From Planctomycetota bacterium (lineage in GTDB: Bacteria; Planctomycetota; Phycisphaerae; Phycisphaerales; SM1A02), in the NCBI GenBank assembly GCA_016872835.1, contig VGYX01000009.1, positions 1-64,000 on the forward strand: DNA of 64,000 bases. The letters run 5' to 3'. The notes beneath the pieces were generated by a model. That model worked only from the letters and a program-made list of their open reading frames with translations. It was not told where the DNA came from and made no database searches. Positions 1-64,000 of this stretch are shown piece after piece. Made by a program: the position numbers and the translations under genes. The stretch's first letter is position 1; each line of letters starts with the position of its first letter.

Positions 1-225
1 AGGCGCGGGCGCGGGCTCGGGTGCGGGCGCGGGCTCGGGCGCAGGCGCGGGCTCGGGTGCGGGCGCGGGCTCGGGTGCAGGCGCGGGCTCGGGGGCAGGC
101 GCGGGCGCAGGCGCGGGCTCCGGCGCCGGCGCGGGCGCCGGCGCGGGCTCGGGTGCAGGCGCGGGTGCAGGCGCGGGCTCGGGTGCAGGCGCGGGCGCGG
201 GCGCGGGCTCGGGTGCAGATTCGGG
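1..225. repeat. Degenerate tandem repeat coding for Pro/Ala/Glu repeats
   Basis: The first 225 bases are an imperfect tandem array of GC-rich 6-18 base units built on variants of gcgggctcgggtgca. Read on the minus strand in the frame of the lipoprotein gene, they encode alternating P-A and P-E-P-A units. The array continues past the left edge, so its length is unknown. It is coding sequence in an open frame, not an intergenic repeat. Confidence 0.85.
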
Positions 226-939
226 TTTCGTCTCTGCTGCTGGTTGCGCGATGGGCTGGGCGGCAGGCACAACCGCCGGCTCGACGACAGGCTCCGCCGT
301 CGGCGCAGGCGACGGTGACGCTGCAGGCGCGCGTGCGGGTGACGGGACGACCACACGCGACGGCCGCATCGTGGCCTCTGGAATGTCGGCTGGCACCGCA
401 GGCTCGGAACCGGATGTACGCACCTCGGCGCCGCGCGCGGTCTGTACGAGCGGCTGGACCGGCGCCACGCTCTCGGCCCCGGGCCGCTCGATCGGCTTGA
501 CCGTCTTGGGCGGCGGAAGCGCCATGCCGGCGAGGCGCCGCTCGACCTCGTTCATGAACTGCTGGCCCTGCAGCCAGAAGTGGGCAGGGATGCTGGCCGA
601 GCGACTGGCGAAGGTGAGCGAGGGCGGCTCGGTCGGGGTGACGTTCGCGGTGAAGCGCCACTCGCGCTCCTCGCGACGCGGCTTCTGGCCCACGATCACC
701 ACATCTCGGCGCAGATCACGGCGGATCTCGACCGTGGCCGAGGCGTCGTCGCGGAACACTTCGTTGTCGACCACGATCCAGTCGGGATAGCGAGGATCCT
801 CGGCCGTTGCGACCATCGCCTGCCAGACCTGATCGCGGTTGTAGCCGGGAAACTCGCGTTCCATCGAACCGCATGCCGCCAGCAGCGCGGGCAGGCACGC
901 GAGCATGCAGCGAAGGATCGCCCGAACGTCACGCCGCAC
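1..939 (-). CDS. Lipoprotein with Pro/Ala/Glu-rich repeat tail (C-terminus off window)
   Basis: Function not recognised. The proposed GTG start at 939 lies 8 bases after AGAAGGT and overlaps the end of yebC. It gives a short basic N-terminus and a hydrophobic segment ending in a lipobox (LLAAC), so export and lipidation are expected. A later ATG at 906 would shorten the signal. About 130 residues of folded sequence follow (motifs EFPGYNRDQVWQAM and WIVVDNEVF), then an Ala/Pro/Val-rich linker, then P-A-P-E repeats that run off the window. Such tails usually span the periplasm or peptidoglycan. It is the last visible gene of the nusA operon. Membrane topology is inferred from the signal only. 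Confidence 0.75.
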   Translation of the reverse strand, partial: MRRDVRAILRCMLACLPALLAACGSMEREFPGYNRDQVWQAMVATAEDPRYPDWIVVDNEVFRDDASATVEIRRDLRRDVVIVGQKPRREEREWRFTANVTPTEPPSLTFASRSASIPAHFWLQGQQFMNEVERRLAGMALPPPKTVKPIERPGAESVAPVQPLVQTARGAEVRTSGSEPAVPADIPEATMRPSRVVVPSPARAPAASPSPAPTAEPVVEPAVVPAAQPIAQPAAETKPESAPEPAPAPAPAPEPAPAPAPAPEPAPAPAPAPEPAPAPAPAPEPAPAPEPAPAPEPAPAPEPAPAPEPAPAP

Positions 940-1645
940 TGGTGTGCACCTTCTGCACGTCGTCGTGCTCCTCCAGCGCGTCGACCAGCTTCTCGAGCTT
1001 CGCGCGCATGGTCTCGTCGATCTCCACGGGGCTCACGGGGAGAAAGGCTACCTCGGCGCTCTCGGTGGCGATGCCGCGCGCCTCGAGCGTCTCGCGCACG
1101 GCGCCGAACTGCGCCGGCTCGGTGAGCACCTGGAAGCCCTCGTCCATGCTGGAGACGTCATCGGCCCCGGCCTCGATGGCGATCTCCATGAGCTTGTCCT
1201 CGGTCGCGGCCGCCGCCGACACCAGCAGCACGCCGCGCTGCTGGAAGGAGAAGGCGACGCTGCCCGGTACGCCGAGCTTGCCGTCGTTCTTGTCGAAGAT
1301 GGCGCGGATCTCGGGCGCGGTGCGGTTCACGTTGCTGGTGAGGGCCTCGACGATCACGGCCACGCCGCCCGGGCCGTAGCCCTCGTAGCGGACGGACTCG
1401 AAGCGCTCGCCGTCGGTCTCCCCCGCCCCCTTCTTGACCGCCTTCTCGATGGTCTCGCGCGGCATGTTGCCGGCCTTCGCGTCCAGGATCGCCAGGCGAA
1501 GCACCGCGTTGAACTTCGGATCGCTGCCGCCATTGCGCGCGGCCACGATGATCGCGCGGCTGAGCTTGCTCCAGATGCGACCGCGCTTGGCGTCGACCGC
1601 GGCCTTGCGGTGCTTGATGTTCTTCCAGGCGCTGTGTCCAGCCAT
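929..1645 (-). CDS. yebC: YebC/PmpR family protein
   Basis: The 238-residue protein starts MAGHSAWKNIKHRKAAVDAK, the hallmark of the YebC/PmpR/TACO1 family, and keeps the GGSDPKFN, NMPRETIEKAVKKG and YEGYGPGGVA blocks. Length is normal for the family. Members were first described as DNA-binding regulators. More recent work links them to translation, helping ribosomes pass proline-rich stretches. That role fits this operon, which otherwise encodes NusA, IF-2 and RbfA. The gene directly downstream is extremely proline-rich, which is suggestive but may be coincidence. The start lies 2 bases after the stop of the upstream TPR gene, so translation is probably coupled. Confidence 0.95.
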   Translation of the reverse strand: MAGHSAWKNIKHRKAAVDAKRGRIWSKLSRAIIVAARNGGSDPKFNAVLRLAILDAKAGNMPRETIEKAVKKGAGETDGERFESVRYEGYGPGGVAVIVEALTSNVNRTAPEIRAIFDKNDGKLGVPGSVAFSFQQRGVLLVSAAAATEDKLMEIAIEAGADDVSSMDEGFQVLTEPAQFGAVRETLEARGIATESAEVAFLPVSPVEIDETMRAKLEKLVDALEEHDDVQKVHTSAA

Positions 1646-1647
1646 GG

Positions 1648-4600
1648 TCAGGGAACGGCGGCGGGCGCGGACGTGGCGGGCGGTCGCGGTGCGATCGGGG
1701 GCTCACGCCCCTCCGCGATCGCCTGCAGCTTCGCCTGCGCACGCGCGATCGCGGCGCCGTCTCGCGCATCGTAGAAGGAAGCCGCGCTCCATGCACGAAG
1801 CCCGGTGCGCCGCGACTGCATGCGATCGAAGGCCGGTATCGCCGCGGCACGCGAGGCGCTGCCTCGGCCGCGTTCGACGACCAGACGCCATGCCGTGGTG
1901 GCCTCCTCGCGCAAGTTCGAGGCCCACAGCGCGTCGCCCAGATGATCGAGCGGCTCCATGCCGGGATCGGACCCGTCGGTCGCGCGACGCAGGCGATCAA
2001 GCGCCTCCGCCACCGGCGCGCCCGAGAGGTATGACCACCAGCCTGCGGTGTCGAGGGTGCTTCGTTCCGAGGGTCCGGCCTCGAGCGCGCGACGGACCAG
2101 TTCCGCCGTGGTGGCGTCGAGCTGGCCCGCGACGATGCGCATCCAGGCCAGATTGTTGAGCGCCTCGCCCAGATCCGGACGCAATCCGACCGCGGTCTGG
2201 AAGAGCATGATCGCGGACGCGTCGCGACCGGCCATCAGGAACATGCCGGCGAGCTCGTTGATCTCGGTGGCCTCGTCGGGGGTCGTGGCGTCGACGAGGA
2301 CCGACCGCTTGCTGGTGGCGAGTTCGCTCCGGAGCAGTTCGAGCGCCGGCTGCGCTTGATCAGCCGCCGCCAGCGCCGCGAGCGACGCGCGAAGCAGCGG
2401 CACCCGCTCCGACGCCGTGCTTCGCGATGCGCAGGCCTGCAGCATCGCGGCGGCACGGTCAGCCTCGCCCTCGTCGATCAGGCGCTGCGCGGCCTCCATG
2501 ATGGCGTTCGCGCTCCATGCGCGCGCGTGCGAGCGCGCGAGCTTCGCCGCCCCCGCGTCATCGCCAGCCAGCATCGCTGCCACAAGCGCGAGCGGACCCG
2601 CATCGGGCGACTCCAGCGCCGCGGTGCCAATCGTGCCGACGAGTTCGCGACGGTTCGGAAGCTCCGCCGACAACCGCAGCGCCAGTGTGAGGGCGGTGAG
2701 CCGCTGCGCCGAGCTGAGCAAGGGCGTCTCCTGAATGGTGCGCAATGCCCGCATGGCGGCGTCCTCGCGCTTGGCGCGCAACGCGAACTCCGCGCGCTCC
2801 AACGTGAGGCGAGGCGAGTGGCGAACTTCGGGCAGCGCATCGAAAGCCGCCCACGCCTCGTCGGAGCGTCCCGCGATCACGAGTGCTCGCGCCCAAGCGA
2901 GCTTTCGCGCCAGACTCTCAGGCTCGTCCAGCGCCGCCTGCCGAAGCAGCAGCACGCCCGCGTCGATGCGGCCCCGCTTCGCCAGCACGCTGAAGAGCGC
3001 CTCCAACGGAACGGCCGTCGCGGGGCGGCGCTTGCAGAGATCCTGCAGGAGTCGCTCGACCGAGTCGATCTGCTCGGCCGCCGCACCCGCCGACACCATG
3101 GCGCGCGCGACCTCCGCGTCCAGCGGATCCTCGAGCAGCAGGGTTCGAAGCGGGTCGAGCGCTGGCTCTCCTTGCCCGGCCTGCACGCGGCGCAGCGCCT
3201 CCGCACGGTCCAGTTCACGCAGGGCCACATCCTGCTGCGGGGGCTGGCGGAGCAGATCCACGATCTCGTTGCGCTGCGCGGAGTCCGGCGCGAGCAGCTG
3301 GAGCAGCGTGCGCGTGACGTCGGATCGCGACGGCGCCGCCTCCCAGGCGCGCTCGGCCGCCAGCCGCGCCTCGGCAAGCCGAGCCTGCGGACCATCCGGC
3401 CGCTCCCACTCGGCTGGCGTCATCAGGTCGGCGCGTGTCCGTGCGAGCCATGCCTCGGGCCCGTCGCCATCGAGCTCGATCGCCTTCTCCGACCAGGTAT
3501 TCGCGGCTTCGCGGTCCCCAAGTGCCACGAAGGCATCGGCCAGCGCTGCGGCCACGCGTGCGTCGGAGACCGGCTCGCCAGCGATCCGTCGAAGTCCGGC
3601 GCCATCCTCCAGCGCGCCGGCGGCCAGCACCTGCACCACGCGCATGGGCGCGGCGTACGCCGCCAAGGCGCCCGTGGACGCCAGATCCGCGGCAAGCGGC
3701 GCCTCGCCGCCAAGAAGTTCGAAGTGCGCGCGCAACAGGCGCGACGCGTCATCGTTGCGCGACGCGAACTGCGCACGCAGCGACGACGGCGCGGCAGCCG
3801 TTGAACGCAGACCCGCCGCGATCTCGGCCGCGAGCCACGGCGCTTCCTGCGCGCGACGACACGCCATCTCGACGGCCTGCGCAGTTCCCATGCGCTCGGC
3901 CAGCCATGCGAGTGCAGGGCCGAAGTGAACGCGATCCGTGCCGCGAGCCAGGAGATCGTTCACGAAGGCGATGCCTCCCGACGGAACGCGTGCCCGCAGC
4001 GCCAACAGATCGAGACCGGCGGGATCCGCCGAGGCGATGGATTCACGGGCGGCGTCTGGAAGCGCGGCCAGTGCAGTCGGCAATCCGGACCGTCCAGGCG
4101 CGTCGGGCTGCGCGAACGATCTCGTGACGACTTCCGAGGCTTTCTCCCCCTGCTCCAACTGCACCAGCGCCCACGCGAGTCGACCGAGCGACACGCGATC
4201 CTCGACCGGCGCCGATGCGAGCGCCGACTCGAAGGCCTTCGCCGCGGCTTCAGCATCGCCCGAGGCGAGCGCACACTCGCCGGCGATGCGCATGAGGTCC
4301 GCGGATTGCCGCTTCAGCGCGGCGGCCTCCGGACCCTTCCACGCCTGACTCGACTGCCATGCCTCGTTCAGGCACTGCATGGCCGCGCGCAGGTAGCCCA
4401 GTTCGCGCAGTGAAAGTCCAAGCGCCACCGCGTGACCGATCGCCTCGCGCGGCTCGGGCTGCGGCGCCTCGCCGACACGGACCATCTGGCGCAGCCGAAG
4501 CAGGCGCTCCGCGGCCGCCAGCGGTTGTCGCGCGCTCGCGGCGTCCACGCCACCGGAGGCGAGCGCCTCAGGATCGAGCGGCTGCATCGAGAGCACACGA

Positions 4601-5043
4601 TCCCACGCCTCGTTGGCAAGATCGCGCCGACCTGCGGCGTCGAGCACGCGACCGAGCTCGCGCCAGGACTGCAGGTCGCCGCTGTCCCGACGCAGGTGCT
4701 CCGCCAGGAACTGCACCGCGGCCTCGAGCTGTCCCGTCGAGACCAGCCGACGCGCCTCGCGCACCGACGCGTTGGGCTCAGGGGCGTCGAGTGGCGGCGC
4801 CTCCCCACAAAGCGGCGCGATCGCCTCGGCGACCTGCGCAAGCGATCGATGCATGAGCTGGGGATCACCCACCGGAAGCGGACGAAGCGCACCGGGTGGA
4901 ACCAGGGCCGGCGCCGCGGCCGTCCCGGGCTGCACGCTTGGGGTCGCCGTGACCTGCGGTGCCGCATGCGCAAGCGCACACCAGACGGATCCTGCGATCG
5001 CGACGATGCGTAGCGGACCGGCCGGCATGCGGCGTCGCGTCAC
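1648..5043 (-). CDS. Large exported TPR-repeat protein
   Basis: This 1131-residue protein has an N-terminal signal peptide (RIVAIAGSVWCALAHA, cleavage near residue 27). The rest is almost entirely Ala/Leu/Arg-rich helical repeats of TPR type, for example AVQFLAEHLRRDSGDLQSW near residue 95 and AIMLFQTAVGLRPDLGEALN near residue 960. No catalytic domain is visible. It is probably a periplasmic scaffold, but its partner is unknown. The start is GTG at 5043, in a GTGA overlap with the stop of the HhH gene; an ATG five codons later is the alternative. Being the third-longest product of its size class in a translation operon is odd, because TPR scaffolds are not usual members. Confidence 0.8.
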   Translation of the reverse strand: MTRRRMPAGPLRIVAIAGSVWCALAHAAPQVTATPSVQPGTAAAPALVPPGALRPLPVGDPQLMHRSLAQVAEAIAPLCGEAPPLDAPEPNASVREARRLVSTGQLEAAVQFLAEHLRRDSGDLQSWRELGRVLDAAGRRDLANEAWDRVLSMQPLDPEALASGGVDAASARQPLAAAERLLRLRQMVRVGEAPQPEPREAIGHAVALGLSLRELGYLRAAMQCLNEAWQSSQAWKGPEAAALKRQSADLMRIAGECALASGDAEAAAKAFESALASAPVEDRVSLGRLAWALVQLEQGEKASEVVTRSFAQPDAPGRSGLPTALAALPDAARESIASADPAGLDLLALRARVPSGGIAFVNDLLARGTDRVHFGPALAWLAERMGTAQAVEMACRRAQEAPWLAAEIAAGLRSTAAAPSSLRAQFASRNDDASRLLRAHFELLGGEAPLAADLASTGALAAYAAPMRVVQVLAAGALEDGAGLRRIAGEPVSDARVAAALADAFVALGDREAANTWSEKAIELDGDGPEAWLARTRADLMTPAEWERPDGPQARLAEARLAAERAWEAAPSRSDVTRTLLQLLAPDSAQRNEIVDLLRQPPQQDVALRELDRAEALRRVQAGQGEPALDPLRTLLLEDPLDAEVARAMVSAGAAAEQIDSVERLLQDLCKRRPATAVPLEALFSVLAKRGRIDAGVLLLRQAALDEPESLARKLAWARALVIAGRSDEAWAAFDALPEVRHSPRLTLERAEFALRAKREDAAMRALRTIQETPLLSSAQRLTALTLALRLSAELPNRRELVGTIGTAALESPDAGPLALVAAMLAGDDAGAAKLARSHARAWSANAIMEAAQRLIDEGEADRAAAMLQACASRSTASERVPLLRASLAALAAADQAQPALELLRSELATSKRSVLVDATTPDEATEINELAGMFLMAGRDASAIMLFQTAVGLRPDLGEALNNLAWMRIVAGQLDATTAELVRRALEAGPSERSTLDTAGWWSYLSGAPVAEALDRLRRATDGSDPGMEPLDHLGDALWASNLREEATTAWRLVVERGRGSASRAAAIPAFDRMQSRRTGLRAWSAASFYDARDGAAIARAQAKLQAIAEGREPPIAPRPPATSAPAAVP

Positions 5044-5687
5044 TTGCGCTTCTTGCCCAGCCGCGGCACACGACCGCTGGCCAAGAAGCGATCGGTGGCC
5101 TTGCGAAGCGCGGCATGCGCCTCCAGCGCGTCCTCGGCAAGCACATGGCGCGAGAGCAGCGCGGCGACCTCGACAGGCTCCGAAGCGTCGGACAGCACCT
5201 CGGCCTCACTGAGCACGTCCACCGTGGCCTGATCGACCGGCACCGCGTGGATGCTCAGGCCCAGCAGCAGCGTGCGCGCCGCCACGAATGGCGTGATGCC
5301 GGCGAGTCCCTCGATGTAGGTCTTCGCCTCCTTCTTCAAGAGGTTGCGCAGGCGCTCCAGGCTGACCTTGTGCTCACGCTTGTAGATGTCCATGAGCGTG
5401 CGGCGCATCAGCACGCAGCGATCCCACGCGAGCGGGTAGCGCACGCCGATCAGGCTCACCTGCTCCTTCACCAGCATGGCGCGCAGGTCGTTCACGTCCA
5501 CGCTGCCGCGCATGAGCTTGTCGAATGCGGTCGAGCCCTGCTCGTCGGTGGCGTCGGCCATCATGAAGCTCTCGATGAGCAGCTCGACCAGGTCGGTCCT
5601 CGGAGTCGGCGGCGCCGACGCGTGGGACTTGAGCAGCTCCTTGAACTTACCGATGGCGAGGTCGCTCTTCATGGCGGATGCGGTCAT
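5040..5687 (-). CDS. HhH (endonuclease III-like) protein lacking the catalytic lysine
   Basis: The 215-residue protein contains a helix-hairpin-helix segment (LAGITPFVAARTLLLGL, around residue 130) followed by HAVPVDQATVDVL. This resembles the HhH-GPD core of endonuclease III, L-P-G-V-G-R-K-T-A...VDTH. The Asp after Val is kept, but the position of the catalytic Lys is Phe, and the C-terminal iron-sulphur cysteines are absent. I infer a DNA- or RNA-binding relative without lyase activity. The tail ends in a Lys/Arg cluster. It sits between rbfA and the TPR gene with 4-base overlaps at both ends (ATGA and GTGA), so it is made together with translation factors. Confidence 0.65.
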   Translation of the reverse strand: MTASAMKSDLAIGKFKELLKSHASAPPTPRTDLVELLIESFMMADATDEQGSTAFDKLMRGSVDVNDLRAMLVKEQVSLIGVRYPLAWDRCVLMRRTLMDIYKREHKVSLERLRNLLKKEAKTYIEGLAGITPFVAARTLLLGLSIHAVPVDQATVDVLSEAEVLSDASEPVEVAALLSRHVLAEDALEAHAALRKATDRFLASGRVPRLGKKRK

Positions 5688-6076
5688 GGGGTTCCTTCGT
5701 GCGTTGCTTCCGGGGCATCCCCAGACAGCGATGCGTCCAGCGCCGCCTGGCGCTTCAACGAGTCATCCAGGCGGAATTCCAGTCGTGGCATGCGGCGAAT
5801 CTCGACGTGGCGCGCCATGCCCTGCTTCAGGTGGCCCGACGCGTGGCGCAGCGCCTGCAGCGCCAGGGCGCCCGACGTCTCCGGCAGCACCGAGATGCCA
5901 GCCGTGAACGACTGCCCATCGGGCGACAGCGTGCCACCGGTCACCGTGACGAGCGTGCCGTCAAGGCGCGGATCGGACAGCCCTCCCACGAGGGCCTGAC
6001 GCAGCGCGCGGGTGAGCGCGCTGGTCACGCGCCCGTCGGCGCGCTCGTGGCCGGACTCGTCGCGGTGGTGCCTCAT
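5684..6076 (-). CDS. rbfA: Ribosome-binding factor A
   Basis: A 131-residue protein starting at the ATG at 6076, which overlaps the infB stop as ATGA; longer upstream frames are ruled out by this coupling. Sequence features of RbfA are visible: RVTSALTRALRQAL near the N-terminus, SDPRLDGTLVTVTGGTLSPDG, and the HVEIRRMPRLEFRLDDSL block near residue 95. RbfA is a KH-fold factor that binds immature 30S subunits and assists 16S rRNA 5'-end maturation and cold adaptation. The infB-rbfA order is conserved across bacteria. The stop overlaps the start of the HhH gene, also as ATGA. Confidence 0.93.
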   Translation of the reverse strand: MRHHRDESGHERADGRVTSALTRALRQALVGGLSDPRLDGTLVTVTGGTLSPDGQSFTAGISVLPETSGALALQALRHASGHLKQGMARHVEIRRMPRLEFRLDDSLKRQAALDASLSGDAPEATHEGTP

Positions 6077-8895
6077 CGCTTCTCGGGCATCGAGCGGCTC
6101 ACGGTCGTGGTGCGGTAGCACTCGAGCACGTCGCCTTCCTTGATGTCGTCGTAGCCCACGATCTTCATGCCGCACTCGTTGCCGGCACGCACTTCCTTCG
6201 CGTCGTCCTTGAAGCGCTTGAGCTGTTCGAGACGACGGTCCTTCTCGACCACGATGCCGTTGCGCGTCACGCGGATCTGCGCGTTGCGCTCGATGGTGCC
6301 GTCGGTCACGTAGCAGCCCGCGATCATGCCGACCTTGCTGATCTTGAACACCTGTCGCACCTCGGCGTGTCCCAGCACCTCGAGCTTGATTTCGGGGGCG
6401 AGCAGACCCGACGCCGCCTTCGTGACGTCGTCGACGAGGTCGTAGATCACCTCGTAGAGGCGGATCTCCACGTTCTTCTGCTCGGCCTGCGTGCGGGCCT
6501 TGCCGCTGCTGGTCACGTTGAAGCCCACGATGATCGCGCCGGTGGCGCTGGCGAGCGCCACGTCGCTCTCGTTGATGCCGCCCACCGCGCAGTGCTTCAC
6601 GCTGACCGCGACCTCGTCGGTCTTGATCTTCGCCAGCTCGCTGCGCAGCGCCTCGGCGCTGCCCTGCACGTCGGCCTTCACCACCAGCGCCACTTCCTTC
6701 ACCTGGGCCTTGCCCATGTGCTCGAAAATGTTGTCCAGGGTGATCTTCGGCGCCGCCAGCTCGCGCTCGCGCTCGATGCGACGACGCTCCTCGGCGGCCT
6801 CCTCGGCCTCCTTGACGCTCTTGGTGCAGAAGAAGCTGTCGCCCGCGTCGGGCAGCAGGTCGATGCCGCTGATCGCCACCGGCGTGCTCGGACCCGCCTC
6901 GTCCACGCGCTGGCCGCGGTCATTCACGATGTCGCGCACGCGTCCGAAGGCGCGGCCGATGACCACGAAGTCGCCGCGCTTCAGCAGGCCTTCCTGCACG
7001 ATGAGGCGCGCCACGGGGCCGCGGCCCTCCTCGACCTGCGCCTCGAGCACGGTGCCCTGCGCGACGCCCTTGAAGTCGGCCTTCAGGCCCAGCAGCTCGG
7101 CCTGATAGTCGAGCACGTCCAGGAGTTCCTGGATGCCCGTGCCGGCCGTGGCGCTGGTCTTGATGACTTCGGTCGTGCCACCCCACGGCACCGGGTTCAG
7201 GCCATGCTCGGCCAGCTGGCCGAAGATGCGCTGGATGTTGTTCTCGGTGGCCTCGGGGCGATCGATCTTGTTCAGCGCCACCACGATCGGCACGCCGGCC
7301 GCCTTCGCGTGGTTGATGCTCTCGACCGTCTGCGGCATCACGCCGTCGTCGGCCGCGACCACCAGCACCACGATGTCGGTGACCTTCGCGCCGCGCGAAC
7401 GCATGTTCGTGAAGGCCTCGTGGCCGGGGGTGTCGATGAAGGTGACCACGCGGTCGTTCTCGCCAGCCTTCACGCGCGTCTGGAAGGCACGCGTGGCCTG
7501 CGTGATGCCGCCCGCCTCGCCCGCCGCCACGTTCGTGTTGCGGATCTTGTCGAGCAGGCTGGTCTTGCCGTGGTCGACGTGGCCCATGATGGTGACCACG
7601 GGGCTGCGCGGACGCTCGTCGCTGCGCACGCGCTCCTTGAAGCCGGCCTCGATGATCTCGGCGGCGCTCTTGGCCTCCTCGATCTCCAGCTCGACGCTGA
7701 ACTCCAGCATGGTCTCGAGCGCCTGATCGGCGGTGATCACGCTGTTGATCGTGGCGACCGTGCCCTGCAGGAAGAGCTTCTTCAGGATGTCGCCGGCCTT
7801 CACGCCAGTGACCGCGCTGAGTTCCTTGATGTGGATCGGCTCGGCGATCTTCACGGGACCCTGCGGTGGGCCCGCCTGCTTCTGCGCGGGCACCGGAACG
7901 CGACGGTCCGGCGTGCGCTTGTGGGAGCGGAAGAATCCACCGGAGCGGTTCAGGCGATCCTCGCGCTCGGCGAGGTCCTGCGCGCGCCACGGCTCCGCGC
8001 CACCACCACCGCCACCGCCGCCCTCCTCGCGTGCACGACCGCCTTCGCCCGCCTTCGCACGACGCGCACCCGCGCCGCCACGACGATCGCCGCCGAAAGT
8101 GCGACCACCCGGCGGCGCGACGCCCGCGCCACCACCGGCGCCAGCACCTGCACCACCAAGGCGCGGACCGCGCGACATCGGCGGACCCGTGCGGGGTCGC
8201 GGCGTGGGAAGATTCTCGGGTTGCTCCACGCGGATCAGCTTGGGGCCGCTCATCGCGGTCTTCACCGGCTGCTCCAGACGAGGTCCGCCCGGGCGCACTT
8301 CCTTGGGTCGCGCCGGAACGTTGATCACCGGCGGCGGACCAGGCTTCAGCACGGGGCCACGCGCGGGCTGCGGCGTGGTCGGCTTGATCGGAGCGCCGCC
8401 CTCACCGCCCTGCCGGGGCGGCTGCACCGGCGTGACGGGCTTCGCGACGGTCGGTGCCACAGGCGGCGTGACGATCGGCGCGACCTTCACCTTGACGGGC
8501 TTGGTCCCGCCGGGCTTCGCATCCGCAGGCTTGCCCTCGATCGGCTTCGCCTCGACGGGCTTGGGTTCCACGGGCTTCGAGACCAGCGCGGGCGCAGGCT
8601 CGGCCTTCGGGGCCTCGACCATCTTCTTGGCGACACCCTTGCGTGCCTTCTTCGGCGCGTCGGCCTCGGCCGCCTCGCTCGCCACCTTCTCGACGGCGGG
8701 CGCTTCCGCCACGGCCACGCCACCTGCACCCGCGAACCATTCGCGAATCGTCGCCGCAAGGCCGGCCGAAACGGTCGACTGCGGCTGCTTCACGTCATCG
8801 ATGCCCTCCGCGGTGCACCGGGCGACGATGTCCTTGGACGGGACGCCCAGTTCCTTGGCCAGCTGCGAGACTCGGACTTTCGCGATCTTGCTCAC
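6073..8895 (-). CDS. infB: Translation initiation factor IF-2
   Basis: A 940-residue GTPase that places initiator tRNA on the 30S subunit. The N-terminal IF2_N domain ([19 protein letters not shown]) is at residues 6-25. A very long Ala/Pro/Lys linker follows to about residue 340, including a striking glycine-rich stretch around residues 245-305. The GTPase domain carries [10 protein letters not shown] (near 434), DTPGHEAF (near 485) and LNKID (near 537), followed by domains II-IV. Domain order and catalytic motifs are complete. The gene begins 38 bases after the nusA stop and ends overlapping rbfA. The Gly-rich linker is unusual in composition but linkers of this protein vary widely. Confidence 0.97.
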
Positions 8896-8933
8896 GGGTT
8901 CTCCTGTGTGGTCGTGATCGAGGCGTCAGGCCA

Positions 8934-10253
8934 TCAGGCCTTGCCGCCTCCCAGAATGTCGTCGGCCGCGGCTTCGGACGCCTCGTCGGTCTGCGCACCA
9001 CCCTCGCCACCGCCCAGCAGCGCATCGGCCGCGCTGGACTCCTCCGCGGCAAGGCGCTCGGCCTCCTCGCGATCCTTGGCCTGCTGCTCCGCGACCACCT
9101 TGGCCTTCTCGCTGCAGGCCTGCACGATCGCGTCCGCGATCTCGGGGGTCGCCTGCAGTTCGCTCTCCAGCATCTCGGGGCCGACTTCCTCCACGTCGAA
9201 CACGCTGATGAGGCCCAGCGCGCCCATCTTGTCGAGCATGTCGTCGGTGACGCCCTCGACGGGACGCACGGTCTCCTCGAGGATCGCAAGTCCCTTGCTG
9301 AACTCGTCGGGGGTGAGGATGTCCACGTCCCAGCCGGTCAGGCGCGCCGCCAGACGCACGTTCTGGCCGCGGCGACCGATCGCCAGGCTCAGCTGGTCAT
9401 CGCGCACGATGATCGTGGCGCGGCCCAGCTCGAAGCACAGGCTGACTTCCTCGACCTCGGCGGGCTTGAGCGCGTTGGCGATGAGCACCTGGCTGGACTC
9501 GTTCCAGCGCACGATGTCGATCTTCTCGCCGCCGAGCTCGTCGACGATGTTGCGGATGCGGCTGCCGCGCACGCCCACGCACGCGCCAACGGCGTCGACC
9601 TTGCTGTCCACGCTGCTGACCGCGAGCTTCGTGCGGAAGCCGGGCTCGCGGCTCATCGCCTTGATCTCGATCACGCGGTCCGCGACCTCGGGCACCTCGG
9701 CCTCGAAGAGTCGGCGGATGAAGTCGGGGTGCGCGCGGCTGAGCACGATCTTGACCTGATGGCCGGCGTCGCGCACGTCGAGGATCAGGCAGCGCACTCG
9801 GTCACCCGGCTGGAACTGCTCGCCCGGAATCTGCTCGCTGCGAGGCATGAAGCCCTCGGCTCGGTCCACCTGCACCACCAGCGCGCCACCCTCGTAGCGC
9901 TGCGCGGTGCCGGTGACCAGCTCGCCCTGCCGCTTCACGAACTCCTCGAGCAGGCTGTTGCGCTCCTCCTCGCGGAACTTCTGGATCATCACCTGCTTCG
10001 CGGTCTGCGCCGGAATGCGGCCCATGCTCGCCAGCGAGACTTCCTCCTGCGCGCCATCGGGCAGATTGCGCCAGATGCGCAGCGCGCCGCTGAGACGGTC
10101 CATCGAGCAGCCGAACTCCTCGAGGTCGAGGCTGTTGAAGTGCTTGCGCGCCGCGCTGATCATGGCCTGCTCGAGGTCCGTGATCAGGATCTCCCGGTCG
10201 ATGTTGCGGTCGCGGGCGATGCTGTCGAGGATGCGGAGGGTTTCGCTGTTCAT
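8934..10253 (-). CDS. nusA: Transcription termination/antitermination factor NusA
   Basis: A 439-residue NusA. It opens with the NusA N-terminal domain (MNSETLRILDSIARDRNIDREILITDLE... region 1-120), then an S1 domain (about 135-200), then KH1 and KH2 (VGVRGSRIRNIVDELGGEKID near 230; AIGRRGQNVRLAARLTGWDVD near 298). A helix-hairpin-helix-like segment and an acidic Ala/Glu tail follow. NusA binds RNA polymerase and nascent RNA, modulating pausing and termination. It is the first gene of the operon here; the usual upstream rimP is absent. In enterobacteria the operon is autoregulated through its leader, and a long structured leader is present here too (10254-10580). Confidence 0.96.
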   Translation of the reverse strand: MNSETLRILDSIARDRNIDREILITDLEQAMISAARKHFNSLDLEEFGCSMDRLSGALRIWRNLPDGAQEEVSLASMGRIPAQTAKQVMIQKFREEERNSLLEEFVKRQGELVTGTAQRYEGGALVVQVDRAEGFMPRSEQIPGEQFQPGDRVRCLILDVRDAGHQVKIVLSRAHPDFIRRLFEAEVPEVADRVIEIKAMSREPGFRTKLAVSSVDSKVDAVGACVGVRGSRIRNIVDELGGEKIDIVRWNESSQVLIANALKPAEVEEVSLCFELGRATIIVRDDQLSLAIGRRGQNVRLAARLTGWDVDILTPDEFSKGLAILEETVRPVEGVTDDMLDKMGALGLISVFDVEEVGPEMLESELQATPEIADAIVQACSEKAKVVAEQQAKDREEAERLAAEESSAADALLGGGEGGAQTDEASEAAADDILGGGKA

Positions 10254-10580
10254 GGGTGTTGCCTGTGTCGCTTGGGATGGTGGGATGTTGGAATGTCAGT
10301 GACCGAAAACGAGCGCGGGTCACGCCGGGCGCCGAGCCCTGCGTGACCCGTCCGAAGGCCGCACCCGAAGGTGCCGCCGGACGCCCTGTCGGAAGCCGCC
10401 TACCGGCGAGCCTCCTTCGGGCACCTCTCGAAAGCCGTCGGCGTGCCGACGGGAACTCCAGCCGCGACCTGGACGCGAGCGCGCGTCATCGGACGAGGGT
10501 GCTGGACGAAGCGATGTTCATGACTTGAAGCATTCGATTCGATCGAGAAACGGACGGAATCGGTCGCACAACCGACCGAG
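10254..10580 (-). promoter_or_regulatory. Structured leader RNA of the nusA operon
   Basis: Between the predicted nusA promoter and the start codon lie about 330 transcribed bases rich in inverted repeats. Going with transcription: a 7-bp hairpin at 10560-10579 (CGGTCGG/CCGACCG type); an 8-bp near-palindrome at 10435-10452 (CCGTCGGC/GCCGACGG); a hairpin near 10364-10378 with stem GCACC/GGTGC capped by TTCG; and a 9-bp stem at 10317-10325/10341-10349 (GGGTCACGC/GCGTGACCC) with an internal GGGC/GCCC stem. CCCGAAGG near 10420 could also pair with CCTTCGGG of the TTCG hairpin, giving two alternative folds. No terminator U-tract follows. Function is inferred from position only. Confidence 0.5.
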
Positions 10581-10586
10581 GGAGGA

Positions 10587-10615
10587 AGGTTAGCCGATTT
10601 TGCCGATTTTTTCAA
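10587..10615 (-). promoter_or_regulatory. Sigma70-like promoter for the nusA operon
   Basis: On the minus strand TTGAAA (10615-10610) and TAACCT (10592-10587) are separated by exactly 17 bases. The spacer contains two copies of AAATCGGC. This is the best classical -35/-10 pair in the window and stands out in an AT-rich island. The start site would be near 10580. Confidence 0.7.
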
Positions 10616-10660
10616 GCCAAGCCGCGACTGGAGGCGTTTCGGCGAGTGATGGAACGCGAT

Positions 10661-10669
10661 TGCTACGCT
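10661..10669 (+). promoter_or_regulatory. Extended -10 element, leaderless start of dsbD
   Basis: TGC-TACGCT ends 6 bases before the dsbD ATG at 10676. TG-N-TANNNT is an extended -10. Transcription would start at or next to the A of ATG. There is no Shine-Dalgarno sequence and no clear -35. Confidence 0.6.
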
Positions 10670-10675
10670 CGGCGC

Positions 10676-12619
10676 ATGGGAAGCAGGTTCCTTGGCGCCT
10701 GGATCGGGGCCGCAGCGGCCCTGCTGCTGGCCTGTACGGCCCACGCGCAGATCGGCACCAAGGGGTTCAGCCTTCCAAAGGCGGGCGCGACGGCCACGAA
10801 GGCGGCTGCCGAACCAAGCGAATCCTCGGAACTGGTGCAGGTCACAGCCACCCAGTCGGCGCCCTCGGTCGCGCCAGGCGCCACGGTGGATGTGGCGATC
10901 GCGTTCACGATTCCCGCGGGCTGGCACATCTGGGTCCACGAGACGCAGGCGCGAGCGCTGCCCGACGTGGCCGTGTTCGAGGGCGCCTTGTTCACCACGC
11001 TGTCGCTGGCGACGGAGACGAGCGGCCTTCGCCTGATCGGCGTGCAGTGGCCCGCGCCGCACACGGCGAAGGCGGATGTGGGCGAGGGACCACGGTCCTA
11101 CGCGGTCTACGAGGGCAGCGGCACGATCTTCGCGAGACTGCAGGCTTCGTCGGATGCCCAGGGCGAGGTCGCCACGGAACTGGTGCTTTCGGTGCAGGCG
11201 TGCAACGCCACGAACTGCCTGCCGCCGGGCGAGGTGCGCGTTCCCGTACAGGTTCGTGTGCAGGTGGGCGCAGCGGCTCCGGCCGCGGGCGCGGCGTTCG
11301 CGAGCCTTGACCCCGCGCGCATGGTCGCGGACTCGGGCGCGGACGCGTCCACCGCGACCGAACCGATCGATGGCGCGATCCGCTTCGACTTCTTCGGCGC
11401 GAACTTCGACGTGGACCCGCGCGGCACGGGGCTGCTACTGGTGCTGCTGGTCGCGTTCGTAGGAGGCGCCCTGCTGAACTTCACTCCCTGCGTGCTGCCG
11501 GTGATCCCGCTGAAGATCATGTCGCTCAGCGCCGCCGCAGGCGATCGCGCGCGATGCCTGCGTCTGGGGCTGGTGATGAGTACGGGCGTGGTCGCGTTCT
11601 GGCTGGGCCTTGGCCTGCTGGTCGGCGGCATCAGCAGTTTCACCGCGGCGAATCAGCTCTTCCAGTACCCGGCGTTCACGATCGCACTGGGACTCTTCAT
11701 CGCGGTGATGGCGCTGGGCATGGCGGGCTTCTTCAGCGTGAACCTGCCGCAGTGGGTGCACGGCATCGAGGCGAGTCATGAGACCGCTGGTGGCAGCTTC
11801 GTGATGGGCGTGATGACGGCCGTCCTGAGCACGCCCTGCACCGCGCCGCTGATGGGCGCCGCGGCCGGATGGGCCGCAAGCAGTGGAAGCATGCCCACGG
11901 TGCTGGCCGTGTTCGGCACGATCGGCGCCGGCATGGCCGCGCCCTACCTGCTGCTGAGCGCGTATCCGAACCTGACGCGAGGCATGCCGCGCAGCGGCCC
12001 TGCAAGCGAGGTGGTGAAGCAGGTCATGGGTCTGCTGCTGCTGGCCGCGGCGGCGTTCTTCGTGGGCGCCGGCCTGAACGGCCTGCGAGCGACACCAGGC
12101 CCCGAGCATTGGTGGCTTGTGGGCGCGATCGGCGTCGCCGCGGGACTCTGGCTGGCATGGCGCACGATCCGGCTGGCACGCCGGCACCTGACACGCGCCC
12201 TGTTCGTGTCGCTTGGCCTGCTGATCGCGGTGCTGAGCGTGGGCATCACGCGTGCGTTGGGCGTGGAGTCGGTGGGCTGGATCCCCTACTCCGCCGAGAC
12301 GCTCGCGAAGGCGAAGTCCGAGGGCAAGGTCGTGGTGCTCGACTTCACCGCGGAGTGGTGCCTGAACTGCAAGGCGCTCGAGAGCGCGGTGCTGCACCGC
12401 GCGGACGTGGTCGACGCGCTCGCAGTGCCTCAGGTGGTCGCCATCAAGGTGGATATCACGAACCGTCGCAGCGACGGCTGGAATCTGCTGCACGCCTACG
12501 ACCGCGTGAGCATTCCGCTGCTTGTGGTGCAGTCGGCGGAGGGCAAGGTGCTGCTGAAGAGCGACGCCTACACGCCCGAACAGGTGCTCAACGCCTTGAA
12601 GCAGGCGGCCCAAGACTGA
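10676..12619 (+). CDS. dsbD: Thiol:disulfide interchange protein DsbD
   Basis: A 647-residue inner-membrane protein that carries electrons from cytoplasmic thioredoxin to periplasmic thiol pathways. It has a signal peptide (about 1-24), a periplasmic DsbD alpha-type domain (about 50-200), a multi-span membrane domain with the paired cysteines in NFTPCVLP (C272) and STPCTAPL (C388), and a C-terminal thioredoxin-like domain with EWCLNC (C562, C565). All redox cysteines of the membrane and C-terminal domains are present. The chosen ATG gives the signal peptide and sits 6 bases after TACGCT. The 3' end overlaps the convergent O-antigen-ligase-like gene by 32 bases. Confidence 0.92.
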   Translation: MGSRFLGAWIGAAAALLLACTAHAQIGTKGFSLPKAGATATKAAAEPSESSELVQVTATQSAPSVAPGATVDVAIAFTIPAGWHIWVHETQARALPDVAVFEGALFTTLSLATETSGLRLIGVQWPAPHTAKADVGEGPRSYAVYEGSGTIFARLQASSDAQGEVATELVLSVQACNATNCLPPGEVRVPVQVRVQVGAAAPAAGAAFASLDPARMVADSGADASTATEPIDGAIRFDFFGANFDVDPRGTGLLLVLLVAFVGGALLNFTPCVLPVIPLKIMSLSAAAGDRARCLRLGLVMSTGVVAFWLGLGLLVGGISSFTAANQLFQYPAFTIALGLFIAVMALGMAGFFSVNLPQWVHGIEASHETAGGSFVMGVMTAVLSTPCTAPLMGAAAGWAASSGSMPTVLAVFGTIGAGMAAPYLLLSAYPNLTRGMPRSGPASEVVKQVMGLLLLAAAAFFVGAGLNGLRATPGPEHWWLVGAIGVAAGLWLAWRTIRLARRHLTRALFVSLGLLIAVLSVGITRALGVESVGWIPYSAETLAKAKSEGKVVVLDFTAEWCLNCKALESAVLHRADVVDALAVPQVVAIKVDITNRRSDGWNLLHAYDRVSIPLLVVQSAEGKVLLKSDAYTPEQVLNALKQAAQD

Positions 12620-14774
12620 CGCCGACGAGCCGCTCCGCAAGCGCACGATCGGGCGGCGACAGTCGAAGCAGCGGATCCAGTCCCATCGCGTCGTCGCAAC
12701 GGATCGCCTCGGTCGCCAGCGCGGCTGTCTCGGGCCGGTCCAGCGCCGCCGCACGCCGCGCCGCGCGCAACCATGCGGACGCCGAGCCCGCGTCGTACCG
12801 CGTGACGGCGAGCGCGCGGTCGAGGGCCACCGCCTGATCCTGCGCCTCGGCGGTCACGAGCGCGCGACGCTCCCATGCATACGCGGAAGCGTGCAGCGCC
12901 TCCAGCGTGGAGGCAGGCACGAGCCCTGCACCCGATTGCACCGCGGCATCCGAGGCCTCGCAGGCCGACAGAAGATCCGAGGCTCCAGCCGAACCCGCCG
13001 AATCGGCCGCACGCAGGTATTGCTCGGCGCTCAGGACGCGGCTCCACGGCGCAAGCGCCTGAGCCGCCTCGCGGCGCACGGACTCCGGCGAACGTCCGCT
13101 GGAGGCGCGCAAGCCGTCGACCAGACGCATCGCCGCGGCCTCGAGCGATCGCTCCATGCGCGCCTGGCGCGACGCGCCCGCGATCGCGAGGAACGCGACC
13201 GCCGCGCACGCCAACGCACCCACCATCCGCGGCGTCAGACGCGGCGCGCGGTCGTACTCCTGAGAGGAGGGATCGAGCGCGTGCGAAGGCACCGCGGCAC
13301 CAAGCAGCGCCAGCAGCCATGCCGCCGAGCCCGGATTCCACAGCGTCATCTCCACCTGCGCGTGGCAGAGCATCGCGAGCGCCGCAGGAAAGAGCATGTG
13401 CGAGCCGCTGGCGCGCGCCGACCAGAGCCGCGGCAGCAGCATGACCGCGGCGCCGGCCCACGCCGCACCGCCAACCCATCGAATGAGCGTCGACGCCGGA
13501 TCCAGGGCCGAGGCTTCCGTGACGATGGACAGCGGCACCGCGACCAGCACCGCCACCATGGCCACGCGCTGCGCGTTTCCATCACGCGCCTCGGGCGTGG
13601 GCAAGGGCGCCGGCTCCATCGCCGCACCGCGCGCGGCCCACACCAACAGCGCCATCACGGCCGCGATCCACGCGAATCCACCCACACCGAGTTGCGCCAC
13701 CCAATCCGCGAACACCGCATGTGCGCTGCGAACGAGCTCCACGGCCTCCGGCGGACGAAGGCGCGCACTCGCATCCTGAAACCGGTCTGGCCCCGTGCCA
13801 AGCCACGGGCTCTCCATCCATGCGTCCCACGCCGTCTGCAGGTAGTGCCATCGGAACAGCATGCTGCGCTCGCCGGGCAGCACAGCGGCCAGCGGTCCAG
13901 CACGCAACCACGCCGCCGAGGCGCTCACGATCACCGCGGCACTCGCCGCACCCGCCAGCGTCCACGGCCGTACTCGGAACCTGCGAAGCAGCAGCAGCAT
14001 CGCGAAGCCGATGCCCATCGCGACGATCGCTCCCTTGCCGCCGTTGGCGATCACCGCCACCGCACACGCGGCCGACAGCATGCCCCAGGATGCGCCCGTT
14101 CGGCCCTGCATCCGCGGAAGCCCCGCCAACGCGACCGCGGCGGCGGCCATCACGCCGGAGAAGATGTTCGCCAGTCCGAACCATCCGGTCATCTCGCGCT
14201 GCATCAGGCGCCGCTGGTAGCTCAGCGCCTGCGGGCCGTCGGGATCCCAGCCTCGGTCCGCGAAGAACGACTCGCGCGCCTGCTCCTCGAAATAGCGCAG
14301 CGTGCTGCCATGCTCGTGGAACCATTGCCACGCGCCACGCGCCAGCCACAGGCAGCAGACCCCAAGCAGGACCGCCACCATCGAACTCCACGCCAGCCGC
14401 GCCATCGGCCGCGGGTTTCGCGCCACGGCCGCCGCGGCGCCGCACGCGCACCATGCGCTCATCCAGTCGAGGCCGCGCCAGCCCATCGCGCCGAGATCGG
14501 ACTCCGAGCGCAGTCGGGCCACCAGCACGGCCAGCGCCACCACCGCCACCAACGCGGCGGCGCGACCGGCGAACACGCCCACCAGTACGGCGCTCACCGC
14601 GGCGATGCCCGCGTCGATCCACAGGCTACCCGCAGGTCCAAGCCCCGCGAACGCGTTCGGATCAAGCGAAGGATCCACGTCGAACCACGGCATGTCCGTG
14701 AACGCGACGATGGTGCGAAACGAGACCAAGGCCCCCAGCGCGGCACCACCGGCGGCTGCCAGCAGACCTCTCAT
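12588..14774 (-). CDS. O-antigen ligase/Wzy-like polytopic membrane protein
   Basis: A 728-residue protein with about a dozen hydrophobic segments and a periplasmic loop carrying the Wzy_C signature around RSMLFRWHYLQTAWDAW and PWLGTGPDRF (about residue 310), typical of O-antigen ligases and polymerases. The last 200 residues are soluble, Ala-rich and helical, possibly TPR-like. It would join or polymerise lipid-linked glycans on the periplasmic face. The start ATG at 14774 overlaps the stop of the WecA-like gene (ATGA), which supports a shared glycan pathway. The 3' end overlaps dsbD by 32 bases in convergent orientation. Whether it ligates O-antigen or builds an exopolysaccharide cannot be told. 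Confidence 0.75.
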   Translation of the reverse strand: MRGLLAAAGGAALGALVSFRTIVAFTDMPWFDVDPSLDPNAFAGLGPAGSLWIDAGIAAVSAVLVGVFAGRAAALVAVVALAVLVARLRSESDLGAMGWRGLDWMSAWCACGAAAAVARNPRPMARLAWSSMVAVLLGVCCLWLARGAWQWFHEHGSTLRYFEEQARESFFADRGWDPDGPQALSYQRRLMQREMTGWFGLANIFSGVMAAAAVALAGLPRMQGRTGASWGMLSAACAVAVIANGGKGAIVAMGIGFAMLLLLRRFRVRPWTLAGAASAAVIVSASAAWLRAGPLAAVLPGERSMLFRWHYLQTAWDAWMESPWLGTGPDRFQDASARLRPPEAVELVRSAHAVFADWVAQLGVGGFAWIAAVMALLVWAARGAAMEPAPLPTPEARDGNAQRVAMVAVLVAVPLSIVTEASALDPASTLIRWVGGAAWAGAAVMLLPRLWSARASGSHMLFPAALAMLCHAQVEMTLWNPGSAAWLLALLGAAVPSHALDPSSQEYDRAPRLTPRMVGALACAAVAFLAIAGASRQARMERSLEAAAMRLVDGLRASSGRSPESVRREAAQALAPWSRVLSAEQYLRAADSAGSAGASDLLSACEASDAAVQSGAGLVPASTLEALHASAYAWERRALVTAEAQDQAVALDRALAVTRYDAGSASAWLRAARRAAALDRPETAALATEAIRCDDAMGLDPLLRLSPPDRALAERLVGVSLGPPASRR

Positions 14775-15880
14775 CGGCGCAGCACTCCCTCGGCCGCCGC
14801 CAGCAGCGCCAACGCAAGAAGCGCCTGCAGCGCCACCAGCGCCGCGTGCCACGGCGCCAGCGCGCCCAGTCCCACGCCACCCAGCCCGATGATCGCGCTG
14901 AGCGTCCAGATGATCAGCACCGAGCCCCGCGCTGAGAAGCCGCGCGAGACCAGCCGATGCGAGAGGTGGCGCTGGTCGCCGACGAGCGGATGGCGCCCCT
15001 CGCGGAGGCGAATCCAGCTGGTCGCAAGCAGGTCGTAGATCGGGACGGCCAGCACCAGCACCGGCGTGAGCACGCCGTACCACGCTCCACCCAGCGCGTA
15101 GTCCGGATCGGCAGGATCGGTGTACACGCCGCGCACGGCGAGCACCGCGAGCAGAAGTCCGAGCGGCTGGCTGCCTCCATCGCCCATGAACACGCGCGCC
15201 CCGCCGTCATGCAGCGGAAAGTTGAACACCAGGAAGCCCGCAAGCGCCCCAGCGAGCAGCGCCAGCATCGCCGCGACGAACCATTGATGCACCACCATCA
15301 GCGCACCGGCAAGCAGCAGCGCCGCGATGATGCCGACGCCCGCTGCGAGGCCGTCCATGTTGTCAAGGTAATTCATCGCATTGACGAGCAGAACGATCCA
15401 CGCCACACCCAGCGTCACGCTGAGCGCCTGCCCTGCCGCGCCCCACGCATCCATCAGTGTGAGCGGACGCAGGTCGAATGCCCACGCCAGCGCAAGGGCC
15501 GGCACCAGCTGCGTGGCCAGCTTCGGAGCCGCACGCATGGCTCGACGATCGTCCAAGCGACCGGCCGCATGCAGCCAGAGCGCCGCCACCACCGTGGCCC
15601 ATGTCGCGGGCATTCCGACGCGCACGCGCGCAAGATCCATGCCCTCCGGCACCGCGCCACCGAACTGCAGCCATGCCAGTGCGGCGGCGATCGGCAGCGT
15701 CCATGCGAACACGATCGCGATGCCGCCGGTGTTGGGCACGTCACGCAGCGACTTCCGGTGTCCCGGCGCGCCCGGCGAATCGAGCGAGCCCATACGTCGG
15801 CCCCAGGCGATCGCGAAGCGCGTGAGTGGCAGCGAAATCGCGAGGCCGATCACAAGGAGGGTGGGCGCGAGCCACGGCAC
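14771..15880 (-). CDS. WecA/MraY-family undecaprenyl-phosphate sugar-1-phosphate transferase
   Basis: A 369-residue polytopic membrane enzyme predicted to transfer a HexNAc-1-phosphate from UDP-sugar to undecaprenyl phosphate, the first step of O-antigen or exopolysaccharide synthesis. Family motifs are present in order: GRLDDRR with the Asp pair at 110-111, NAMNYLDNMDG at 167-177, MGDGGS at 231-236, and a His-rich cytoplasmic loop (HPLVGDQRHLSHRLVSRG) near 315. The Ser-containing MGDGGS differs slightly from the common MGDAGS. Start is GTG at 15880, 6 bases after TAGATT. It is divergent from the LOG gene and overlaps the ligase-like gene downstream. Confidence 0.85.
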   Translation of the reverse strand: MPWLAPTLLVIGLAISLPLTRFAIAWGRRMGSLDSPGAPGHRKSLRDVPNTGGIAIVFAWTLPIAAALAWLQFGGAVPEGMDLARVRVGMPATWATVVAALWLHAAGRLDDRRAMRAAPKLATQLVPALALAWAFDLRPLTLMDAWGAAGQALSVTLGVAWIVLLVNAMNYLDNMDGLAAGVGIIAALLLAGALMVVHQWFVAAMLALLAGALAGFLVFNFPLHDGGARVFMGDGGSQPLGLLLAVLAVRGVYTDPADPDYALGGAWYGVLTPVLVLAVPIYDLLATSWIRLREGRHPLVGDQRHLSHRLVSRGFSARGSVLIIWTLSAIIGLGGVGLGALAPWHAALVALQALLALALLAAAEGVLRR

Positions 15881-15885
15881 GTCAC

Positions 15886-15896
15886 TAATCTAGGGT
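15886..15896. promoter_or_regulatory. Overlapping divergent -10 elements (WecA-like / LOG)
   Basis: The sequence AATCTAGGGT holds two opposed hexamers: TAGATT on the minus strand (15892-15887), 6 bases before the GTG at 15880, and TAGGGT on the plus strand (15891-15896), 6 bases before the ATG at 15903. The whole intergenic region is only 22 bases. TAATCT at 15886 is an alternative plus-strand -10 with an 11-base gap. Confidence 0.6.
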
Positions 15897-15902
15897 TTCC
15901 GC

Positions 15903-16490
15903 ATGAAGCGCATCACCGTCTACTGCAGCAGCAGCACCAGCCTGGACCCCAAGTTCTTTTCGGCCGCCACCGAACTGGGACGCGTGATGGTGACCCGCGG
16001 CATCGAGCTCGTCTACGGCGGCGGCTCGCTTGGCCTGATGGGCGAGATCGCCCGCACCGTGAAGAAGGCCGGCGGGCGCGTGCACGGAATCATCACGAAG
16101 CGACTGCTCGCCCTGGAACAGGGCTTCGAAGGTTGCGACGAACTGGTCGTGGTCGACACCATGAGCGAGCGCAAGCGGCTCATGGCGCAGTACGGCGACG
16201 CATTCATCGCGCTGCCGGGCGGACTCGGCACCTTCGAGGAGTTCTTCGAGGTCCTGGTGCAGCGTCAGGTCGGCGAGCACCGCAAGCCGATCGGACTGGT
16301 GAATCTGGGCGGCTACTACGACCCGCTGATCACGCTGATCGATCATGGCATCGAGCATCGCTTCATCAAGCCGGCCGTGCACGACCTGCTGCACGTGCAC
16401 GAGAAGCCCGAGGACGTGCTGGACGGCGTGCTGACGGCGACGCCGTTCGACATCGACCCCGACCGCTTCCTGCCCATGGGGAAGGGTTGA
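15903..16490 (+). CDS. LOG family protein (Rossmann-fold nucleotide-binding, YvdD-like)
   Basis: A 195-residue protein with VYCSSS near the N-terminus, VYGGGSLGLMGEIA at 38-51 and the signature ALPGGLGTFEEFFEV at 103-117 (PGGxGTxxE). This identifies the LOG/lysine-decarboxylase-like family, whose members release ribose 5-phosphate from nucleoside 5'-monophosphates. They were named for cytokinin activation in plants. Length is typical. In bacteria the physiological role is usually unclear, perhaps nucleotide salvage. Its stop lies 2 bases before lpxI, so the two genes form an operon. The start follows TAGGGT by 6 bases with no Shine-Dalgarno sequence. Confidence 0.88.
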   Translation: MKRITVYCSSSTSLDPKFFSAATELGRVMVTRGIELVYGGGSLGLMGEIARTVKKAGGRVHGIITKRLLALEQGFEGCDELVVVDTMSERKRLMAQYGDAFIALPGGLGTFEEFFEVLVQRQVGEHRKPIGLVNLGGYYDPLITLIDHGIEHRFIKPAVHDLLHVHEKPEDVLDGVLTATPFDIDPDRFLPMGKG

Positions 16491-16492
16491 GC

Positions 16493-17317
16493 ATGCAGCC
16501 GCTGGGACTGATCGCAGGCAGCGGCGAGCTGCCGATCCTGGTGGCCCGGGGGGCGCGCGCGGCCGGTCGCAGCGTGGTCTGCGTGGGCATTCACGGAGCG
16601 TTCGACGAGCGGCTGCCCACGCTGTGCGATCGCTTCGACAGCGCGGGCCTGGTGCAGATCGGCCGATGGGTCCGCCTGCTGCGTCGCGGCGGCGCGAATC
16701 AGGCGATCATGGTGGGTGGCGTGCGCAAGACGCGCATGCACGATCCGTGGAAGCTCTTCCGACAGGTGCCCGACCTGCGCGCCGCATGGCTGTGGTACCG
16801 TCGTCTGCGACACGATCGCAGGAACCACGCGGTGCTTGCCGCGGTGGCCGATGAACTGGCATCCTGCGGCATCCCCCTGATGGACTCGACCACCTTCATC
16901 CAGGATCACCTTGCGAGCGCCGGCGTGATGGGCCGCGCGCAACCCGATGCCGCCAGCATGGCCGACGTTTCGTTCGGCTGGCCGCTGCTGCTGAAGGCGG
17001 TCGAACTCGACATCGGACAGTCGATGGCGGTGCGAGATCGCGACGTGATCGCGGTGGAGGCGATCGAGGGCACCGACGCGATGATCGAGCGGGCGGGCGC
17101 GCTGTGCCGAGCGCGCGGGTGGACGCTGCTGAAGACCGCCAAGGCCGCACACGACCGCCGCGCCGATGTGCCAACGATCGGCGTGGCCACCATCGAGCGC
17201 GTCGCCGCAGCCGGCTGCCGCTGCATCGCGGTGGGTTCCGGACAAGTCATCCTTGTTGACAGGCCCGCCGTCGTGCAGGCCGCGGACCGTCTTGGCGTGG
17301 CCCTTCTGGGTCGCTGA
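16493..17317 (+). CDS. lpxI: UDP-2,3-diacylglucosamine diphosphatase LpxI
   Basis: A 274-residue cytoplasmic enzyme of lipid A synthesis that hydrolyses UDP-2,3-diacylglucosamine to lipid X and UMP. It is the form used by bacteria lacking LpxH. Recognisable blocks are LGLIAGSGELPILVARGAR at the N-terminus, MVGGVRKTRMHDPW (about 80), LMDSTTFIQDHLASAGVMG (about 135), and the C-terminal domain with IGQSMAVRDRDVIAVEAIEGTD and KTAKAAHDRRADVPTIG. Length matches the family. The start is 2 bases after the LOG stop. Together with kdsA and the Lol-type genes it indicates an LPS-bearing outer membrane. Confidence 0.9.
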   Translation: MQPLGLIAGSGELPILVARGARAAGRSVVCVGIHGAFDERLPTLCDRFDSAGLVQIGRWVRLLRRGGANQAIMVGGVRKTRMHDPWKLFRQVPDLRAAWLWYRRLRHDRRNHAVLAAVADELASCGIPLMDSTTFIQDHLASAGVMGRAQPDAASMADVSFGWPLLLKAVELDIGQSMAVRDRDVIAVEAIEGTDAMIERAGALCRARGWTLLKTAKAAHDRRADVPTIGVATIERVAAAGCRCIAVGSGQVILVDRPAVVQAADRLGVALLGR

Positions 17318-17370
17318 CGCGTTTTCATGGCCCACAAAATCTGAGGAAGAACCCGTTTTCATGCGGTTCC

Positions 17371-17390
17371 ATTTGCAAACATTTGCAAAC
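17371..17390. repeat. Perfect 10-bp tandem direct repeat upstream of a PEP-CTERM-like gene
   Basis: Two adjacent copies of atttgcaaac form a 10-bp (one helical turn) direct repeat 80 bases before the next start codon. It lies in an AT-richer stretch that also repeats gttttcatg at about 17322 and 17355. A weak promoter (TTGCAA at 17373, 16-base spacer, TAAGTT at 17395) overlaps it. It looks like an operator or a sigma-factor site; neither is proven. Confidence 0.45.
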
Positions 17391-17469
17391 GGGGTAAGTT
17401 GAAACTGGCGGATTCCCACCGCCGTGCTTCCCTTTCCCGTTTCCCTTTCCCATTCCCGGAGTCACGACA

Positions 17470-18270
17470 ATGAAGTTCACCCTTGCCGCCACCGCGGCTG
17501 TGGTGGCTTGCGCTTCCAGCCAGGCTGCCCTGATCTACGCCACCAATTTCGACACCTACACGAACAACGCCAACCTGAGCGGCCAGACCGCGTGGACCGG
17601 GACCGGCGGCAACTGGGCCACCACCGGCTCGGTGAACACCGGACAGACCGCGTTCTACGTCACCTCGAACCCGTCGGGCAGCGGTCGGTCGGTGCGCATG
17701 ACCACCGAAAAGTTCAACACCGGTGGCCGCACGAAGGGCTATCTCGACCTCAGCAACAGCGGCAAGTGGGCCGCGGCCAGCACGGGCGCCAACAGCGCCA
17801 CCAAGGTGCTTCGCGCCGAGGTGAACATCTACGTCGCGAGTGGCCAGACGATCAACAGCAGCTACGGCATCATGATCGGCGACACCAGCTTCAGCTACAG
17901 CTGCGGCATGATGATCAGCAACACGGGTCAGGTGTGGACGGCCAACAACGGCTACGCCGTGGCCAACCGCACCAACCGAACCACCACGGCGCTGGACACC
18001 TGGCACAATTTCCTGATCTTCTGGGACACCGTGTCGGGCAACGCGACTGCGTACCTGAACGGCACCCTGATCGCCGACTACACCCCCACCAACAAGGCCG
18101 GCGTGTTTGCGGTCCAGCTGTTCACCACCACCGACAACGGTGGCAGCGGCAGCACCACGGCGAACGGCTTCGGCTTCGCCGACAACTTCTCGGTCAGCTC
18201 GGTGCCGGCGCCAGGTGCCGCGGCACTCGTGGGCCTGGCTGGCCTGATGGCCCGCCGACGCCGCGCCTGA
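17470..18270 (+). CDS. Exported PEP-CTERM-like beta-sandwich protein
   Basis: A 266-residue protein with a signal peptide (KFTLAATAAVVACASSQA) and a C-terminal sorting-like signal: VPAPGAAALVGLAGLMA followed by RRRRA. The body is rich in Thr, Ser, Asn and Gly with alternating hydrophobics (LRAEVNIYVASGQ, WHNFLIFWDTVSGNATAYLNG), resembling LamG/concanavalin-like sandwich proteins. It is probably anchored or released at the cell surface by an exosortase-type system, none of which is in this window. ATG follows GGAG by 9 bases. The 152-base upstream region is AT-richer, with direct repeats and a GGCGG/CCGCC hairpin, and an intrinsic terminator follows, so it is a stand-alone, separately regulated gene. 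Confidence 0.8.
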   Translation: MKFTLAATAAVVACASSQAALIYATNFDTYTNNANLSGQTAWTGTGGNWATTGSVNTGQTAFYVTSNPSGSGRSVRMTTEKFNTGGRTKGYLDLSNSGKWAAASTGANSATKVLRAEVNIYVASGQTINSSYGIMIGDTSFSYSCGMMISNTGQVWTANNGYAVANRTNRTTTALDTWHNFLIFWDTVSGNATAYLNGTLIADYTPTNKAGVFAVQLFTTTDNGGSGSTTANGFGFADNFSVSSVPAPGAAALVGLAGLMARRRRA

Positions 18271-18304
18271 TCGATCGCGACTCTCTTGGGAAAGAGATGC
18301 AGCG

Positions 18305-18341
18305 CGGAACCGGCCACCGGGGTCGGTTCCGTGCGTCTTTT
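18305..18341 (+). terminator. Intrinsic terminator after the PEP-CTERM-like gene
   Basis: An 8-bp stem CGGAACCG (18305-18312) / CGGTTCCG (18324-18331) with an 11-base loop is followed by TGCGTCTTTT. It lies 35 bases after the stop codon and just before the promoter of the next gene. Confidence 0.7.
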
Positions 18342-18350
18342 CAGGCTCCG

Positions 18351-18356
18351 TAGCAT
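18351..18356 (+). promoter_or_regulatory. -10 element TAGCAT, leaderless start of the TlyA-like gene
   Basis: TAGCAT ends exactly 6 bases before the GTG at 18363. There is no Shine-Dalgarno sequence and no convincing -35, which would fall inside the preceding terminator. Confidence 0.55.
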
Positions 18357-18362
18357 CGCGGC

Positions 18363-18992
18363 GTGAGCGCGCAGGATCCCAGGTCGGCCCCCGACGAGCC
18401 CGCGCTGGCCAGCCGTGCCGGCCTGAAACTGCGCCACGCGCTTGAAACCTTCACGCTCCCCGTGGCAGGCATGACCTGCGCCGACTTCGGCTGCAACGCG
18501 GGCGGCTTCACCGACGTGCTGCTGCGCGCGGGTGCCGCGAAGGTGTTCGCGGTGGACACCGGCTACGGCACGCTGGCATGGCGACTCCGCAGTGATCCGC
18601 GCGTGGTCACCATGGAGCGCACGAACGCGCTGCATGCGGAGCGACCCGAGGACGGCGTGCACCTCGTGGTGTTCGATCTCGCATGGACCCCGCAGCGCCT
18701 CGCCGTGCCCGCCGCGCTGCGATGGCTGAAGCGTGGCGGCCGGATCGTGTCGCTGGTGAAGCCGCACTACGAACTTCGCGACGACCAGAAGGCGTGGCTC
18801 GAGCGCGGTTTCCTGCCGCATGCGCGCGTGCCGGAAGTCGTCGATCGCGTGCGTGCCGAGATGCGTGGGCTTGGCGCCGAAGTGCTCGCGGACACTGCGA
18901 GTCCCATCACCGGCGGCAAGACAGCCAAGCGCGCAGGCTCGCCGGGCAACATGGAATGGCTCATGCTGCTGCGCGCGACCAGGCACGATTGA
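18363..18992 (+). CDS. TlyA/FtsJ-like rRNA methyltransferase lacking the S4 domain
   Basis: A 209-residue SAM-dependent methyltransferase. The SAM-binding motif DFGCNAGGFTDVLLRAGA at about 40-57 and the VDTGYGTLAW and SLVKPHYEL segments match TlyA-type 2'-O-methyltransferases of 16S/23S rRNA. Typical TlyA carries an N-terminal S4 RNA-binding domain of about 60 residues. Here only some 20 residues precede the first helix (SRAGLKLRHALE), so S4 is missing. Either the enzyme recognises RNA differently or it has another substrate. The GTG start is supported by TAGCAT 6 bases upstream; no in-frame extension could restore S4 because a terminator lies there. Confidence 0.75.
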   Translation: MSAQDPRSAPDEPALASRAGLKLRHALETFTLPVAGMTCADFGCNAGGFTDVLLRAGAAKVFAVDTGYGTLAWRLRSDPRVVTMERTNALHAERPEDGVHLVVFDLAWTPQRLAVPAALRWLKRGGRIVSLVKPHYELRDDQKAWLERGFLPHARVPEVVDRVRAEMRGLGAEVLADTASPITGGKTAKRAGSPGNMEWLMLLRATRHD

Positions 18993-19109
18993 GCGCTGCA
19001 GGCGCGCGCACGCGACGACCCCTTCGCGCGCGCCGCGACGAATCTGAAAACAGCGGAAAACCTCGGGCGAAAAAGGGCCTCGGCGCAGGTGGGACACGCC
19101 CGTTTCGGA

Positions 19110-19115
19110 TAGACT
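19110..19115 (+). promoter_or_regulatory. Candidate -10 element TAGACT upstream of gyrA
   Basis: TAGACT lies 19 bases before the gyrA ATG, which would give a leader of about 12 bases without a Shine-Dalgarno sequence. The same hexamer precedes nuoG (59520-59525) and the TPR-alphaCTD gene (near 56390), suggesting a house consensus of TAGNNT. Confidence 0.4.
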
Positions 19116-19134
19116 TCGGAACCCCGATTTTCCC

Positions 19135-21711
19135 ATGAGCGAAGCCCCCGCGAACACCCCGGCCCCCATCGATCGCGTCGTCGAAACCCCCATCGACCAG
19201 GAGCTGCACGACAGCTACCTGACCTACGCGATGAGCACCATCATGGACCGCGCGCTGCCCGATGTGCGCGACGGCCTGAAGCCCAGCCAGCGGCGAATCC
19301 TGGTTGCGATGAACGACCTGAACCTGTCACCGGGACGCAAGCAGATCAAGTGCGCCAAGATCTGCGGCGACACGAGCGGCAACTATCACCCGCACGGCGA
19401 GAGCGTGATCTACCCCACGCTCGTGAACCTCGGCCAGGTGTGGAAGACGCGTCACATGCTCGTCGACAAGCAGGGCAACTTCGGCTCGATCGAGGGTGAT
19501 CCGCCGGCCGCCATGCGTTACACCGAGGCGCGCATGACGGCCGAGGCGATGGCCCTGCTCGAGGATCTCGACAAGGACACCGTCGACTTCAAGCCCAACT
19601 ACGACGAGCGACTGCAGGAGCCCACCGTGCTTCCCGCGCGCTTCCCGAACCTGCTGGTGAACGGCAGCTCGGGCATCGCCGTGGGCATGGCGAGCAGCAT
19701 GCCGCCGCACAACCTCGGCGAGACCTGCGACGCCATCGTGAAGGTGATCGACAACCCGGAGGTCGGCCTGGAAGAGCTCATGCAGTGCATGCCCGGCCCC
19801 GATTTCCCCACCGGGGGCGTGGTGGTGGGCCGCCGCGGCATCGTCGAGGCCTACGCGAGCGGCCGCGGCCGCATCACGCTGCGCGGCCGCGTGAGGCAGG
19901 TGAAGGAAGGCGGCCGCGAGGCGCTCGAGATCTTCGAGATCCCCTACCAGGTCGTGCAGAGCAACCTGATCGAGAAGATCGTGGACGCAAGCCGCGAAGG
20001 CCGCATTCCCGACGTGGCCGACGTGCGCAATCACTCGGGCCGCGACGCGCAGACGCGCATCCTGGTCGTGCTGAAGAAGGGCGCCGACCCCGAGGTGGTC
20101 GAGAAGCAGCTCTACGAATTCACGCCGCTGCAGAGCACCTTCAGCATCATCAACATCGCGCTGGTCAACCATCAGCCGCGCACGCTGGGCCTGAAGCAGC
20201 TGATCCACTGCTACGTGGATCACCGCAAGGACGTGGTGCGCCGTCGCACCGCCTTCCTGATGCGTCAGGCGAAGCAGCAGGCGCACCGGCTGGAAGGCCT
20301 GATCTACGCGGTCTGCGACATCGACGAGGTGATCAAGATCATCCGCGAGAGCCGCGAGCGCGAGGAGGCGATCCAGAAGCTCATGGCGCGCGGCTTCCGC
20401 ATCGCCAAGGGCCATCGCTACGAGAAGATGATCCCCGAGCGCATCGTGGCCGCCACCCGCGAGGGCGACGGCGCCACGCTGACCCGCGTGCAGGCCGAGG
20501 CGATCGGCGCGATGCGCCTGATCCAGCTGGTGGGCCTTGAGGTCGAGAAGCTCGCCGCCGAATTCAGCAAGCTGCTCGAGGACATCGAGGGCTACGAGGC
20601 CATCCTGGCCGACGAGAAGCTGGTGCTCGACATCGTGCGCGAGGACACGGTCGAGCTGAAGGAGCGCTTCGCGGACAAGCGCCGCACCAGCATCGAGGCG
20701 GGCGAGGCCGAGGCCTTCGAGATGGCCGATCTCATTCCCGAGCACGAGGTGGTGGTCACCATCTCGCACGCGGGCTGGGTGAAGCGCCTGCCGAGCGACA
20801 CCTATCGCACGCAGGGTCGCGGCGGCGTGGGCATCAAGGGCAGCGACGCGAAGGACGGCGACTTCATCGAGCAGCTCTTCACCGGCTCCAGCCACGACGA
20901 TCTGCTGTGCTTCACGAACACCGGCCGCGTCTTCCGCATGAAGACCTGGCAGATTCCCGAGATGGCGCGCACCGCCAAGGGCCGCGCGATCCAGAACATC
21001 CTGGACCTGCGCGAGGGCGAGACCGTGCGCTCGTTCCTGCCGGTCTCCGGCTTCGAGACGCGCGAGGACTTCCTGTTCTTCGCCACCCGGCAGGGCCGCG
21101 TGAAGCGCACCGCGCTGCAGGACTACCGCAACGTGAACAAGGGCGGCATCATCGCGCTGAACCTGAATGACGGCGACGACCTGGTGAACGTGCTGCTCAC
21201 CAGCGGCAAGGATCAGGTGCTGCTCGCCACGGCCAGCGGCATGGCGATCCGCTTCGACGAGAACGACGCCCGCGTCATGGGGCGCGCGGCGGCTGGCGTG
21301 ATCGGCATCGACCTGACGGAGAGCGACACCGTGGTGGGCGCGATCCGCTGCGACGATACCGCCGACCTGCTCACCGTGACGCAGAACGGCTACGGCAAGC
21401 GCACGAACCAGGCGGAGTACCTGGTGCGGCAGGAGGACGGCAGCACCCGCTGCCAGAGCCGTGGCGGCAAGGGCCGCATCGACATCAAGACCGAGGGCCG
21501 CAATGGTCCCGTGGTCGCGGTGCGCAGCGTGCAGGAAGGCGACGAGATGATGCTGATCAGCCGCGACGGCATGATCGTGCGCAGTCCGGCCGCCGACGTG
21601 AGCCGCATCGGCCGAAACACCATGGGCGTGCGTGTGATGCAGTTGCGCGAAGGCGACGCGGTCATGAGCGTGGCGATGGTGGCCGACAGCGACGAGGCCT
21701 CTGCGGCCTGA
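19135..21711 (+). CDS. gyrA: DNA gyrase subunit A
   Basis: An 858-residue topoisomerase II A subunit that cuts and rejoins DNA during negative supercoiling. The breakage-reunion domain contains the quinolone pocket [16 protein letters not shown] and the catalytic Tyr in AAMRYTEAR. The C-terminal beta-pinwheel carries a GyrA box, QSRGGKG near residue 775, which marks gyrase rather than topoisomerase IV. At the position equivalent to E. coli Asp87 there is Pro, while Ser83 is kept. I know Pro here from relatives in the PVC group, so it is not by itself a resistance mutation. gyrB is not adjacent. No Shine-Dalgarno sequence precedes the ATG. Confidence 0.96.
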
Positions 21712-21725
21712 GCGGCCCGCGGCGG

Positions 21726-21731
21726 TAGGAT
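21726..21731 (+). promoter_or_regulatory. -10 element TAGGAT, leaderless start of the STAS gene
   Basis: TAGGAT ends 6 bases before the ATG at 21738, within the 26 bases after the gyrA stop. This implies separate transcription of the STAS-ExbD-TonB cluster. Confidence 0.5.
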
Positions 21732-21737
21732 CCTGTC

Positions 21738-22082
21738 ATGTCCATCACCGAATGGTCTGACGACATCGCGCTGGTCGACCTTGGCCAGGAGCCGCACCTC
21801 TCCGACGACTTGGGCGCGCTGATCACCTCGCTCGACGGTCCGGGAGCGCAGGCCCGGCATGTGGTCCTCGACATGAGGGAAGTGCGCATGCTCACCTCGT
21901 CGAACATCGCCTCGCTGCTGCGCCTGCGCAAGATCCAGAAGCTGTCGAAGAAGCGGCTGGTGGTGGCGCGCGTGTCGGACCGCATCTGGGCGGTCTTCCT
22001 GACCGCTGGACTGGACGAGATGTTCGAGACCAGTTCCGACGTGGGCACCGCGCTCGCGTCGATCCAACTGGGGATCGGCTGA
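21738..22082 (+). CDS. STAS-domain protein (anti-sigma-factor-antagonist-like)
   Basis: A 114-residue single-domain STAS protein. The region VVLDMREVRMLTSSNIASLLRLRK (about 42-65) corresponds to the SpoIIAA/RsbV phosphorylation loop, with Ser54/Ser55 as the likely target site. In partner-switching systems such a protein, when dephosphorylated by a PP2C phosphatase, binds an anti-sigma kinase. A PP2C-type phosphatase lies at 52.1 kb, but no kinase is in the window, so pairing is speculation. It is followed after 3 bases by exbD, which is an unusual neighbour. Confidence 0.75.
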   Translation: MSITEWSDDIALVDLGQEPHLSDDLGALITSLDGPGAQARHVVLDMREVRMLTSSNIASLLRLRKIQKLSKKRLVVARVSDRIWAVFLTAGLDEMFETSSDVGTALASIQLGIG

Positions 22083-22085
22083 GCC

Positions 22086-22517
22086 ATGCGCCGCATCCGG
22101 CGTGAGCCGCCCGAGGCGCGCATCGAGCTGAACCCGCTCATCGACCTGATGACGTTCCTGCTCACCTTCTTCATCTATGCCGTCGTGATGATGGTCCGGG
22201 TGGACATGGTGCCGATGGAACTGAAGCGCTTCTCGACCGGCCAGCCGGCCAAGCCGGCGCCGGCCGCCACGATCAGCCTGGACATCGAGGGGCTCGTCTA
22301 CTTCAACAAGGAGAAGATCACGGTCGAGGAGGTCGCCGCACGCGTGAAGGCGGCGCGTGAGGCCGATCCGACCACGATCGTGTATCTGGCGGTCGACCAT
22401 GGTCAGGGCAAGATCGACCGCGCGCCGATCCTGCAGGACCTGTGGGACCGACTGAAGGATCTTGGCGTGGCCGTGAACTTCGTGGGCAAGCCCTCGGACG
22501 GGAAGCCCACGTCGTGA
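22086..22517 (+). CDS. ExbD/TolR-family biopolymer transport protein
   Basis: A 143-residue protein with a short Arg-rich cytoplasmic N-terminus, one membrane segment (LIDLMTFLLTFFIYAVVMMV, about 18-38) holding the conserved Asp of the ExbD proton channel (Asp20 in NPLIDLMTF), and a periplasmic domain. ExbD-type proteins work with an ExbB/TolQ pentamer to couple proton flow to TonB- or TolA-like rods. The neighbouring downstream gene is such a rod protein, joined by a GTGA overlap. No exbB/tolQ is found next to it, so the motor partner must be elsewhere. Confidence 0.85.
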   Translation: MRRIRREPPEARIELNPLIDLMTFLLTFFIYAVVMMVRVDMVPMELKRFSTGQPAKPAPAATISLDIEGLVYFNKEKITVEEVAARVKAAREADPTTIVYLAVDHGQGKIDRAPILQDLWDRLKDLGVAVNFVGKPSDGKPTS

Positions 22518-24031
22518 CCGCGGTTGGTATCGGCATCGATGCCGCCACGCGGCAGCGGCTGGAGGCCACGCTGCACGCGCTCGAGACCGACCGGGGCGCC
22601 TCGTGGCCCCTGCTCATCGGCATCGGCGCGAGCGTGATGTTCCACTCCGCGCTGCTGGTGCCGCAGGTGCGGGACTTCTTCGCGCATGTTCACGACGGCA
22701 TCGATCGCTCGCGTCAGGCGTCGTTCAGCTTGGACAAGGAGATGGAGAAGCGCGCGCCGCTCACCCCCGAGCAGCAGCAGCAGGAACGGGAGGACATGCT
22801 CCGCCTTGGCATCGAGGACGGCGCGCAGCAGTCCACGATGACCTGGATCGGCTACAAGGATTATCAGGAGCATCTGGCGCGTCTGAGTTCCGTGGAACAG
22901 GCGGCCTTCCGCGACACCGACGAGGGTGGCCAGCCGATGCCGGCCGCGCGTCCAGCCACGCCGCAGGTTCCGCAGACACCGCAGGCACAACCCGCCGCGC
23001 CACCGGCGCCGGACACAACTTCGACGCCGCCGGGCGAGCCCTCGCCGGGGCCGGCGTCGGCCGCGCAACCCACGCCACCTCCCACACCCAGCTCGCAATC
23101 CGAGTCGAAGCCGATCCCGGCGCAGGCGGAACCCACGCCTCCCGCGACAGCCGCGCCGCCGCCGCCCTCGCCCGCCGAGACGCGCCCCGCGCCCACGCCG
23201 GAGCGACCACCCGCGCCTCTTCCAGACACCAGCGCGACGCGCGAGACCGCGCCGACCAAGGATCCGACGGCCATCCCGATTCCCTCGGCCGACGAGAATC
23301 GGGTGGAACCCACGATCCAGCCAGTGGAACGCGCGCCCGACAAGAACGCCGCGAAGGATCCGACCGACGCGCCGCCGCCGCCGCAGGCCGAGAAGCCTCA
23401 GGATGTGCCGCCCGCGAAACCGGAGGAGGCGCCGCAGCCCGACGCGAAACCCGCCGAACCGACGCCCCCCTCCGCGCAGCCGACGACGCCGCAACCGCCG
23501 CAGCCCGCGCAACCGACGCCGCAGCCTCCGCAGCAGCAGCCGAGACCCCCTGCCGCCACACCGCCCACACAGACCGCACCCGGACTGCAGCAGCCCAGCA
23601 CCTCGCCGACCACTGGCCCGAGTCCCGATCCGAGCGCGCGGCCCGGCGCCAAGCCAGGCCCCAAGGCCGACGGCGAGCTGAGCGATCGAGAGAGTGACGC
23701 GACCAGCGTGAAGGCCTCGCCGCCGAAGGACTGGAAGCCGGGCCGGCCGCTTGCGCAGCAGGGTCTTGAACTGCGCACCGTTCGACCGGAGATCGACGAG
23801 CTCACCGCCATCAGCGGGCGGCCGATGAGCGCGCTGGCCCTGATCGAGTTCAACCGCGCTGGCAAGGTCGTGAACGTCACGCTGCTCGAGCCCACGGGTC
23901 TTCGCAACTGGGACCAGGCCCTCGAGGACTCGCTCTACCGCTGGACAGCGGTGACTTCCAAGAGCGCCAAATTGCGCAACCTGCCCGCGGACAAGACGCT
24001 GAAGTTCACGATCCGACTGCTGCTGAACTGA
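22514..24031 (+). CDS. TonB/TolA-like protein with long Pro/Ala-rich linker
   Basis: A 505-residue protein starting at a GTG that overlaps the exbD stop. It has a cytoplasmic N-terminus of about 30 residues, one membrane segment (WPLLIGIGASVMFHSALLV, about 33-52), a region with Gln/Glu coils, and then nearly 250 residues of Pro/Ala/Thr/Glu linker. The C-terminal domain (about 425-505) carries ALALIEFNRAGKVVNVTLLE and a TonB-C-like strand pattern ending in TLKFTIRLLLN. I infer an energy transducer spanning the periplasm and driven by the preceding ExbD. TonB versus TolA identity cannot be resolved. Confidence 0.75.
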   Translation: MTAVGIGIDAATRQRLEATLHALETDRGASWPLLIGIGASVMFHSALLVPQVRDFFAHVHDGIDRSRQASFSLDKEMEKRAPLTPEQQQQEREDMLRLGIEDGAQQSTMTWIGYKDYQEHLARLSSVEQAAFRDTDEGGQPMPAARPATPQVPQTPQAQPAAPPAPDTTSTPPGEPSPGPASAAQPTPPPTPSSQSESKPIPAQAEPTPPATAAPPPPSPAETRPAPTPERPPAPLPDTSATRETAPTKDPTAIPIPSADENRVEPTIQPVERAPDKNAAKDPTDAPPPPQAEKPQDVPPAKPEEAPQPDAKPAEPTPPSAQPTTPQPPQPAQPTPQPPQQQPRPPAATPPTQTAPGLQQPSTSPTTGPSPDPSARPGAKPGPKADGELSDRESDATSVKASPPKDWKPGRPLAQQGLELRTVRPEIDELTAISGRPMSALALIEFNRAGKVVNVTLLEPTGLRNWDQALEDSLYRWTAVTSKSAKLRNLPADKTLKFTIRLLLN

Positions 24032-24038
24032 GCGGCGC

Positions 24039-24827
24039 TCACGCCAGCGCACGCCGCATGCGCTCCAGCAGCGTGCGGTCGCTCAGGTCGTAGAAGAGCG
24101 GCGTGATCGTGACCGCGCCGCCGTAGAGACGCTCCACGTCGCTGCCCTCGGCCGTGTGCACGAACTCCATGCCGTTGCCGGCGGGCCAGTAGTAGGTGCG
24201 GCCATCGGGCGCGGTGCGCCGCTCGTAGCCGTCGACGCCCGCGGCGGTGTTCATCGGAACCACGCAGATCTCGGGCATGGGCGCGTCAGGCCTCTCGGTG
24301 CAGGGCACGTTGATGTTGATCACGCGATGCGCATCGAGCAACTTCGCCGCCAGCACACGGTCGATCGCCTGGCGCGCGATCCATGCGGCGCGACGCCACT
24401 CGATGCGCGACTTGTCGCCCAGCATCAGGCTCACCGCGATCGCCGGCACACCCAGGAACGCCGCCTCGACCGCCGCCGCCACCGTGCCCGAGTAGATCAC
24501 GTTGATGCCCACGTTCGCGCCGTGGTTCATGCCGCTGATCACCAGATCGGGACGCGTGCCCGCACCGTGCCGTTCGAGCCAGAGCGCACGCAGCGCCAGC
24601 TTCACGCAGTCCGCCGGCGTGCCCTCCACCGCCATGCCCTCGCCGCCGAAATCCAGCCGTGCCCGATGCACCATCAACGGTCGGTGGAAGGTGATGCCGT
24701 GACTTTCGGCGCTCCGACCGCTCGCTGGAGCGACCACCAGTTGCTCCCCCAGCGAGGCGGTCGCCTCGTGCAGCGAGGCGATGCCGATCGCGGAGATGCC
24801 GTCGTCGTTCGTGTGCAGGATTCGCAT
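24039..24827 (-). CDS. surE: 5'/3'-nucleotidase SurE
   Basis: A 262-residue survival protein SurE, a metal-dependent nucleoside monophosphatase. Metal-binding and active-site motifs are intact: ILHTNDDGISAIG (Asp8, Asp9), VVAPASGRSAESHGITF with the ligand Ser, and VISGMNHGANVGINVIYSGTV with the ligand Asn. Length is normal. It lies 8 bases after the stop of the glycosyltransferase gene and is probably co-transcribed with it. Its 3' end faces the TonB-like gene with a 7-base gap and no obvious terminator. Confidence 0.95.
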   Translation of the reverse strand: MRILHTNDDGISAIGIASLHEATASLGEQLVVAPASGRSAESHGITFHRPLMVHRARLDFGGEGMAVEGTPADCVKLALRALWLERHGAGTRPDLVISGMNHGANVGINVIYSGTVAAAVEAAFLGVPAIAVSLMLGDKSRIEWRRAAWIARQAIDRVLAAKLLDAHRVININVPCTERPDAPMPEICVVPMNTAAGVDGYERRTAPDGRTYYWPAGNGMEFVHTAEGSDVERLYGGAVTITPLFYDLSDRTLLERMRRALA

Positions 24828-24835
24828 GCGCGTGT

Positions 24836-26083
24836 TCAGTCCGGAAGGGGTTCAGGAGGCGGGCCGTAGCCGCCCGTCGGCCGCGGCTCGAGGGTGTATT
24901 CGCGGCCGCCCCACCGCACTGCGCGGCGTCGATCGAGGTCGACGGCGGCCTCCAGCATGCAGTGCGCGACCAACCATGCGCCCAGCGGATGGAACACGGC
25001 GGCGGCGCGCGGCGCGTGACACATGCGGTGCAACCATGCGGTGACCAGCAGGAACGCGCCAAGGCTCGCCACGCCCAGCCACGCGGTCACGATGGCCAAC
25101 GGATCGAGCGATCCGCCCGTCCATGCGAACCCGGCGAGGATCGCGGCGATTGCACAGGCGGGCATGACCACGCCACCCACCAGCCACTCGCACGCGAGCG
25201 CATGCAGCCGCGAAGGATTCCGCTCCGCCGCCTCCAGATAGATCCGCTTCCAGCCACGATGGAACTCCGCCATCGATTCGTACATCTCCACGAACAGCAG
25301 ATGCTCGGCGGTGCACAGGCCCCCGCGGCCGCCCGCATCGCGCACGCGTCGGGCGAAGGCGATGTCCTCGAGCAGGTCCTCGCGCACGATCGCATGGCCG
25401 CCGAGTTTCTCGTACATCGAACGCTCGAAAAGCATGAACTGGCCGTTGGCGAAGGACCGCGGACTTTGCGGATCGTTCACGCGCGGGATCGGGTACATGC
25501 GCATCAGCATGAGCGCCGCCACCGGCTGTACCACCGCCTCGAACCAGTGGCGCACGCGCGGCGTGGCCAGCAGCGACAGCAACGACAGGCCGCGATGCCG
25601 CAGGATCGCGACGCTCGCCCGGATCAGCGTCGGGTGAAACTCCACGTCCGCGTCGGTGAACAGCAGCAGATCACCCGAGGCGAGGTGCGCGCCCACGCGC
25701 GCGGCGTTGCACTTGCCAGCCCATCCCGGCGGGCAGTCGTGGTTGTCGACGATCCGAAGGCGCGGATCCGCGGCGGCGATCGGCTCCAGCGTGGCGCGCG
25801 TGCCGTCGGTGCAGCGGTCCAGCACCATGACGAGCTCGAGGTGCGGCCAGTCGCTGGCCAGGATGCCTCGCGCCGCGCGGGCGGCATGCGCCTCCTCGTT
25901 GTGCGCGGGCACCACCACCGACACGCGTGGCGCCGGATCGGGCACGGGCAGTTCCAGACCTTCCGGCGCACGCGGGATCGAGGGCAGGTCGCGCAGCACG
26001 CGGGTCGCCACGAGCAGCCACCAGCCCAGGCCCGCGCCGGCGGCGAAGAGCAGGATCCAGAGCGCCAGCAGCCGAGCGTCCAT
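24836..26083 (-). CDS. Membrane-bound family 2 glycosyltransferase (HpnB/CrtQ-like)
   Basis: A 415-residue enzyme with an N-terminal membrane segment, a GT2 catalytic domain (VSVVVPAHNEEAHAAR; LFTDADVEF as the DxD-type motif near 140; ANGQFMLFER; ED in VREDLLEDIAFARR near 235) and three C-terminal membrane segments. The P-x-G-W-x-G-K segment (CPPGWAGKCNAARVGAH) is shared with hopene-associated and carotenoid glycosyltransferases. A link to the hopene cyclase at 41 kb is tempting but unproven. I place the start at the ATG at 26083, because TACGCT lies exactly 6 bases upstream, almost identical to the dsbD start. An ATG at 26122 is possible. Confidence 0.75.
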   Translation of the reverse strand: MDARLLALWILLFAAGAGLGWWLLVATRVLRDLPSIPRAPEGLELPVPDPAPRVSVVVPAHNEEAHAARAARGILASDWPHLELVMVLDRCTDGTRATLEPIAAADPRLRIVDNHDCPPGWAGKCNAARVGAHLASGDLLLFTDADVEFHPTLIRASVAILRHRGLSLLSLLATPRVRHWFEAVVQPVAALMLMRMYPIPRVNDPQSPRSFANGQFMLFERSMYEKLGGHAIVREDLLEDIAFARRVRDAGGRGGLCTAEHLLFVEMYESMAEFHRGWKRIYLEAAERNPSRLHALACEWLVGGVVMPACAIAAILAGFAWTGGSLDPLAIVTAWLGVASLGAFLLVTAWLHRMCHAPRAAAVFHPLGAWLVAHCMLEAAVDLDRRRAVRWGGREYTLEPRPTGGYGPPPEPLPD

Positions 26084-26089
26084 CGCGCG

Positions 26090-26095
26090 AGCGTA
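26090..26095 (-). promoter_or_regulatory. -10 element TACGCT for the glycosyltransferase-surE operon
   Basis: TACGCT (minus strand) ends 6 bases before the ATG at 26083. The context GCTACGCTCG before the ATG repeats that of dsbD. Confidence 0.5.
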
Positions 26096-26141
26096 GCCGA
26101 ACCGCCGCGGCAACGCCGTCATCTCGTCCGACCTTCACGGC

Positions 26142-26147
26142 TAGCAT
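26142..26147 (+). promoter_or_regulatory. -10 element TAGCAT for the LolE-like gene
   Basis: TAGCAT ends 9 bases before the GTG at 26157, implying a 0-3 base leader. There is no Shine-Dalgarno sequence. Confidence 0.45.
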
Positions 26148-26156
26148 CCGCGCTCC

Positions 26157-27803
26157 GTGTACCCCGCGCAGCTGGCCAACCGCTACCTCACCAGCCGGAT
26201 CATTCCGCTGATCGCCGTGGGCGCCGTGGCGCTGTGCGTGGCCCTGGTGGTGATCGTGGTCAGCGTGATGAGCGGCTTCCTGAACATGCTGAAGTCGAGT
26301 GGCCGCACGCTCATGGGCGACGTGGTGATCAACTATCCCGTGCGCGGACTGCCGTGGTACGACGAGCTGATCGCGGAGATCGGCAAGCTGCCCGAAGCCG
26401 AGGCCGCCACGCCGCTGATCGACACCTATGGACTCGTGCGCATGCCCTATCCGCCCGGCGCCGACAAGGAGGTCGTGACGGCGAATGTGTGGGGCATCGA
26501 GCCGAGGGGCTTTGAGCGCGTGACCGACTTCAGCCGCTCGCTCTACTGGAAGCCTCCGAAGGACGAGGCCGCCGCCGCCTCGATGGCGCCGGACGATCCG
26601 CGCCGCGTGCTGGCGCCGCAGATCGAGGCCGACGGCCGATCGCTGCGGCAGTTCGGCACCGACATTCCGGGGCTGGTCATGGGCATCCATGTCAGCATCG
26701 TGAACGAGCGCATGCGTGACGGCAGCTACCGCACGCGCTCCGGCTGGTTCATGCCCGACCAGCGCGTCACGCTCACGCTGGTGCCGATCAGCGGCAAGGG
26801 CACGGTGGCGGAGCCGACCGAGCGGATCTTTCCGGTGGTGAACGAGTTCCGCAGCGGCGTCTATCAGATCGACAAGAACCGCGTGCTCATTCCACTCGAA
26901 GAGGCGCAGCGCATGCTGCGGCTCGACGAGGGCCTGCAGTACGACCTCGACGCGCCTCCGAACGCCGACGGCTCGCAGCCCGTGCTCGGCAAGAGTCCGG
27001 CGCGCGTGCATCGGGTGCTCGTGCGGGCCAAGCCCGGCGTCACCCCTGCCACCCTGCGTGACGCGGTGCAGGACGCGTACGCGCGCTTCGCGATGGCTGC
27101 CGCCGCGGATCCGGCGAAGGTGGTGAAGCCACCGCGACCGGAGGTCGTGAGCATCCTGACCTGGGAGCAGCACCTGCGCGATCTGATCGGGCCAGTCGAG
27201 AAGGAGCGCGAGATGATGCGCATCCTGTTCTCGATCGTGTATCTGGTGTGCGCGGGGCTCGTCCTCAGCATCTTCTGGGCGATCGTGCAGGAGAAGAGCC
27301 GCGACATCGGCATCCTGCGCTCGATCGGTGCGAGCCGGCCGGGCGTGCTGTGGATCTTCCTGCAGTACGGTCTGGTGATCGGCGCGACAGGCGGCGTGGT
27401 GGGGATCGGGCTGGGCTGGCTCGTGATCGACAACATCAATGCGATCCACGAGACGATCGGCGAGGACGCGCCGCGCTGGACCTGGATCCTGGCGTTCGTT
27501 CTCTCGGTGGGTGCGCTGGTCATGAGCCTGCGGGGGGCGCACCGCGGCGCGCTGCTGCCCACGCTGCTGTGGCTCGTGGGCGGCGTCACGATGGGTCTGG
27601 CCGGCGCGGGCCTGCTTGCACATCGGGGCACGCTGATCTGGGATCCCGCCGTCTACTACTTCAGCACCATCCCGAACAAGGTGGACTGGTTCACCGCGGC
27701 GCTGACCTGGGTGGGCGCGGTGGTGTTCAGCGTGCTGGGCGCCAGCGTGCCCGCGGCGAAGGCGGCCGACATCGACCCGGTGAGGGCGCTTCGCTATGAG
27801 TGA
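26157..27803 (+). CDS. LolC/E-type lipoprotein transporter permease (FtsX family)
   Basis: A 548-residue permease. An N-terminal membrane segment follows the family opening ANRYLTSRIIPLIAVGAVAL. A periplasmic domain of about 320 residues comes next, then a FtsX-type bundle with EKSRDIGILRSIGASRPGVLWIFLQYGLVIG (coupling helix, about 380-410) and a terminal segment ending AADIDPVRALRYE, the usual LolC/E end. Two extra hydrophobic segments lie between about 440 and 500, so it is longer than the standard roughly 410 residues. It overlaps the lolD-like ATPase by 8 bases. With only one permease gene the transporter may be a homodimer, as in LolF systems. Confidence 0.85.
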   Translation: MYPAQLANRYLTSRIIPLIAVGAVALCVALVVIVVSVMSGFLNMLKSSGRTLMGDVVINYPVRGLPWYDELIAEIGKLPEAEAATPLIDTYGLVRMPYPPGADKEVVTANVWGIEPRGFERVTDFSRSLYWKPPKDEAAAASMAPDDPRRVLAPQIEADGRSLRQFGTDIPGLVMGIHVSIVNERMRDGSYRTRSGWFMPDQRVTLTLVPISGKGTVAEPTERIFPVVNEFRSGVYQIDKNRVLIPLEEAQRMLRLDEGLQYDLDAPPNADGSQPVLGKSPARVHRVLVRAKPGVTPATLRDAVQDAYARFAMAAAADPAKVVKPPRPEVVSILTWEQHLRDLIGPVEKEREMMRILFSIVYLVCAGLVLSIFWAIVQEKSRDIGILRSIGASRPGVLWIFLQYGLVIGATGGVVGIGLGWLVIDNINAIHETIGEDAPRWTWILAFVLSVGALVMSLRGAHRGALLPTLLWLVGGVTMGLAGAGLLAHRGTLIWDPAVYYFSTIPNKVDWFTAALTWVGAVVFSVLGASVPAAKAADIDPVRALRYE

Positions 27804-28497
27804 GGCCCCGCTACTCGAGGCGCGCGACCTGCGCAAGACCTACCACCTCGGCAAGGTCGGTGTGCCCGTGCTGCGCGGCGCGGACTTCCGCATGAAGCGC
27901 GGTGAGTGGGTCGCGATCCTGGGAAGTTCAGGCAGCGGCAAGAGCACGCTGCTGCATCTGCTGGGCCTGCTGGACGAGCCTGACGCGGACAGCGGCGGCG
28001 TGTGGTTCGAGGGCGCGCCTGTGGCCGGCCTGCGCGGCGCCGCGCGCAACCGCTACCGCAATCTCTCGGTGGGCTTCGTCTTCCAGTTCTATCACCTGCT
28101 GCCGGAACTCACGGTGCTCGAGAACGCCATGCTGCCCTGCAGCGTGGCACGCGGACTCGTGGCGCCAGGCGGAGCCGACGAGGTGGCGCACCGTCGCACG
28201 CGCGAACTGCTCGACGCCTTCGGCATGTCGCACCGGCTTGCGCATCGCCCGCGTGAACTCAGCGGCGGCGAGCGCCAGCGTGTGGCGATCGCGCGCGCGC
28301 TGGCGAACGAGCCCCGCGTGCTGCTGGCCGACGAGCCCACCGGAAACCTGGACGCGAAGACCGGCGGCGAGATCCTGGACATGATCGCGAAGCTGCACGG
28401 CAAGGGCCTCTCGATCGCGATGGTCACGCATGATCCCGCCGTGGCCGCGCGCGCCGACCGGGTGGTGCGCCTGACCGACGGCCGCGTGGACGGCTGA
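27796..28497 (+). CDS. lolD: LolD-type ABC transporter ATPase
   Basis: A 233-residue ATPase with Walker A GSSGSGKST (near 43), Q-loop FQFYHLLPELTVLENAMLP, ABC signature LSGGERQR (near 154) and Walker B VLLADEPTGNLD. The MacB/LolD subfamily pattern (VPVLRGADF, LGLLDEPDADSGGV) is clear. It powers the permease encoded just upstream, with which it overlaps by 8 bases, most likely releasing lipoproteins from the inner membrane toward the outer membrane. Several predicted lipoproteins in this window are potential cargo. Confidence 0.9.
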   Translation: MSEAPLLEARDLRKTYHLGKVGVPVLRGADFRMKRGEWVAILGSSGSGKSTLLHLLGLLDEPDADSGGVWFEGAPVAGLRGAARNRYRNLSVGFVFQFYHLLPELTVLENAMLPCSVARGLVAPGGADEVAHRRTRELLDAFGMSHRLAHRPRELSGGERQRVAIARALANEPRVLLADEPTGNLDAKTGGEILDMIAKLHGKGLSIAMVTHDPAVAARADRVVRLTDGRVDG

Positions 28498-28505
28498 AGC
28501 CGACC

Positions 28506-29813
28506 TCAGCGGCTCAGGTCGTTCACGCGATACCAATCCTCGATCGTCTGGGCGAGCCGCACGGCGTCGGTGCCGAAGTGACGCCGTAGCGCCTGCTCCC
28601 ATGGCATGCCGGTCTTCACGTCTTTCACCCACTCGCCGAACGCCGCGCCCTTCTGGTCGATCATCATGCACACCGTGAGGTAGCCGATCGAGTAGCCCAC
28701 CGCGCCCGGTCCTGGCCAGACGCCATCGCGGCCGTCGCTGCGCAGGAGCGGAAGCGTGCTCTCGCCCGCACGCACGAACGCAAGACCATGCGGCCGCCGA
28801 CCGGCGTCGACCGGCGAGGTGTCGAAGCTGCGCGCCGCCACGAACTCGGCGTAGCCCTCCTCGGCCCAGATCGGAAGCTTCACCGGCGTGCCGTAGCGGT
28901 GCATCACGCCGTGCGTGGCCTCGTGCACCAGCGTGGACATGAACTCGTCGTCGTTCGGACTGCGCCACGCGTTCACGATCACGCGTGGACCGATCATGTG
29001 ACAGAGTCCCACCGCGCCCGGCGGGGGCATCATGCCGAAGGCCGCCTGCTCGATCGCGCGGTAGCGGTTCTCGTCGGCGCTCACGATGCACACGCCCTTG
29101 CCGTGAAAGAGGTTCAGCCCCTTGGGAAGCGCGAACATCTCGGCGACCTTGCGGTACATGTTGTCCATGCGGCGCCCGAGTTCCTGCGCGTCGCCACGCG
29201 TCAGGTCGGCGTAGACCACCCAGTACTCGCTTTCGACCGGCGTCCAGCGCGCGTTCACTGCGTGCAGCGCCCTCTCCGCCTCGGCCTTCGACTCCGCAAG
29301 CGCCTCCGCTCGCGCGGCGTCCGTGGCGATCGGCCATGGCCGCACACCGCTTCCCTCGCGCGCCTGCGGCAGGGCCGAGCGCACACGCCGCTCGGCCGCC
29401 ATGCGACGAAGCTCGACGCCCTGCGTGCGAGCGGCGTCGGCGGCTTCCTGCACGGAGGCGTCACGCTTGACGGCCTGCCGCAGCATCGAGTCGCCCATGT
29501 TCTGTCCGTCCTCGGCGCTCAGCAGCGCGCGCCCCAACAGCACCATCTGCTCCGCCTTGCCAAGGTCCAGCACACGGCGCATCGCCCGGTTCACCTCGGC
29601 GGCGGGAAGGTCGGCCCAGTCGACGCGACCGAAACTGCCCTCGCAGCCTTCGCCGTCGAAGCCGGAAACCGTTCCGCTGACCAAGGTTCCGTCCACCCGC
29701 TTCACCCGCAGATTGAACGGGGTGCACGGGGTGATGTCCGCCCACGCGGCGACGCACAACGCGCATGTCAGGATGGCAGCCACGCCCCTGCAAATGGATG
29801 GTCGCGGCGCCAC
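28506..29813 (-). CDS. Exported gluzincin-like metallopeptidase (HExxH)
   Basis: A 435-residue protein with a signal peptide (VAAILTCALCVAAWA). An N-terminal segment (about 25-70) resembles a small beta domain, followed by an Ala/Arg-rich helical region. The C-terminal half carries TLVHEATHGVMHRYG with the zinc-binding HEATH at 297-301 and WAEEGYAEF about 20 residues later, supplying the third Glu ligand, the gluzincin arrangement. The substrate is unknown; DUF1570-type planctomycete peptidases look similar. GTG at 29813 follows TAGGCT by 7 bases. It is divergent from clpC; its 3' end faces lolD with an 8-base gap. Confidence 0.75.
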   Translation of the reverse strand: MAPRPSICRGVAAILTCALCVAAWADITPCTPFNLRVKRVDGTLVSGTVSGFDGEGCEGSFGRVDWADLPAAEVNRAMRRVLDLGKAEQMVLLGRALLSAEDGQNMGDSMLRQAVKRDASVQEAADAARTQGVELRRMAAERRVRSALPQAREGSGVRPWPIATDAARAEALAESKAEAERALHAVNARWTPVESEYWVVYADLTRGDAQELGRRMDNMYRKVAEMFALPKGLNLFHGKGVCIVSADENRYRAIEQAAFGMMPPPGAVGLCHMIGPRVIVNAWRSPNDDEFMSTLVHEATHGVMHRYGTPVKLPIWAEEGYAEFVAARSFDTSPVDAGRRPHGLAFVRAGESTLPLLRSDGRDGVWPGPGAVGYSIGYLTVCMMIDQKGAAFGEWVKDVKTGMPWEQALRRHFGTDAVRLAQTIEDWYRVNDLSR

Positions 29814-29820
29814 GGTTTGC

Positions 29821-29826
29821 AGCCTA
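29821..29826 (-). promoter_or_regulatory. -10 element TAGGCT for the metallopeptidase
   Basis: TAGGCT ends 7 bases before the GTG at 29813 on the minus strand, consistent with a leaderless transcript. The divergent clpC candidate -10 (TACCAT, 29833-29838) is only 7 bases away. Confidence 0.45.
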
Positions 29827-29879
29827 TCCGGCTACCATCGTTCAAGGAAGGGTCGGATCCTGTCGATCCCAACCCCCGC

Positions 29880-29886
29880 AGGAGGT
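29880..29886 (+). promoter_or_regulatory. Strong Shine-Dalgarno site of clpC
   Basis: AGGAGGT lies 10 bases before the ATG at 29896 and decides the start; longer upstream readings in this frame lack any signal. With TACCAT at 29833 as -10, clpC has a leader of about 55 bases, in contrast to the many leaderless genes nearby. Confidence 0.75.
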
Positions 29887-29895
29887 CTTTTCTTC

Positions 29896-32421
29896 ATGTT
29901 TGAACGTCTCACCGATCGCGCACGCAAGGTCATGGCCCTCGCCAACCAGGAGGCCCAGCGCTTCAACCACGAGTACATCGGGACCGAGCACATCCTGCTT
30001 GGCCTCGTGAAGGAAGGCAGCGGGGTCGGCGCAAACGTGCTGAAGAACCTCGGCATCGACCTGCGCAAGGTCCGCCTGGAGGTGGAGAAACTCGTGAAGA
30101 GCGGCCCCGAGATGGTCACCATGGGCAAGCTGCCCCAGACCCCGCGGGCGAAGAAGGTCATCGAGTACGCGATCGAGGAAGCCCGCAACCTGAACCACAA
30201 CTACGTGGGCACCGAGCACCTGCTGCTTGGCCTGCTCCGCGAGCAGGACGGTGTGGCGGCACAGGTGCTGCTGAACCTGGGCCTGAAGCTCGAGGAAGTG
30301 CGCGAGGAGGTCCTGAACCTGCTCGGCGCCGGTGGTGACAGCGAGCAGGAGAACCCGCCGCAGGCCGCCGAGGCCGCCGCACCCGAACCCACCGAGGCCG
30401 CCCCGGGCACCACCCGCCGCGGCAAGAGCAAGACTCCGGCGCTGGACAGCTTCGGTCGCGACCTGACCGAGCTGGCCCGCAACGGCGAGCTGGACCCCGT
30501 CATCGGTCGCGCGCAGGAGATCGAGCGCCTGGTGCAGGTGCTCTGCCGCCGCACAAAGAACAATCCGGTGCTGCTGGGCGAGGCCGGCGTGGGCAAGACC
30601 GCGATCGTGGAAGGCTTGGCGCAGCAGATCGTCAGCCAGACCGTGCCCGACCTGCTGCACGACAAGCGCCTGGTCGTGCTCGACCTCGCCATGATGGTCG
30701 CCGGCACCAAGTACCGCGGCCAGTTCGAGGAGCGCATCAAGGCCGTCATGAACGAGGTGCGCCGCGCGAAGAACATCATCCTGTTCATCGACGAGCTGCA
30801 CACGCTGGTGGGCGCCGGCGGCGCCGAAGGTGCGATCGACGCAAGCAATGTGCTGAAGCCCGCGATGGCGCGCGGCGAGATCCAGTGCGTGGGCGCGACC
30901 ACCTTCGACGAGTACCGCAAGTACATCGAGAAGGACGCCGCACTGGAGCGCCGCTTCCAGTCGATCCCGGTGAATCCGCCGAACGCCGAGCAGACCATCG
31001 AGATCCTGAAGGGCCTGCGCGACAAGTACGCCACGCACCACCGCGTGAACTACACCGACGAGGCGCTGCGCACCGCCGTCGAGCTGTCTGGCCGCTACAT
31101 CCCCGGCCGCGTGCAGCCCGACAAGAGCATCGACGTGCTCGACGAGGCCGGCGCGCGCCTGCGCCTGAAGACCATGGCCAAGCCGCCCGATCTGGCGGAC
31201 CTCGAGGCGCGCATCGAGCGCCTCTCCGTCGAGAAGGACGAGGCCGTGAAGGGCGCCGACTACGAGAAGGCCGCCGAACTGCGCGACCAGGCCGAGAAGC
31301 TCCGCAAGGAGAAGGAGCGCCTGCAGCAGCAGTGGCGTGACCGCATGAACGAGACCACTGGCACGGTCGACGAGGAAGTGATCGCCGAGGTCGTCAGCAA
31401 GATGACCGGCGTGCCGCTGACCCGACTGGAGAAGGAGGAGAGCACCCGCCTCCTGCAGCTCGAGGCCGCGCTGCACAAGACCGTCGTCGGCCAGGACGAG
31501 GCCGTGAAGGCCGTCAGCCGCGCGATCCGAAAGGCGCGCAGCGGCCTGAAGGATCCGAAGCGGCCGATGGGCTGCTTCCTGTTCCTCGGTCCGACCGGCG
31601 TGGGCAAGACGCTGCTCGCGAAGGCGCTCGCGGAGTTCATGTTCGGCGACGCCGAAGCCATGATCACGCTCGACATGAGCGAGTACATGGAGAAGCACAA
31701 CGTCTCCAGGCTCATCGGCGCGCCTCCGGGCTACGTGGGCTACGAGGAGGGCGGCCAGCTCACCGAGCGCATCCGCCGCCGTCCATACGCCGTGGTGCTC
31801 CTCGACGAGGTCGAGAAGGGCCACCCGGACATCTTCAACATGCTCCTCCAGATCATGGAGGAAGGCCGCCTGACCGACTCGTTCGGTCGTCACATCGACT
31901 TCCGCAACTGCATCGTCATCATGACGAGCAACCTCGGCGCCGACGTGATCAAGGGCGGCAGCAGTTTCGGCTTCACCAAGCGTGCCGAGGTGCAGGACTA
32001 CGAGAAGATGAAGAAGGCGCTCACGAGCGAGGTGGAGAAGTTCTTCCGCCCCGAGTTCATCAACCGCCTCGACGACCTGATCGTGTTCCGTCCGCTGGTG
32101 AAGGACGACCTGAACCAGATCATCGACTTCGAGCTGGCCAAGCTGATCAAGCGCCTGACCGAGAAGGGCATGGGGATGGAGATCGACCAGAAGGCCAAGG
32201 ACTTCCTGATCGACAAGGGCTACAACCCGGACTTCGGCGCGCGTCCGCTGCGTCGCGCGCTCAGCCAGTACGTGGAGGATCCGCTGGCGGAGAACCTGCT
32301 CACCGGCGAGTTCACCGCGGGCGACACGATCCTGGTCACGCGCGACGAGGGCAAGGAGCACCTCTCCTTCACCAAGTCGGCGAAGCCCGCCACGCCGCCG
32401 GCCGAGCCTGCGAAGGCCTGA
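29896..32421 (+). CDS. clpC: ATP-dependent Clp protease ATPase ClpC
   Basis: An 841-residue AAA+ unfoldase. Domains in order: the double Clp-N repeat ([19 protein letters not shown]; second copy from [21 protein letters not shown], to about 150), a Pro/Ala/Glu linker, AAA1 with Walker A GEAGVGKT near 230, a UVR-containing middle domain ([19 protein letters not shown] near 455), AAA2 with GPTGVGKT near 565, and a C-terminal domain. The middle domain is what separates ClpC from ClpA. With McsB, ClpC degrades arginine-phosphorylated proteins through ClpP in Firmicutes; mcsAB are present at 49 kb. clpP is not in the window. Confidence 0.95.
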
Positions 32422-32436
32422 GGCCCGAAACCACGG

Positions 32437-32483
32437 AGCGAATCCCCCGCCCGTCGCCCCGCGCGACGGGCGGTTCGCTATTT
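32437..32483. terminator. Long terminator hairpin between clpC and the convergent lipoprotein gene
   Basis: AGCGAA (32437-32442) pairs with TTCGCT (32474-32479), enclosing an 11-bp stem CCGCCCGTCGC (32447-32457) / GCGACGGGCGG (32463-32473) with a 5-base loop. A short ATTT follows on the plus strand. It sits between two convergent stops and can serve both. Confidence 0.65.
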
Positions 32484-32487
32484 GGCG

Positions 32488-33099
32488 TCAGCGCACGCCG
32501 GCGAGGCGCAGGTTGCCGTCCGCGGCACGCTCGACCTCGACGATCGAGAAGCCGAACTGGCCACGATCGGCCTCGGGCAGCTGATAGCGCGTCATGTCGC
32601 CGCTCACGGTGGTGATGATCGCGGAGTTGCCGCGGATCGCGGAGACCAGCCGGATCGACGAGGCCATCAGCTCGCGGCGGTTGGCCTCGCAGAACTTCAT
32701 GAATTCCTCGCGCCCGCGCTCGCCGCCCATTCGATCGCGCTGCTGCGGCGAGACCAGATGGCTGTACAGCGCGGCGTAGTCCTGGTCGCGCAGCCCCTGC
32801 ATGAAGGTCTCCACCACCATGTCGGGCGTGTGGATCTGCAGCACCGCCTCCTTCGGCGCGCCGCGTTCGTCCACCGGCGAACTCGACTCGGCGGGCGAGC
32901 GTGTCGCCACCGGCACCTGTTCCAGCCCCGGCACCCTCGAGGTGATCACGACCTTCGTGCCGTCGGGGCGCCAGTAGGTCTCCTCGAGTGGGCGCCCTTG
33001 ATTGATCGCCACGTAGTCGGGCCGGTAGTGGTACTCGGTGCGTTCCGTGCTGCAGCCGGCAAGCCACGTGCTGGCCAGGATGAGGACCTGCACGCGCAT
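32488..33099 (-). CDS. Predicted lipoprotein of unknown function
   Basis: A 203-residue protein starting at 33099, where its ATG shares one base with the nadB stop (TGATG). A lipobox is present (STWLAGCST, Cys at about 16). The N-terminal part contains YHYRPDYVAINQGRPLEETYW. The later part (VVETFMQGLRDQDYAALYSHLV and FMKFCEANRRELM) resembles a small cystatin/NTF2-like alpha+beta domain found in envelope proteins. Function is not recognised. It is the last gene of the TolB-like/nadB/lipoprotein operon and ends at the shared terminator with clpC. Confidence 0.7.
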   Translation of the reverse strand: MRVQVLILASTWLAGCSTERTEYHYRPDYVAINQGRPLEETYWRPDGTKVVITSRVPGLEQVPVATRSPAESSSPVDERGAPKEAVLQIHTPDMVVETFMQGLRDQDYAALYSHLVSPQQRDRMGGERGREEFMKFCEANRRELMASSIRLVSAIRGNSAIITTVSGDMTRYQLPEADRGQFGFSIVEVERAADGNLRLAGVR

Positions 33100-34757
33100 C
33101 AGGTGATCGACGAGAGCGTGCCCAACGCGCCCACTTCGGCGCGGATCGGCGCGGGCGCGCCGCGCCTCCACAGCAGGTGACAGCGCAGTGCGTCGGCAGT
33201 ATCCGGGAAGTCGCCACGCGCATGCGTACCGCGACTTTCGGTGCGCGCCAGCGCGGCCTGCGTGATCAACCGGCCCAGCGTGAGCATGTTCTGCAGTTCC
33301 CATCCATCGGGCGCATCGAACACACGCTCCAGCGCGTAGCGGTTCCAGAAGTCGAACATGCCGAGCACGTCCTGCATGCGCGCCCCCACGCGCGCGATGC
33401 CAATGTTTCGCCACATGGCGCTGCGAAGGCTGCTGCGGATGTCGGAGAGGTCCAGCTCGCCGCGCTCGGTCGTCTCGACCTCGTGCACGATCGCGAAGGG
33501 CCCGGCCTGCGCTGCGTCGTCGGCCTCGATCGCGGCAGCCACGCGCGCGCCGAACACCAGCCCCTCCAGCAGACTGTTGCTCGCCAGACGATTCGCGCCA
33601 TGCACGCCGGTCGCTGCGGCCTCGCCGCAGGCATAGAGGCCAGGCAGGTCGGTGCGACCGTCGATGTCGGTGCGCACGCCACCCACGAAGTAGTGCGCCG
33701 CAGGATGTACCGGCACCAGATCGCGCCCCGCGTCCAGACCGTAGCCGGCGAGCATGCGCGCAAGGCCGGGGAAGCGCGAACGGAAGCCGTCGCCGCCCAT
33801 CGCGCGCGCGTCGAGCAGCACGTGGCTCTCGCCGGTGCGCGCCAGATGATGGATGATCGCGCGGCTCACGATGTCGCGCGTGGCCAGCGGACCCAGCTCG
33901 TGCACGCCTTCCATGACGGAGCGGCCCTGCCGATCCACCAGTTGCGCGCCCTCACCTCGCACCGCCTCGCTGATCAGGTGTCGCGGCGCGCCCGCCACAT
34001 ACAGCGTGGTCGGATGGAACTGCATGAACTCCAGGTCGGCCAGCATGGCACCCGCACGCCAGGCCATGGCCACGCCATCGCCGGTGGCCACGCGCGGATT
34101 GCTGGTCTCGCGCCAGAGCTGGCCGCAGCCGCCGGTGGCAAGCACGATGGATCGCGCCCACAGGATCTGCAGACCATGCCGCGGATGCCATGTCAGCATG
34201 CCTGCAGCGCGTCGCGAGCCGCCGCGTGTGTCGACCACGATGTCGAGCGCGAAGCAACGATCGAAGATGCGAAGACGCGCGGCCTGTCGTGCGCGCTCGA
34301 TCAGGCAGCGCGCAAGCTCGGTGCCGGTCGCGTCGCCATCGGTGTGCAGGATGCGATGGTGATGATGTCCCCCCTCCAGTCCAAGCTTCGGCGCGCCCGC
34401 GGCGTCGCGATCCACGCGCATGCCCCACGTCAGCAGTCGCCGGACCTCGTCCGCCCCCTGCTCCACCAGCGTGCGCACGGCCTCGGGCTCGCACAGGCCG
34501 GCGCCGGCCTCGAGCGTGTCGGCGACGTGGCCTTCGAAGGTGTCCTCGGGCGACAGCGCGGCGGCGATGCCACCCTGCGCCCAACTGGTATTCGAGAGGT
34601 CAAGCGCGTCCTTTGCCAGAAGGATCACGTCGCTGCGATCGGCCAGCGCGATGCTGGTACGCAGGCCCGCCACGCCGGAACCCACCACCACCGTGTCGCA
34701 GAAGATCTGCGGCAGCAGCGAGGAGCGGAAAGGAATCAGCAGCGGGCGATCGGGCAT
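33099..34757 (-). CDS. nadB: L-aspartate oxidase
   Basis: A 552-residue flavoenzyme that oxidises L-aspartate to iminoaspartate, the first step of de novo NAD synthesis. FAD-binding VVVGSGVAGLRTSIALA is at about 23-39; SWAQGGIAAAL, LGLEGGHHHHRILHTDGDATG, EFMQFHPTTLY and GEAAATGVHGANRLASNSLLEG are the expected substrate and FAD blocks. A C-terminal helical domain with RSAMWRNIGIAR is present. Length is typical. nadA and nadC are not in the window. The start is 2 bases after the TolB-like stop, so it is co-transcribed between two lipoprotein genes that have no evident metabolic link. Confidence 0.94.
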   Translation of the reverse strand: MPDRPLLIPFRSSLLPQIFCDTVVVGSGVAGLRTSIALADRSDVILLAKDALDLSNTSWAQGGIAAALSPEDTFEGHVADTLEAGAGLCEPEAVRTLVEQGADEVRRLLTWGMRVDRDAAGAPKLGLEGGHHHHRILHTDGDATGTELARCLIERARQAARLRIFDRCFALDIVVDTRGGSRRAAGMLTWHPRHGLQILWARSIVLATGGCGQLWRETSNPRVATGDGVAMAWRAGAMLADLEFMQFHPTTLYVAGAPRHLISEAVRGEGAQLVDRQGRSVMEGVHELGPLATRDIVSRAIIHHLARTGESHVLLDARAMGGDGFRSRFPGLARMLAGYGLDAGRDLVPVHPAAHYFVGGVRTDIDGRTDLPGLYACGEAAATGVHGANRLASNSLLEGLVFGARVAAAIEADDAAQAGPFAIVHEVETTERGELDLSDIRSSLRSAMWRNIGIARVGARMQDVLGMFDFWNRYALERVFDAPDGWELQNMLTLGRLITQAALARTESRGTHARGDFPDTADALRCHLLWRRGAPAPIRAEVGALGTLSSIT

Positions 34758-34759
34758 GT

Positions 34760-35926
34760 TCAGCGTTTCGTGGAGCGGGCCAGCGGCGATTCAGGTCCGA
34801 TGCGGGCGATCCACAGCTGGCTGGTGCGGTCCTCGCCGCGCTGGGCGGTCCACATCAACAACTGTCCGTCGGACGAGATCGCCGGCAGCAGGTCGGCACC
34901 CGAAGCCGTGGTCACGCGACGAGGCTGCGGCAACGCGGTGTCGGCCTCGTCGGGGATCTCCACGGCGAAAACCTCGTAGTTGCGATGGCCCTCGCGGCTG
35001 GTGGCGTAGACCACCATGTGACCATCCGGCGTCCAGTACGGCGCCCAGTTCACGTGCTCATCCTGCGTGAGTGGTCGCTCGCCCTCCACACCAGTCACGC
35101 GTCCGGTGGCGTCGCGCTTCACACGCGCCACATACAGCTGCAGCAGATTGTCGCGATTGCGATCACCACGCCACACGATGCGCGAGCCGTCCGGATTGAA
35201 GAAGGCGCCTCCGTCGTAGCCCGGCGCCTGCACGATCTGCGTGACCTGCCCCGTCGGAAGATCCATCGTGAACAGATCGCCCTCGCCGTCGATCAGCCGC
35301 GTGAAAAGCAGCGTGCGCCCGTCGGCCGACAGCGCGCCCTCCGCCACGTACCCCTTGCCGTCACCGGTGACGGGCTTCAGCGAGGTCGCGCTGCCGTCAG
35401 CCTCGCGAAGGTCCACCTTCACGATGCGCATCTCGGGTGGAAAGGCCCATCGGTAGGTGCGGCCGTCGCGCTGGTATCCGGGAGTGGGACCATCGGCGGG
35501 CGCGGTGACCGTGCTGGCGAAATACAGCGTGTTCGGATCACGCGGATCAAACCAGCCGCAGGTGTTCGCGCTGCCGGGCGGACTCACGCGTCGCACATTT
35601 GCCAGCGCGAAAGCCCGGTCGAGGCCTCGTTCCCCGGCGTCAGCTCGAATCAGTTCGGCGACGTACATCGCGTAATGCGGGCCCTCGGGGTCGCCGTCGG
35701 GCTTGCGCTCGATGGCCTGGAACACCACGCGCTTCCCAGCGGCATCGAAGTACGCCTCACCAGCCTTGGTGAATCGGTCGGGAAACGTGAGTTGGGTCGC
35801 TTGCACCAGGCCGCGCTCCTGCGTGCGCCAATCCACGGTGACGGGCGTGGCATCGGGGGCGGCGGCTGGCGCCGATGCGCAGCCCGCGATCAGGCCCAGA
35901 AGCATGCAGGTGGAAGCCGTTCGCAT
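34760..35926 (-). CDS. TolB-like beta-propeller lipoprotein
   Basis: A 388-residue protein with a lipobox (LLGLIAGCAS, Cys at about 16) and several WD40-like/PD40 repeats: QLTFPDRFTKAGEAYFDAAGKRVVFQA, GALSADGRTLLFTRL, GAFFNPDGSRIVWRG, APYWTPDGHMVVYATSREG, LPAISSDGQLLMWTAQRG. These D-G-x-x-φ-φ-φ units are those of TolB and related six-bladed propellers. It is probably periplasmic and membrane-anchored; the role is unknown, as no Tol genes lie alongside. The ATG at 35926 follows TACACT by 8 bases with no Shine-Dalgarno sequence. It heads a three-gene operon with nadB. Confidence 0.8.
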   Translation of the reverse strand: MRTASTCMLLGLIAGCASAPAAAPDATPVTVDWRTQERGLVQATQLTFPDRFTKAGEAYFDAAGKRVVFQAIERKPDGDPEGPHYAMYVAELIRADAGERGLDRAFALANVRRVSPPGSANTCGWFDPRDPNTLYFASTVTAPADGPTPGYQRDGRTYRWAFPPEMRIVKVDLREADGSATSLKPVTGDGKGYVAEGALSADGRTLLFTRLIDGEGDLFTMDLPTGQVTQIVQAPGYDGGAFFNPDGSRIVWRGDRNRDNLLQLYVARVKRDATGRVTGVEGERPLTQDEHVNWAPYWTPDGHMVVYATSREGHRNYEVFAVEIPDEADTALPQPRRVTTASGADLLPAISSDGQLLMWTAQRGEDRTSQLWIARIGPESPLARSTKR

Positions 35927-35934
35927 GAACCCGC

Positions 35935-35940
35935 AGTGTA
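35935..35940 (-). promoter_or_regulatory. -10 element TACACT for the TolB-like/nadB operon
   Basis: TACACT ends 8 bases before the ATG at 35926 on the minus strand. It is consistent with a leaderless or near-leaderless start. Confidence 0.45.
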
Positions 35941-35992
35941 GGTCGACCCGGCCCTCGATTCACGCGATCCGGGCGGTGCCCAGCCCGTCGCC

Positions 35993-37231
35993 TCAACGCC
36001 CCACGGGCACCGTGAGCACCGGGGACGTCTCGCTTTTCGCCTCCACCTGCAGATCGAAAAGATCACGTACCAGCGCGAACACGCGTCTTGCCGTCGTGTC
36101 TCTCGAGCTGATCCAGTAGCAATCGCCTTGGTAGAACACGCTCACGGCCGCCTCCGCCGGTTCCGAGGTGCTGCGATGCACGCGGAACACGGCGTCGACA
36201 TACTGCGAGAGGTCGACCGCGTTGTCACCCGAATTCTCGATCATCAGCTTCCAGAGCTCCTCCGGAGAGTCCACGTCAGTCGGCGGCGGCGGCGCGTCGC
36301 GCGCGGTGTCCACGCCGAAACTGAGCAGGCGCAGCAGCGCCTGCAGCGAGCGGGTGCGCACGGTGATGTACTGGCCGGGCATTCGGTGCTCCAGACTCAC
36401 CACGCGCCAGTTGCCGGACTTGTGGCCGACCTGCAGCAACTTGAGCAGTTCCTTGCCCTCGGGCTGCGTCTCCGCGCCGGGATAGACCGTCAGCACCGGT
36501 GCGGGCTCGATCGAGACGAAGTCGAAGCCGCCATCCTCGCGAGGAATCAGCGAAGCGTTTTCACGCTTGGCTTCCATCAGGCGCTTCAGCGTCACCTCTT
36601 TCTTCACGATGGGGTGGCGATTCCAGGCGAACGGAACCGGCATTTGGCTTAAGGAGATGCCCTGCGTCTTCTGCATCGCGTCGAAGAGTTGCATGAGACG
36701 ACCGAAGTTCGGATCGGTGGCGTAGATGCCGTAGCCGCTGGTCACGTCGAACGAGTCGATCTCCTGCACGCGCTCGCATGACAGAAACACGATCCAGCTG
36801 ATCGGCCAGCTCGAGCTCACCATGCGCTCGATGCTGGTGACCGGAATCGGCGACATGAGCTCGTTGGCGAGCTGCTCGCCCTGCCGCGGCACGAAGGTGA
36901 TGTTGGGTGTGTAGTTGAAGTTCGCGGCGCCACCCGCGGTGCCGCTCACCAAGCCGTTCGACGGGATGGTGGCGGTTCCGGCGGGCGTGATCCCGACGCT
37001 CGTGTTCACGTTGATCGCGCTCACCGTCATCCACTGCGTGGGCTCGTCGCGCGAAAGCCGCACGATGTTCAGCAGCATCTGACGATCCATCGCCTGCGCG
37101 ACGGAGGTGTTGAAGGCCACATGGTTGTCCCTGAGCACCTCGCCACCCCACCTCGCGCAGCCGGCGATGCAGGCGACGATGGTGGAAAAGAGGGCCGTCT
37201 GCGCGTGGGAATCCCGAAGGTGTAGTCGCAT
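35993..37231 (-). CDS. Predicted lipoprotein of unknown function
   Basis: A 412-residue protein with a lipobox (TIVACIAGCARW, Cys at about 25). Following blocks include VAQAMDRQMLLNIVRLSRDEP, a Gly/Thr-rich section (SVGITPAGTATIPS) that may form beta strands, then IVFLSCERVQEID, FGVDTARDAPPPPTDVD and a C-terminal beta region (FYQGDCYWISSRDTT). I do not recognise a family. The N-terminal MDRQMLLNIVRL section is reminiscent of outer-membrane lipoproteins annotated only as hypothetical. The start is fixed by the lipobox and by TACCCT 6 bases upstream of the ATG at 37231. It appears to be monocistronic. Confidence 0.65.
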   Translation of the reverse strand: MRLHLRDSHAQTALFSTIVACIAGCARWGGEVLRDNHVAFNTSVAQAMDRQMLLNIVRLSRDEPTQWMTVSAINVNTSVGITPAGTATIPSNGLVSGTAGGAANFNYTPNITFVPRQGEQLANELMSPIPVTSIERMVSSSWPISWIVFLSCERVQEIDSFDVTSGYGIYATDPNFGRLMQLFDAMQKTQGISLSQMPVPFAWNRHPIVKKEVTLKRLMEAKRENASLIPREDGGFDFVSIEPAPVLTVYPGAETQPEGKELLKLLQVGHKSGNWRVVSLEHRMPGQYITVRTRSLQALLRLLSFGVDTARDAPPPPTDVDSPEELWKLMIENSGDNAVDLSQYVDAVFRVHRSTSEPAEAAVSVFYQGDCYWISSRDTTARRVFALVRDLFDLQVEAKSETSPVLTVPVGR

Positions 37232-37237
37232 TGCAAT

Positions 37238-37243
37238 AGGGTA
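37238..37243 (-). promoter_or_regulatory. -10 element TACCCT, leaderless start of the unknown lipoprotein
   Basis: TACCCT ends exactly 6 bases before the ATG at 37231. The sequence between is ATTGCA, with no Shine-Dalgarno motif. Confidence 0.5.
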
Positions 37244-37274
37244 GCAACGCGCGCGATGCCTCTCGAGCGATCGA

Positions 37275-38488
37275 TCAGGATTCCATGTCCTCAAGACTCA
37301 CGCCCTTGGTCTCATGCCAGCAAAGCAAGGTGACGAGGCTGGCCAACCCCACCAGCGGCACCAGACACCACAGCATCACCGCGTTGCCGAAGGCGCTCTG
37401 CAGCAGTGGCACCACCAGCACGCAACTGGCCGCGCCCATGCGACCCACGCTGGTGGCGACGCCGTGCGCCGAGGCGCGCAGGCGTGTGGGAAACAGCTCG
37501 GCCGGCAGCATGAAGGTGGTCGCGTTGGGCCCCATATTCAGGCACAGGTTGAAACCGGTGAACGCGAAGAACATCAACTGCACCGGCGTCGGGTCACCCG
37601 GATTCGCGTGCGCCATCGCGGCGAACCAGCCCAGCACGCCCAGCGACGCCGCCATGCCCAGGAACCCGAAAGCCTGCAGCTTCATGCGGCCCACGCGATC
37701 GATCATCCAGCAGTTCACGCCGAATCCGATCAGCAGTGACACGCTGAGCAGCAGGTTGGCCTGCGCGGCGCGTCCGGTGGCAGAACGGGCAACGGCGTGG
37801 GCGCGATGAAGCGCTTGACCAGTTCGGTGGCCTCGGGAATGCGCTCGCGCGCCAGGAGCCATCGCGCACTCTCGGGCATGCGCACGCAGAACAGCAGACC
37901 GACCACCGCGGGAACCGCGCCCACGCCGATCATCGCGCGCCACGCCTCCACCGATTGCACGACGCGGATCATGTTGGATCCCGCCAGTGACGCGAGCAGC
38001 GCACCCACCGCCTGGAAGGCGAACAGGCCGATGAGCATGCGTCCACGGAGGACCGTTGGCATGTATTCGCTGATGTAGGTGGCGCACACCGGATAGCCCA
38101 CGCCGATGGCGGCATCGAGCTCCAGCTGCCAGAACAGGTACGCGTTCAGGTTGGGCGCCGTGGCCTGCATCACGAATCCGATCAGGAACGCGACCAGAAT
38201 GGCGATGAACATGCGTCGGCGACCGAAGCGGTCGCTCAGCCGTCCACCAAGCGTTGCGCCGATCATGGCGCCGATCACCAGCGCAGCGCTGGCGAACCCC
38301 TGCTACGCGGCCGTCAAGCTGAAGTGCTTCTGCAGCAGCGGCATGGCGACGGCCGTGATGAACATGCTGTAGCCATCCACCAGGATGCACACGCCCGCGA
38401 TGCCCCACAGCCACCAGTGTTCGCGACCCAGTCGTGCGTTGTCGAGTGCCAGCTTCAAGGCCTTCACGGCTGGTGTGTCGGTGGGCAC
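37275..38488 (-). pseudogene. MFS transporter pseudogene (nonsense codon, frameshift, missing helix)
   Basis: Sequence of a sugar/organic-acid type MFS carrier runs through this region but is broken. The N-terminal part (VKALKLALDN, then WLWGIAGVCILVDGYSMFI) meets an in-frame TAG at 38305-38303. It continues in the same frame with GATLGGRLSDRFGRRR (the loop 2-3 motif) through helix 6. Near 37760 the reading frame shifts; the last part (NCWMIDRVGRMKL, the loop 8-9 motif, to ETKGVSLEDMES) is in another frame. Helix 7 and part of the central loop appear deleted, so the encoded total is about 400 residues against 450 or more. Three lesions argue for real decay. The original start was probably GTG at 38488. 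Confidence 0.85.
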
Positions 38489-38496
38489 GGGGCGCA

Positions 38497-38502
38497 AGCA
38501 TA
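38497..38502 (-). promoter_or_regulatory. -10 element TATGCT of the MFS pseudogene
   Basis: TATGCT ends 8 bases before the GTG at 38488, so the promoter pattern survives although the gene is broken. Confidence 0.4.
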
Positions 38503-38575
38503 GGGACAGCCGGTTCAGGATTGATGCACAAGGGCGAATCAAGCCGCACTCTCCGACGTGTCATCATGAAGGCAT

Positions 38576-38581
38576 TACCCT
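38576..38581 (+). promoter_or_regulatory. -10 element TACCCT for the pseudouridine synthase
   Basis: TACCCT ends 9 bases before the ATG at 38591. No Shine-Dalgarno sequence precedes the start. Confidence 0.4.
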
Positions 38582-38590
38582 CGCGGACGC

Positions 38591-39271
38591 ATGAACGATC
38601 CCACGCCGAAATCGCAGGATGGCTACCGCGTGCTCGCACAGGGCGCGGGCTTCGTGATGGTGGACAAGGCGTGCGGACTGCTCAGCGTGCCCGGCATCGG
38701 ACCCGAGAAGGCGGATTGCCTGGTCGCGCGTGTGGCGCAGCGCTTTCCCGGTGCGCGCATCGTGCATCGACTGGATCGCGACACCAGCGGCGTGATGGTG
38801 CTGGCCACCGACGCGGACACGCATCGCCGCCTCAGCATGGCCTTCGAGGCTCGCCAGGTGCAGAAGGCCTACCACGCGCTGGTGGCCGGACATGTGCGCG
38901 CCGACGAGGGCCTGATCGATCTTCCACTTCGCAAGGAGGCGCTGGGCAGCGCGAAGCAGATCGTCTGCCATGATCAGGGTCGGCCCAGTCAGACGCGCTG
39001 GTTCGTGGAATCGCGGCTGGCCTGCGTGCCGACGGCCGTTCGTGGCGTGGCGGACCCCCCGCAACCCTGCACGCTGGTGCGCTTGGAACCCCTGACCGGC
39101 CGCAGCCACCAGTTGCGCGTGCATCTGCTCTCGCTTGGGCACGCGATCCTGGGCGACAACCTCTACGCCCCCGAGCCACAGGTGAACGCCGCCTCGCGTC
39201 TCTGCCTGCACGCAAGCACGCTGGTTTTCGAGGGCGCGACCCATACCGCGCCGCATCCATTCCGGGATTGA
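38591..39271 (+). CDS. RluA-family pseudouridine synthase
   Basis: A 226-residue enzyme that isomerises uridine to pseudouridine in rRNA or tRNA. The catalytic motif is HRLDRDTSGVMVLATD (about 59-74, Asp in RLDRDTSG). VDKACGLLSVPG near 24 and LTGRSHQLRVHLLSLGHAILGDNLYA near 170 are the other conserved blocks. It lacks an N-terminal S4 domain and is short, like RluA itself and TruC. The target nucleotide cannot be predicted. It is divergent from the MFS pseudogene and followed by a 192-base region in which I see no gene. Confidence 0.88.
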   Translation: MNDPTPKSQDGYRVLAQGAGFVMVDKACGLLSVPGIGPEKADCLVARVAQRFPGARIVHRLDRDTSGVMVLATDADTHRRLSMAFEARQVQKAYHALVAGHVRADEGLIDLPLRKEALGSAKQIVCHDQGRPSQTRWFVESRLACVPTAVRGVADPPQPCTLVRLEPLTGRSHQLRVHLLSLGHAILGDNLYAPEPQVNAASRLCLHASTLVFEGATHTAPHPFRD

Positions 39272-39463
39272 CCCCAGCGCTCACGCCTGCGCGTCAAGCG
39301 ATGTGACATCCGCCGAGCGCAGCGGTGCGCGCGTGATCCATGAGCGGTTCGAACCTGTGACTGCGGATTGCATCAGCGGATTCACGGACACGGAATGCGG
39401 ATCGTGTCAGATCGAGTGGCGCTTCACTTGCGCAGCGGCGCTTGCCCGGTGTCCAATGCCCGC

Positions 39464-40774
39464 ATGCAGCGACTCGGAGCCATCGCGATCCTCGCCCTGT
39501 TCCTCGCGATCGCCCTCGTGGCGCGCTCCCCGACCAACCCGGTTCTCGCCCGTGCGATCGAGCATCAGCTCGCACATCCGCAGGGCGACGCCGCCGCGAC
39601 GTTCGTGCTTGCTGACTATGCCGATGACCTGCGCACCTTGCCGATTGGCGTGTTCGACTCGGGCGTGGGCGGACTCACGGTGCTCGAGGCGCTGAAGACT
39701 TTCGACGCGCATGACAACGCCACGGGTGCGGCCCGCGCCGACGGCGTGCCGGACTTCCGTGATGAGCGCTTCATCTACTTCGGCGACCAGGCCAACATGC
39801 CCTATGGCAACTACGGCGCCGCGGGCAAGACCGATTTCCTGCGTGAGCTGATCCTGAAAGACGCGGCGTTCCTGCTCGGCCGCCGCTGGCGCGAATCGGT
39901 CGACGCCGCGCCGCGCATGGACAAGCCTCCGGTGAAGGCGATCGTGATCGCGTGCAACACGGCCACCGCCTGGGGGCTCGATGACGTGCGAGCCGCGACG
40001 AAGGCATGGGGAATTCCGGTCGTGACCGTCGGCGTGGTCGAGGCGGGCGCACACGGTCTGGCCGCGACACGCGGGGGCCGCACGGGCGCCGTGGCGGTGC
40101 TGGCCACCAAGGCGACCTGCGCCAGCAACGCCTATCCCAAGGCCATCACGAAGGCATTGCCGAACGCGCCCGAGGTGGCGCAGCGCGGAAGCGGCTCGCT
40201 CGCGGCCTCGATCGAGGGGGATCCTGCCGTCCGGGAGACCTCCGAGCAGATCATCGACGCGGAGGTGCGCGCGCTGCTCAGGGAGCGCGCGAAGTCGCCC
40301 GGTGCGCCGATCGACACGGTGGTGCTCGGCTGCACGCACTATCCGCTGGTCGAGTCGGAGATCGTGGGGGCCTTTGCGCGACTTCGCGCCGAGAAGGCCG
40401 CGGACGGATCCACCCCCTTCGGCACGCTGGTGTCGGACAAGCTCCTTGTGGTCGATCCGGCCCATTGGACCGCGCAGGACCTGTGGCGATCGCTTGCATC
40501 GTCGGGCTTGCGACTGCCCGCCGACTCCAAGTGCGGCACCGAGCGCGATCTCTTTTTTATCTCCGTGGCGAACCCCGCATGGTCCGGTACGCAATTCGAC
40601 ACGCATGGCGGACTGACGAGTGACTTCAAGTACGGTCGCGATGCGGGCGATCCGGGCCGCGAGGACACGGTGATCGTGCCCATGTGGCTTGATCGCTTGC
40701 CGCCGAGTGCCGCGAATCTGGTGCGCACGCGCCTGCCCGCGGTGGCAACGAGCCTGCGCGAAACCGGTCACTGA
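39464..40774 (+). CDS. Exported/membrane-anchored glutamate (aspartate) racemase-like protein
   Basis: A 436-residue protein whose first 21 residues (RLGAIAILALFLAIALVA) form a signal anchor. The rest is a MurI-type racemase domain: IGVFDSGVGGLTVLEALK at 61-78, IYFGDQANMPYGNYG, VIACNTATAW with C164 and VLGCTHYPLVESEI with C290, the two catalytic cysteines of the family. MurI proteins are normally cytoplasmic and about 270 residues; this one has insertions and about 120 extra C-terminal residues ending TVIVPMWLDRLPPSA. D-amino-acid production or binding in the periplasm is inferred. No TANNNT element fits here; TCCAAT lies 6 bases before the ATG. Confidence 0.75.
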   Translation: MQRLGAIAILALFLAIALVARSPTNPVLARAIEHQLAHPQGDAAATFVLADYADDLRTLPIGVFDSGVGGLTVLEALKTFDAHDNATGAARADGVPDFRDERFIYFGDQANMPYGNYGAAGKTDFLRELILKDAAFLLGRRWRESVDAAPRMDKPPVKAIVIACNTATAWGLDDVRAATKAWGIPVVTVGVVEAGAHGLAATRGGRTGAVAVLATKATCASNAYPKAITKALPNAPEVAQRGSGSLAASIEGDPAVRETSEQIIDAEVRALLRERAKSPGAPIDTVVLGCTHYPLVESEIVGAFARLRAEKAADGSTPFGTLVSDKLLVVDPAHWTAQDLWRSLASSGLRLPADSKCGTERDLFFISVANPAWSGTQFDTHGGLTSDFKYGRDAGDPGREDTVIVPMWLDRLPPSAANLVRTRLPAVATSLRETGH

Positions 40775-41008
40775 ACGCTCTGCGCAGACCGCGTTGCCAG
40801 CATGCACATCCCGATCAACCGAAATCGCGGGATCCGCAAATCAAAGCCTCCCGGCGTGCGTGCGCTGACTAAGGTTTGGGAATGAGGGAACGAGTGAGGG
40901 AGCATCAGGCGGAGGGAATCCGCCGGAGGCGCACAGAAGAGCCCAAGGCATGCGGCGCGCAAGGCAAACTCCGACAAAATCAGGCCCTTCACCACGATGA
41001 AATGAGGC

Positions 41009-41025
41009 CTCAGGGCCGCCCTGAG
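41009..41025 (-). terminator. Possible terminator after squalene-hopene cyclase gene
   Basis: A perfect 7-bp hairpin CTCAGGG-CCG-CCCTGAG lies 15 bases beyond the shc stop. On the minus strand it is followed by GCCTCATTTC, only a weak U-tract. The 265 bases between the racemase and shc (40775-41039) hold no other gene that I can support. Confidence 0.45.
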
Positions 41026-41039
41026 TGCCGTGGATCCCC

Positions 41040-43040
41040 TCAAGCGCCTGCCTGCGCCCGCAGGAACCGCCCCATCGCCATCAGCGGGAAGTACAGCCGA
41101 TACAGGTGGTAACGCAGGTAGAAGACCTTCGGGAAGCCCGTGCCGGTGAACTCGGTCTCACGCCAGGAGCCCGCCGGGTCGCCGTCGGGGTTCTTGAGCG
41201 GATCGGCCGCGTCGGCGGCGGTCAGTTGCGTGGCCGCCAGCCAGTCGATCGAGCGGCGCAGATCGGGGTCGTTCGGCCCGTAGATCTCCTGCAGGATCAT
41301 GGCCGCCCACGCGGTCTGGCTGGCGGTGCTGGGGCCCTTCCCCTTCAGGCTGGGATCCTCGTAGCTGTTGGCGCTCTCGCCGAAGCTGCCGTCGGCCTTC
41401 TGCACGCTCTTCACCCACGCGCCGGCCCGCTGGATCCACGCCGCGTCGCGGCTCACGCCGCAGCGGATCGGACCGATCACCGCCTGCCAGGTGCCGTAGA
41501 TGTAGTTCACGCCCCAGCGGCCGAAGAAGCAGCCTTCGGGCTCCTGCTTCGACTCGATGTACTTCACCGCGCGACGGATCGCCGGGCGATCGTTCCGCAG
41601 GCCGTGCCATGACAGGCACTCGAGCACGCGACCCGTGATGTCGGGGCAGCTCGGGTCCTGGATCGCGTTGTGGTCGGCGAACGGAACGTACTCGTACACC
41701 TGCCGATGCTTCGTCTTGTCGAAGGCCGCCCAGCCGCCGTCGTCGTTCTGCATCGCGAGAATCCAGCGCACGCCGCGCTCGGCCGAGGCGACATTCGCCG
41801 GCCCGCCAATGCGGCGCAGTGCCATCGCGACCATCACCGTGTCGTCGACGTCGGGGTACCACGCGTTCGCGTACTCGAAGAACCAGCCGCCTGGCTCCAC
41901 ACCGGGCGCCACATTCGCGGCCCAGTCGCCGCGGTGGCGCACTTCCTTCGAGCGCAGCCACTCACCCGCGGCCTCAGCCATGGGGTTCGACACATCCAGC
42001 CCGCAGTCCGCCAGCGCATACAGCGCGATGCCCGTGTCCCACACCGGACTGAAGCACGGCTGGAGGCGGATGCGGTTGCCTTCCTCGATCATGAACTCGT
42101 CCAGTTCGCGCTCGGATCGCTGCACGATCGGCTCGCTGCGCGCGAAGCCCAACGCGTGCATCACCACCTGGATGTAGACCATCGGCGGGAAGATCGCGCC
42201 GAGACCGCTCGTGGGCGCAGGCATCTCCTGCCCCATGCGCGTGGCGCTCCACTGGAACGCGCGCTCGATCGCGCGGCGGCGCCAGCGCGTGCCGAACACG
42301 TCATGCACACGCTTCAGCATCCAGTCGACGGTGCCGAAGAAGCCGCGCCAGAACGCAGGCACGTCGGGGCGCATCTTCAGACGGTGGCGCGCCGAGTGGT
42401 TCACGAACAGATCGTCGATGCCCTGCGTGGGCAAGAGCTTTCGCGTGGGGCGCAGCACCGTGACGATCGCCAGCGGCAGCAGCATGGTGCGGCTCCACGC
42501 GCTCATCTTGTTCAGGTTGAAGTAGAACCACTTCGGCATCCACACCATCTCGGGCGGGATGGCGGGCACCGCGTTCCATGAGATCTGGCCGAGGCACGCG
42601 AGATAGAAGTTGGTGAAGCTGTTGCAGCGCTCGGCGCCACCCATGCGCAGGATGACTTCGCGTGCGCGCTTCATGTGCGGGGCCTCGGGCGAATCGCCCG
42701 CCAGCTTCAGGCAGAAGTAGCCCTTCACCGTGGCGCTGATGTCAATGCCGCTGCCCGGGTACTGGCCCCAGCCGCCATCGGGGCGCTGCTGGCTACGGAG
42801 CTGCTCCACGATCTTGCGAAGCGTGTAGCCGGGACGGCCGTCCACGAGCGGCTGCTGCTCCTGCCCCAGGATCCACTTCATGAGCAGGTACTCGCTCTGC
42901 AGAATGGAGTCGCCCTCCAGCTCGGCGCACCAGTGGCCGTCCTTCTTCTGCAGGCGGGCCAGCGCGCCCTGCGCGGCCGTCACGGCTTCGCGGATGCGAG
43001 CAAGCGAGTCGACTGAGGGTTCACTGGCAAGGGCGCTCAT
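41040..43040 (-). CDS. shc: Squalene-hopene cyclase
   Basis: A 666-residue triterpene cyclase that converts squalene to hopene on the membrane. The acid motif YPDVDDTVMVA is at about 395-400 (the DxDD Asp group), and QW repeats are frequent (RPDGGWGQYPGSG, MQNDDGGWAAFD, KADGSFGESANSYEDP). GRWGVNYIYGTW near 530 and the C-terminal YLRYHLYRLYFPLMAMGR are typical of bacterial SHC. Length is normal. The ATG at 43040 is favoured because the near-consensus -10 TATACT ends 11 bases upstream; a GTG at 43049 would leave only 2 bases. No other hopanoid genes are adjacent. Confidence 0.94.
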   Translation of the reverse strand: MSALASEPSVDSLARIREAVTAAQGALARLQKKDGHWCAELEGDSILQSEYLLMKWILGQEQQPLVDGRPGYTLRKIVEQLRSQQRPDGGWGQYPGSGIDISATVKGYFCLKLAGDSPEAPHMKRAREVILRMGGAERCNSFTNFYLACLGQISWNAVPAIPPEMVWMPKWFYFNLNKMSAWSRTMLLPLAIVTVLRPTRKLLPTQGIDDLFVNHSARHRLKMRPDVPAFWRGFFGTVDWMLKRVHDVFGTRWRRRAIERAFQWSATRMGQEMPAPTSGLGAIFPPMVYIQVVMHALGFARSEPIVQRSERELDEFMIEEGNRIRLQPCFSPVWDTGIALYALADCGLDVSNPMAEAAGEWLRSKEVRHRGDWAANVAPGVEPGGWFFEYANAWYPDVDDTVMVAMALRRIGGPANVASAERGVRWILAMQNDDGGWAAFDKTKHRQVYEYVPFADHNAIQDPSCPDITGRVLECLSWHGLRNDRPAIRRAVKYIESKQEPEGCFFGRWGVNYIYGTWQAVIGPIRCGVSRDAAWIQRAGAWVKSVQKADGSFGESANSYEDPSLKGKGPSTASQTAWAAMILQEIYGPNDPDLRRSIDWLAATQLTAADAADPLKNPDGDPAGSWRETEFTGTGFPKVFYLRYHLYRLYFPLMAMGRFLRAQAGA

Positions 43041-43051
43041 GGGGATCACCG

Positions 43052-43057
43052 AGTATA
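43052..43057 (-). promoter_or_regulatory. -10 element TATACT for shc
   Basis: TATACT, five of six matches to the sigma70 consensus, ends 11 bases before the ATG at 43040, giving a leader of about 5 bases. The 26 bases to the oxidoreductase stop suggest a separate transcript. Confidence 0.5.
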
Positions 43058-43083
43058 CGGAAACCCCGCGCCGGCGCTGGTTT

Positions 43084-44244
43084 TCAGGCGAATTCGGCCG
43101 GCTTCACCCAGCGCCGCTCGCGGGCACTCACCGTGGCCGCGTGCAGAACGCATTGCGTGCGGAAGGCGTCGGCGAAGTCCGGCAGCGGCAGCACCGGCGT
43201 CTGGCCGCACAGCGCGCGTGCGATGTCGGCGGCCATGCTGGTGAAGCAGTGCTCGTAGCCGATCAGGTGCGCCGCGGGCCAGTACGCACCCACCCACGGA
43301 TGCGAGGCGTCGGTGCACATGATGCGGCTCCAGCCGCGCTCGCGTGCGGGCAGCGTGTGATCCCACCACGCAAGCTCGTTCATGCGCTCGAAGTCGAAGC
43401 GCACGCTGCCCTTCGTGCCGTTCAGTTCCAGCTGGCTCGCGTTCTGGTTGCCGGTCGCGAGACGCGTGGCCTCGAAGCTCGCGGTGGCGCCGTTGGAGAG
43501 CCGCGCGAGGAAGAGCGTCGCGTCATCCACGGTGCTGGCGCTCGTGCGCGTGCCGGCGCGGCGGCTTTTCACGAAGGTCGCCTCGATCGCGCCGCAGACC
43601 TCGGCGATCTCGTGCCCGGTGGTGAAACGCACCAGGTCGACCAGATGCGCGTTCAGGTCGCCGTGCGCCCCACTGCCGGCGAGCTTCGCGTCGAAGCGCC
43701 AAGCCATCGGCGTGGCGGCGCCGCCCCAATCCTGCAGGTATCGCGCACGCACCTGACGAATGGTGCCCAGGCGCCCTTCCCGCACCAGCTGCCGCGCCAG
43801 CCCGATCGCCGGGCAGCGACGGTAGTTGAACCACACGAACGTGCGTCCCCTCGCCGCTGCGGCCGCGACCGCCATCGCGCGCGCATCCTCCAGCGTGCCG
43901 GCGAGCGGCTTCTCGCATGCCACATGCTTGCCCGCCTTCAGCGCGGCGATCGCCACCGGCGCATGCAGATGGTTGGGCGTGAGCACGTCAACGAGCTGCA
44001 CCTTCGGGTCACGCAGCACGCCTTTCCAGTCGGTGCTCGCACGCGCCACCTCCCACCGCTCGGCGAAGGTGCGCGTTGGCGCGGCCTTCATGCCGGCAAC
44101 CGCCTGCAGCACCGGTCGCGGCGCAAGGTCGAAGAAGCACGGCGCCTGTCGCCATGCGTTGGCGTGCGCGCGACCCATGAAGCCGGTACCGACCAAGGCC
44201 ACTCCCAGCGAACTGCCGCGCGCGCCACGTGCCTTCCGTGCCAT
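43084..44244 (-). CDS. Gfo/Idh/MocA-family oxidoreductase
   Basis: A 386-residue NAD(P)-dependent dehydrogenase family protein. The Rossmann motif GVALVGTGFMGRAHANAWRQ is at 13-32, and VACEKPLAGTLEDARAM (about 108) carries the EKP signature with its catalytic Lys. GDLNAHLVDLVRFTTGHEI near 210 is the second substrate-site block. Such enzymes act on sugars, inositols or their derivatives; planctomycetes hold very many and the substrate cannot be read off here. The ATG at 44244 is preceded by AGGAG with 5-base spacing. It is divergent from the repeat-protein gene at 44349. Confidence 0.85.
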   Translation of the reverse strand: MARKARGARGSSLGVALVGTGFMGRAHANAWRQAPCFFDLAPRPVLQAVAGMKAAPTRTFAERWEVARASTDWKGVLRDPKVQLVDVLTPNHLHAPVAIAALKAGKHVACEKPLAGTLEDARAMAVAAAAARGRTFVWFNYRRCPAIGLARQLVREGRLGTIRQVRARYLQDWGGAATPMAWRFDAKLAGSGAHGDLNAHLVDLVRFTTGHEIAEVCGAIEATFVKSRRAGTRTSASTVDDATLFLARLSNGATASFEATRLATGNQNASQLELNGTKGSVRFDFERMNELAWWDHTLPARERGWSRIMCTDASHPWVGAYWPAAHLIGYEHCFTSMAADIARALCGQTPVLPLPDFADAFRTQCVLHAATVSARERRWVKPAEFA

Positions 44245-44348
44245 GCCTGCTCCTGTCTGTTCGCGTTCCGTGCGCGGCGCCCACGTACTGCGGCACGACC
44301 GATCGCACCGCTTTTCGTATGCTAACGCCCCCATTCTGGAGACCCCGT

Positions 44349-45521
44349 ATGCACGAAGCCACCAACGCTCGCCTAGACCGCCTTGAACTCGAGGTTCGCA
44401 CGCTCCGACGCAGTCACGCACGCTGGCGTCGCGCCACGCTGGTGGCCTGCGGTGTGGCGGTGCTTGGAACGCTCGTGGGCTTCGCGGCCGACGAGGTGGC
44501 CGAGGTCTTGCGTGCGCGTCGCATCGAACTGGTCGGCGCCGATGGCAAGGTCGCGGCGCTGCTGACCGCGGGCGATCACGGCGGACAGCTGGACATCTGG
44601 GCGACGGGCGGCGCGAACGTGGCGCGCCTGGCTGCGTCGGAATCGGGCGGCGACATGTCGTTGTGGAACACCGCAGGCAAGCCGGTCGCGGGCCTGTTCG
44701 CCAACTCGGGTGGCGGCCGCGTGGAAGTCAGCCGCGGCGACGGCGAACTCGCGGGCTATCTCGAAGCCACTCCCGAAGGCAGCGATCTGGCGATGAGCCG
44801 CGCGGGCAGCGAGAACGCGGCGTCGCGGTTCCGCGTGACGAAGGACCGCTCCGAGGCGCTGCTTGCACACGCCGAGGAACACGCGGTGCTGCTCTTCGGT
44901 GCCACGCGCAAGGGTGCGGCGGTCACGGTGCTCGGCGACGGCGACAAGGAGATCGCCTATCTCGGCGGCGACCAGTCGAAGGCGGGCCTCATGCGCCTCT
45001 CGAACGCGGGCGGCGCCAGCATGGTCGAAGCAGGCGCCGGCGACCACGGCGGCGAGCTCTTCGCGCGCAACAACACCGGCCAGGGTGGCGCCGTGCTTGG
45101 CAACTCCGAAAAGGGCGGCTTCATGGAAGCGCGCAACGGCGACGGGAAGGGTGCAGCCAGCCTGAGCGTGCAGGACAACAACGGCGGCCGCGTGGCGGCC
45201 TACACCGCGACTGGCCAGATCGCGGCGTTCATGGATCAGGGCAAGGAGGAAAGCGGCACGGTGCAGGTCTACGCCGGACCGAACCGCGTGGCCGCGCTTG
45301 GCGGCAGCGCCACCGGTGGCCTGCTGAACCTGTTCAACCTGAAGGGCAAGGCGGCGTTCGTGGCCGGATCCGCAGCCGATGGCACGGGTGGCCTGTTCAG
45401 CATCCGCAACGGCGACGGCACGCAGGTCGTGCGAGGCAGCGCCGAGCCCGAGCCCGAGATAGCTGTCTATTCCGAAGACGGAAAGCAGAAGCGCGTCATC
45501 AGCGCCCCGGCCAAGCCGTGA
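44349..45521 (+). CDS. Membrane-anchored protein with fifteen ~22-residue beta repeats
   Basis: A 390-residue protein of unknown function. Residues 1-28 are a short basic coiled coil (ATNARLDRLELEVRTLRRSH), followed by one membrane segment (ATLVACGVAVLGTLVGFAA, about 29-47). From about 59 to the end there are roughly fifteen imperfect repeats of 21-24 residues with the pattern φxφxxxxGxxφAxLxxxxxGGx, for example LDIWATGGANVARLAASESG and MSLWNTAGKPVAGLFANSGG. The regular period, Gly turns and alternating hydrophobics suggest a beta-solenoid or trimeric beta-spiral fibre outside the membrane. GGAG precedes the ATG by 7 bases. Confidence 0.7.
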   Translation: MHEATNARLDRLELEVRTLRRSHARWRRATLVACGVAVLGTLVGFAADEVAEVLRARRIELVGADGKVAALLTAGDHGGQLDIWATGGANVARLAASESGGDMSLWNTAGKPVAGLFANSGGGRVEVSRGDGELAGYLEATPEGSDLAMSRAGSENAASRFRVTKDRSEALLAHAEEHAVLLFGATRKGAAVTVLGDGDKEIAYLGGDQSKAGLMRLSNAGGASMVEAGAGDHGGELFARNNTGQGGAVLGNSEKGGFMEARNGDGKGAASLSVQDNNGGRVAAYTATGQIAAFMDQGKEESGTVQVYAGPNRVAALGGSATGGLLNLFNLKGKAAFVAGSAADGTGGLFSIRNGDGTQVVRGSAEPEPEIAVYSEDGKQKRVISAPAKP

Positions 45522-45530
45522 ATCCACGTC

Positions 45531-45935
45531 TCAGGCGACTGGCGTGAAGCTGGCGCCCGACTGCACGTAGAAGTTCACCATGTCGCCGGCGGCGAACTCG
45601 GTGGCCTGCTGACCATCGAACGGCTCGACCCACATGGGGACCACCACGTCCACCAGCAGACGGTTGGCACCGGCGTCCACGCCGCGCACCACGCCCTGCA
45701 CGATGCGCGGCTGGCCCATTATGGGCTCGATGAAAGCGCCACCGGCCTCGGCCTTGTGCATGCGCAGCGCCTTCACGCGCACCACGCCCTTCACGCGCTT
45801 GCCCGGATGCACGGCCGTGGGTCCCGCCTGCGTGAAGCGCAGTCGGTAGTCGGTACCCGGCAACGAAAGGGTGATCTCGTTTCCGTTGGCGCTCTCGAGC
45901 GTGCCGCGGACCAGGTCGCTGTCGGTCGTATGCAT
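45531..45935 (-). CDS. Small hypothetical beta-rich protein
   Basis: A 134-residue soluble protein with no signal peptide or membrane segment. It alternates charged turns and hydrophobic strands (GTLESANGNEITLSLPGTDYRLRF, RVKGVVRVKALRMHKAE, RLLVDVVVPMWVEP), which suggests a beta-barrel or OB-like fold. I do not recognise it. The start ATG at 45935 follows TACCAT by 8 bases. It converges on the repeat-protein gene with a 9-base gap and is divergent from the gene at 45980. Confidence 0.6.
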   Translation of the reverse strand: MHTTDSDLVRGTLESANGNEITLSLPGTDYRLRFTQAGPTAVHPGKRVKGVVRVKALRMHKAEAGGAFIEPIMGQPRIVQGVVRGVDAGANRLLVDVVVPMWVEPFDGQQATEFAAGDMVNFYVQSGASFTPVA

Positions 45936-45943
45936 GGAGCGGA

Positions 45944-45970
45944 ATGGTATCCAGCACGAGGCGGTAGCAT
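45944..45970. promoter_or_regulatory. Two divergent -10 elements (TACCAT minus, TAGCAT plus)
   Basis: TACCAT (minus, 45949-45944) ends 8 bases before the ATG at 45935. TAGCAT (plus, 45965-45970) ends 9 bases before the GTG at 45980. The entire divergent region is 44 bases and contains no Shine-Dalgarno sequence for either gene. Confidence 0.5.
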
Positions 45971-45979
45971 CGCGCGCCT

Positions 45980-46588
45980 GTGAAGAAGCTGTTGTTCCGC
46001 GCCTCGATGACCTTCGCCACGCTCACGATCGCCCTCGGCTGCGCCGCGGCGCGTCAGGACGCCGCCGCACCGGCAAAACCCGAGGCAGCCGCCAAGGCCG
46101 CAGGCCCCTCGATGAAGGACCTGACCGAGACGATGGCGAAATTCGCCTTCATGGAGGGTCGCTGGACGCAGCAGCAGCCCAACGGTGCCGTGATCGAGGA
46201 GCACTGGATGGCGCCCCGCGGCAACAGCATGGTGGGCACCTTCCGCCGCACGCTTGGCAATGGCGCGACCCCCTTCTACGAGCTCACGCAGATCATGGCC
46301 GAGAAGGACATGGTGATCCTGAGGCAGATCCATGTCCACGGCAATTTCGAGCCCGATCCCAAGCGCACCGACCTCATGCGCATGCGTCTGGAGAGGATCG
46401 AAGGAAACGCCGCCACGTTCGTGCCGGTCGAGCCGCCGCTGAAGGCGAATGCGCAGGACATGGCGAGCATCTGCTACGAACTGAAGGACCCGGACACGCT
46501 GGTGCTCACGGTGACGCCGAACGCGCCGAAGGATCCGGCGAAGCCGGCCGGGAAGCCGCTGGTGTTCACGATGAAGCGCGTGCGCTGA
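45980..46588 (+). CDS. Exported DUF6265-like/lipocalin-like protein
   Basis: A 202-residue protein with a signal peptide whose end (TIALGCAAA) could be a lipobox with Cys at about 21. After an Ala/Pro/Lys linker comes a domain with FMEGRWTQQQPNGAVIEEHWMAP, followed by VGTFRRTLGNGATPFYEL and MVILRQIHVHGNF. The 'F-xx-G-x-W...EEHW' pattern is common in small beta-barrel proteins annotated as DUF6265 or lipocalin-like; this assignment is from memory and tentative. Ligand unknown. The start is GTG, 9 bases after TAGCAT. Confidence 0.6.
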   Translation: MKKLLFRASMTFATLTIALGCAAARQDAAAPAKPEAAAKAAGPSMKDLTETMAKFAFMEGRWTQQQPNGAVIEEHWMAPRGNSMVGTFRRTLGNGATPFYELTQIMAEKDMVILRQIHVHGNFEPDPKRTDLMRMRLERIEGNAATFVPVEPPLKANAQDMASICYELKDPDTLVLTVTPNAPKDPAKPAGKPLVFTMKRVR

Positions 46589-46617
46589 TCAGGCGCGCGA
46601 TCCAGCAGCGGGCGCGT

Positions 46618-47202
46618 TCACGCCATCGCCAGGAAGTTCGCCAACAGTGCCGGCCCCGCGTCGGTCATGAAACTCTCGGGATGGAACTGCACGCCCTCGA
46701 GCGGCTTCGCACCGGCGAGCGCCCTCCAGCGCAGTCCCATGATCACGCCGTCCTCGGTGCGCGCACTGATCTCGAACTCGGTCCCCACCGTGGCGGGGTC
46801 CACCACCAGCGAGTGGTACCGCATCGCGGTGAAGGGATTCGGAAGCCCGGCGTAGACGCCCTTGCCATCGTGGTGCACGGCGCTGGTCTTGCCATGCATG
46901 GGGGCGGCGGCGCGGCAGACGGTCATCCCATGCTGGTCGCCGATCGTCTGATGCCCCAGACAGACGCCCAGCACGGGAATGCGACCGCGGAAGTGCGCGA
47001 TCATGCGCGCACTCACCCCCGCCTCCTTGGGCGTGCAGGGTCCGGGCGAGATCACCAGGTGCGTGGGCTTCAGCGCTTCGGCCGCGGCCTCGTCGATCGC
47101 GTCGTTGCGCACGACCTCCACGCGCAGGCCGGGCCGCACCTCCTGCATGCGATGTACCAGGTTCCAGGTGAACGAGTCGTAATTGTCGATCAGCAGCACC
47201 AC
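46618..47202 (-). CDS. Anthranilate/aminodeoxychorismate synthase glutamine amidotransferase
   Basis: A 194-residue class I glutamine amidotransferase of the TrpG/PabA type. It opens LLIDNYDSFTWNLVHRMQE, has the nucleophile in GVCLGHQTIG (Cys81) and the His-Glu pair in VQFHPESF (His174, Glu176). It supplies ammonia to TrpE or PabB to make anthranilate or aminodeoxychorismate. In many bacteria one subunit serves both. No trpE or pabB is adjacent, so the partner lies elsewhere. The start is GTG at 47202, 9 bases after TAGCAT; a second GTG follows directly. Confidence 0.9.
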   Translation of the reverse strand: MVLLIDNYDSFTWNLVHRMQEVRPGLRVEVVRNDAIDEAAAEALKPTHLVISPGPCTPKEAGVSARMIAHFRGRIPVLGVCLGHQTIGDQHGMTVCRAAAPMHGKTSAVHHDGKGVYAGLPNPFTAMRYHSLVVDPATVGTEFEISARTEDGVIMGLRWRALAGAKPLEGVQFHPESFMTDAGPALLANFLAMA

Positions 47203-47211
47203 GGCGGCGTG

Positions 47212-47217
47212 ATGCTA
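47212..47217 (-). promoter_or_regulatory. -10 element TAGCAT for the amidotransferase
   Basis: TAGCAT ends 9 bases before the GTG at 47202 on the minus strand, in the 26 bases after the stop of the YtpQ-like gene. Confidence 0.45.
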
Positions 47218-47228
47218 GCGCGCCGAAC

Positions 47229-48026
47229 TCACGCCGCTTCGCGCGTGCCCGCCACACCATCGCGCGTCACGATGAACAGCGCGTCGGTGATTGGATACGG
47301 CAGCCGCTTGAAGTCGCGCATCACGCGCCGCTGCACCTTGTCCACGAACTCGGGTGGATCGCAGCTGATGGCCACGAACATGTCGCGCGCGGGCGTGGCC
47401 ACGTAGAAGTCGCCCTTCATCTGCGGCGCCAGCGTGCGGTGCAGCGTGTCCAGCAGCAGTCGTGCGGCGTCATAGCCGTCCAGCACGCTCATGATCGCGG
47501 CACGCCCGCCGGTCTCGCTCTCCACAAGCTTCACCTTCAGGTCAGGTTGATAGCGTGCCAGATTCTCCCTGGACAGCAACTCCAGATCCTCTGCCTGCAC
47601 CCCCCAACGCACCATCTGCTCCACGGTCACGCTCACGGTCACCTCAGGCATGTCGACCACGAACACGATCACCGTGTCGTTCACGAATGGAATGTACGCG
47701 ACCTGCTCGCGATCCAAGTGATTGAAGATCGAGAGCGGCTGGATGCGCGGCATGATGCGCGAGCGCACCAGCGCGAAGGGCATGGCGGCATTGCCCATGG
47801 CGTCGCCCTCCGTGAGCTTCTCGAAATAGTGGTGCACGATCGCTTCGCCCCGCGACGGATCGCGGCTGGCGAGTCGCCACAGGTTGTCCAAGCTCAGGTG
47901 ACGGCCTTCGACGATCAGGTCCATCGGGCCGGCGACCTCGATCGAGCGGTCCGGCCAGTGCATCCGGAACACGCGTTCGGCGTAACTGGCGAATGCCTCG
48001 GGTCCGTTCGGGAATGCCTCGCTCAT
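47229..48026 (-). CDS. YtpQ-like DUF1444 (UPF0354) protein
   Basis: A 265-residue cytoplasmic protein resembling B. subtilis YtpQ and the UPF0354 family. Blocks include LSLDNLWRLASRDPSRGEAIVHHYF, MPFALVRSRIMPRI, VAYIPFVNDTVIVFVVDMP, WGVQAEDLELLSRENLARY and the C-terminal VATPARDMFVAISCDPPEFVD. Its biochemical role is not established. The ATG at 48026 is fixed by a strong AAGGAGG with 6-base spacing, unlike most neighbours, and it is divergent from kdsA. Confidence 0.75.
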   Translation of the reverse strand: MSEAFPNGPEAFASYAERVFRMHWPDRSIEVAGPMDLIVEGRHLSLDNLWRLASRDPSRGEAIVHHYFEKLTEGDAMGNAAMPFALVRSRIMPRIQPLSIFNHLDREQVAYIPFVNDTVIVFVVDMPEVTVSVTVEQMVRWGVQAEDLELLSRENLARYQPDLKVKLVESETGGRAAIMSVLDGYDAARLLLDTLHRTLAPQMKGDFYVATPARDMFVAISCDPPEFVDKVQRRVMRDFKRLPYPITDALFIVTRDGVAGTREAA

Positions 48027-48137
48027 GCCCTGCCTCCTTGCCACTCCATACGGGGGTGGTCGCTTGGTGCTAACTTCCGATCCGGAAAGCATCGTCCCAA
48101 GCGGTTCTCCTCCGAATTTCCGGGTTTTCACCCCCCC

Positions 48138-49022
48138 ATGCCTCAGGCCGCCCGAATCCTTGAATCCTTCTTCACCAACCCGCGACAGCGGCTGTTGTTG
48201 ATCGCCGGTCCGTGCGTGCTGGAAACCGACGAGATCAACCGAAGGATCGGCCTGACGTTGCGCGACGCGTGCGCGGAGGCAGGCTTGGACTTCTGCTTCA
48301 AGGCGAGCTTCGACAAGGCGAACCGCTCGAGCGGCAAGAGCGTGCGCGGACCGGGCATCGAGGCGGGCCTGCAGCGGCTCGCAGCGCTGCGTGCGGAACT
48401 GTCGTGCCCGGTCACCTCCGATGTGCACGAGCCCGCGCAATGCGAGCCCGCGTCGAAGGTGCTCGACATGCTGCAGATCCCTGCGTTCCTGTGCCGGCAG
48501 ACCGACCTCCTGGTGGCGGCCGCGGACACCGGCCGACCCGTGAACGTGAAGAAGGGCCAGTTCATGAGCCCGCGCGAGATGCGCAACGCGGTCTCGAAGC
48601 TGGTGGATGGCGGATGCCGTCATGTCATGGTGACCGAGCGCGGCACCACCTTCGGCTACCACCGTCTGGTGAACGACTTCATCGGCATCGGCGACATGCT
48701 CGACGACCGACATCCCGTGTGCTTCGACGTGACGCACAGCACGCAGCTGCCTGGGGCCGAGGGCGAGCGGACCGGCGGTCGACCCGAGCGCGGCCCCCTC
48801 CTGGCGCGCGCCGCCGTGGCCGCGGGCGTGCATGCGATCTTCCTGGAGTGCCACCCCGAACCGGCGAAGGCCGCCAGCGATGCCAGCACCATGCTGCCGC
48901 TGCAGGAGGTTCCGGCGCTGCTTCGCACGCTGGTGTCGATCCGTGCCGCGATGCAGTCCTCGGGCGCGTGGGCGGTGCATGCGCATCGCGCACCGCACGA
49001 TCGAACCGTGGGGCGCGCCTAG
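48138..49022 (+). CDS. kdsA: 3-deoxy-D-manno-octulosonate 8-phosphate synthase
   Basis: A 294-residue aldolase joining phosphoenolpyruvate and arabinose 5-phosphate to make Kdo-8-phosphate for LPS. Motifs: LLLIAGPCVLE (Cys in GPC), FKASFDKANRSSGKSVRGPG, VTSDVHEP, PAFLCRQTDLL, VKKGQFMSPREM, ERGTTFGYH and HPEPAKAASDASTML. The Cys in AGPC is a metal ligand in the metal-dependent class (Aquifex type); E. coli has Asn there. So this enzyme is probably metal-dependent. A TAACTT at 48071 may be the -10, giving a leader of about 55 bases without a Shine-Dalgarno sequence. The stop codon overlaps the mcsA -10. Confidence 0.93.
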   Translation: MPQAARILESFFTNPRQRLLLIAGPCVLETDEINRRIGLTLRDACAEAGLDFCFKASFDKANRSSGKSVRGPGIEAGLQRLAALRAELSCPVTSDVHEPAQCEPASKVLDMLQIPAFLCRQTDLLVAAADTGRPVNVKKGQFMSPREMRNAVSKLVDGGCRHVMVTERGTTFGYHRLVNDFIGIGDMLDDRHPVCFDVTHSTQLPGAEGERTGGRPERGPLLARAAVAAGVHAIFLECHPEPAKAASDASTMLPLQEVPALLRTLVSIRAAMQSSGAWAVHAHRAPHDRTVGRA

Positions 49023-49025
49023 AAT
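49020..49025 (+). promoter_or_regulatory. -10 element TAGAAT for mcsAB
   Basis: TAGAAT begins on the kdsA stop codon and ends 9 bases before the mcsA ATG at 49035. No Shine-Dalgarno sequence is visible. Confidence 0.5.
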
Positions 49026-49034
49026 CGCCGTCCG

Positions 49035-49535
49035 ATGAAGTGCGATCACTGCGACAAGCCAGCGGTGGTGCATGAGGTGGTGATCAAGGGCGGTGTCACC
49101 AGCGAGGTGCATCTGTGCGCGGAGCACGCGGCGCAGAAGGGCTATCAGGTGCCCCCCGTGCCGGTCACGCAGTTGCTGGCGCAGTTCACGGGTCAGGTGC
49201 CGTCGATCGCCACGCCCCAATCGCGCAAGGCTGCGGCGCCTGCACGATGCCCCGTCTGCGGGCTTGGCTTCGCGGAGTTCCGCCAGACCGGCGTGCTTGG
49301 ATGCCCCGGCTGCTACGACGCGTTCATGCCGCAGATCGGCGCCGTGATCGAGCGCGCGCAGGCGGGCGCCGTGAGCCATGTGGGGCGAGCGCCCGTGCGA
49401 CTGGAGGGACTTGCCGACCGCGCCGCGATGCGATCGAAGCTGCTGCAGGAACTCGAGACCGCGGTGACCACCGAGCAGTACGAGCGTGCCGCGAGCCTTC
49501 GTGACCGCCTGAAGAACCTCGGCGAGGAGACCTGA
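49035..49535 (+). CDS. mcsA: Protein arginine kinase activator McsA
   Basis: A 166-residue zinc-finger protein. A first metal site uses C3, C6, C28 and H31; the second uses C72, C75, C90 and C93. A UVR motif (LLQELETAVTTEQYERAASL) occupies about 136-160. This is the McsA layout; McsA activates the arginine kinase McsB and bridges it to ClpC. The first finger ends in His rather than the fourth Cys that I expect from B. subtilis. Its stop shares one base with the mcsB start (TGATG). Confidence 0.88.
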   Translation: MKCDHCDKPAVVHEVVIKGGVTSEVHLCAEHAAQKGYQVPPVPVTQLLAQFTGQVPSIATPQSRKAAAPARCPVCGLGFAEFRQTGVLGCPGCYDAFMPQIGAVIERAQAGAVSHVGRAPVRLEGLADRAAMRSKLLQELETAVTTEQYERAASLRDRLKNLGEET

Positions 49536-50572
49536 TGCGGCTGCGCGAGGAATCCTCGACGGTGCAGGTCGGTCCCGAGGCCGACGTGGTGATGAGTTCG
49601 CGCATCCGGCTGGCCCGCAATCTCGCCGGCTTCCCGTTCGTGGGGCGCGCCAGCGACGCGCAGCGCCACGAGGTGCTGCAGATGGTCACGCGTGCGCCGC
49701 TTGGCCAGGCCTTCGGCGGCGGACTCACCTGGGTGAACATGGCGCAGACCACGCCGCAGGAGCGGCAGCTGCTCGTGGAGCGCCATCTGGTGTCGCGTCA
49801 CTTCGCCGACAGCACCGTGCCCCGCACCGTGGGCGTGGACGCCGAAGAGACGCTCAGCGTGATGGTGAACGAGGAAGATCACCTGCGCATCCAGACGATC
49901 CTGCCCGGCGCGCGCCTGGATCACGCTTTCGAACGTGCCCGTCTGTTCGATCAGGAGATCGAGAGTTCGATCGACTTCGCCTTCTCCGCGCGCTGGGGTT
50001 ACCTGACAGCCTGCCCCACCAACGTCGGCTGCGGCGTGCGTGTGGGCGTGATGCTGCATCTGCCCGGGCTTCGCTACACCGGCGAGATGGAGCGCGTGAA
50101 GCGCGCCGCGAAGGACATGCATCTGGCGATGCGCGGCTTCTACGGCGAAGGCACCGAGGCCGTCGGCAACTTCTATCAGGTGAGCAACCAGCTCACGCTG
50201 GGCTTCAGCGAGGACGACCTGCTGCGCCGCTTCACGCAGGAGACCGTGCCGCAGCTGGTCGAGTACGAGCGCACCGCGCGCCGCATGCTGGTCGAGTCGA
50301 ACCGGCCGCTGCTCGAGGACAAGGTCTTCCGCGCCGCGGCCACGCTGCGCGCGGCGCGACTGCTGGGCTCCGAGGAGGCCACCAAGCTGCTGGCGAACAT
50401 CCGTCTGGGCATCTGCATGGAGCTGATCCCCGACGTCTCGCTGGAGCTGGTGCAGCGCCTGCTGCTGCAGGTCCAGCCCGCGCATCTGGCGCGCATCGAC
50501 GCCACCGCGACCGACGACGACAAGGGTCGCATCGCGCGGGCGGCGCTGGTGCGGCGGGCGTTGCGAGCGTGA
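49535..50572 (+). CDS. mcsB: Protein arginine kinase McsB
   Basis: A 345-residue phosphagen-kinase-fold enzyme that phosphorylates arginine in proteins, marking them for ClpCP. Family blocks: VVMSSRIRLARNLAGFPF (about 18-35), VNEEDHLRIQ (111-120), YLTACPTNVGCG with C160, and GEGTEAVGNFYQVSNQLTLG (204-223). The C-terminal helix reads DKGRIARAALVRRAL, where B. subtilis has the phosphoarginine-sensing RDxxRA motif; here Arg-Asp are replaced by Gly-Arg, so allosteric control may differ. Creatine/arginine kinases have a larger N-terminal domain, so McsB is the better call. clpC lies 17 kb away on the same strand. Confidence 0.92.
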   Translation: MRLREESSTVQVGPEADVVMSSRIRLARNLAGFPFVGRASDAQRHEVLQMVTRAPLGQAFGGGLTWVNMAQTTPQERQLLVERHLVSRHFADSTVPRTVGVDAEETLSVMVNEEDHLRIQTILPGARLDHAFERARLFDQEIESSIDFAFSARWGYLTACPTNVGCGVRVGVMLHLPGLRYTGEMERVKRAAKDMHLAMRGFYGEGTEAVGNFYQVSNQLTLGFSEDDLLRRFTQETVPQLVEYERTARRMLVESNRPLLEDKVFRAAATLRAARLLGSEEATKLLANIRLGICMELIPDVSLELVQRLLLQVQPAHLARIDATATDDDKGRIARAALVRRALRA

Positions 50573-50650
50573 GGGCGGGAGCGTAGAGCGATTGACTGGC
50601 GACGGATCCTTGGTGGTGTCCCGAAGCGAGCACGACAGGGTGCAGCAAGG

Positions 50651-50666
50651 GGAACCGCTTGGTTCC
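50651..50666. terminator. Weak hairpin between convergent mcsB and PCD genes
   Basis: GGAACC-GCTT-GGTTCC forms a 6-bp stem with a 4-base loop in the 145-base convergent gap. No T-run follows on either strand, so termination is uncertain. Nothing else is seen in this gap. Confidence 0.35.
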
Positions 50667-50717
50667 GATCGGCCGTGGGTGGGGGCAATAACAACCTCCG
50701 ACCCTGTTACGCGGACG

Positions 50718-51053
50718 TCAGCTTTGGGCAGGCGGCACAGGATCCACCGCCGCAGGCGCAGCGGGCATCAGCGCCGCGGCGATGCGATCCGAGTCCGCCG
50801 CGAACGCGAAGTCCTTGTCGGTGATGCCGCCCGCGTCGTGCGTGGACAGCGTGAGCGAGACCTTGTTCCAGCGCACCAGGATGTCCGGGTGGTGCTGCAC
50901 GCGCTCGGCGGCGGCGGCCACGTCGTTCACGAACTTCATGCTGGCGACGAAATCCTGGAACTGGAAGGTGCGCTGGATGGATCCACCGCATTCCGCCCAC
51001 TGGTCCAACTTGGCCAGGCGGTTGGTCACCTGGCGCGGCGTCAAGGCCTTCAT
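50718..51053 (-). CDS. Pterin-4a-carbinolamine dehydratase
   Basis: A 111-residue PCD/DCoH-family protein. The active-site signature is AERVQHHPDILVRWNKVSLTL followed by HDAGGITDKDFAFA, with the His-His-Pro catalytic loop near residue 54. It dehydrates 4a-hydroxytetrahydropterin; where no phenylalanine hydroxylase exists it is thought to act in molybdopterin or folate metabolism. The C-terminus has a short Pro/Ala tail. The ATG at 51053 follows TAGATT by 9 bases and is divergent from gluQ. Confidence 0.9.
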   Translation of the reverse strand: MKALTPRQVTNRLAKLDQWAECGGSIQRTFQFQDFVASMKFVNDVAAAAERVQHHPDILVRWNKVSLTLSTHDAGGITDKDFAFAADSDRIAAALMPAAPAAVDPVPPAQS

Positions 51054-51062
51054 GGCGCCCCC

Positions 51063-51072
51063 AATCTACCCT
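51063..51072. promoter_or_regulatory. Overlapping divergent -10 elements (PCD / gluQ)
   Basis: AATCTACCCT holds TAGATT on the minus strand (51068-51063, 9 bases from the PCD ATG) and TACCCT on the plus strand (51067-51072, 7 bases from the gluQ ATG). The design is the same as at 15886-15896, where AATCTAGGGT is used. Confidence 0.6.
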
Positions 51073-51079
51073 GTGGCGC

Positions 51080-52084
51080 ATGCAGGAAGGCGGCGGAATC
51101 ACGCGGCTTGCGCCCAGTCCCACGGGGGCGCTGCACTTGGGGCATGCCTTCACCTTCCTGGTGAACTGGGCGCTGGCGCGGCGGCTGGGCTGGCGCGTGC
51201 TGCTTCGGATGGACGACTTGGACGCGCCGCGGGTGGCCTCGAGCTCGCATGACCCGCTTGAAACGCTGCGCTGGCTCGGGCTGGACTGGGACGGCGAGCC
51301 GGTGCTGCAGAGCGCGCGCATGCCCGCCTATCGGCACGCCATGGACCGGCTTGCGGCGGCGGGTGTGGTGTTCCGCAGCCCGCACAGTCGCAGCGAAGTG
51401 CGCGAGGCCGCGCTGGCGGCGGGCGCTCCGCAGGAAGGCGAGACGGCCGTTCTCTTTCCCCGCTCACTGCGCCCCGCACCCGGGCTGGACTGGGGCTTCC
51501 ACGATGCGGGCATCAACCATCGGCTCGCGGTGCCTGCCGATCCGATCGAAGTCACGGACGAGATCGCGGGGCACGCTTCGGTGCGACTGGAGCAGGCGCA
51601 CGGCGACTTCATCGTGTGGACCAAGGCCGGCATTCCGAGCTACCAGCTTGCGTGCGCGGTGGACGACGCGGAACTCGGCGTGACCGACGTGGTGCGCGGC
51701 GTGGACCTGCTGCCGAGCGCCGCACCGCAGCAACTGCTGCATCGACTGCTCGGACACGCGTCGCCCCGCTGGTGGCACGTGCCGCTGGTGCGCGACGCGG
51801 CAGGCAGGAGACTCGCCAAGCGCGACGGCGACGAGGGGCTCGACTCGCTTTGTGACCGCGGCGCCACGCCCGATCGGATCGTGGGATTGGTCGCGTGGAG
51901 CGCCGGCCTCGCGCCGCTCGCGCCATGCCCCTGCCAGCGACTGCCGAGCCTGTTCGAGACGAAGGCCGCGGTGCACGGACTGCGCGAACTCGCGCGCCGA
52001 GGCGGCCTGCGAATCACGCCCGCGGCGCGCGCGTGGCTGGCGGGCGACGACACCGCCGCCGATATGCTGCGCCGCGATGCTTGA
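51080..52084 (+). CDS. gluQ: Glutamyl-Q tRNA(Asp) synthetase (GluQ-RS), zinc site lost
   Basis: A 334-residue truncated glutamyl-tRNA-synthetase-like enzyme that in E. coli glutamylates queuosine in tRNA(Asp). The class I motifs are present: ITRLAPSPTGALHLGHAFTF (HIGH-type HLGH) and RRLAKRDGDEGLDS (KMSKS-type). The anticodon-binding domain is absent, as in GluQ-RS. The zinc-binding C-x-C...Y...C segment of the E. coli protein is replaced by RSPHSRSEVREA, with no cysteines. Some GluQ-RS proteins lack zinc, so activity is still possible. The ATG follows TACCCT by 7 bases; the stop overlaps the phosphatase gene by 8 bases. Confidence 0.85.
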   Translation: MQEGGGITRLAPSPTGALHLGHAFTFLVNWALARRLGWRVLLRMDDLDAPRVASSSHDPLETLRWLGLDWDGEPVLQSARMPAYRHAMDRLAAAGVVFRSPHSRSEVREAALAAGAPQEGETAVLFPRSLRPAPGLDWGFHDAGINHRLAVPADPIEVTDEIAGHASVRLEQAHGDFIVWTKAGIPSYQLACAVDDAELGVTDVVRGVDLLPSAAPQQLLHRLLGHASPRWWHVPLVRDAAGRRLAKRDGDEGLDSLCDRGATPDRIVGLVAWSAGLAPLAPCPCQRLPSLFETKAAVHGLRELARRGGLRITPAARAWLAGDDTAADMLRRDA

Positions 52085-53279
52085 AGAGGCGCCACCTGCT
52101 GAAGCGATGCGTGGCCCGAGCGTGCGCATCGTGGCCACGCCCTCGTGCATGGACGCCATGCACGCGCTTCGGGAGACCCTCACGCGCCCTCCCATCGGTT
52201 GGCATGGCACGTGTCACACGCTGCAGGAACCGCAGCCCGATGTCGCGCCCGACGCCCTGCTGATCGCGCTGGATCCGCGCGATGAGACGCACGGCCTCAC
52301 AAGTCTGCTTGATGCCTCGGATCGTTGGGGCACGCCAAGACTGCTGCTCTCCGCGGATCCCCGGCAGCGTCTGACGCCGGGCACCCTGCCGCTGGGCACG
52401 CCTGCGGACCGCGTGGCCGCCGCGCTTTCGGGAATGCTGGCTCGCCAAGGCGAGATCGACCGGCTTCGCCAGCAGGCCGTCGGCGCCGAGCGCGTGGCAG
52501 GCGGCCTCCGTGGCGATCTGGCCCGCGTGCACGATGAACTTCAGTTGGCCGCGCAGGTGCAGCGCGAGTTCCTGCCCAAGACGCTGCCGGACCTGCCGCG
52601 CGCGCATGCCGCCGCCATGTGGCGGCCGGCGAGCTGGGTGAGCGGCGACATCTACGACGTGCGCCGGATCGATGAGCACCACCTCGGGCTTTTCATCGCG
52701 GACACGGTGGGCCACGGCGTGCCCGCGGCGCTGATGACCATGGTGATCTCGCGCACGCTGGTCTCGAAGGAGGTCAGCGGATCGTCCTACCGCATCCTGC
52801 CGCCGGCCGAGGCGCTGGCGCGCGTGAACGAGGAGTTGCTGCGCCGCGAGAGCCGCTCGACGCGCTTCGCCACGGCCGTCTACGCCGTGCTGGATCTGCG
52901 CACGCTGCGGGTGCGGCTGGCAAGCGCGGGCCATCCGGCCGCCGTGGTGCTGCGTGGCGATCGCGCGCTCGAGGTGCTGCATGCCGAGGGCGGCGTGCTT
53001 GGCGTGTTCGAGGAGGAATCCTGGAACGAGATCGAGGTGGATCTGTCCCCCGGCGATCGCCTGCTGCTGCATTCGGATGGGCTGGAGGCTGCGGTGCCCG
53101 AGGATCCGGCGGTGCGTAGCGGCACCCAGATCGACCAGCATCTGGCCTGGTATCGCGCCATGCTTCCTGTCACGGAACCCGCGGAGATCGTGCGAAGGAT
53201 CGGCGAGCGCATCGACCGCGCGCCACCGTCCGCGTCGACCCTGGACGACATCACGATGCTGGCGCTGCGCGCCCGCTAG
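52077..53279 (+). CDS. PP2C/SpoIIE-type serine phosphatase (RsbU-like)
   Basis: A 400-residue protein. The first 120 residues may be a degenerate receiver- or sensor-like domain (DALLIALDPRDETHGLTSL, RLLLSADPRQRL). A coiled coil follows (EIDRLRQQAVGAERVAGGL; VHDELQLAAQVQREFLPKTL), then a PPM phosphatase domain with WVSGDIYDV (Asp pair), LFIADTVGHGVPAALMTM and DDITMLALR at the end; metal-binding Asp residues are kept. Such enzymes dephosphorylate STAS anti-anti-sigma factors. The STAS protein at 21.7 kb is a candidate, but distant. It overlaps gluQ by 8 bases and the convergent ribE by 29. Confidence 0.85.
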   Translation: MLEEAPPAEAMRGPSVRIVATPSCMDAMHALRETLTRPPIGWHGTCHTLQEPQPDVAPDALLIALDPRDETHGLTSLLDASDRWGTPRLLLSADPRQRLTPGTLPLGTPADRVAAALSGMLARQGEIDRLRQQAVGAERVAGGLRGDLARVHDELQLAAQVQREFLPKTLPDLPRAHAAAMWRPASWVSGDIYDVRRIDEHHLGLFIADTVGHGVPAALMTMVISRTLVSKEVSGSSYRILPPAEALARVNEELLRRESRSTRFATAVYAVLDLRTLRVRLASAGHPAAVVLRGDRALEVLHAEGGVLGVFEEESWNEIEVDLSPGDRLLLHSDGLEAAVPEDPAVRSGTQIDQHLAWYRAMLPVTEPAEIVRRIGERIDRAPPSASTLDDITMLALRAR

Positions 53280-53880
53280 CGTGCCGATCGAGCTGTCGGC
53301 GCACCTCGGCGGCGATCATGCGGGCCATCATGTCGGGCTCGATGTTGACCTTCGCGCCATCGAGACGCTCGCGCAAGGTGGTCCGCTCCAGCGTCTCCGG
53401 AATCAGCGCCACCTCGAACCAGCCGGGACCGCACGCGGCCACGGTCAGGCTGACGCCATCCACCGCGACGCTGCCGCGCTCGACCAGCATCGCAAGCACC
53501 TCGGCCGGCGCGGCCACACGCGTGCGCCACTCGCCACCTGCACGCGAGACTCCGAGCACGCTTCCCACGCATTCCACATGGCCCTGCACCAGATGACCTC
53601 CGACCGAGGCGCCGAAGGCGAGCGAGCGCTCGAGGTTCACCCGGTCACCCGGCTTGAACGCGCCCAGCGTGGTGCGTGAAAGCGTCTGCGGGATCGCGTC
53701 GAAGGACAGCAGACCGCCCTCCGCCACGACCAGCGTGAGACAGCAGCCGTTCACCGCGATGCTCTCGCCATCGCGAGGCTCGGGCGGCCAGCCCGCCGCA
53801 TCGATCACCACGCGCGCGCCCGTGGGCGTGGCCTGTATGGCATGCACGCGGCCCTGCTGCTCGATCAAGCCCGTGAACAT
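53251..53880 (-). CDS. ribE: Riboflavin synthase alpha chain
   Basis: A 209-residue riboflavin synthase that dismutates two 6,7-dimethyl-8-ribityllumazine molecules. It begins with the invariant MFTGLIEQQGRV and contains two homologous barrels: first with SIAVNGCCLTLV and VNLERSLAFGASVGGHLVQGHVE, second with SVAVDGVSLTVAACG and VNIEPDMMARMI. Length is normal. It lies 3 bases after the SpoIID-like gene stop with GGAGG as its ribosome site, so it is in that operon, an unrelated neighbour. Its 3' end overlaps the phosphatase gene by 29 bases, tail to tail. Other rib genes are not present. Confidence 0.94.
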   Translation of the reverse strand: MFTGLIEQQGRVHAIQATPTGARVVIDAAGWPPEPRDGESIAVNGCCLTLVVAEGGLLSFDAIPQTLSRTTLGAFKPGDRVNLERSLAFGASVGGHLVQGHVECVGSVLGVSRAGGEWRTRVAAPAEVLAMLVERGSVAVDGVSLTVAACGPGWFEVALIPETLERTTLRERLDGAKVNIEPDMMARMIAAEVRRQLDRHASGRAAPAS

Positions 53881-53883
53881 GGC

Positions 53884-55365
53884 TCACTCGCCTCCTGGAA
53901 GGCTGGCCGAGGCGCCTGCGACCGAACCGGTGCCGCCCTGCTCCACGTCGGCGCCCGGGTAGTAGCGCGCAAGGATCTGGCGGTAGCCGCGGCCGGACTT
54001 GCCCATCGCCTCGGCGCCGTACTGGCACATGCCAGCGCCGTGGCCGTGGCCGCGGCCCTCGAAGACCACCTTGCCGCCCTCGATGCGCGGCGCCACGAAG
54101 CCGCTCTTCAGCGAATCCTTCGAGCCGCTCGCGCCCGCGTTCACGGCGTAACGCAGGTCTTCCGAGTCCCACACCACCTTGCGTCCTCGCGGATCGGTGA
54201 TGCGGAACGAGACGGGCCTGCCCGCCGCGTTCTCCTCGGCGGTGGTGATCGACTTCACGCCGGAGACGCCACCAAGATCCTTGCGACCCTCGCGCGTGGC
54301 CCACGCATCGAGCCTGCGCGCGAATTCGGTCGTTCCCAGCGCGACCTTCCACCGTGCGGTCGGCGCCTTCTCGCAGCATCCGCGTGGACGCGCGTCCTCA
54401 CGGCCATCCACGGTCAACGGCACGATGTCCATCCAGCTGCCCTCACGGATCGCCTCGGTGGCCGAGGCGGGCGCGCCGCCACAGCAGCTGCTGTAGTACG
54501 CCGGCACCACGCGACCGTCGAACATCAGGTACTGGCCCGCCGTGTCCTGCACCGCGCGGCGGCTGGTCGCGTCAGCGGTGGCGCCGATCCACGCCTGGCT
54601 GGCCTGCCCCGCCACCACGTCGTAATGGCGCCGACCTGCCCACCACGCGTGCTCGCACAGCGCGTAGCTGCGCGCGGCCACGGCCTGCGCGCGATAGGCG
54701 TCGTCGCTCCAGCCCTTGTAAAGCTCCTTCGCAAGCACGCCGGGCAGGTAGGTCTCCATCGGCACCGCGAAGACCAGATCGGCCGCGTCGCCACCCTCGT
54801 CGGGTCGGCGCACCAGCGTGGCGTCACCGGGCCAGTCGCCGCCCTTCCATTGGATCTCGCGGTTCCAACCCTTCATGGGCTCGATGTGAAGCGGGCCATC
54901 GCCTGCCACCGAGACGCGCGAGGCGCCGTCACCGGATTCCGCCACCGACCAACCCTGCGCAGCGGGACGGATCGAGACGGGCGTTCGGAACGTGCGGCCT
55001 GCCGCTTCGCCATCCGGCTTCACGAAGAGCCAGCCCGAGGGATGCGACAGCACGATCGGCTCGTTGCGCACCATGGCCACGCGCACGCGAATCACGGGCT
55101 CCTGCGTGGGAAGCGTCGGACGCAGCGCCGGTGGCTTGGGGCGCTCGGGTGCCTTGGGTTGCACGGCCACGACAGGTCCCGCCGGCGACGACGGGGCACG
55201 CGCGCTCTCGAGCGGACTGGGTGGCAGCGAGGGGGAGCGCGAAACGCCCGATCCCTGACAGCCCGATGGCAGCAGCACCACGCTCCACGCGACGGCGGCC
55301 GTTCCCAACGCGGCCAGCAGCCAGCGGTGGTACGAGGCGGGAATGCGCCACCCGTTGTCGCCCAT
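53884..55365 (-). CDS. SpoIID/LytB-domain protein
   Basis: A 493-residue envelope protein. The N-terminus has a signal anchor (WLLAALGTAAVAWSVVLL) with a possible lipobox Cys (LLPSGCQG), then a Pro-rich linker. The SpoIID domain extends over about 200-480: AVPMETYLPGVLAKELYKGW, QAVAARSYALCEHAW, AYYSSCCGGAP, and GRGHGHGAGMCQYGAEAMG near the end. In Bacillus SpoIID is a lytic transglycosylase acting on peptidoglycan stripped of stem peptides; homologues are widespread in non-sporulating bacteria. GAGGAG lies 8 bases before the ATG. It follows the TPR-alphaCTD gene by 37 bases. Confidence 0.88.
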   Translation of the reverse strand: MGDNGWRIPASYHRWLLAALGTAAVAWSVVLLPSGCQGSGVSRSPSLPPSPLESARAPSSPAGPVVAVQPKAPERPKPPALRPTLPTQEPVIRVRVAMVRNEPIVLSHPSGWLFVKPDGEAAGRTFRTPVSIRPAAQGWSVAESGDGASRVSVAGDGPLHIEPMKGWNREIQWKGGDWPGDATLVRRPDEGGDAADLVFAVPMETYLPGVLAKELYKGWSDDAYRAQAVAARSYALCEHAWWAGRRHYDVVAGQASQAWIGATADATSRRAVQDTAGQYLMFDGRVVPAYYSSCCGGAPASATEAIREGSWMDIVPLTVDGREDARPRGCCEKAPTARWKVALGTTEFARRLDAWATREGRKDLGGVSGVKSITTAEENAAGRPVSFRITDPRGRKVVWDSEDLRYAVNAGASGSKDSLKSGFVAPRIEGGKVVFEGRGHGHGAGMCQYGAEAMGKSGRGYRQILARYYPGADVEQGGTGSVAGASASLPGGE

Positions 55366-55402
55366 GCGACGGGCTCCTCTGCCGCATCCGCGGCGGGAAG
55401 GG

Positions 55403-56329
55403 TCAGTCGAGCTGACGCAGGGTCAGGCCGTTGGCGGCCAGGACCTGTCGCAGCTCGTCCAGGCTGGTCTGGCCGAAGTTCTTCACGCCCATCAGCTCGG
55501 CCTCGGTGCGCGCGGCGAGGTCACCGATGGTATGGATGCCGAGCAGCTGGATCGCCTTGCGAGCGCGCACGGACAGCTCGAACTGGGCGAGCGACTTGTT
55601 CAGGATCTCCTCGCCGACGGAGTCCTTCAGCTTCTCCAGCATCTCGGTGCGGATCTTGTCGTAGTGGCCGCGATCGAGCTGCTGGCCCAGACGCAGGCCC
55701 TTGGCCGAGAGCATGCTCTTGATCTCGACCAGGCTCGTCTCGCCGAAGTTCTTGTAGCTGAGCAGCTCCGCCTCGCTGATGCGAAGCAGGTCGCCGAGCG
55801 TGCGGATCGCCATCTTCTTCAGGCAGTTGCGCGCACGCACGGACAGCTCGAAATCGGTGACCGGCGTGTCCATGAGCGCGTCACGACGGGCGCCTTCACG
55901 GGCGATCTCCTCGTCGTACAGCATGTCCTTGCTCGCCTTCACGTCCTTCATGAACAGACGGCCGCGTCCGTGGGTCGGGTTGACCTCGAGCACCTTCTTC
56001 AGCATCTTCTCGGCGCGCGTGAACTGGCCCGCGTCCTCCAGCAGCACGGCCATGTTCACGAAGGCCTGCATCGGCGGGCTCGGAAGACGCGTGCACTCCT
56101 CGTAGGTGCGCAGCGCATCATCGTCGAGGCCGAGTCGGTCCTGCAGGCGCGCGCAGGCGAAGATGTTCTTCGCGGTGCGGTCCTTCGCGGCAGCTTCCTT
56201 CCACGCCTCGAGGGCCTGGACCCAGTGACCATCCGCCTCAGCCTGCTGCGCCTTCTTCACGAAGGGTGCGGCGGCGGCGGGATCGTTGCGGTTGGCTCCG
56301 ATGACGGTGTCGAGACCTGCGTTGGCCAT
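55403..56329 (-). CDS. TPR protein with two RNA polymerase alpha C-terminal (alphaCTD) domains
   Basis: A 308-residue soluble protein. Residues about 20-130 are TPR-like helices (VQALEAWKEAAAKDRTAKNI; AFVNMAVLLEDAGQFTRAEK). Residues 155-218 and 245-308 each match the alphaCTD of RNA polymerase. In the first copy the E. coli DNA-contact residues are kept: R265, N268, C269, L270, K271, N294, G296, S299 and E302 correspond to R165, N168, C169, L170, K171, N194, G196, S199 and E202; K298 is Thr. The second copy keeps the Arg, Gly, Ser and Glu but not Asn/Cys. It lacks the alpha N-terminal domain, so it is not RpoA. A DNA-binding co-regulator is inferred. Confidence 0.8.
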   Translation of the reverse strand: MANAGLDTVIGANRNDPAAAAPFVKKAQQAEADGHWVQALEAWKEAAAKDRTAKNIFACARLQDRLGLDDDALRTYEECTRLPSPPMQAFVNMAVLLEDAGQFTRAEKMLKKVLEVNPTHGRGRLFMKDVKASKDMLYDEEIAREGARRDALMDTPVTDFELSVRARNCLKKMAIRTLGDLLRISEAELLSYKNFGETSLVEIKSMLSAKGLRLGQQLDRGHYDKIRTEMLEKLKDSVGEEILNKSLAQFELSVRARKAIQLLGIHTIGDLAARTEAELMGVKNFGQTSLDELRQVLAANGLTLRQLD

Positions 56330-56385
56330 GGCTCTCCCTGACTGCAATTCGTGGGGTACGGAAGCGAAACGGACGGCCGATGAGT

Positions 56386-57837
56386 CTACCGCGCCGACGC
56401 GATCGGCTCCAGCAGCCGGATCCGCCGCCAGGCCCCCCGCTCGAACCGCAGCGCCATCCACACGCCATAGACGATGATGTACAGGCTGGCGCCCACCCAG
56501 GGCCCCACGCTGGTCCAATCGGGCCGGTTCCACGCCAGCCACGCCCCCAGCGCCACGATCAGGCTCCAGCTGAGCACGATGGTAGCCACACCGGGCACCA
56601 GGGTGTCCCCAGCCCCGCGCAGGGCACCGGTGTAGACGATGCCGATCGCGTCGAAGGTCTGGAAGATCGCCGCGCAGATCATCAGGCGCGAGCCGATCGT
56701 GATCACCTCGGCGGCGACCGCGGCATCGTCGGCGTCCACGAACACACCGACCAGCGAGTCGCGCCAGATCGCCATCGCGAGTCCGCACACCGTCATGTAG
56801 ACGATCGCCATGCCCAGCGCCCAGTGCGCACGGTTGGCGGCAAGGTCGGGCTTGCCCGCGCCGATGTATCGGCCCACGAGCGCCGTGGTGGCCACGCTGA
56901 AGCCGACCGCGGGCATGAACGAGAGGTGCATGTACCGCAGCGTGCTCCAGCCCGCCGTCAGATGAAACTCGCCGAAATGCCCCACGAGCACCGTCATGAA
57001 GATCGCCCAGCAGATGATCTCGTTGCCGAACTGCACGCTGACCGGCCAGCCCAGACGCATCAGGCCACGCAGCGACGACGCCTTCGGTCGCGCGGCGTGC
57101 CACGTGTCGAGCTCCTTCGCCAGCCGGCCGAACAGGAACACCGCGAGTGGCACGCACGCCTCGACCAGGGTGCCGCACACGGTGGCGATCGCCGCGCCAT
57201 ACACGCCCAGCGCGGGCACGCCCGGCACACCGGGCCAGCCCCAGTCCTCCGGGCCTTTCTCGCCGTAGATGAGCACGTAGTTCAGCAGCACGTTCACCAC
57301 GTTGCCCGAGATGGCAGCCACGGTGATCAGGCGCGGCCGCTGCAGGCCGAAGAAGAAGTTGCTCATCGCCTTGCCCACCAGGCCCGCGATCGAGCCGTAA
57401 CTCAGCACCAGCGCGTACTGCAATTCCAGCGCACACAGCTCGGGCGAGTGGCCCAGCGACTCGAAGAACCAGGGCAAGGCCAGCGACCACGGGATCATCA
57501 CCACGACCCAGCTCGCGAGCGCCAGATGGACGCCCGCCCAGCCGTAGCCCGCGATCGCGTCGCGTCGGCCCGCGCCCACGCTCTGGGCCACGAACGTGTT
57601 CACGACCGACAGGAACCCGAAGAGGAACGACTGCGGCGTGAAGGCCCAGATGCCGCCGTTGCCCTGCGCCGCCACCTCGAGCGGCCCCACCTTCGACACC
57701 ATGAGCGAGTCCACGAACTGCATCACCGTGAAGCTCAGCATGGTGAGCACGGTGGGCCATGCCTGCGACCACACCTCACGCACCGGGTGGCGCGCAGGCA
57801 CATTCATGTACTCGATGACGGGCTCGCCCCCGATCAC
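56386..57837 (-). CDS. MATE-family efflux transporter
   Basis: A 483-residue protein with twelve hydrophobic segments of the MATE/NorM fold: VLTMLSFTVMQFVDSLMVSKVG, FLSVVNTFVAQSVGAGRRD (helix 2-3 region), a second repeat from WPVSVQFGNEIICWAIFM, VATTALVGRYIGAGKPD, and GALRGAGDTLVPG. MATE pumps export drugs or other cations in exchange for H+ or Na+. The start is taken as GTG at 57837 because it overlaps the nuoG stop as GTGA, the coupling used elsewhere in this genome; the ATG at 57807 would remove ten residues. Its stop is 56 bases before the TPR-alphaCTD start. Confidence 0.88.
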   Translation of the reverse strand: MIGGEPVIEYMNVPARHPVREVWSQAWPTVLTMLSFTVMQFVDSLMVSKVGPLEVAAQGNGGIWAFTPQSFLFGFLSVVNTFVAQSVGAGRRDAIAGYGWAGVHLALASWVVVMIPWSLALPWFFESLGHSPELCALELQYALVLSYGSIAGLVGKAMSNFFFGLQRPRLITVAAISGNVVNVLLNYVLIYGEKGPEDWGWPGVPGVPALGVYGAAIATVCGTLVEACVPLAVFLFGRLAKELDTWHAARPKASSLRGLMRLGWPVSVQFGNEIICWAIFMTVLVGHFGEFHLTAGWSTLRYMHLSFMPAVGFSVATTALVGRYIGAGKPDLAANRAHWALGMAIVYMTVCGLAMAIWRDSLVGVFVDADDAAVAAEVITIGSRLMICAAIFQTFDAIGIVYTGALRGAGDTLVPGVATIVLSWSLIVALGAWLAWNRPDWTSVGPWVGASLYIIVYGVWMALRFERGAWRRIRLLEPIASAR

Positions 57838-59489
57838 AGCTCCACCAGCACCATGTCGCTTTCCGCCGCTGCCTTCGCGGGGGTCGCATGGTGCTCGGTG
57901 GCGAAGCGTTCCAGGCCAGGCGTGCGGGCCATCTCGGCCCGGACGGCGGCGGCGTCGAACGCGGCGGCGCGCATGCCGTCGCGACCCGCAAGCAGATCCA
58001 GCGCGATCTGACATTCGCCCTTGGCGAAGTCGGTCGGTTGGACGGCGCGGTCGAAGCCCTGCAGGCGGCCCTTGGCGTTCTCGAACGAGCCGGACTTCTC
58101 CAGCCACACGGCGCCGGGCAGCGTCACCGAAGCCAGCGGCGTCAGCGAGGTCGGCAGCGTGTCGACAAGCAGGAACGGCACGCGCGAGAGCGCCTCGCGC
58201 AGGCCGGCGCCGACCCAGTCGCTCGGATAGTTGCCGGTGATCACGGCGGTGCCGATCGAGCCGCCGGCGAGCGCCTTCTCGAAGGCGGCCGCATCATGCA
58301 CCGCGCGGCCCTTGGCCAGCGCCTCGAGCACCCGGCGCACGCCGCGCGCGTTGGGCGCCTTCTCGGCGTACATGGTGAAACCGCCGGGGAAGGTCTTGTC
58401 GGCGCCATGCACGGGCACCGGACCCACGGCGAGCTCCGCCTGCGGATCCTGCGCCAGCACCCACTTCGCCAGCAGCCACGCGTCCTCGCAGCTGAGCATC
58501 GGGCTGACCAGCAGGCCAAGGCGCTTGCCTGCGCGCGCCGCGCCGCCCACAAGGTCGTTCGCCTTCGCAAGGCCGGTTTCCCACGCCTCGGGCGCCTGCT
58601 CCATCGCGAACGCGTCCATGCCGCGAACCGCCGGCAGCTTCAGCCGATCCTCGCGGTGCACGAACTTCCAGCCGTAGCGCACCTCGTCGGTGATCCACCA
58701 CTTGTTGACTTCGGTGTTCTCGCGCGGCTTCACGCGGTACACGCGGCCGTCGTGGTGCTCCACGCTGATGTTGTCGCCGCTGGCGGTCAGGCCGTCGACG
58801 CTGGCCGTCTTCGTGAGGAACCACACGCGCTGCTGGAACAGGAAGTCCTTGTCGAGCAGTGCCCCCACCGGGCAGATGTCCACCACGTTGCCCGAGAGCT
58901 CGTTGTCGAGCGCCAGGCCGGGGAACACGTCGATCTCCTCCACGCTGCCGCGGCCCTGCACCATCAGCTCGCCGGTGCCCGTGACCTCGCGCGTGAAGCG
59001 CACGCACCGCGTGCACATGATGCAGCGGTCGCTGTAGAGCAGCACGTTCGGGCCCACGTCCTTCTTGGGGCGCTTGTTCTTCGCCTCCTGGAAGCGACTC
59101 TCGCCACGGCCGTACTGGTAGCTGTAGTCCTGCAGGTGGCACTCGCCCGCCTGATCGCACACCGGGCAGTCGACCGGATGGTTGATCAGGAGGAATTCCA
59201 TCACCGCCTTCTGGTTCGCCACGCTCTTGGGGCTGTCGGTGTAGACGACCTGGCCGTCCATCGCCGGGGTCTGGCAGGTGGGACTGAGCTTGGTCGCGGG
59301 AATCAGCTTGCCGGTCTTCGCGTCAGGGTTCCACACCTCGGCCAGGCAGATGCGGCAACTGGCGACCACCGAGAGTCCCGGGTGCCAGCAATAGTGCGGA
59401 ATCTCCTGCTCGGCGCGAAGGGCGACCTGCAGGATGGTCTCGCCCTTGTTGAACTCGTGCTTGACGCCGTTGATCGTGATCTGGGGCAT
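57834..59489 (-). CDS. nuoG: NADH-quinone oxidoreductase subunit G (NuoG-like), short form
   Basis: A 551-residue iron-sulphur protein of the complex I peripheral arm. Cluster ligands are all visible: C34, C45, C48, C72 for the 2Fe-2S centre; H104, C108, C111, C117 for the His-ligated 4Fe-4S centre; and C156, C159, C162, C206 for the next one. After about residue 220 comes a shortened molybdopterin-oxidoreductase-like region; E. coli NuoG is about 900 residues. No other nuo genes are alongside; a MATE gene overlaps its stop. It could belong to complex I encoded elsewhere or to a NAD-linked hydrogenase or formate dehydrogenase. TAGACT lies about 30 bases before the ATG. Confidence 0.88.
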   Translation of the reverse strand: MPQITINGVKHEFNKGETILQVALRAEQEIPHYCWHPGLSVVASCRICLAEVWNPDAKTGKLIPATKLSPTCQTPAMDGQVVYTDSPKSVANQKAVMEFLLINHPVDCPVCDQAGECHLQDYSYQYGRGESRFQEAKNKRPKKDVGPNVLLYSDRCIMCTRCVRFTREVTGTGELMVQGRGSVEEIDVFPGLALDNELSGNVVDICPVGALLDKDFLFQQRVWFLTKTASVDGLTASGDNISVEHHDGRVYRVKPRENTEVNKWWITDEVRYGWKFVHREDRLKLPAVRGMDAFAMEQAPEAWETGLAKANDLVGGAARAGKRLGLLVSPMLSCEDAWLLAKWVLAQDPQAELAVGPVPVHGADKTFPGGFTMYAEKAPNARGVRRVLEALAKGRAVHDAAAFEKALAGGSIGTAVITGNYPSDWVGAGLREALSRVPFLLVDTLPTSLTPLASVTLPGAVWLEKSGSFENAKGRLQGFDRAVQPTDFAKGECQIALDLLAGRDGMRAAAFDAAAVRAEMARTPGLERFATEHHATPAKAAAESDMVLVEL

Positions 59490-59529
59490 GGTGTGGCGGC
59501 CCGCCGGGCCGAGACCCGGAGTCTAGCGC

Positions 59530-59571
59530 GCCCAAAACAAACGCACCCGCGGCCAGAGGCCACGGGTGCGT
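59530..59571 (-). terminator. Intrinsic terminator of the small exported protein gene
   Basis: On the minus strand ACGCACCCG (59571-59563) pairs with CGGGTGCGT (59549-59541), with an inner GGCC/GGCC stem, followed by TTGTTTTGGG. It lies 64 bases after the stop at 59635 and 50 bases before the nuoG start, separating the two transcripts. Confidence 0.75.
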
Positions 59572-59634
59572 CACGGGGAGTGGTTCACTACGGACCCGTG
59601 GTTCCCGCCCACAAGTCCAGAATTTCGTGTCGCC

Positions 59635-59955
59635 TCAGGTGCGGCGTCGCCGCAGGAAGGCGCTCAGCGCGACCATGCAGAGGGCGGATGGACTGGGGAC
59701 GGCGAAGCCGACCCCGAGCTGATACTGCGAGGCGCCGTTCCAGTAGCCATTGGTGCCCGACTGATGGAAGAGCCGGTTGGCCGAGAAGTCGGAGAATCCA
59801 GCGGCAGTCGACGATCGCGTCGTCGTCCCGTTGAAGGCCATCGCGGAGCGCTCCTGGGTGAGCAGCACGACATCCGCGGTCGCGGAATTCGTGAGGCCCA
59901 AGCCACATCCGATCAGTGCCAAAGATGTGATGGCGCAGAGACGGCGCATCCTCAT
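59635..59955 (-). CDS. Small exported PEP-CTERM-like protein
   Basis: A 106-residue protein with a signal peptide (RLCAITSLALIGCGLGL, cleavage near TNSATA). The short mature part is rich in Ser, Thr and aromatics (VVLLTQERSAMAFNG, FSANRLFHQSGTNGYWNG). The C-terminal sorting-like end is VPSPSALCMVALSAFL plus RRRRT. Function unknown; it is probably surface-directed like the protein at 17470. Purine-rich GGGGGGAAAGGGAA precedes the ATG at 59955; an ATG two codons later is the alternative. It has its own intrinsic terminator and a hairpin-rich upstream region. Confidence 0.7.
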   Translation of the reverse strand: MRMRRLCAITSLALIGCGLGLTNSATADVVLLTQERSAMAFNGTTTRSSTAAGFSDFSANRLFHQSGTNGYWNGASQYQLGVGFAVPSPSALCMVALSAFLRRRRT

Positions 59956-60120
59956 TTCCCTTTCCCCCCTCGCGGGCCCATCTTGTGGGGACCGCTGTTG
60001 TTCGTTTCCGACCTTCGCCCCGTCTCTCCCAAACGGGGTCGCTGCCGTGCGCCTTTCCCGGAGCGCACGACACATCCCTGAGCCTTGCGGCTCCTCCTTC
60101 TCTCCCTCTCCACGCAGGGT
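59956..60120 (-). promoter_or_regulatory. Hairpin-rich upstream region of the small exported protein
   Basis: The 277-base gap 59956-60232 contains no supportable gene. Within it are two stems on the likely leader: CGTGCGC/GCGCACG (60046-60052 with 60063-60069) and CCCCGT/ACGGGG (60018-60023 with 60033-60038). I see no match to a riboswitch class that I can recall, and no clear promoter. A structured 5' leader is possible. Confidence 0.3.
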
Positions 60121-60232
60121 GAAGAGTGTGCAATGATGTCCGTTCCACGATCACATGCGGTTGCGGCCCGCACGAGATTTCACGGTCGAAACCCCGGCAC
60201 ATCGCCGATTTGCCCTGCAATGCGTGGTCCAG

Positions 60233-60877
60233 TCAGCGTTCGGAAGCCTGCGCAGGCTCGGTCCGAAGGCGGAGTCGAACCTCGCCAGGCAGCACTTCCA
60301 CATCCAGAACCCGCACCTGGCGGCCATCGGCCAAGCGGATGGGGCCTTCCACGCTGGCTTGATCAAGCCCCGGGAACGTCGCGGCACCGAAACCAGGCAG
60401 TGGCAGCCGTCCCGCTCCCATCCGCAATGCCTGCAGTTTCCAGCCCCCCGCCTGAGGGACCGGCGAGGCTTGCCACCACACGATCGCCTGCGGCAGTTCG
60501 ACGCCCACGCGCACCCAGCCCGGACCCATGAGTGCCTGCACGGGCCCCGCCTGCGGCAGCCCGCGGCTTTCCAGCCACGCCGGCAGTCGCGTGGCGAGCC
60601 ATGCGTTCGCGTCACGCTGCTCGATGCGGATGGACCACTCCGGCGCGTCGTTGCGCACGCGCGTGAACTCCGACACAAGCGCCTGCTCAACCTGCGCGCC
60701 GCGTTCGGCGGCTGCGGCGTCGGTGCGCGGAATCGGCGACCACCATGCGGGTGTGCGCAACGCGAGCGACGCGCACACGCCCAGCACCGGGAGCAGCACC
60801 AGCAGCCCCACGAGCGTGGTGCGCACGAGCCGTCGAGGCAGGGAGACATGCGCCGGCGTTGGCGCGGCGTCGCTCAT
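60233..60877 (-). CDS. Membrane-anchored hypothetical protein
   Basis: A 214-residue protein with a cytoplasmic N-terminus, one membrane segment (TTLVGLLVLLPVLGVCASLAL, about 21-42) and a periplasmic domain. Visible elements are VSEFTRVRNDAPEWSIRIEQRDANAWLATRLPAWLESRGL and VRVGVELPQAIVWWQ, which suggest a beta-rich domain related to those binding envelope lipids, though I cannot name a family. The ATG at 60877 overlaps the stop of the upstream ketoacyl synthase gene (ATGA), so it belongs to that cluster. It may serve the same lipid or polyketide-like product. Confidence 0.65.
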   Translation of the reverse strand: MSDAAPTPAHVSLPRRLVRTTLVGLLVLLPVLGVCASLALRTPAWWSPIPRTDAAAAERGAQVEQALVSEFTRVRNDAPEWSIRIEQRDANAWLATRLPAWLESRGLPQAGPVQALMGPGWVRVGVELPQAIVWWQASPVPQAGGWKLQALRMGAGRLPLPGFGAATFPGLDQASVEGPIRLADGRQVRVLDVEVLPGEVRLRLRTEPAQASER

Positions 60878-62196
60878 CCGCGGAAGCGCGTGACGACGAG
60901 GGCGTCGTTCTGGCCGCCGAATCCGAAGTTGTTCGACAGGCACACGTCGACCTTGGCCGCGCGCGTCTGGTTGGGCACGTAATCAAGGTCGAGCTCGGGA
61001 TCTCGGTTCTTCAGGTTGCGCGTGGGCGGCAGCATGCCGTCGCGGATGGCCAGCACGCAGGTGATGAACTCGACCGAGCCGGCCGCGGCGATCAGGTGTC
61101 CCATCATGCTCTTGATCGAGCTCATGGGAATGTCCCTCGCCATGTCGCCGAAGACGCGCTTGACGGCCTTCGTCTCGATGGAGTCGTTCTCCTTCGTGCC
61201 GGTGCCGTGCGCGCTGATGTACTGGATCGGCGGGCGGCCCTGCGCGTCGCGCGCGTGCGGATCGATGCCCGCCTGACGCAGCGCCGCGAGCATGGCGACA
61301 GCGGCGCCGCGACCGTCGGGCTGGATGTCGGTGATGCGGTAGGCATCGCAGCTCGATCCGTAGCCCATGACCTCGGCCAGCGGCGTGGCGCCGCGCGCCA
61401 TCGCGTGCTCGAGCGTCTCCAGGATCACCATGCCGCTGCCCTCGCCCATCACGAAGCCGCCGCGATCCACGCTGAACGGACGGCTCGCCTCGGTGGGGTC
61501 GCCCTTGCGCTCGCTGAGCGCGGTGAGACGGTTGAAGCCCGTCACGCCGAGCGGGTGGATCATCGTGTGCGTGCCGCCGCTGATCATCACGTCGGCGTCG
61601 CCGCGACGAAGGATGCTGAAGGCCTCGCCGATCGCCTGCGTGCTGGCCGCGCAGGCGGTCAGGCAGTTGTAGGCCGGGCCGCGGCAGTTGAACTCGCGCG
61701 CCAGGTGCGCCAGCGGCATGTTCGGCTCCTGCTCGATCTCCTTCAGGCGATCCATGGAGGCCAGACCGCGCGCGGCCCACTTCACGCCGTCGATCTTGCC
61801 GGTGGCGCCGTCCCACGCGTGCAGCATGGTGGCGACATAGTTGTCGAAGTCGAGCACGCCCTCGCCGGCGCCGAGGTACAGGCCCACACGGCGCGGATCC
61901 TTCGGGGGCTTCACGTCGAGGCCGCTCTGCTTCCACGCCTGGCTGGCCGCGCCAAGCGCGAACTGGCTGTTCAGGCCGGCGGTGGCATGCACCGAGGGAT
62001 CCTTCACGAAGCTGCGGAAGTCGAAGTCCTTCTTCACCTCGGCGGCGAAGCTGGTGGGGAAGGTGCGCGCGTCGAAGCGCGTGGTGGGCTCCATGCCGCT
62101 GTCGGCGGCGAGCAGGCGCTTCCACACGCTCTCGATCGAGTGGCCGAGGCCGGTGACCCAGCCGATGCCGGTGACGACGATGCGCGGCTCGCTCAT
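60874..62196 (-). CDS. Beta-ketoacyl-ACP synthase (FabF-like), catalytically complete
   Basis: A 440-residue condensing enzyme that extends acyl-ACP with malonyl-ACP. The Cys-His-His triad is intact: C182 in LTACAASTQAIG, H330 in SAHGTGTKENDS and H367 in MMGHLIAAAG, with the conserved K362. The gatekeeper/glycine-rich end SNNFGFGGQNDAL is present. Compared with housekeeping FabF it has extra sequence around 120-160. The ATG at 62196 overlaps the stop of the second ketoacyl synthase gene, suggesting that the two form a heterodimer like KS-alpha/KS-beta. No ACP or malonyltransferase gene is nearby, so the pathway is not known. Confidence 0.85.
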   Translation of the reverse strand: MSEPRIVVTGIGWVTGLGHSIESVWKRLLAADSGMEPTTRFDARTFPTSFAAEVKKDFDFRSFVKDPSVHATAGLNSQFALGAASQAWKQSGLDVKPPKDPRRVGLYLGAGEGVLDFDNYVATMLHAWDGATGKIDGVKWAARGLASMDRLKEIEQEPNMPLAHLAREFNCRGPAYNCLTACAASTQAIGEAFSILRRGDADVMISGGTHTMIHPLGVTGFNRLTALSERKGDPTEASRPFSVDRGGFVMGEGSGMVILETLEHAMARGATPLAEVMGYGSSCDAYRITDIQPDGRGAAVAMLAALRQAGIDPHARDAQGRPPIQYISAHGTGTKENDSIETKAVKRVFGDMARDIPMSSIKSMMGHLIAAAGSVEFITCVLAIRDGMLPPTRNLKNRDPELDLDYVPNQTRAAKVDVCLSNNFGFGGQNDALVVTRFRG

Positions 62197-63530
62197 GAGG
62201 CCCTCCGCAGCACGATGGCGGCGTTCTGGCCGCCGAGGCTGGGCGTGTACACGACGACGGTCTTCAGGTCCGCCTTGCGCGCGGCGACCGGCGCCGCGTC
62301 GACGCCCTGGCTCGCGTCGCCGTTCACGCGCGCGGGCAGCATGCCGGTGCGAAGCGCCTGCACGGCCACGCTGGCGGCCACGGCGCCGAAGCCGGCGCCG
62401 CAGTTGCCGGTGATGGTGGAGATCGTGAGGAGCGGCAGTTGCGCCGCGCGTGCGCCGAACACGCCGCGGATGGCCGCGGCCTCGGCGGCGTCGAGCGCCG
62501 GCGTGCCACAACCGAACGGAACGACCGCGTCCACCTGATCGGGCTTCACGCCCGCATCATCCAGCGCGGCGCGAACCGCGTCGGCGATGCCCTCGCCGTC
62601 TCGGCCCGGATCGGCGCCGACGGTGTCCGCGCAGAAACTCTGGCTGGCGCCGAAACCAGCAAGTTCCGCAAGCGCCGTCGCGCCGCGCGCCTCCGCGCTC
62701 TCCGCCGCCTCGAGCACCAGAATGCCGCCGCCCTCGCCCGCCACGCCGCCGATCGCGTCCTTGGCGAAGGGACGCACGATGCGCGCGGGATCGTCGCTCG
62801 CCGTCGCCTGCGCCAGGCGTCCCGCGAACTGCTGACGCAGGATCGCCATCAGGTTCACCTTGCTCTCGGCGCCGCCCGACAGGCACGCGTCGGCCGCGCC
62901 GCGACCGATCACGCGCATGCTCTCGCCCACCGACAGCAGCGCGCTGGCCTCGCCGCAGGTGATCGTGTTCGAGGGGCCCTGGCAGTCGTGGCAGATCGTC
63001 ACGTGGCAGGCCAGCATGTTCGGCAGGTACTTCAGCATCCACAGCGGCGTGAGGTTCTGCATGCCGGTGGCGCCCCACGCGGCGATGTCGAAGCCGCCGT
63101 CGGCCTTGCGGCTGGTGGCCAGCGCGGCGGTGAGCTCGTTCTCCTCGGCGGCGATCAGGCCCGCGCCGATGTGGCAGCCCATGCGATCCGCGGGAATCGT
63201 GACCTTGCCGTCGGCGGGCTCGTGCGCCTTCGTGATCAGGCCCGCGGCGCGCACCGCCTCGTACGCCGCGCCCACCGCCAGCTCGATGTCACGGCTCATC
63301 ACCTTGGTGGCCTTGCGGTAGCTCTTCGGCACCACCTGCTTCACGTCGAAGCGGTCGGCCGGCAACTGCGCCACGAACGGGCATCGGAAGCCGGAGATGT
63401 CGAAGATCGAGCACGGGCCCACGCCGGAGCGGCCCTCGAGGAGCGCCGACCAGATCGCGTCGATGCCCAGCCCTGGCGGGGCGATCGGGCCGATGCCGGT
63501 GATGACCACGCGTCGGTTCTGGCGGGGCAT
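62193..63530 (-). CDS. Ketoacyl-synthase-like protein lacking catalytic histidines (KS-beta-like)
   Basis: A 445-residue thiolase-fold protein homologous to FabF. A Cys is kept at the nucleophile site (C192 in TITCGEASAL), but the motif AHGTGT is changed to PFGCGT (His to F339), and GH in the last catalytic loop is GN (N376); the usual Lys is Ser371. Decarboxylation should therefore be impaired. In type II polyketide systems the KS-beta/chain-length factor is a similar degenerate partner, although there the Cys is usually lost. The neighbouring complete FabF is the likely partner, joined by ATGA. TACATT lies 11 bases before the ATG at 63530. Confidence 0.8.
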   Translation of the reverse strand: MPRQNRRVVITGIGPIAPPGLGIDAIWSALLEGRSGVGPCSIFDISGFRCPFVAQLPADRFDVKQVVPKSYRKATKVMSRDIELAVGAAYEAVRAAGLITKAHEPADGKVTIPADRMGCHIGAGLIAAEENELTAALATSRKADGGFDIAAWGATGMQNLTPLWMLKYLPNMLACHVTICHDCQGPSNTITCGEASALLSVGESMRVIGRGAADACLSGGAESKVNLMAILRQQFAGRLAQATASDDPARIVRPFAKDAIGGVAGEGGGILVLEAAESAEARGATALAELAGFGASQSFCADTVGADPGRDGEGIADAVRAALDDAGVKPDQVDAVVPFGCGTPALDAAEAAAIRGVFGARAAQLPLLTISTITGNCGAGFGAVAASVAVQALRTGMLPARVNGDASQGVDAAPVAARKADLKTVVVYTPSLGGQNAAIVLRRAS

Positions 63531-63541
63531 GGAAGTCCAGG

Positions 63542-63547
63542 AATGTA
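63542..63547 (-). promoter_or_regulatory. -10 element TACATT for the ketoacyl synthase cluster
   Basis: TACATT ends 11 bases before the ATG at 63530, within the 46-base gap after the DAHP synthase gene. It would give a leader of about 5 bases. Confidence 0.4.
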
Positions 63548-63576
63548 GCGCGATCCGAGTTGCGCCGCCGACCGCC

Positions 63577-64000
63577 TCAGCGGCCAAGGCGACGCGCGAT
63601 CCGCAGCGCCATCTCCAGCGCCTGCTCGTAATTGAGACGGGGATCCACACGGCTGCGATAGGCGGCCATCAGGCCCTCGTCGGAGAGGCCGCGCGCGCCA
63701 CCGGTGCATTCGGTGACTTCCTCGCCGGTCAGCTCGAAGTGCACGCCGCCCATCACCGAGTCCTTCATGCCATGGATCTCGAAGGCCTGCTCGACCTCGG
63801 CCAGGATGTGGTCGAACTTGCGCGTCTTCACCTGCGTGCCGGCCTGCGGACCCGAGGGAATCGTCACGCGGTCGGTGTTGCCGTGCATCGGGTCGCAGAT
63901 CCACAGCACGCGACGCCGCGCGGCCTGCACTGCCGCGATGAGCGGCGGAAGTCCCTTGGCGATCTCATGTGCGCCGAAGCGGTGGATCAGCACGATCTTG
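63577..64000 (-). CDS. Class II 3-deoxy-7-phosphoheptulonate (DAHP) synthase, N-terminus off window
   Basis: The last 140 codons of a class II DAHP synthase, the first enzyme of the shikimate pathway, joining phosphoenolpyruvate and erythrose 4-phosphate. Diagnostic C-terminal motifs are WICDPMHGNT, SVMGGVHFELTGEEVTECTGG and VDPRLNYEQALEMAL. In the family the last one usually reads CDPRLN; here Cys is Val. The 5' part lies beyond 64000. It is 46 bases upstream of the ketoacyl synthase pair and could be co-transcribed, but a separate -10 exists for that pair. Confidence 0.92.
   Translation of the reverse strand, partial: KIVLIHRFGAHEIAKGLPPLIAAVQAARRRVLWICDPMHGNTDRVTIPSGPQAGTQVKTRKFDHILAEVEQAFEIHGMKDSVMGGVHFELTGEEVTECTGGARGLSDEGLMAAYRSRVDPRLNYEQALEMALRIARRLGR

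Follow-up and report, generated by a model that had tools for sequence, protein, structure and literature searches.

The gene that we studied lies at 55403..56329 on the minus strand of a 64-kb stretch of planctomycete DNA, which we analysed at its full length and will call the window. It is an intact open frame with an ATG start, it encodes 308 amino acids plus a stop codon, and just upstream of the ATG is a Shine-Dalgarno-like sequence, AGGGAGAG (56332..56339). The protein contains a TPR region (residues 17-120; 55970..56281), which forms three helix pairs according to the AlphaFold2 helices and Pfam. Next come a helical connector (residues 121-155; 55865..55969), which was delimited from the family consensus and has model helices at 121-137 and 140-153, and two copies of the RNA polymerase αCTD, namely CTD1 (55706..55882) and CTD2 (55436..55615). 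All of these features are on the minus strand. The two copies were assigned from their matches to PF03118 (74.5 bits for CTD1 and 64.5 bits for CTD2) and from residue counts, as well as from a structure match in the case of CTD1. The connector carries a stretch that is conserved in the family (KDxxASxxMxYDE in the consensus of the homologues).

The gene that follows it on the minus strand (53884..55365) encodes a SpoIID-domain protein (PF08486, E = 4.2e-18). Upstream, also on the minus strand, is a gene for a MATE-family transporter (56386..57810, with an approximate start; PF01554, E = 6.6e-40). We found no σ70-type promoter or terminator pattern around the TPR-αCTD gene, and Rfam and tRNA scans of the 64-kb window came back empty. 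Elsewhere in the window, a small secreted-looking protein (59635-60075, minus strand) without a Pfam hit ends in VPSPSALCMVALSAFLRRRRT, which we take to resemble a PEP-CTERM-type sorting tail, and the gene at 49535-50572 (plus strand) presumably encodes an McsB-type protein arginine kinase.

PF03118 matches the C-terminal half of the protein twice, and the protein as a whole reaches E = 4.5e-39 and 132.5 bits, as compared to a curated cut-off of 23.8. The TPR families of Pfam match within residues 31-125 (30.9 bits for TPR_2, with a cut-off of 27), and a phmmer search against the PDB links the protein to the αCTD of E. coli with E = 1.3e-15. There is no αNTD in the protein: residues 17-120 are TPR according to both Pfam and AlphaFold2, and the RpoA equivalog models match the αCTD part only, below their cut-off (131.4 bits at best versus 302). 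A complete RpoA of 338 amino acids is encoded on another contig of the same genome (C8:64585). Of the three PF03118 domains in this genome (2.39 Mb, 98.9% complete), two are in the TPR-αCTD protein and the third is in RpoA. So the original prediction, which was made from the window's sequence and which proposed TPR helices and two αCTDs without an αNTD, is borne out.

Because the identical domain architecture recurs in the aligned homologues at 41-88% identity, we consider the combination of a TPR with a double αCTD to be far beyond chance. Across the family, the spacing from CTD1 to CTD2 is 83-113 residues. The window groups with the Phycisphaerales, judging by the names of its best-matching genomes, and we divided 144 distinct tandem proteins into 91 from a Phycisphaerales set (by our own labelling) and 53 others. 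The median number of residues that precede CTD1 in the open frame is 190 for the Phycisphaerales set versus 317 for the others, so the window's protein is a short form, and the homologues in other orders have a longer N-terminal part.

AlphaFold2, given 40 aligned homologues, models the TPR helices, the helical connector, and the two αCTDs with a mean pLDDT of 86.3; with a pTM of 0.45, the placement of the domains relative to each other is unsure. Within TPR residues 21-120, the block means of pLDDT are 93-97. When the whole model is searched with Foldseek, most of the matches are TPR-bearing structures, designed as well as natural. Because the TPR fills that list, we folded the C-terminal 169 residues by themselves (mean pLDDT 80.7, pTM 0.50). 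All 50 of the Foldseek rows listed for this half are polymerase or αCTD entries, and some of them align longer stretches of the α chain with a large rmsd. The best rows place the CTD1 model at 0.7-1.0 Å from solved αCTDs over 64-66 residues, with 48-50% identity (5uaq, 9zum, and 3k4g; the chains 9zum_B and 3k4g_A are at 0.7-0.8 Å). VIA-align reaches Z = 13.1 (67 residues at 0.8 Å), and its rows span only residues 4-81 of the model, which is CTD1. In the model, then, CTD1 has, as had been proposed, the fold of an αCTD and not just that of a generic helix-hairpin-helix. We identify CTD2 as an αCTD from its match to PF03118 and from the helices in the model; the structural comparison barely tests it.

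We counted residues in the 144 tandem proteins and in 25 planctomycete rpoA (the rpoA known as L135 was dropped). The offset of 100 between CTD1 and E. coli α that was originally proposed is correct: R165, N168, C169, N194, G196, S199, and E202 correspond to R265, N268, C269, N294, G296, S299, and E302 of E. coli. It is also correct that CTD2 keeps only part of this set, with R255, N284, G286, S289, and E292 retained and with K258 and A259 in place of N268 and C269. We take R265, N268, N294, G296, S299, and E302 to be the contacts of the αCTD with UP-element DNA, and R265 to be the key residue. CTD1 of the window keeps all six of these, and CTD2 keeps all but N268.

Across the phylum, the residues of CTD1 that had been singled out as contacting DNA or activators are nearly invariant. 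The arginine at position 265 is found in 143 of 144 copies of CTD1, in every CTD2, and in all 25 rpoA. Outside the Phycisphaerales set, N268, C269, M273, N294, G296, S299, and E302 of CTD1 are each present in 53 of 53 proteins; within that set, 34 of 91 members have T instead of N268. In CTD2, N268 is mostly lost and C269 is often lost, and position 268 is basic (K or R) in 133 of 144 copies. Position 267 carries a basic residue (R or K) in all 144 copies of CTD1 and in 140 of 144 copies of CTD2, as against 5 of 25 rpoA (both copies in the window have R). Position 297 is acidic (E or D) in 142 of 144 copies of CTD1, whereas 23 of 25 rpoA have a basic residue (K or R) there. K298 is replaced by T in both of the window's copies, and 24 of 25 planctomycete rpoA have T there as well. 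One homologue (L026, from G220) has lost R265 from CTD1 (SEQARD for SVRxRN), along with much of the KNFGETSL motif, and its CTD2 is intact.

The net charge on eight DNA contacts of the αCTD is about 0 for CTD1, +0.8 to +1.0 for CTD2, 0 for rpoA, and +1 for E. coli. Because CTD1 and rpoA have the same charge, the DNA face of CTD1 is not clearly more basic than that of α. We had considered a more basic face (+3.7 to +4.8 versus +1.5 for rpoA), and we have withdrawn this: the twelve positions were partly chosen post hoc, and E. coli scores +3.0 at them.

CTD1 also holds a pair of acidic residues, D259 and E261, that we take to face σ. These are present in 140 of 144 (D259) and 136 of 144 (E261) copies, with E and D in the rest, and the window retains them as D159 and E161. 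In rpoA, the pair is looser and mixed. The RpoD of the window's genome has RKLQHPVRR in region 4, with an arginine retained at the place of σ70 R603, which we assume to be the residue that contacts the αCTD (the numbering is assumed as well).

These residues bear on two other explanations. The protein might be an adaptor: having given up DNA binding, its αCTDs would attach to NusA, activators, or other partners. The αCTD is described as also binding proteins such as NusA-AR2 (PMC4642336), and the loss of N268 from most copies of CTD2 would suit this role, but 287 of 288 domains retain an arginine at 265, and we think that an adaptor of this kind is very unlikely. Alternatively, the tandem αCTDs might compete with α by occupying UP-like DNA or the activators that bind αCTDs, which would dampen strong promoters. 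CTD1 does retain the DNA contacts as well as the 287-type residues (E286, E288, and L289). However, M273, Y292, and E297 are conserved specifically in CTD1 and differ from α, so CTD1 is not a simple mimic of α. Furthermore, a positive core role would fit the near-universal presence and the high constraint that we describe below at least as well. A competitor of α seems quite unlikely.

The TPR-αCTD protein is near-universal in the Planctomycetota genomes that we examined. There is a strong match (E ≤ 4.1e-26) in 232 of 246 genomes, including the window's own, and coverage was seen for the 150 places listed. With a threshold of 1e-10 or better, the count rises to 242; ten of these have E values above 1e-20 and probably match rpoA only, and four genomes have no match. 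All 14 of the genomes without a strong match are drafts, with completeness of 59-92%. Of the 134 genomes with completeness of at least 90% and contamination of at most 5%, all but G031 and G143 have a strong match. When the 14 were searched again with a family profile (along with G091 and G244), at least five of them (G008, G031, G143, G176, and G223) yielded fragments, within open frames of 44-153 amino acids, that are probable broken copies of the gene. In the remaining genomes, we saw only TPR matches or longer frames, which might be rpoA. We also counted αCTD domains in 59 planctomycetes: there are three in 45 genomes, four in 6, six in 2, two in 3, and one in 3. Having exactly three fits one TPR-αCTD protein plus one rpoA. 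This set is centred on the "Limnohabitans" genome G246 and is largely made up of the same planctomycetes as the set of 246, so the two are not independent.

Among the best 80 of 584 confirmed places in named genomes, the names are those of planctomycetes except for L080, L082, L096, and two of "uncultured bacterium." The names of G246 ("Limnohabitans" MAG13, with L082) and G248 ("Cyanobacteria" N2_1, with L096) do not fit: both have the TPR-αCTD gene and a planctomycete-like rpoA (L137 and L136, respectively), and a phylum search that was centred on G246 gave what looks like a planctomycete set. L080 is from a bin labelled as Dehalococcoidia (G247, CALMIW010000452.1) and is 52% identical to the window's gene. 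Because the rpoA of this bin (L135) is of a different type, the bin is probably contaminated. It was the only match among 121 genomes in a set that was centred on the Chloroflexota. As this test covers one other phylum, we do not claim that the protein is specific to planctomycetes. No phage or plasmid record covers 80% of the query, and among the matches listed, the named features are rpoA and the others are unnamed.

CTD1 is more constrained than the αCTD of the polymerase itself. We compared 19 distant genomes that have both genes (our own picks and the window's genome, with four close relatives dropped and with one of the two rpoA-like genes of G308 used). Pairwise identity averages 0.74 in CTD1, 0.50 in CTD2, and 0.52 in the αCTD of rpoA, and CTD1 is more similar than the αCTD of rpoA is in 170 of 171 pairs of genomes. 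In the same 19 genomes, CTD2 is not better conserved than the αCTD of rpoA. (The two rpoA-like α subunits of the planctomycete genome G308, L147 and L148, are different from each other, and one of them has a long acidic C-terminal tail.) In a tree of 72 domains, including 26 from rpoA, CTD1, CTD2, and rpoA each fall on one side of a branch, with support of 99/93, 98/85, and 95/97; the tree has just 63 columns and its bootstrap had not settled. Because the three groups separate, the duplication that gave rise to CTD1 and CTD2 is ancestral and older than the sampled planctomycetes.

The codon-usage score of the TPR-αCTD gene is +0.047, within the range of 22 ribosomal genes (0.020 to 0.164), and rpoA scores +0.081. 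Eight of nine other genes in the window have negative scores, and the other, which we called FabF from its sequence, has +0.062. Ribosomal-like codon usage is a weak sign that the gene may be highly expressed, and the signal is small. The protein might instead be associated with the nucleoid, with the αCTD pair binding the minor groove of AT-rich DNA so as to pack the chromosome and with no contact to polymerase. This would suit a protein with two DNA-binding modules, with codon usage in the ribosomal range, and with a near-universal presence in the phylum. But packing does not need D259 and E261, which CTD1 holds more tightly than α does (they could still be structural), and we consider a nucleoid role to be rather unlikely.

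Around the gene, the neighbors differ between orders. Within the window's order, we considered 71 loci (70 of the 80 that were fetched plus the window, with ten left out; many contigs end near the gene). Of the 71, 53 have a gene for a MATE transporter within 2.5 kb and in the same orientation, and 34 have spoIID there. MATE upstream is a trait of this order, as represented by the Phycisphaerales set. In planctomycetes from outside the window's order, Pfam identifies ruvA directly downstream of the TPR-αCTD gene, and in the same orientation, at 10 of 20 loci. The idea that there is no shared neighbor outside of the window's order was rejected: a downstream cluster from 13 loci mostly does not overlap the gene, and ten of its members are RuvA according to Pfam.

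RuvA_N matches 232 of the 246 planctomycete genomes. In 67 of the 86 genomes that have both genes among the matches listed, the start of the ruvA domain lies 14-429 bp past the TPR-αCTD match, on the same strand. In the rest, ruvA is elsewhere on the contig (2 genomes) or on another contig (17 genomes). The 67 genomes carry 33 family labels. Because the 86 are the overlap of two score-ranked lists of 150 places each, and the list for RuvA leaves out the window's order, 67 of 86 should not be read as a rate for the phylum. The original prediction likened the protein to the stand-alone αCTD proteins of planctomycete genomes. In fact, nearly every genome of the phylum has the gene, and it usually adjoins ruvA. 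RuvA_N is weak in G000 and in other genomes of the window's order and class (E = 2.1e-4 to 7.7e-9, with no match in two of them), while the 150 listed places in other planctomycetes score 1e-10 or better. Possibly, RuvA has diverged in those lineages in which its gene no longer adjoins the TPR-αCTD gene.

This adjacency opens another reading, in which the αCTD pair would be the DNA-binding module of a recombination or repair factor that works with RuvA and RuvB at Holliday junctions, with the TPR as a scaffold. To bind DNA, RuvA itself relies on helix-hairpin-helix elements. Besides the pairing with ruvA, ruvB is the next gene in L120, and L126 and L133 keep the pair even though other genes follow it (a class II tRNA synthetase in L126 and phosphoglycerate dehydrogenase in L133). 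On the other hand, the full order in L120 is the TPR-αCTD gene, ruvA, ruvB, queH, spoIID, tgt, and yajC, and given the presence of queH, spoIID, tgt, and yajC, a position in this cluster need not imply a common task. Parts of the cluster are also kept behind the gene in L114 (tgt and secDF), L115 (tgt), and L118 (spoIID). So the spoIID that lies behind the gene in the window, where ruvA is not, is probably a remnant of the cluster. Also, we know of no role at junctions for the σ-facing pair or for αCTD-type DNA residues. A recombination role is the strongest of the rival explanations, and it is still an unlikely one.

Our preferred explanation, to which we assign a probability of roughly 0.4, is that the TPR-αCTD protein is a free-standing accessory DNA-binding factor that was built from parts of the polymerase and that most likely acts in transcription, at promoters. 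The reasons are the nearly invariant arginine in both copies, the retained σ-facing pair, the near-universal presence, and a constraint that is greater on CTD1 than on the CTD of α itself. On AT-rich (UP-like) DNA near promoters, the tandem αCTDs would insert the arginines that are equivalent to R265 into the minor groove, the equivalents of D259 and E261 in CTD1 would also face region 4 of σ, and the TPR scaffold and the conserved connector would dock on the polymerase or on another partner. We infer that the protein binds DNA, that it binds polymerase or σ, and that it activates rather than represses. Several points count against an accessory transcription factor. Its commonest neighbor, ruvA, is a recombination gene and not a transcription gene. 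CTD2 has mostly lost N268 and often C269, position 297 of CTD1 is acidic, L026 has lost R265 from CTD1, T replaces N268 in 34 of 91 members of the Phycisphaerales set, the charge of CTD1 is no higher than in α, and the placement of the domains in the model is unsure.

A bolder version, which we think is unlikely, is that the RNA polymerase of the Planctomycetota has in this protein an additional, dissociable subunit. The TPR protein would supply two αCTDs and would do most of the reading of upstream promoter DNA, and the CTD of α itself would have drifted. If so, then the tie to ruvA would connect promoter reading with recombination or repair.

The protein points to a component that is missing from our picture of how a whole phylum either transcribes or recombines its DNA, and these ideas could be tested in culturable planctomycetes. 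It would be a case in which DNA recognition by αCTDs has left the polymerase and passed to a free protein. For structural work, it also provides a tandem αCTD that occurs naturally. Databases annotate such αCTD proteins automatically. What is new here is the near-universal presence in the phylum, the adjacency to ruvA, and a constraint on CTD1 that exceeds that on the CTD of α. Using narrow word searches of open-licence papers in PMC, we did not find a description of the TPR-αCTD protein. The passages that we consulted from a paper on PVC signatures (PMC3444138) do not mention it.

The closest known relative is the αCTD of RNA polymerase (PF03118; E. coli 3k4g and 1lb2, and Caulobacter 9zum on AT-rich DNA), which has the same sequence family, fold, and DNA-contact residues. 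The domains that we describe differ in that they have no αNTD, are in tandem on a TPR scaffold, have R267 and (in CTD1) K272 and M273, and group separately in the tree from the 26 αCTDs of rpoA. PRK07758 (NF005841), a stand-alone αCTD-like hypothetical protein, likewise lacks an αNTD, but the TPR-αCTD protein scores 51.4 bits, below the cut-off of 115, and the model has 95 positions, which leaves no room for a TPR. The BREX protein PglW (NF033442), which the library names as a BREX system kinase, has an αCTD-like stretch in a non-polymerase protein; the TPR-αCTD protein matches two short stretches of it, with 36 bits versus a cut-off of 990. Finally, AfsR from Streptomyces is a TPR-bearing activator that acts at the surfaces of the polymerase αCTD and σ region 4, and the accessible part of its description treats the αCTD and UP elements alongside it (PMC10936776). 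According to that part, AfsR contacts α's own αCTD and is not described as having αCTD domains itself, whereas the TPR-αCTD protein carries two.
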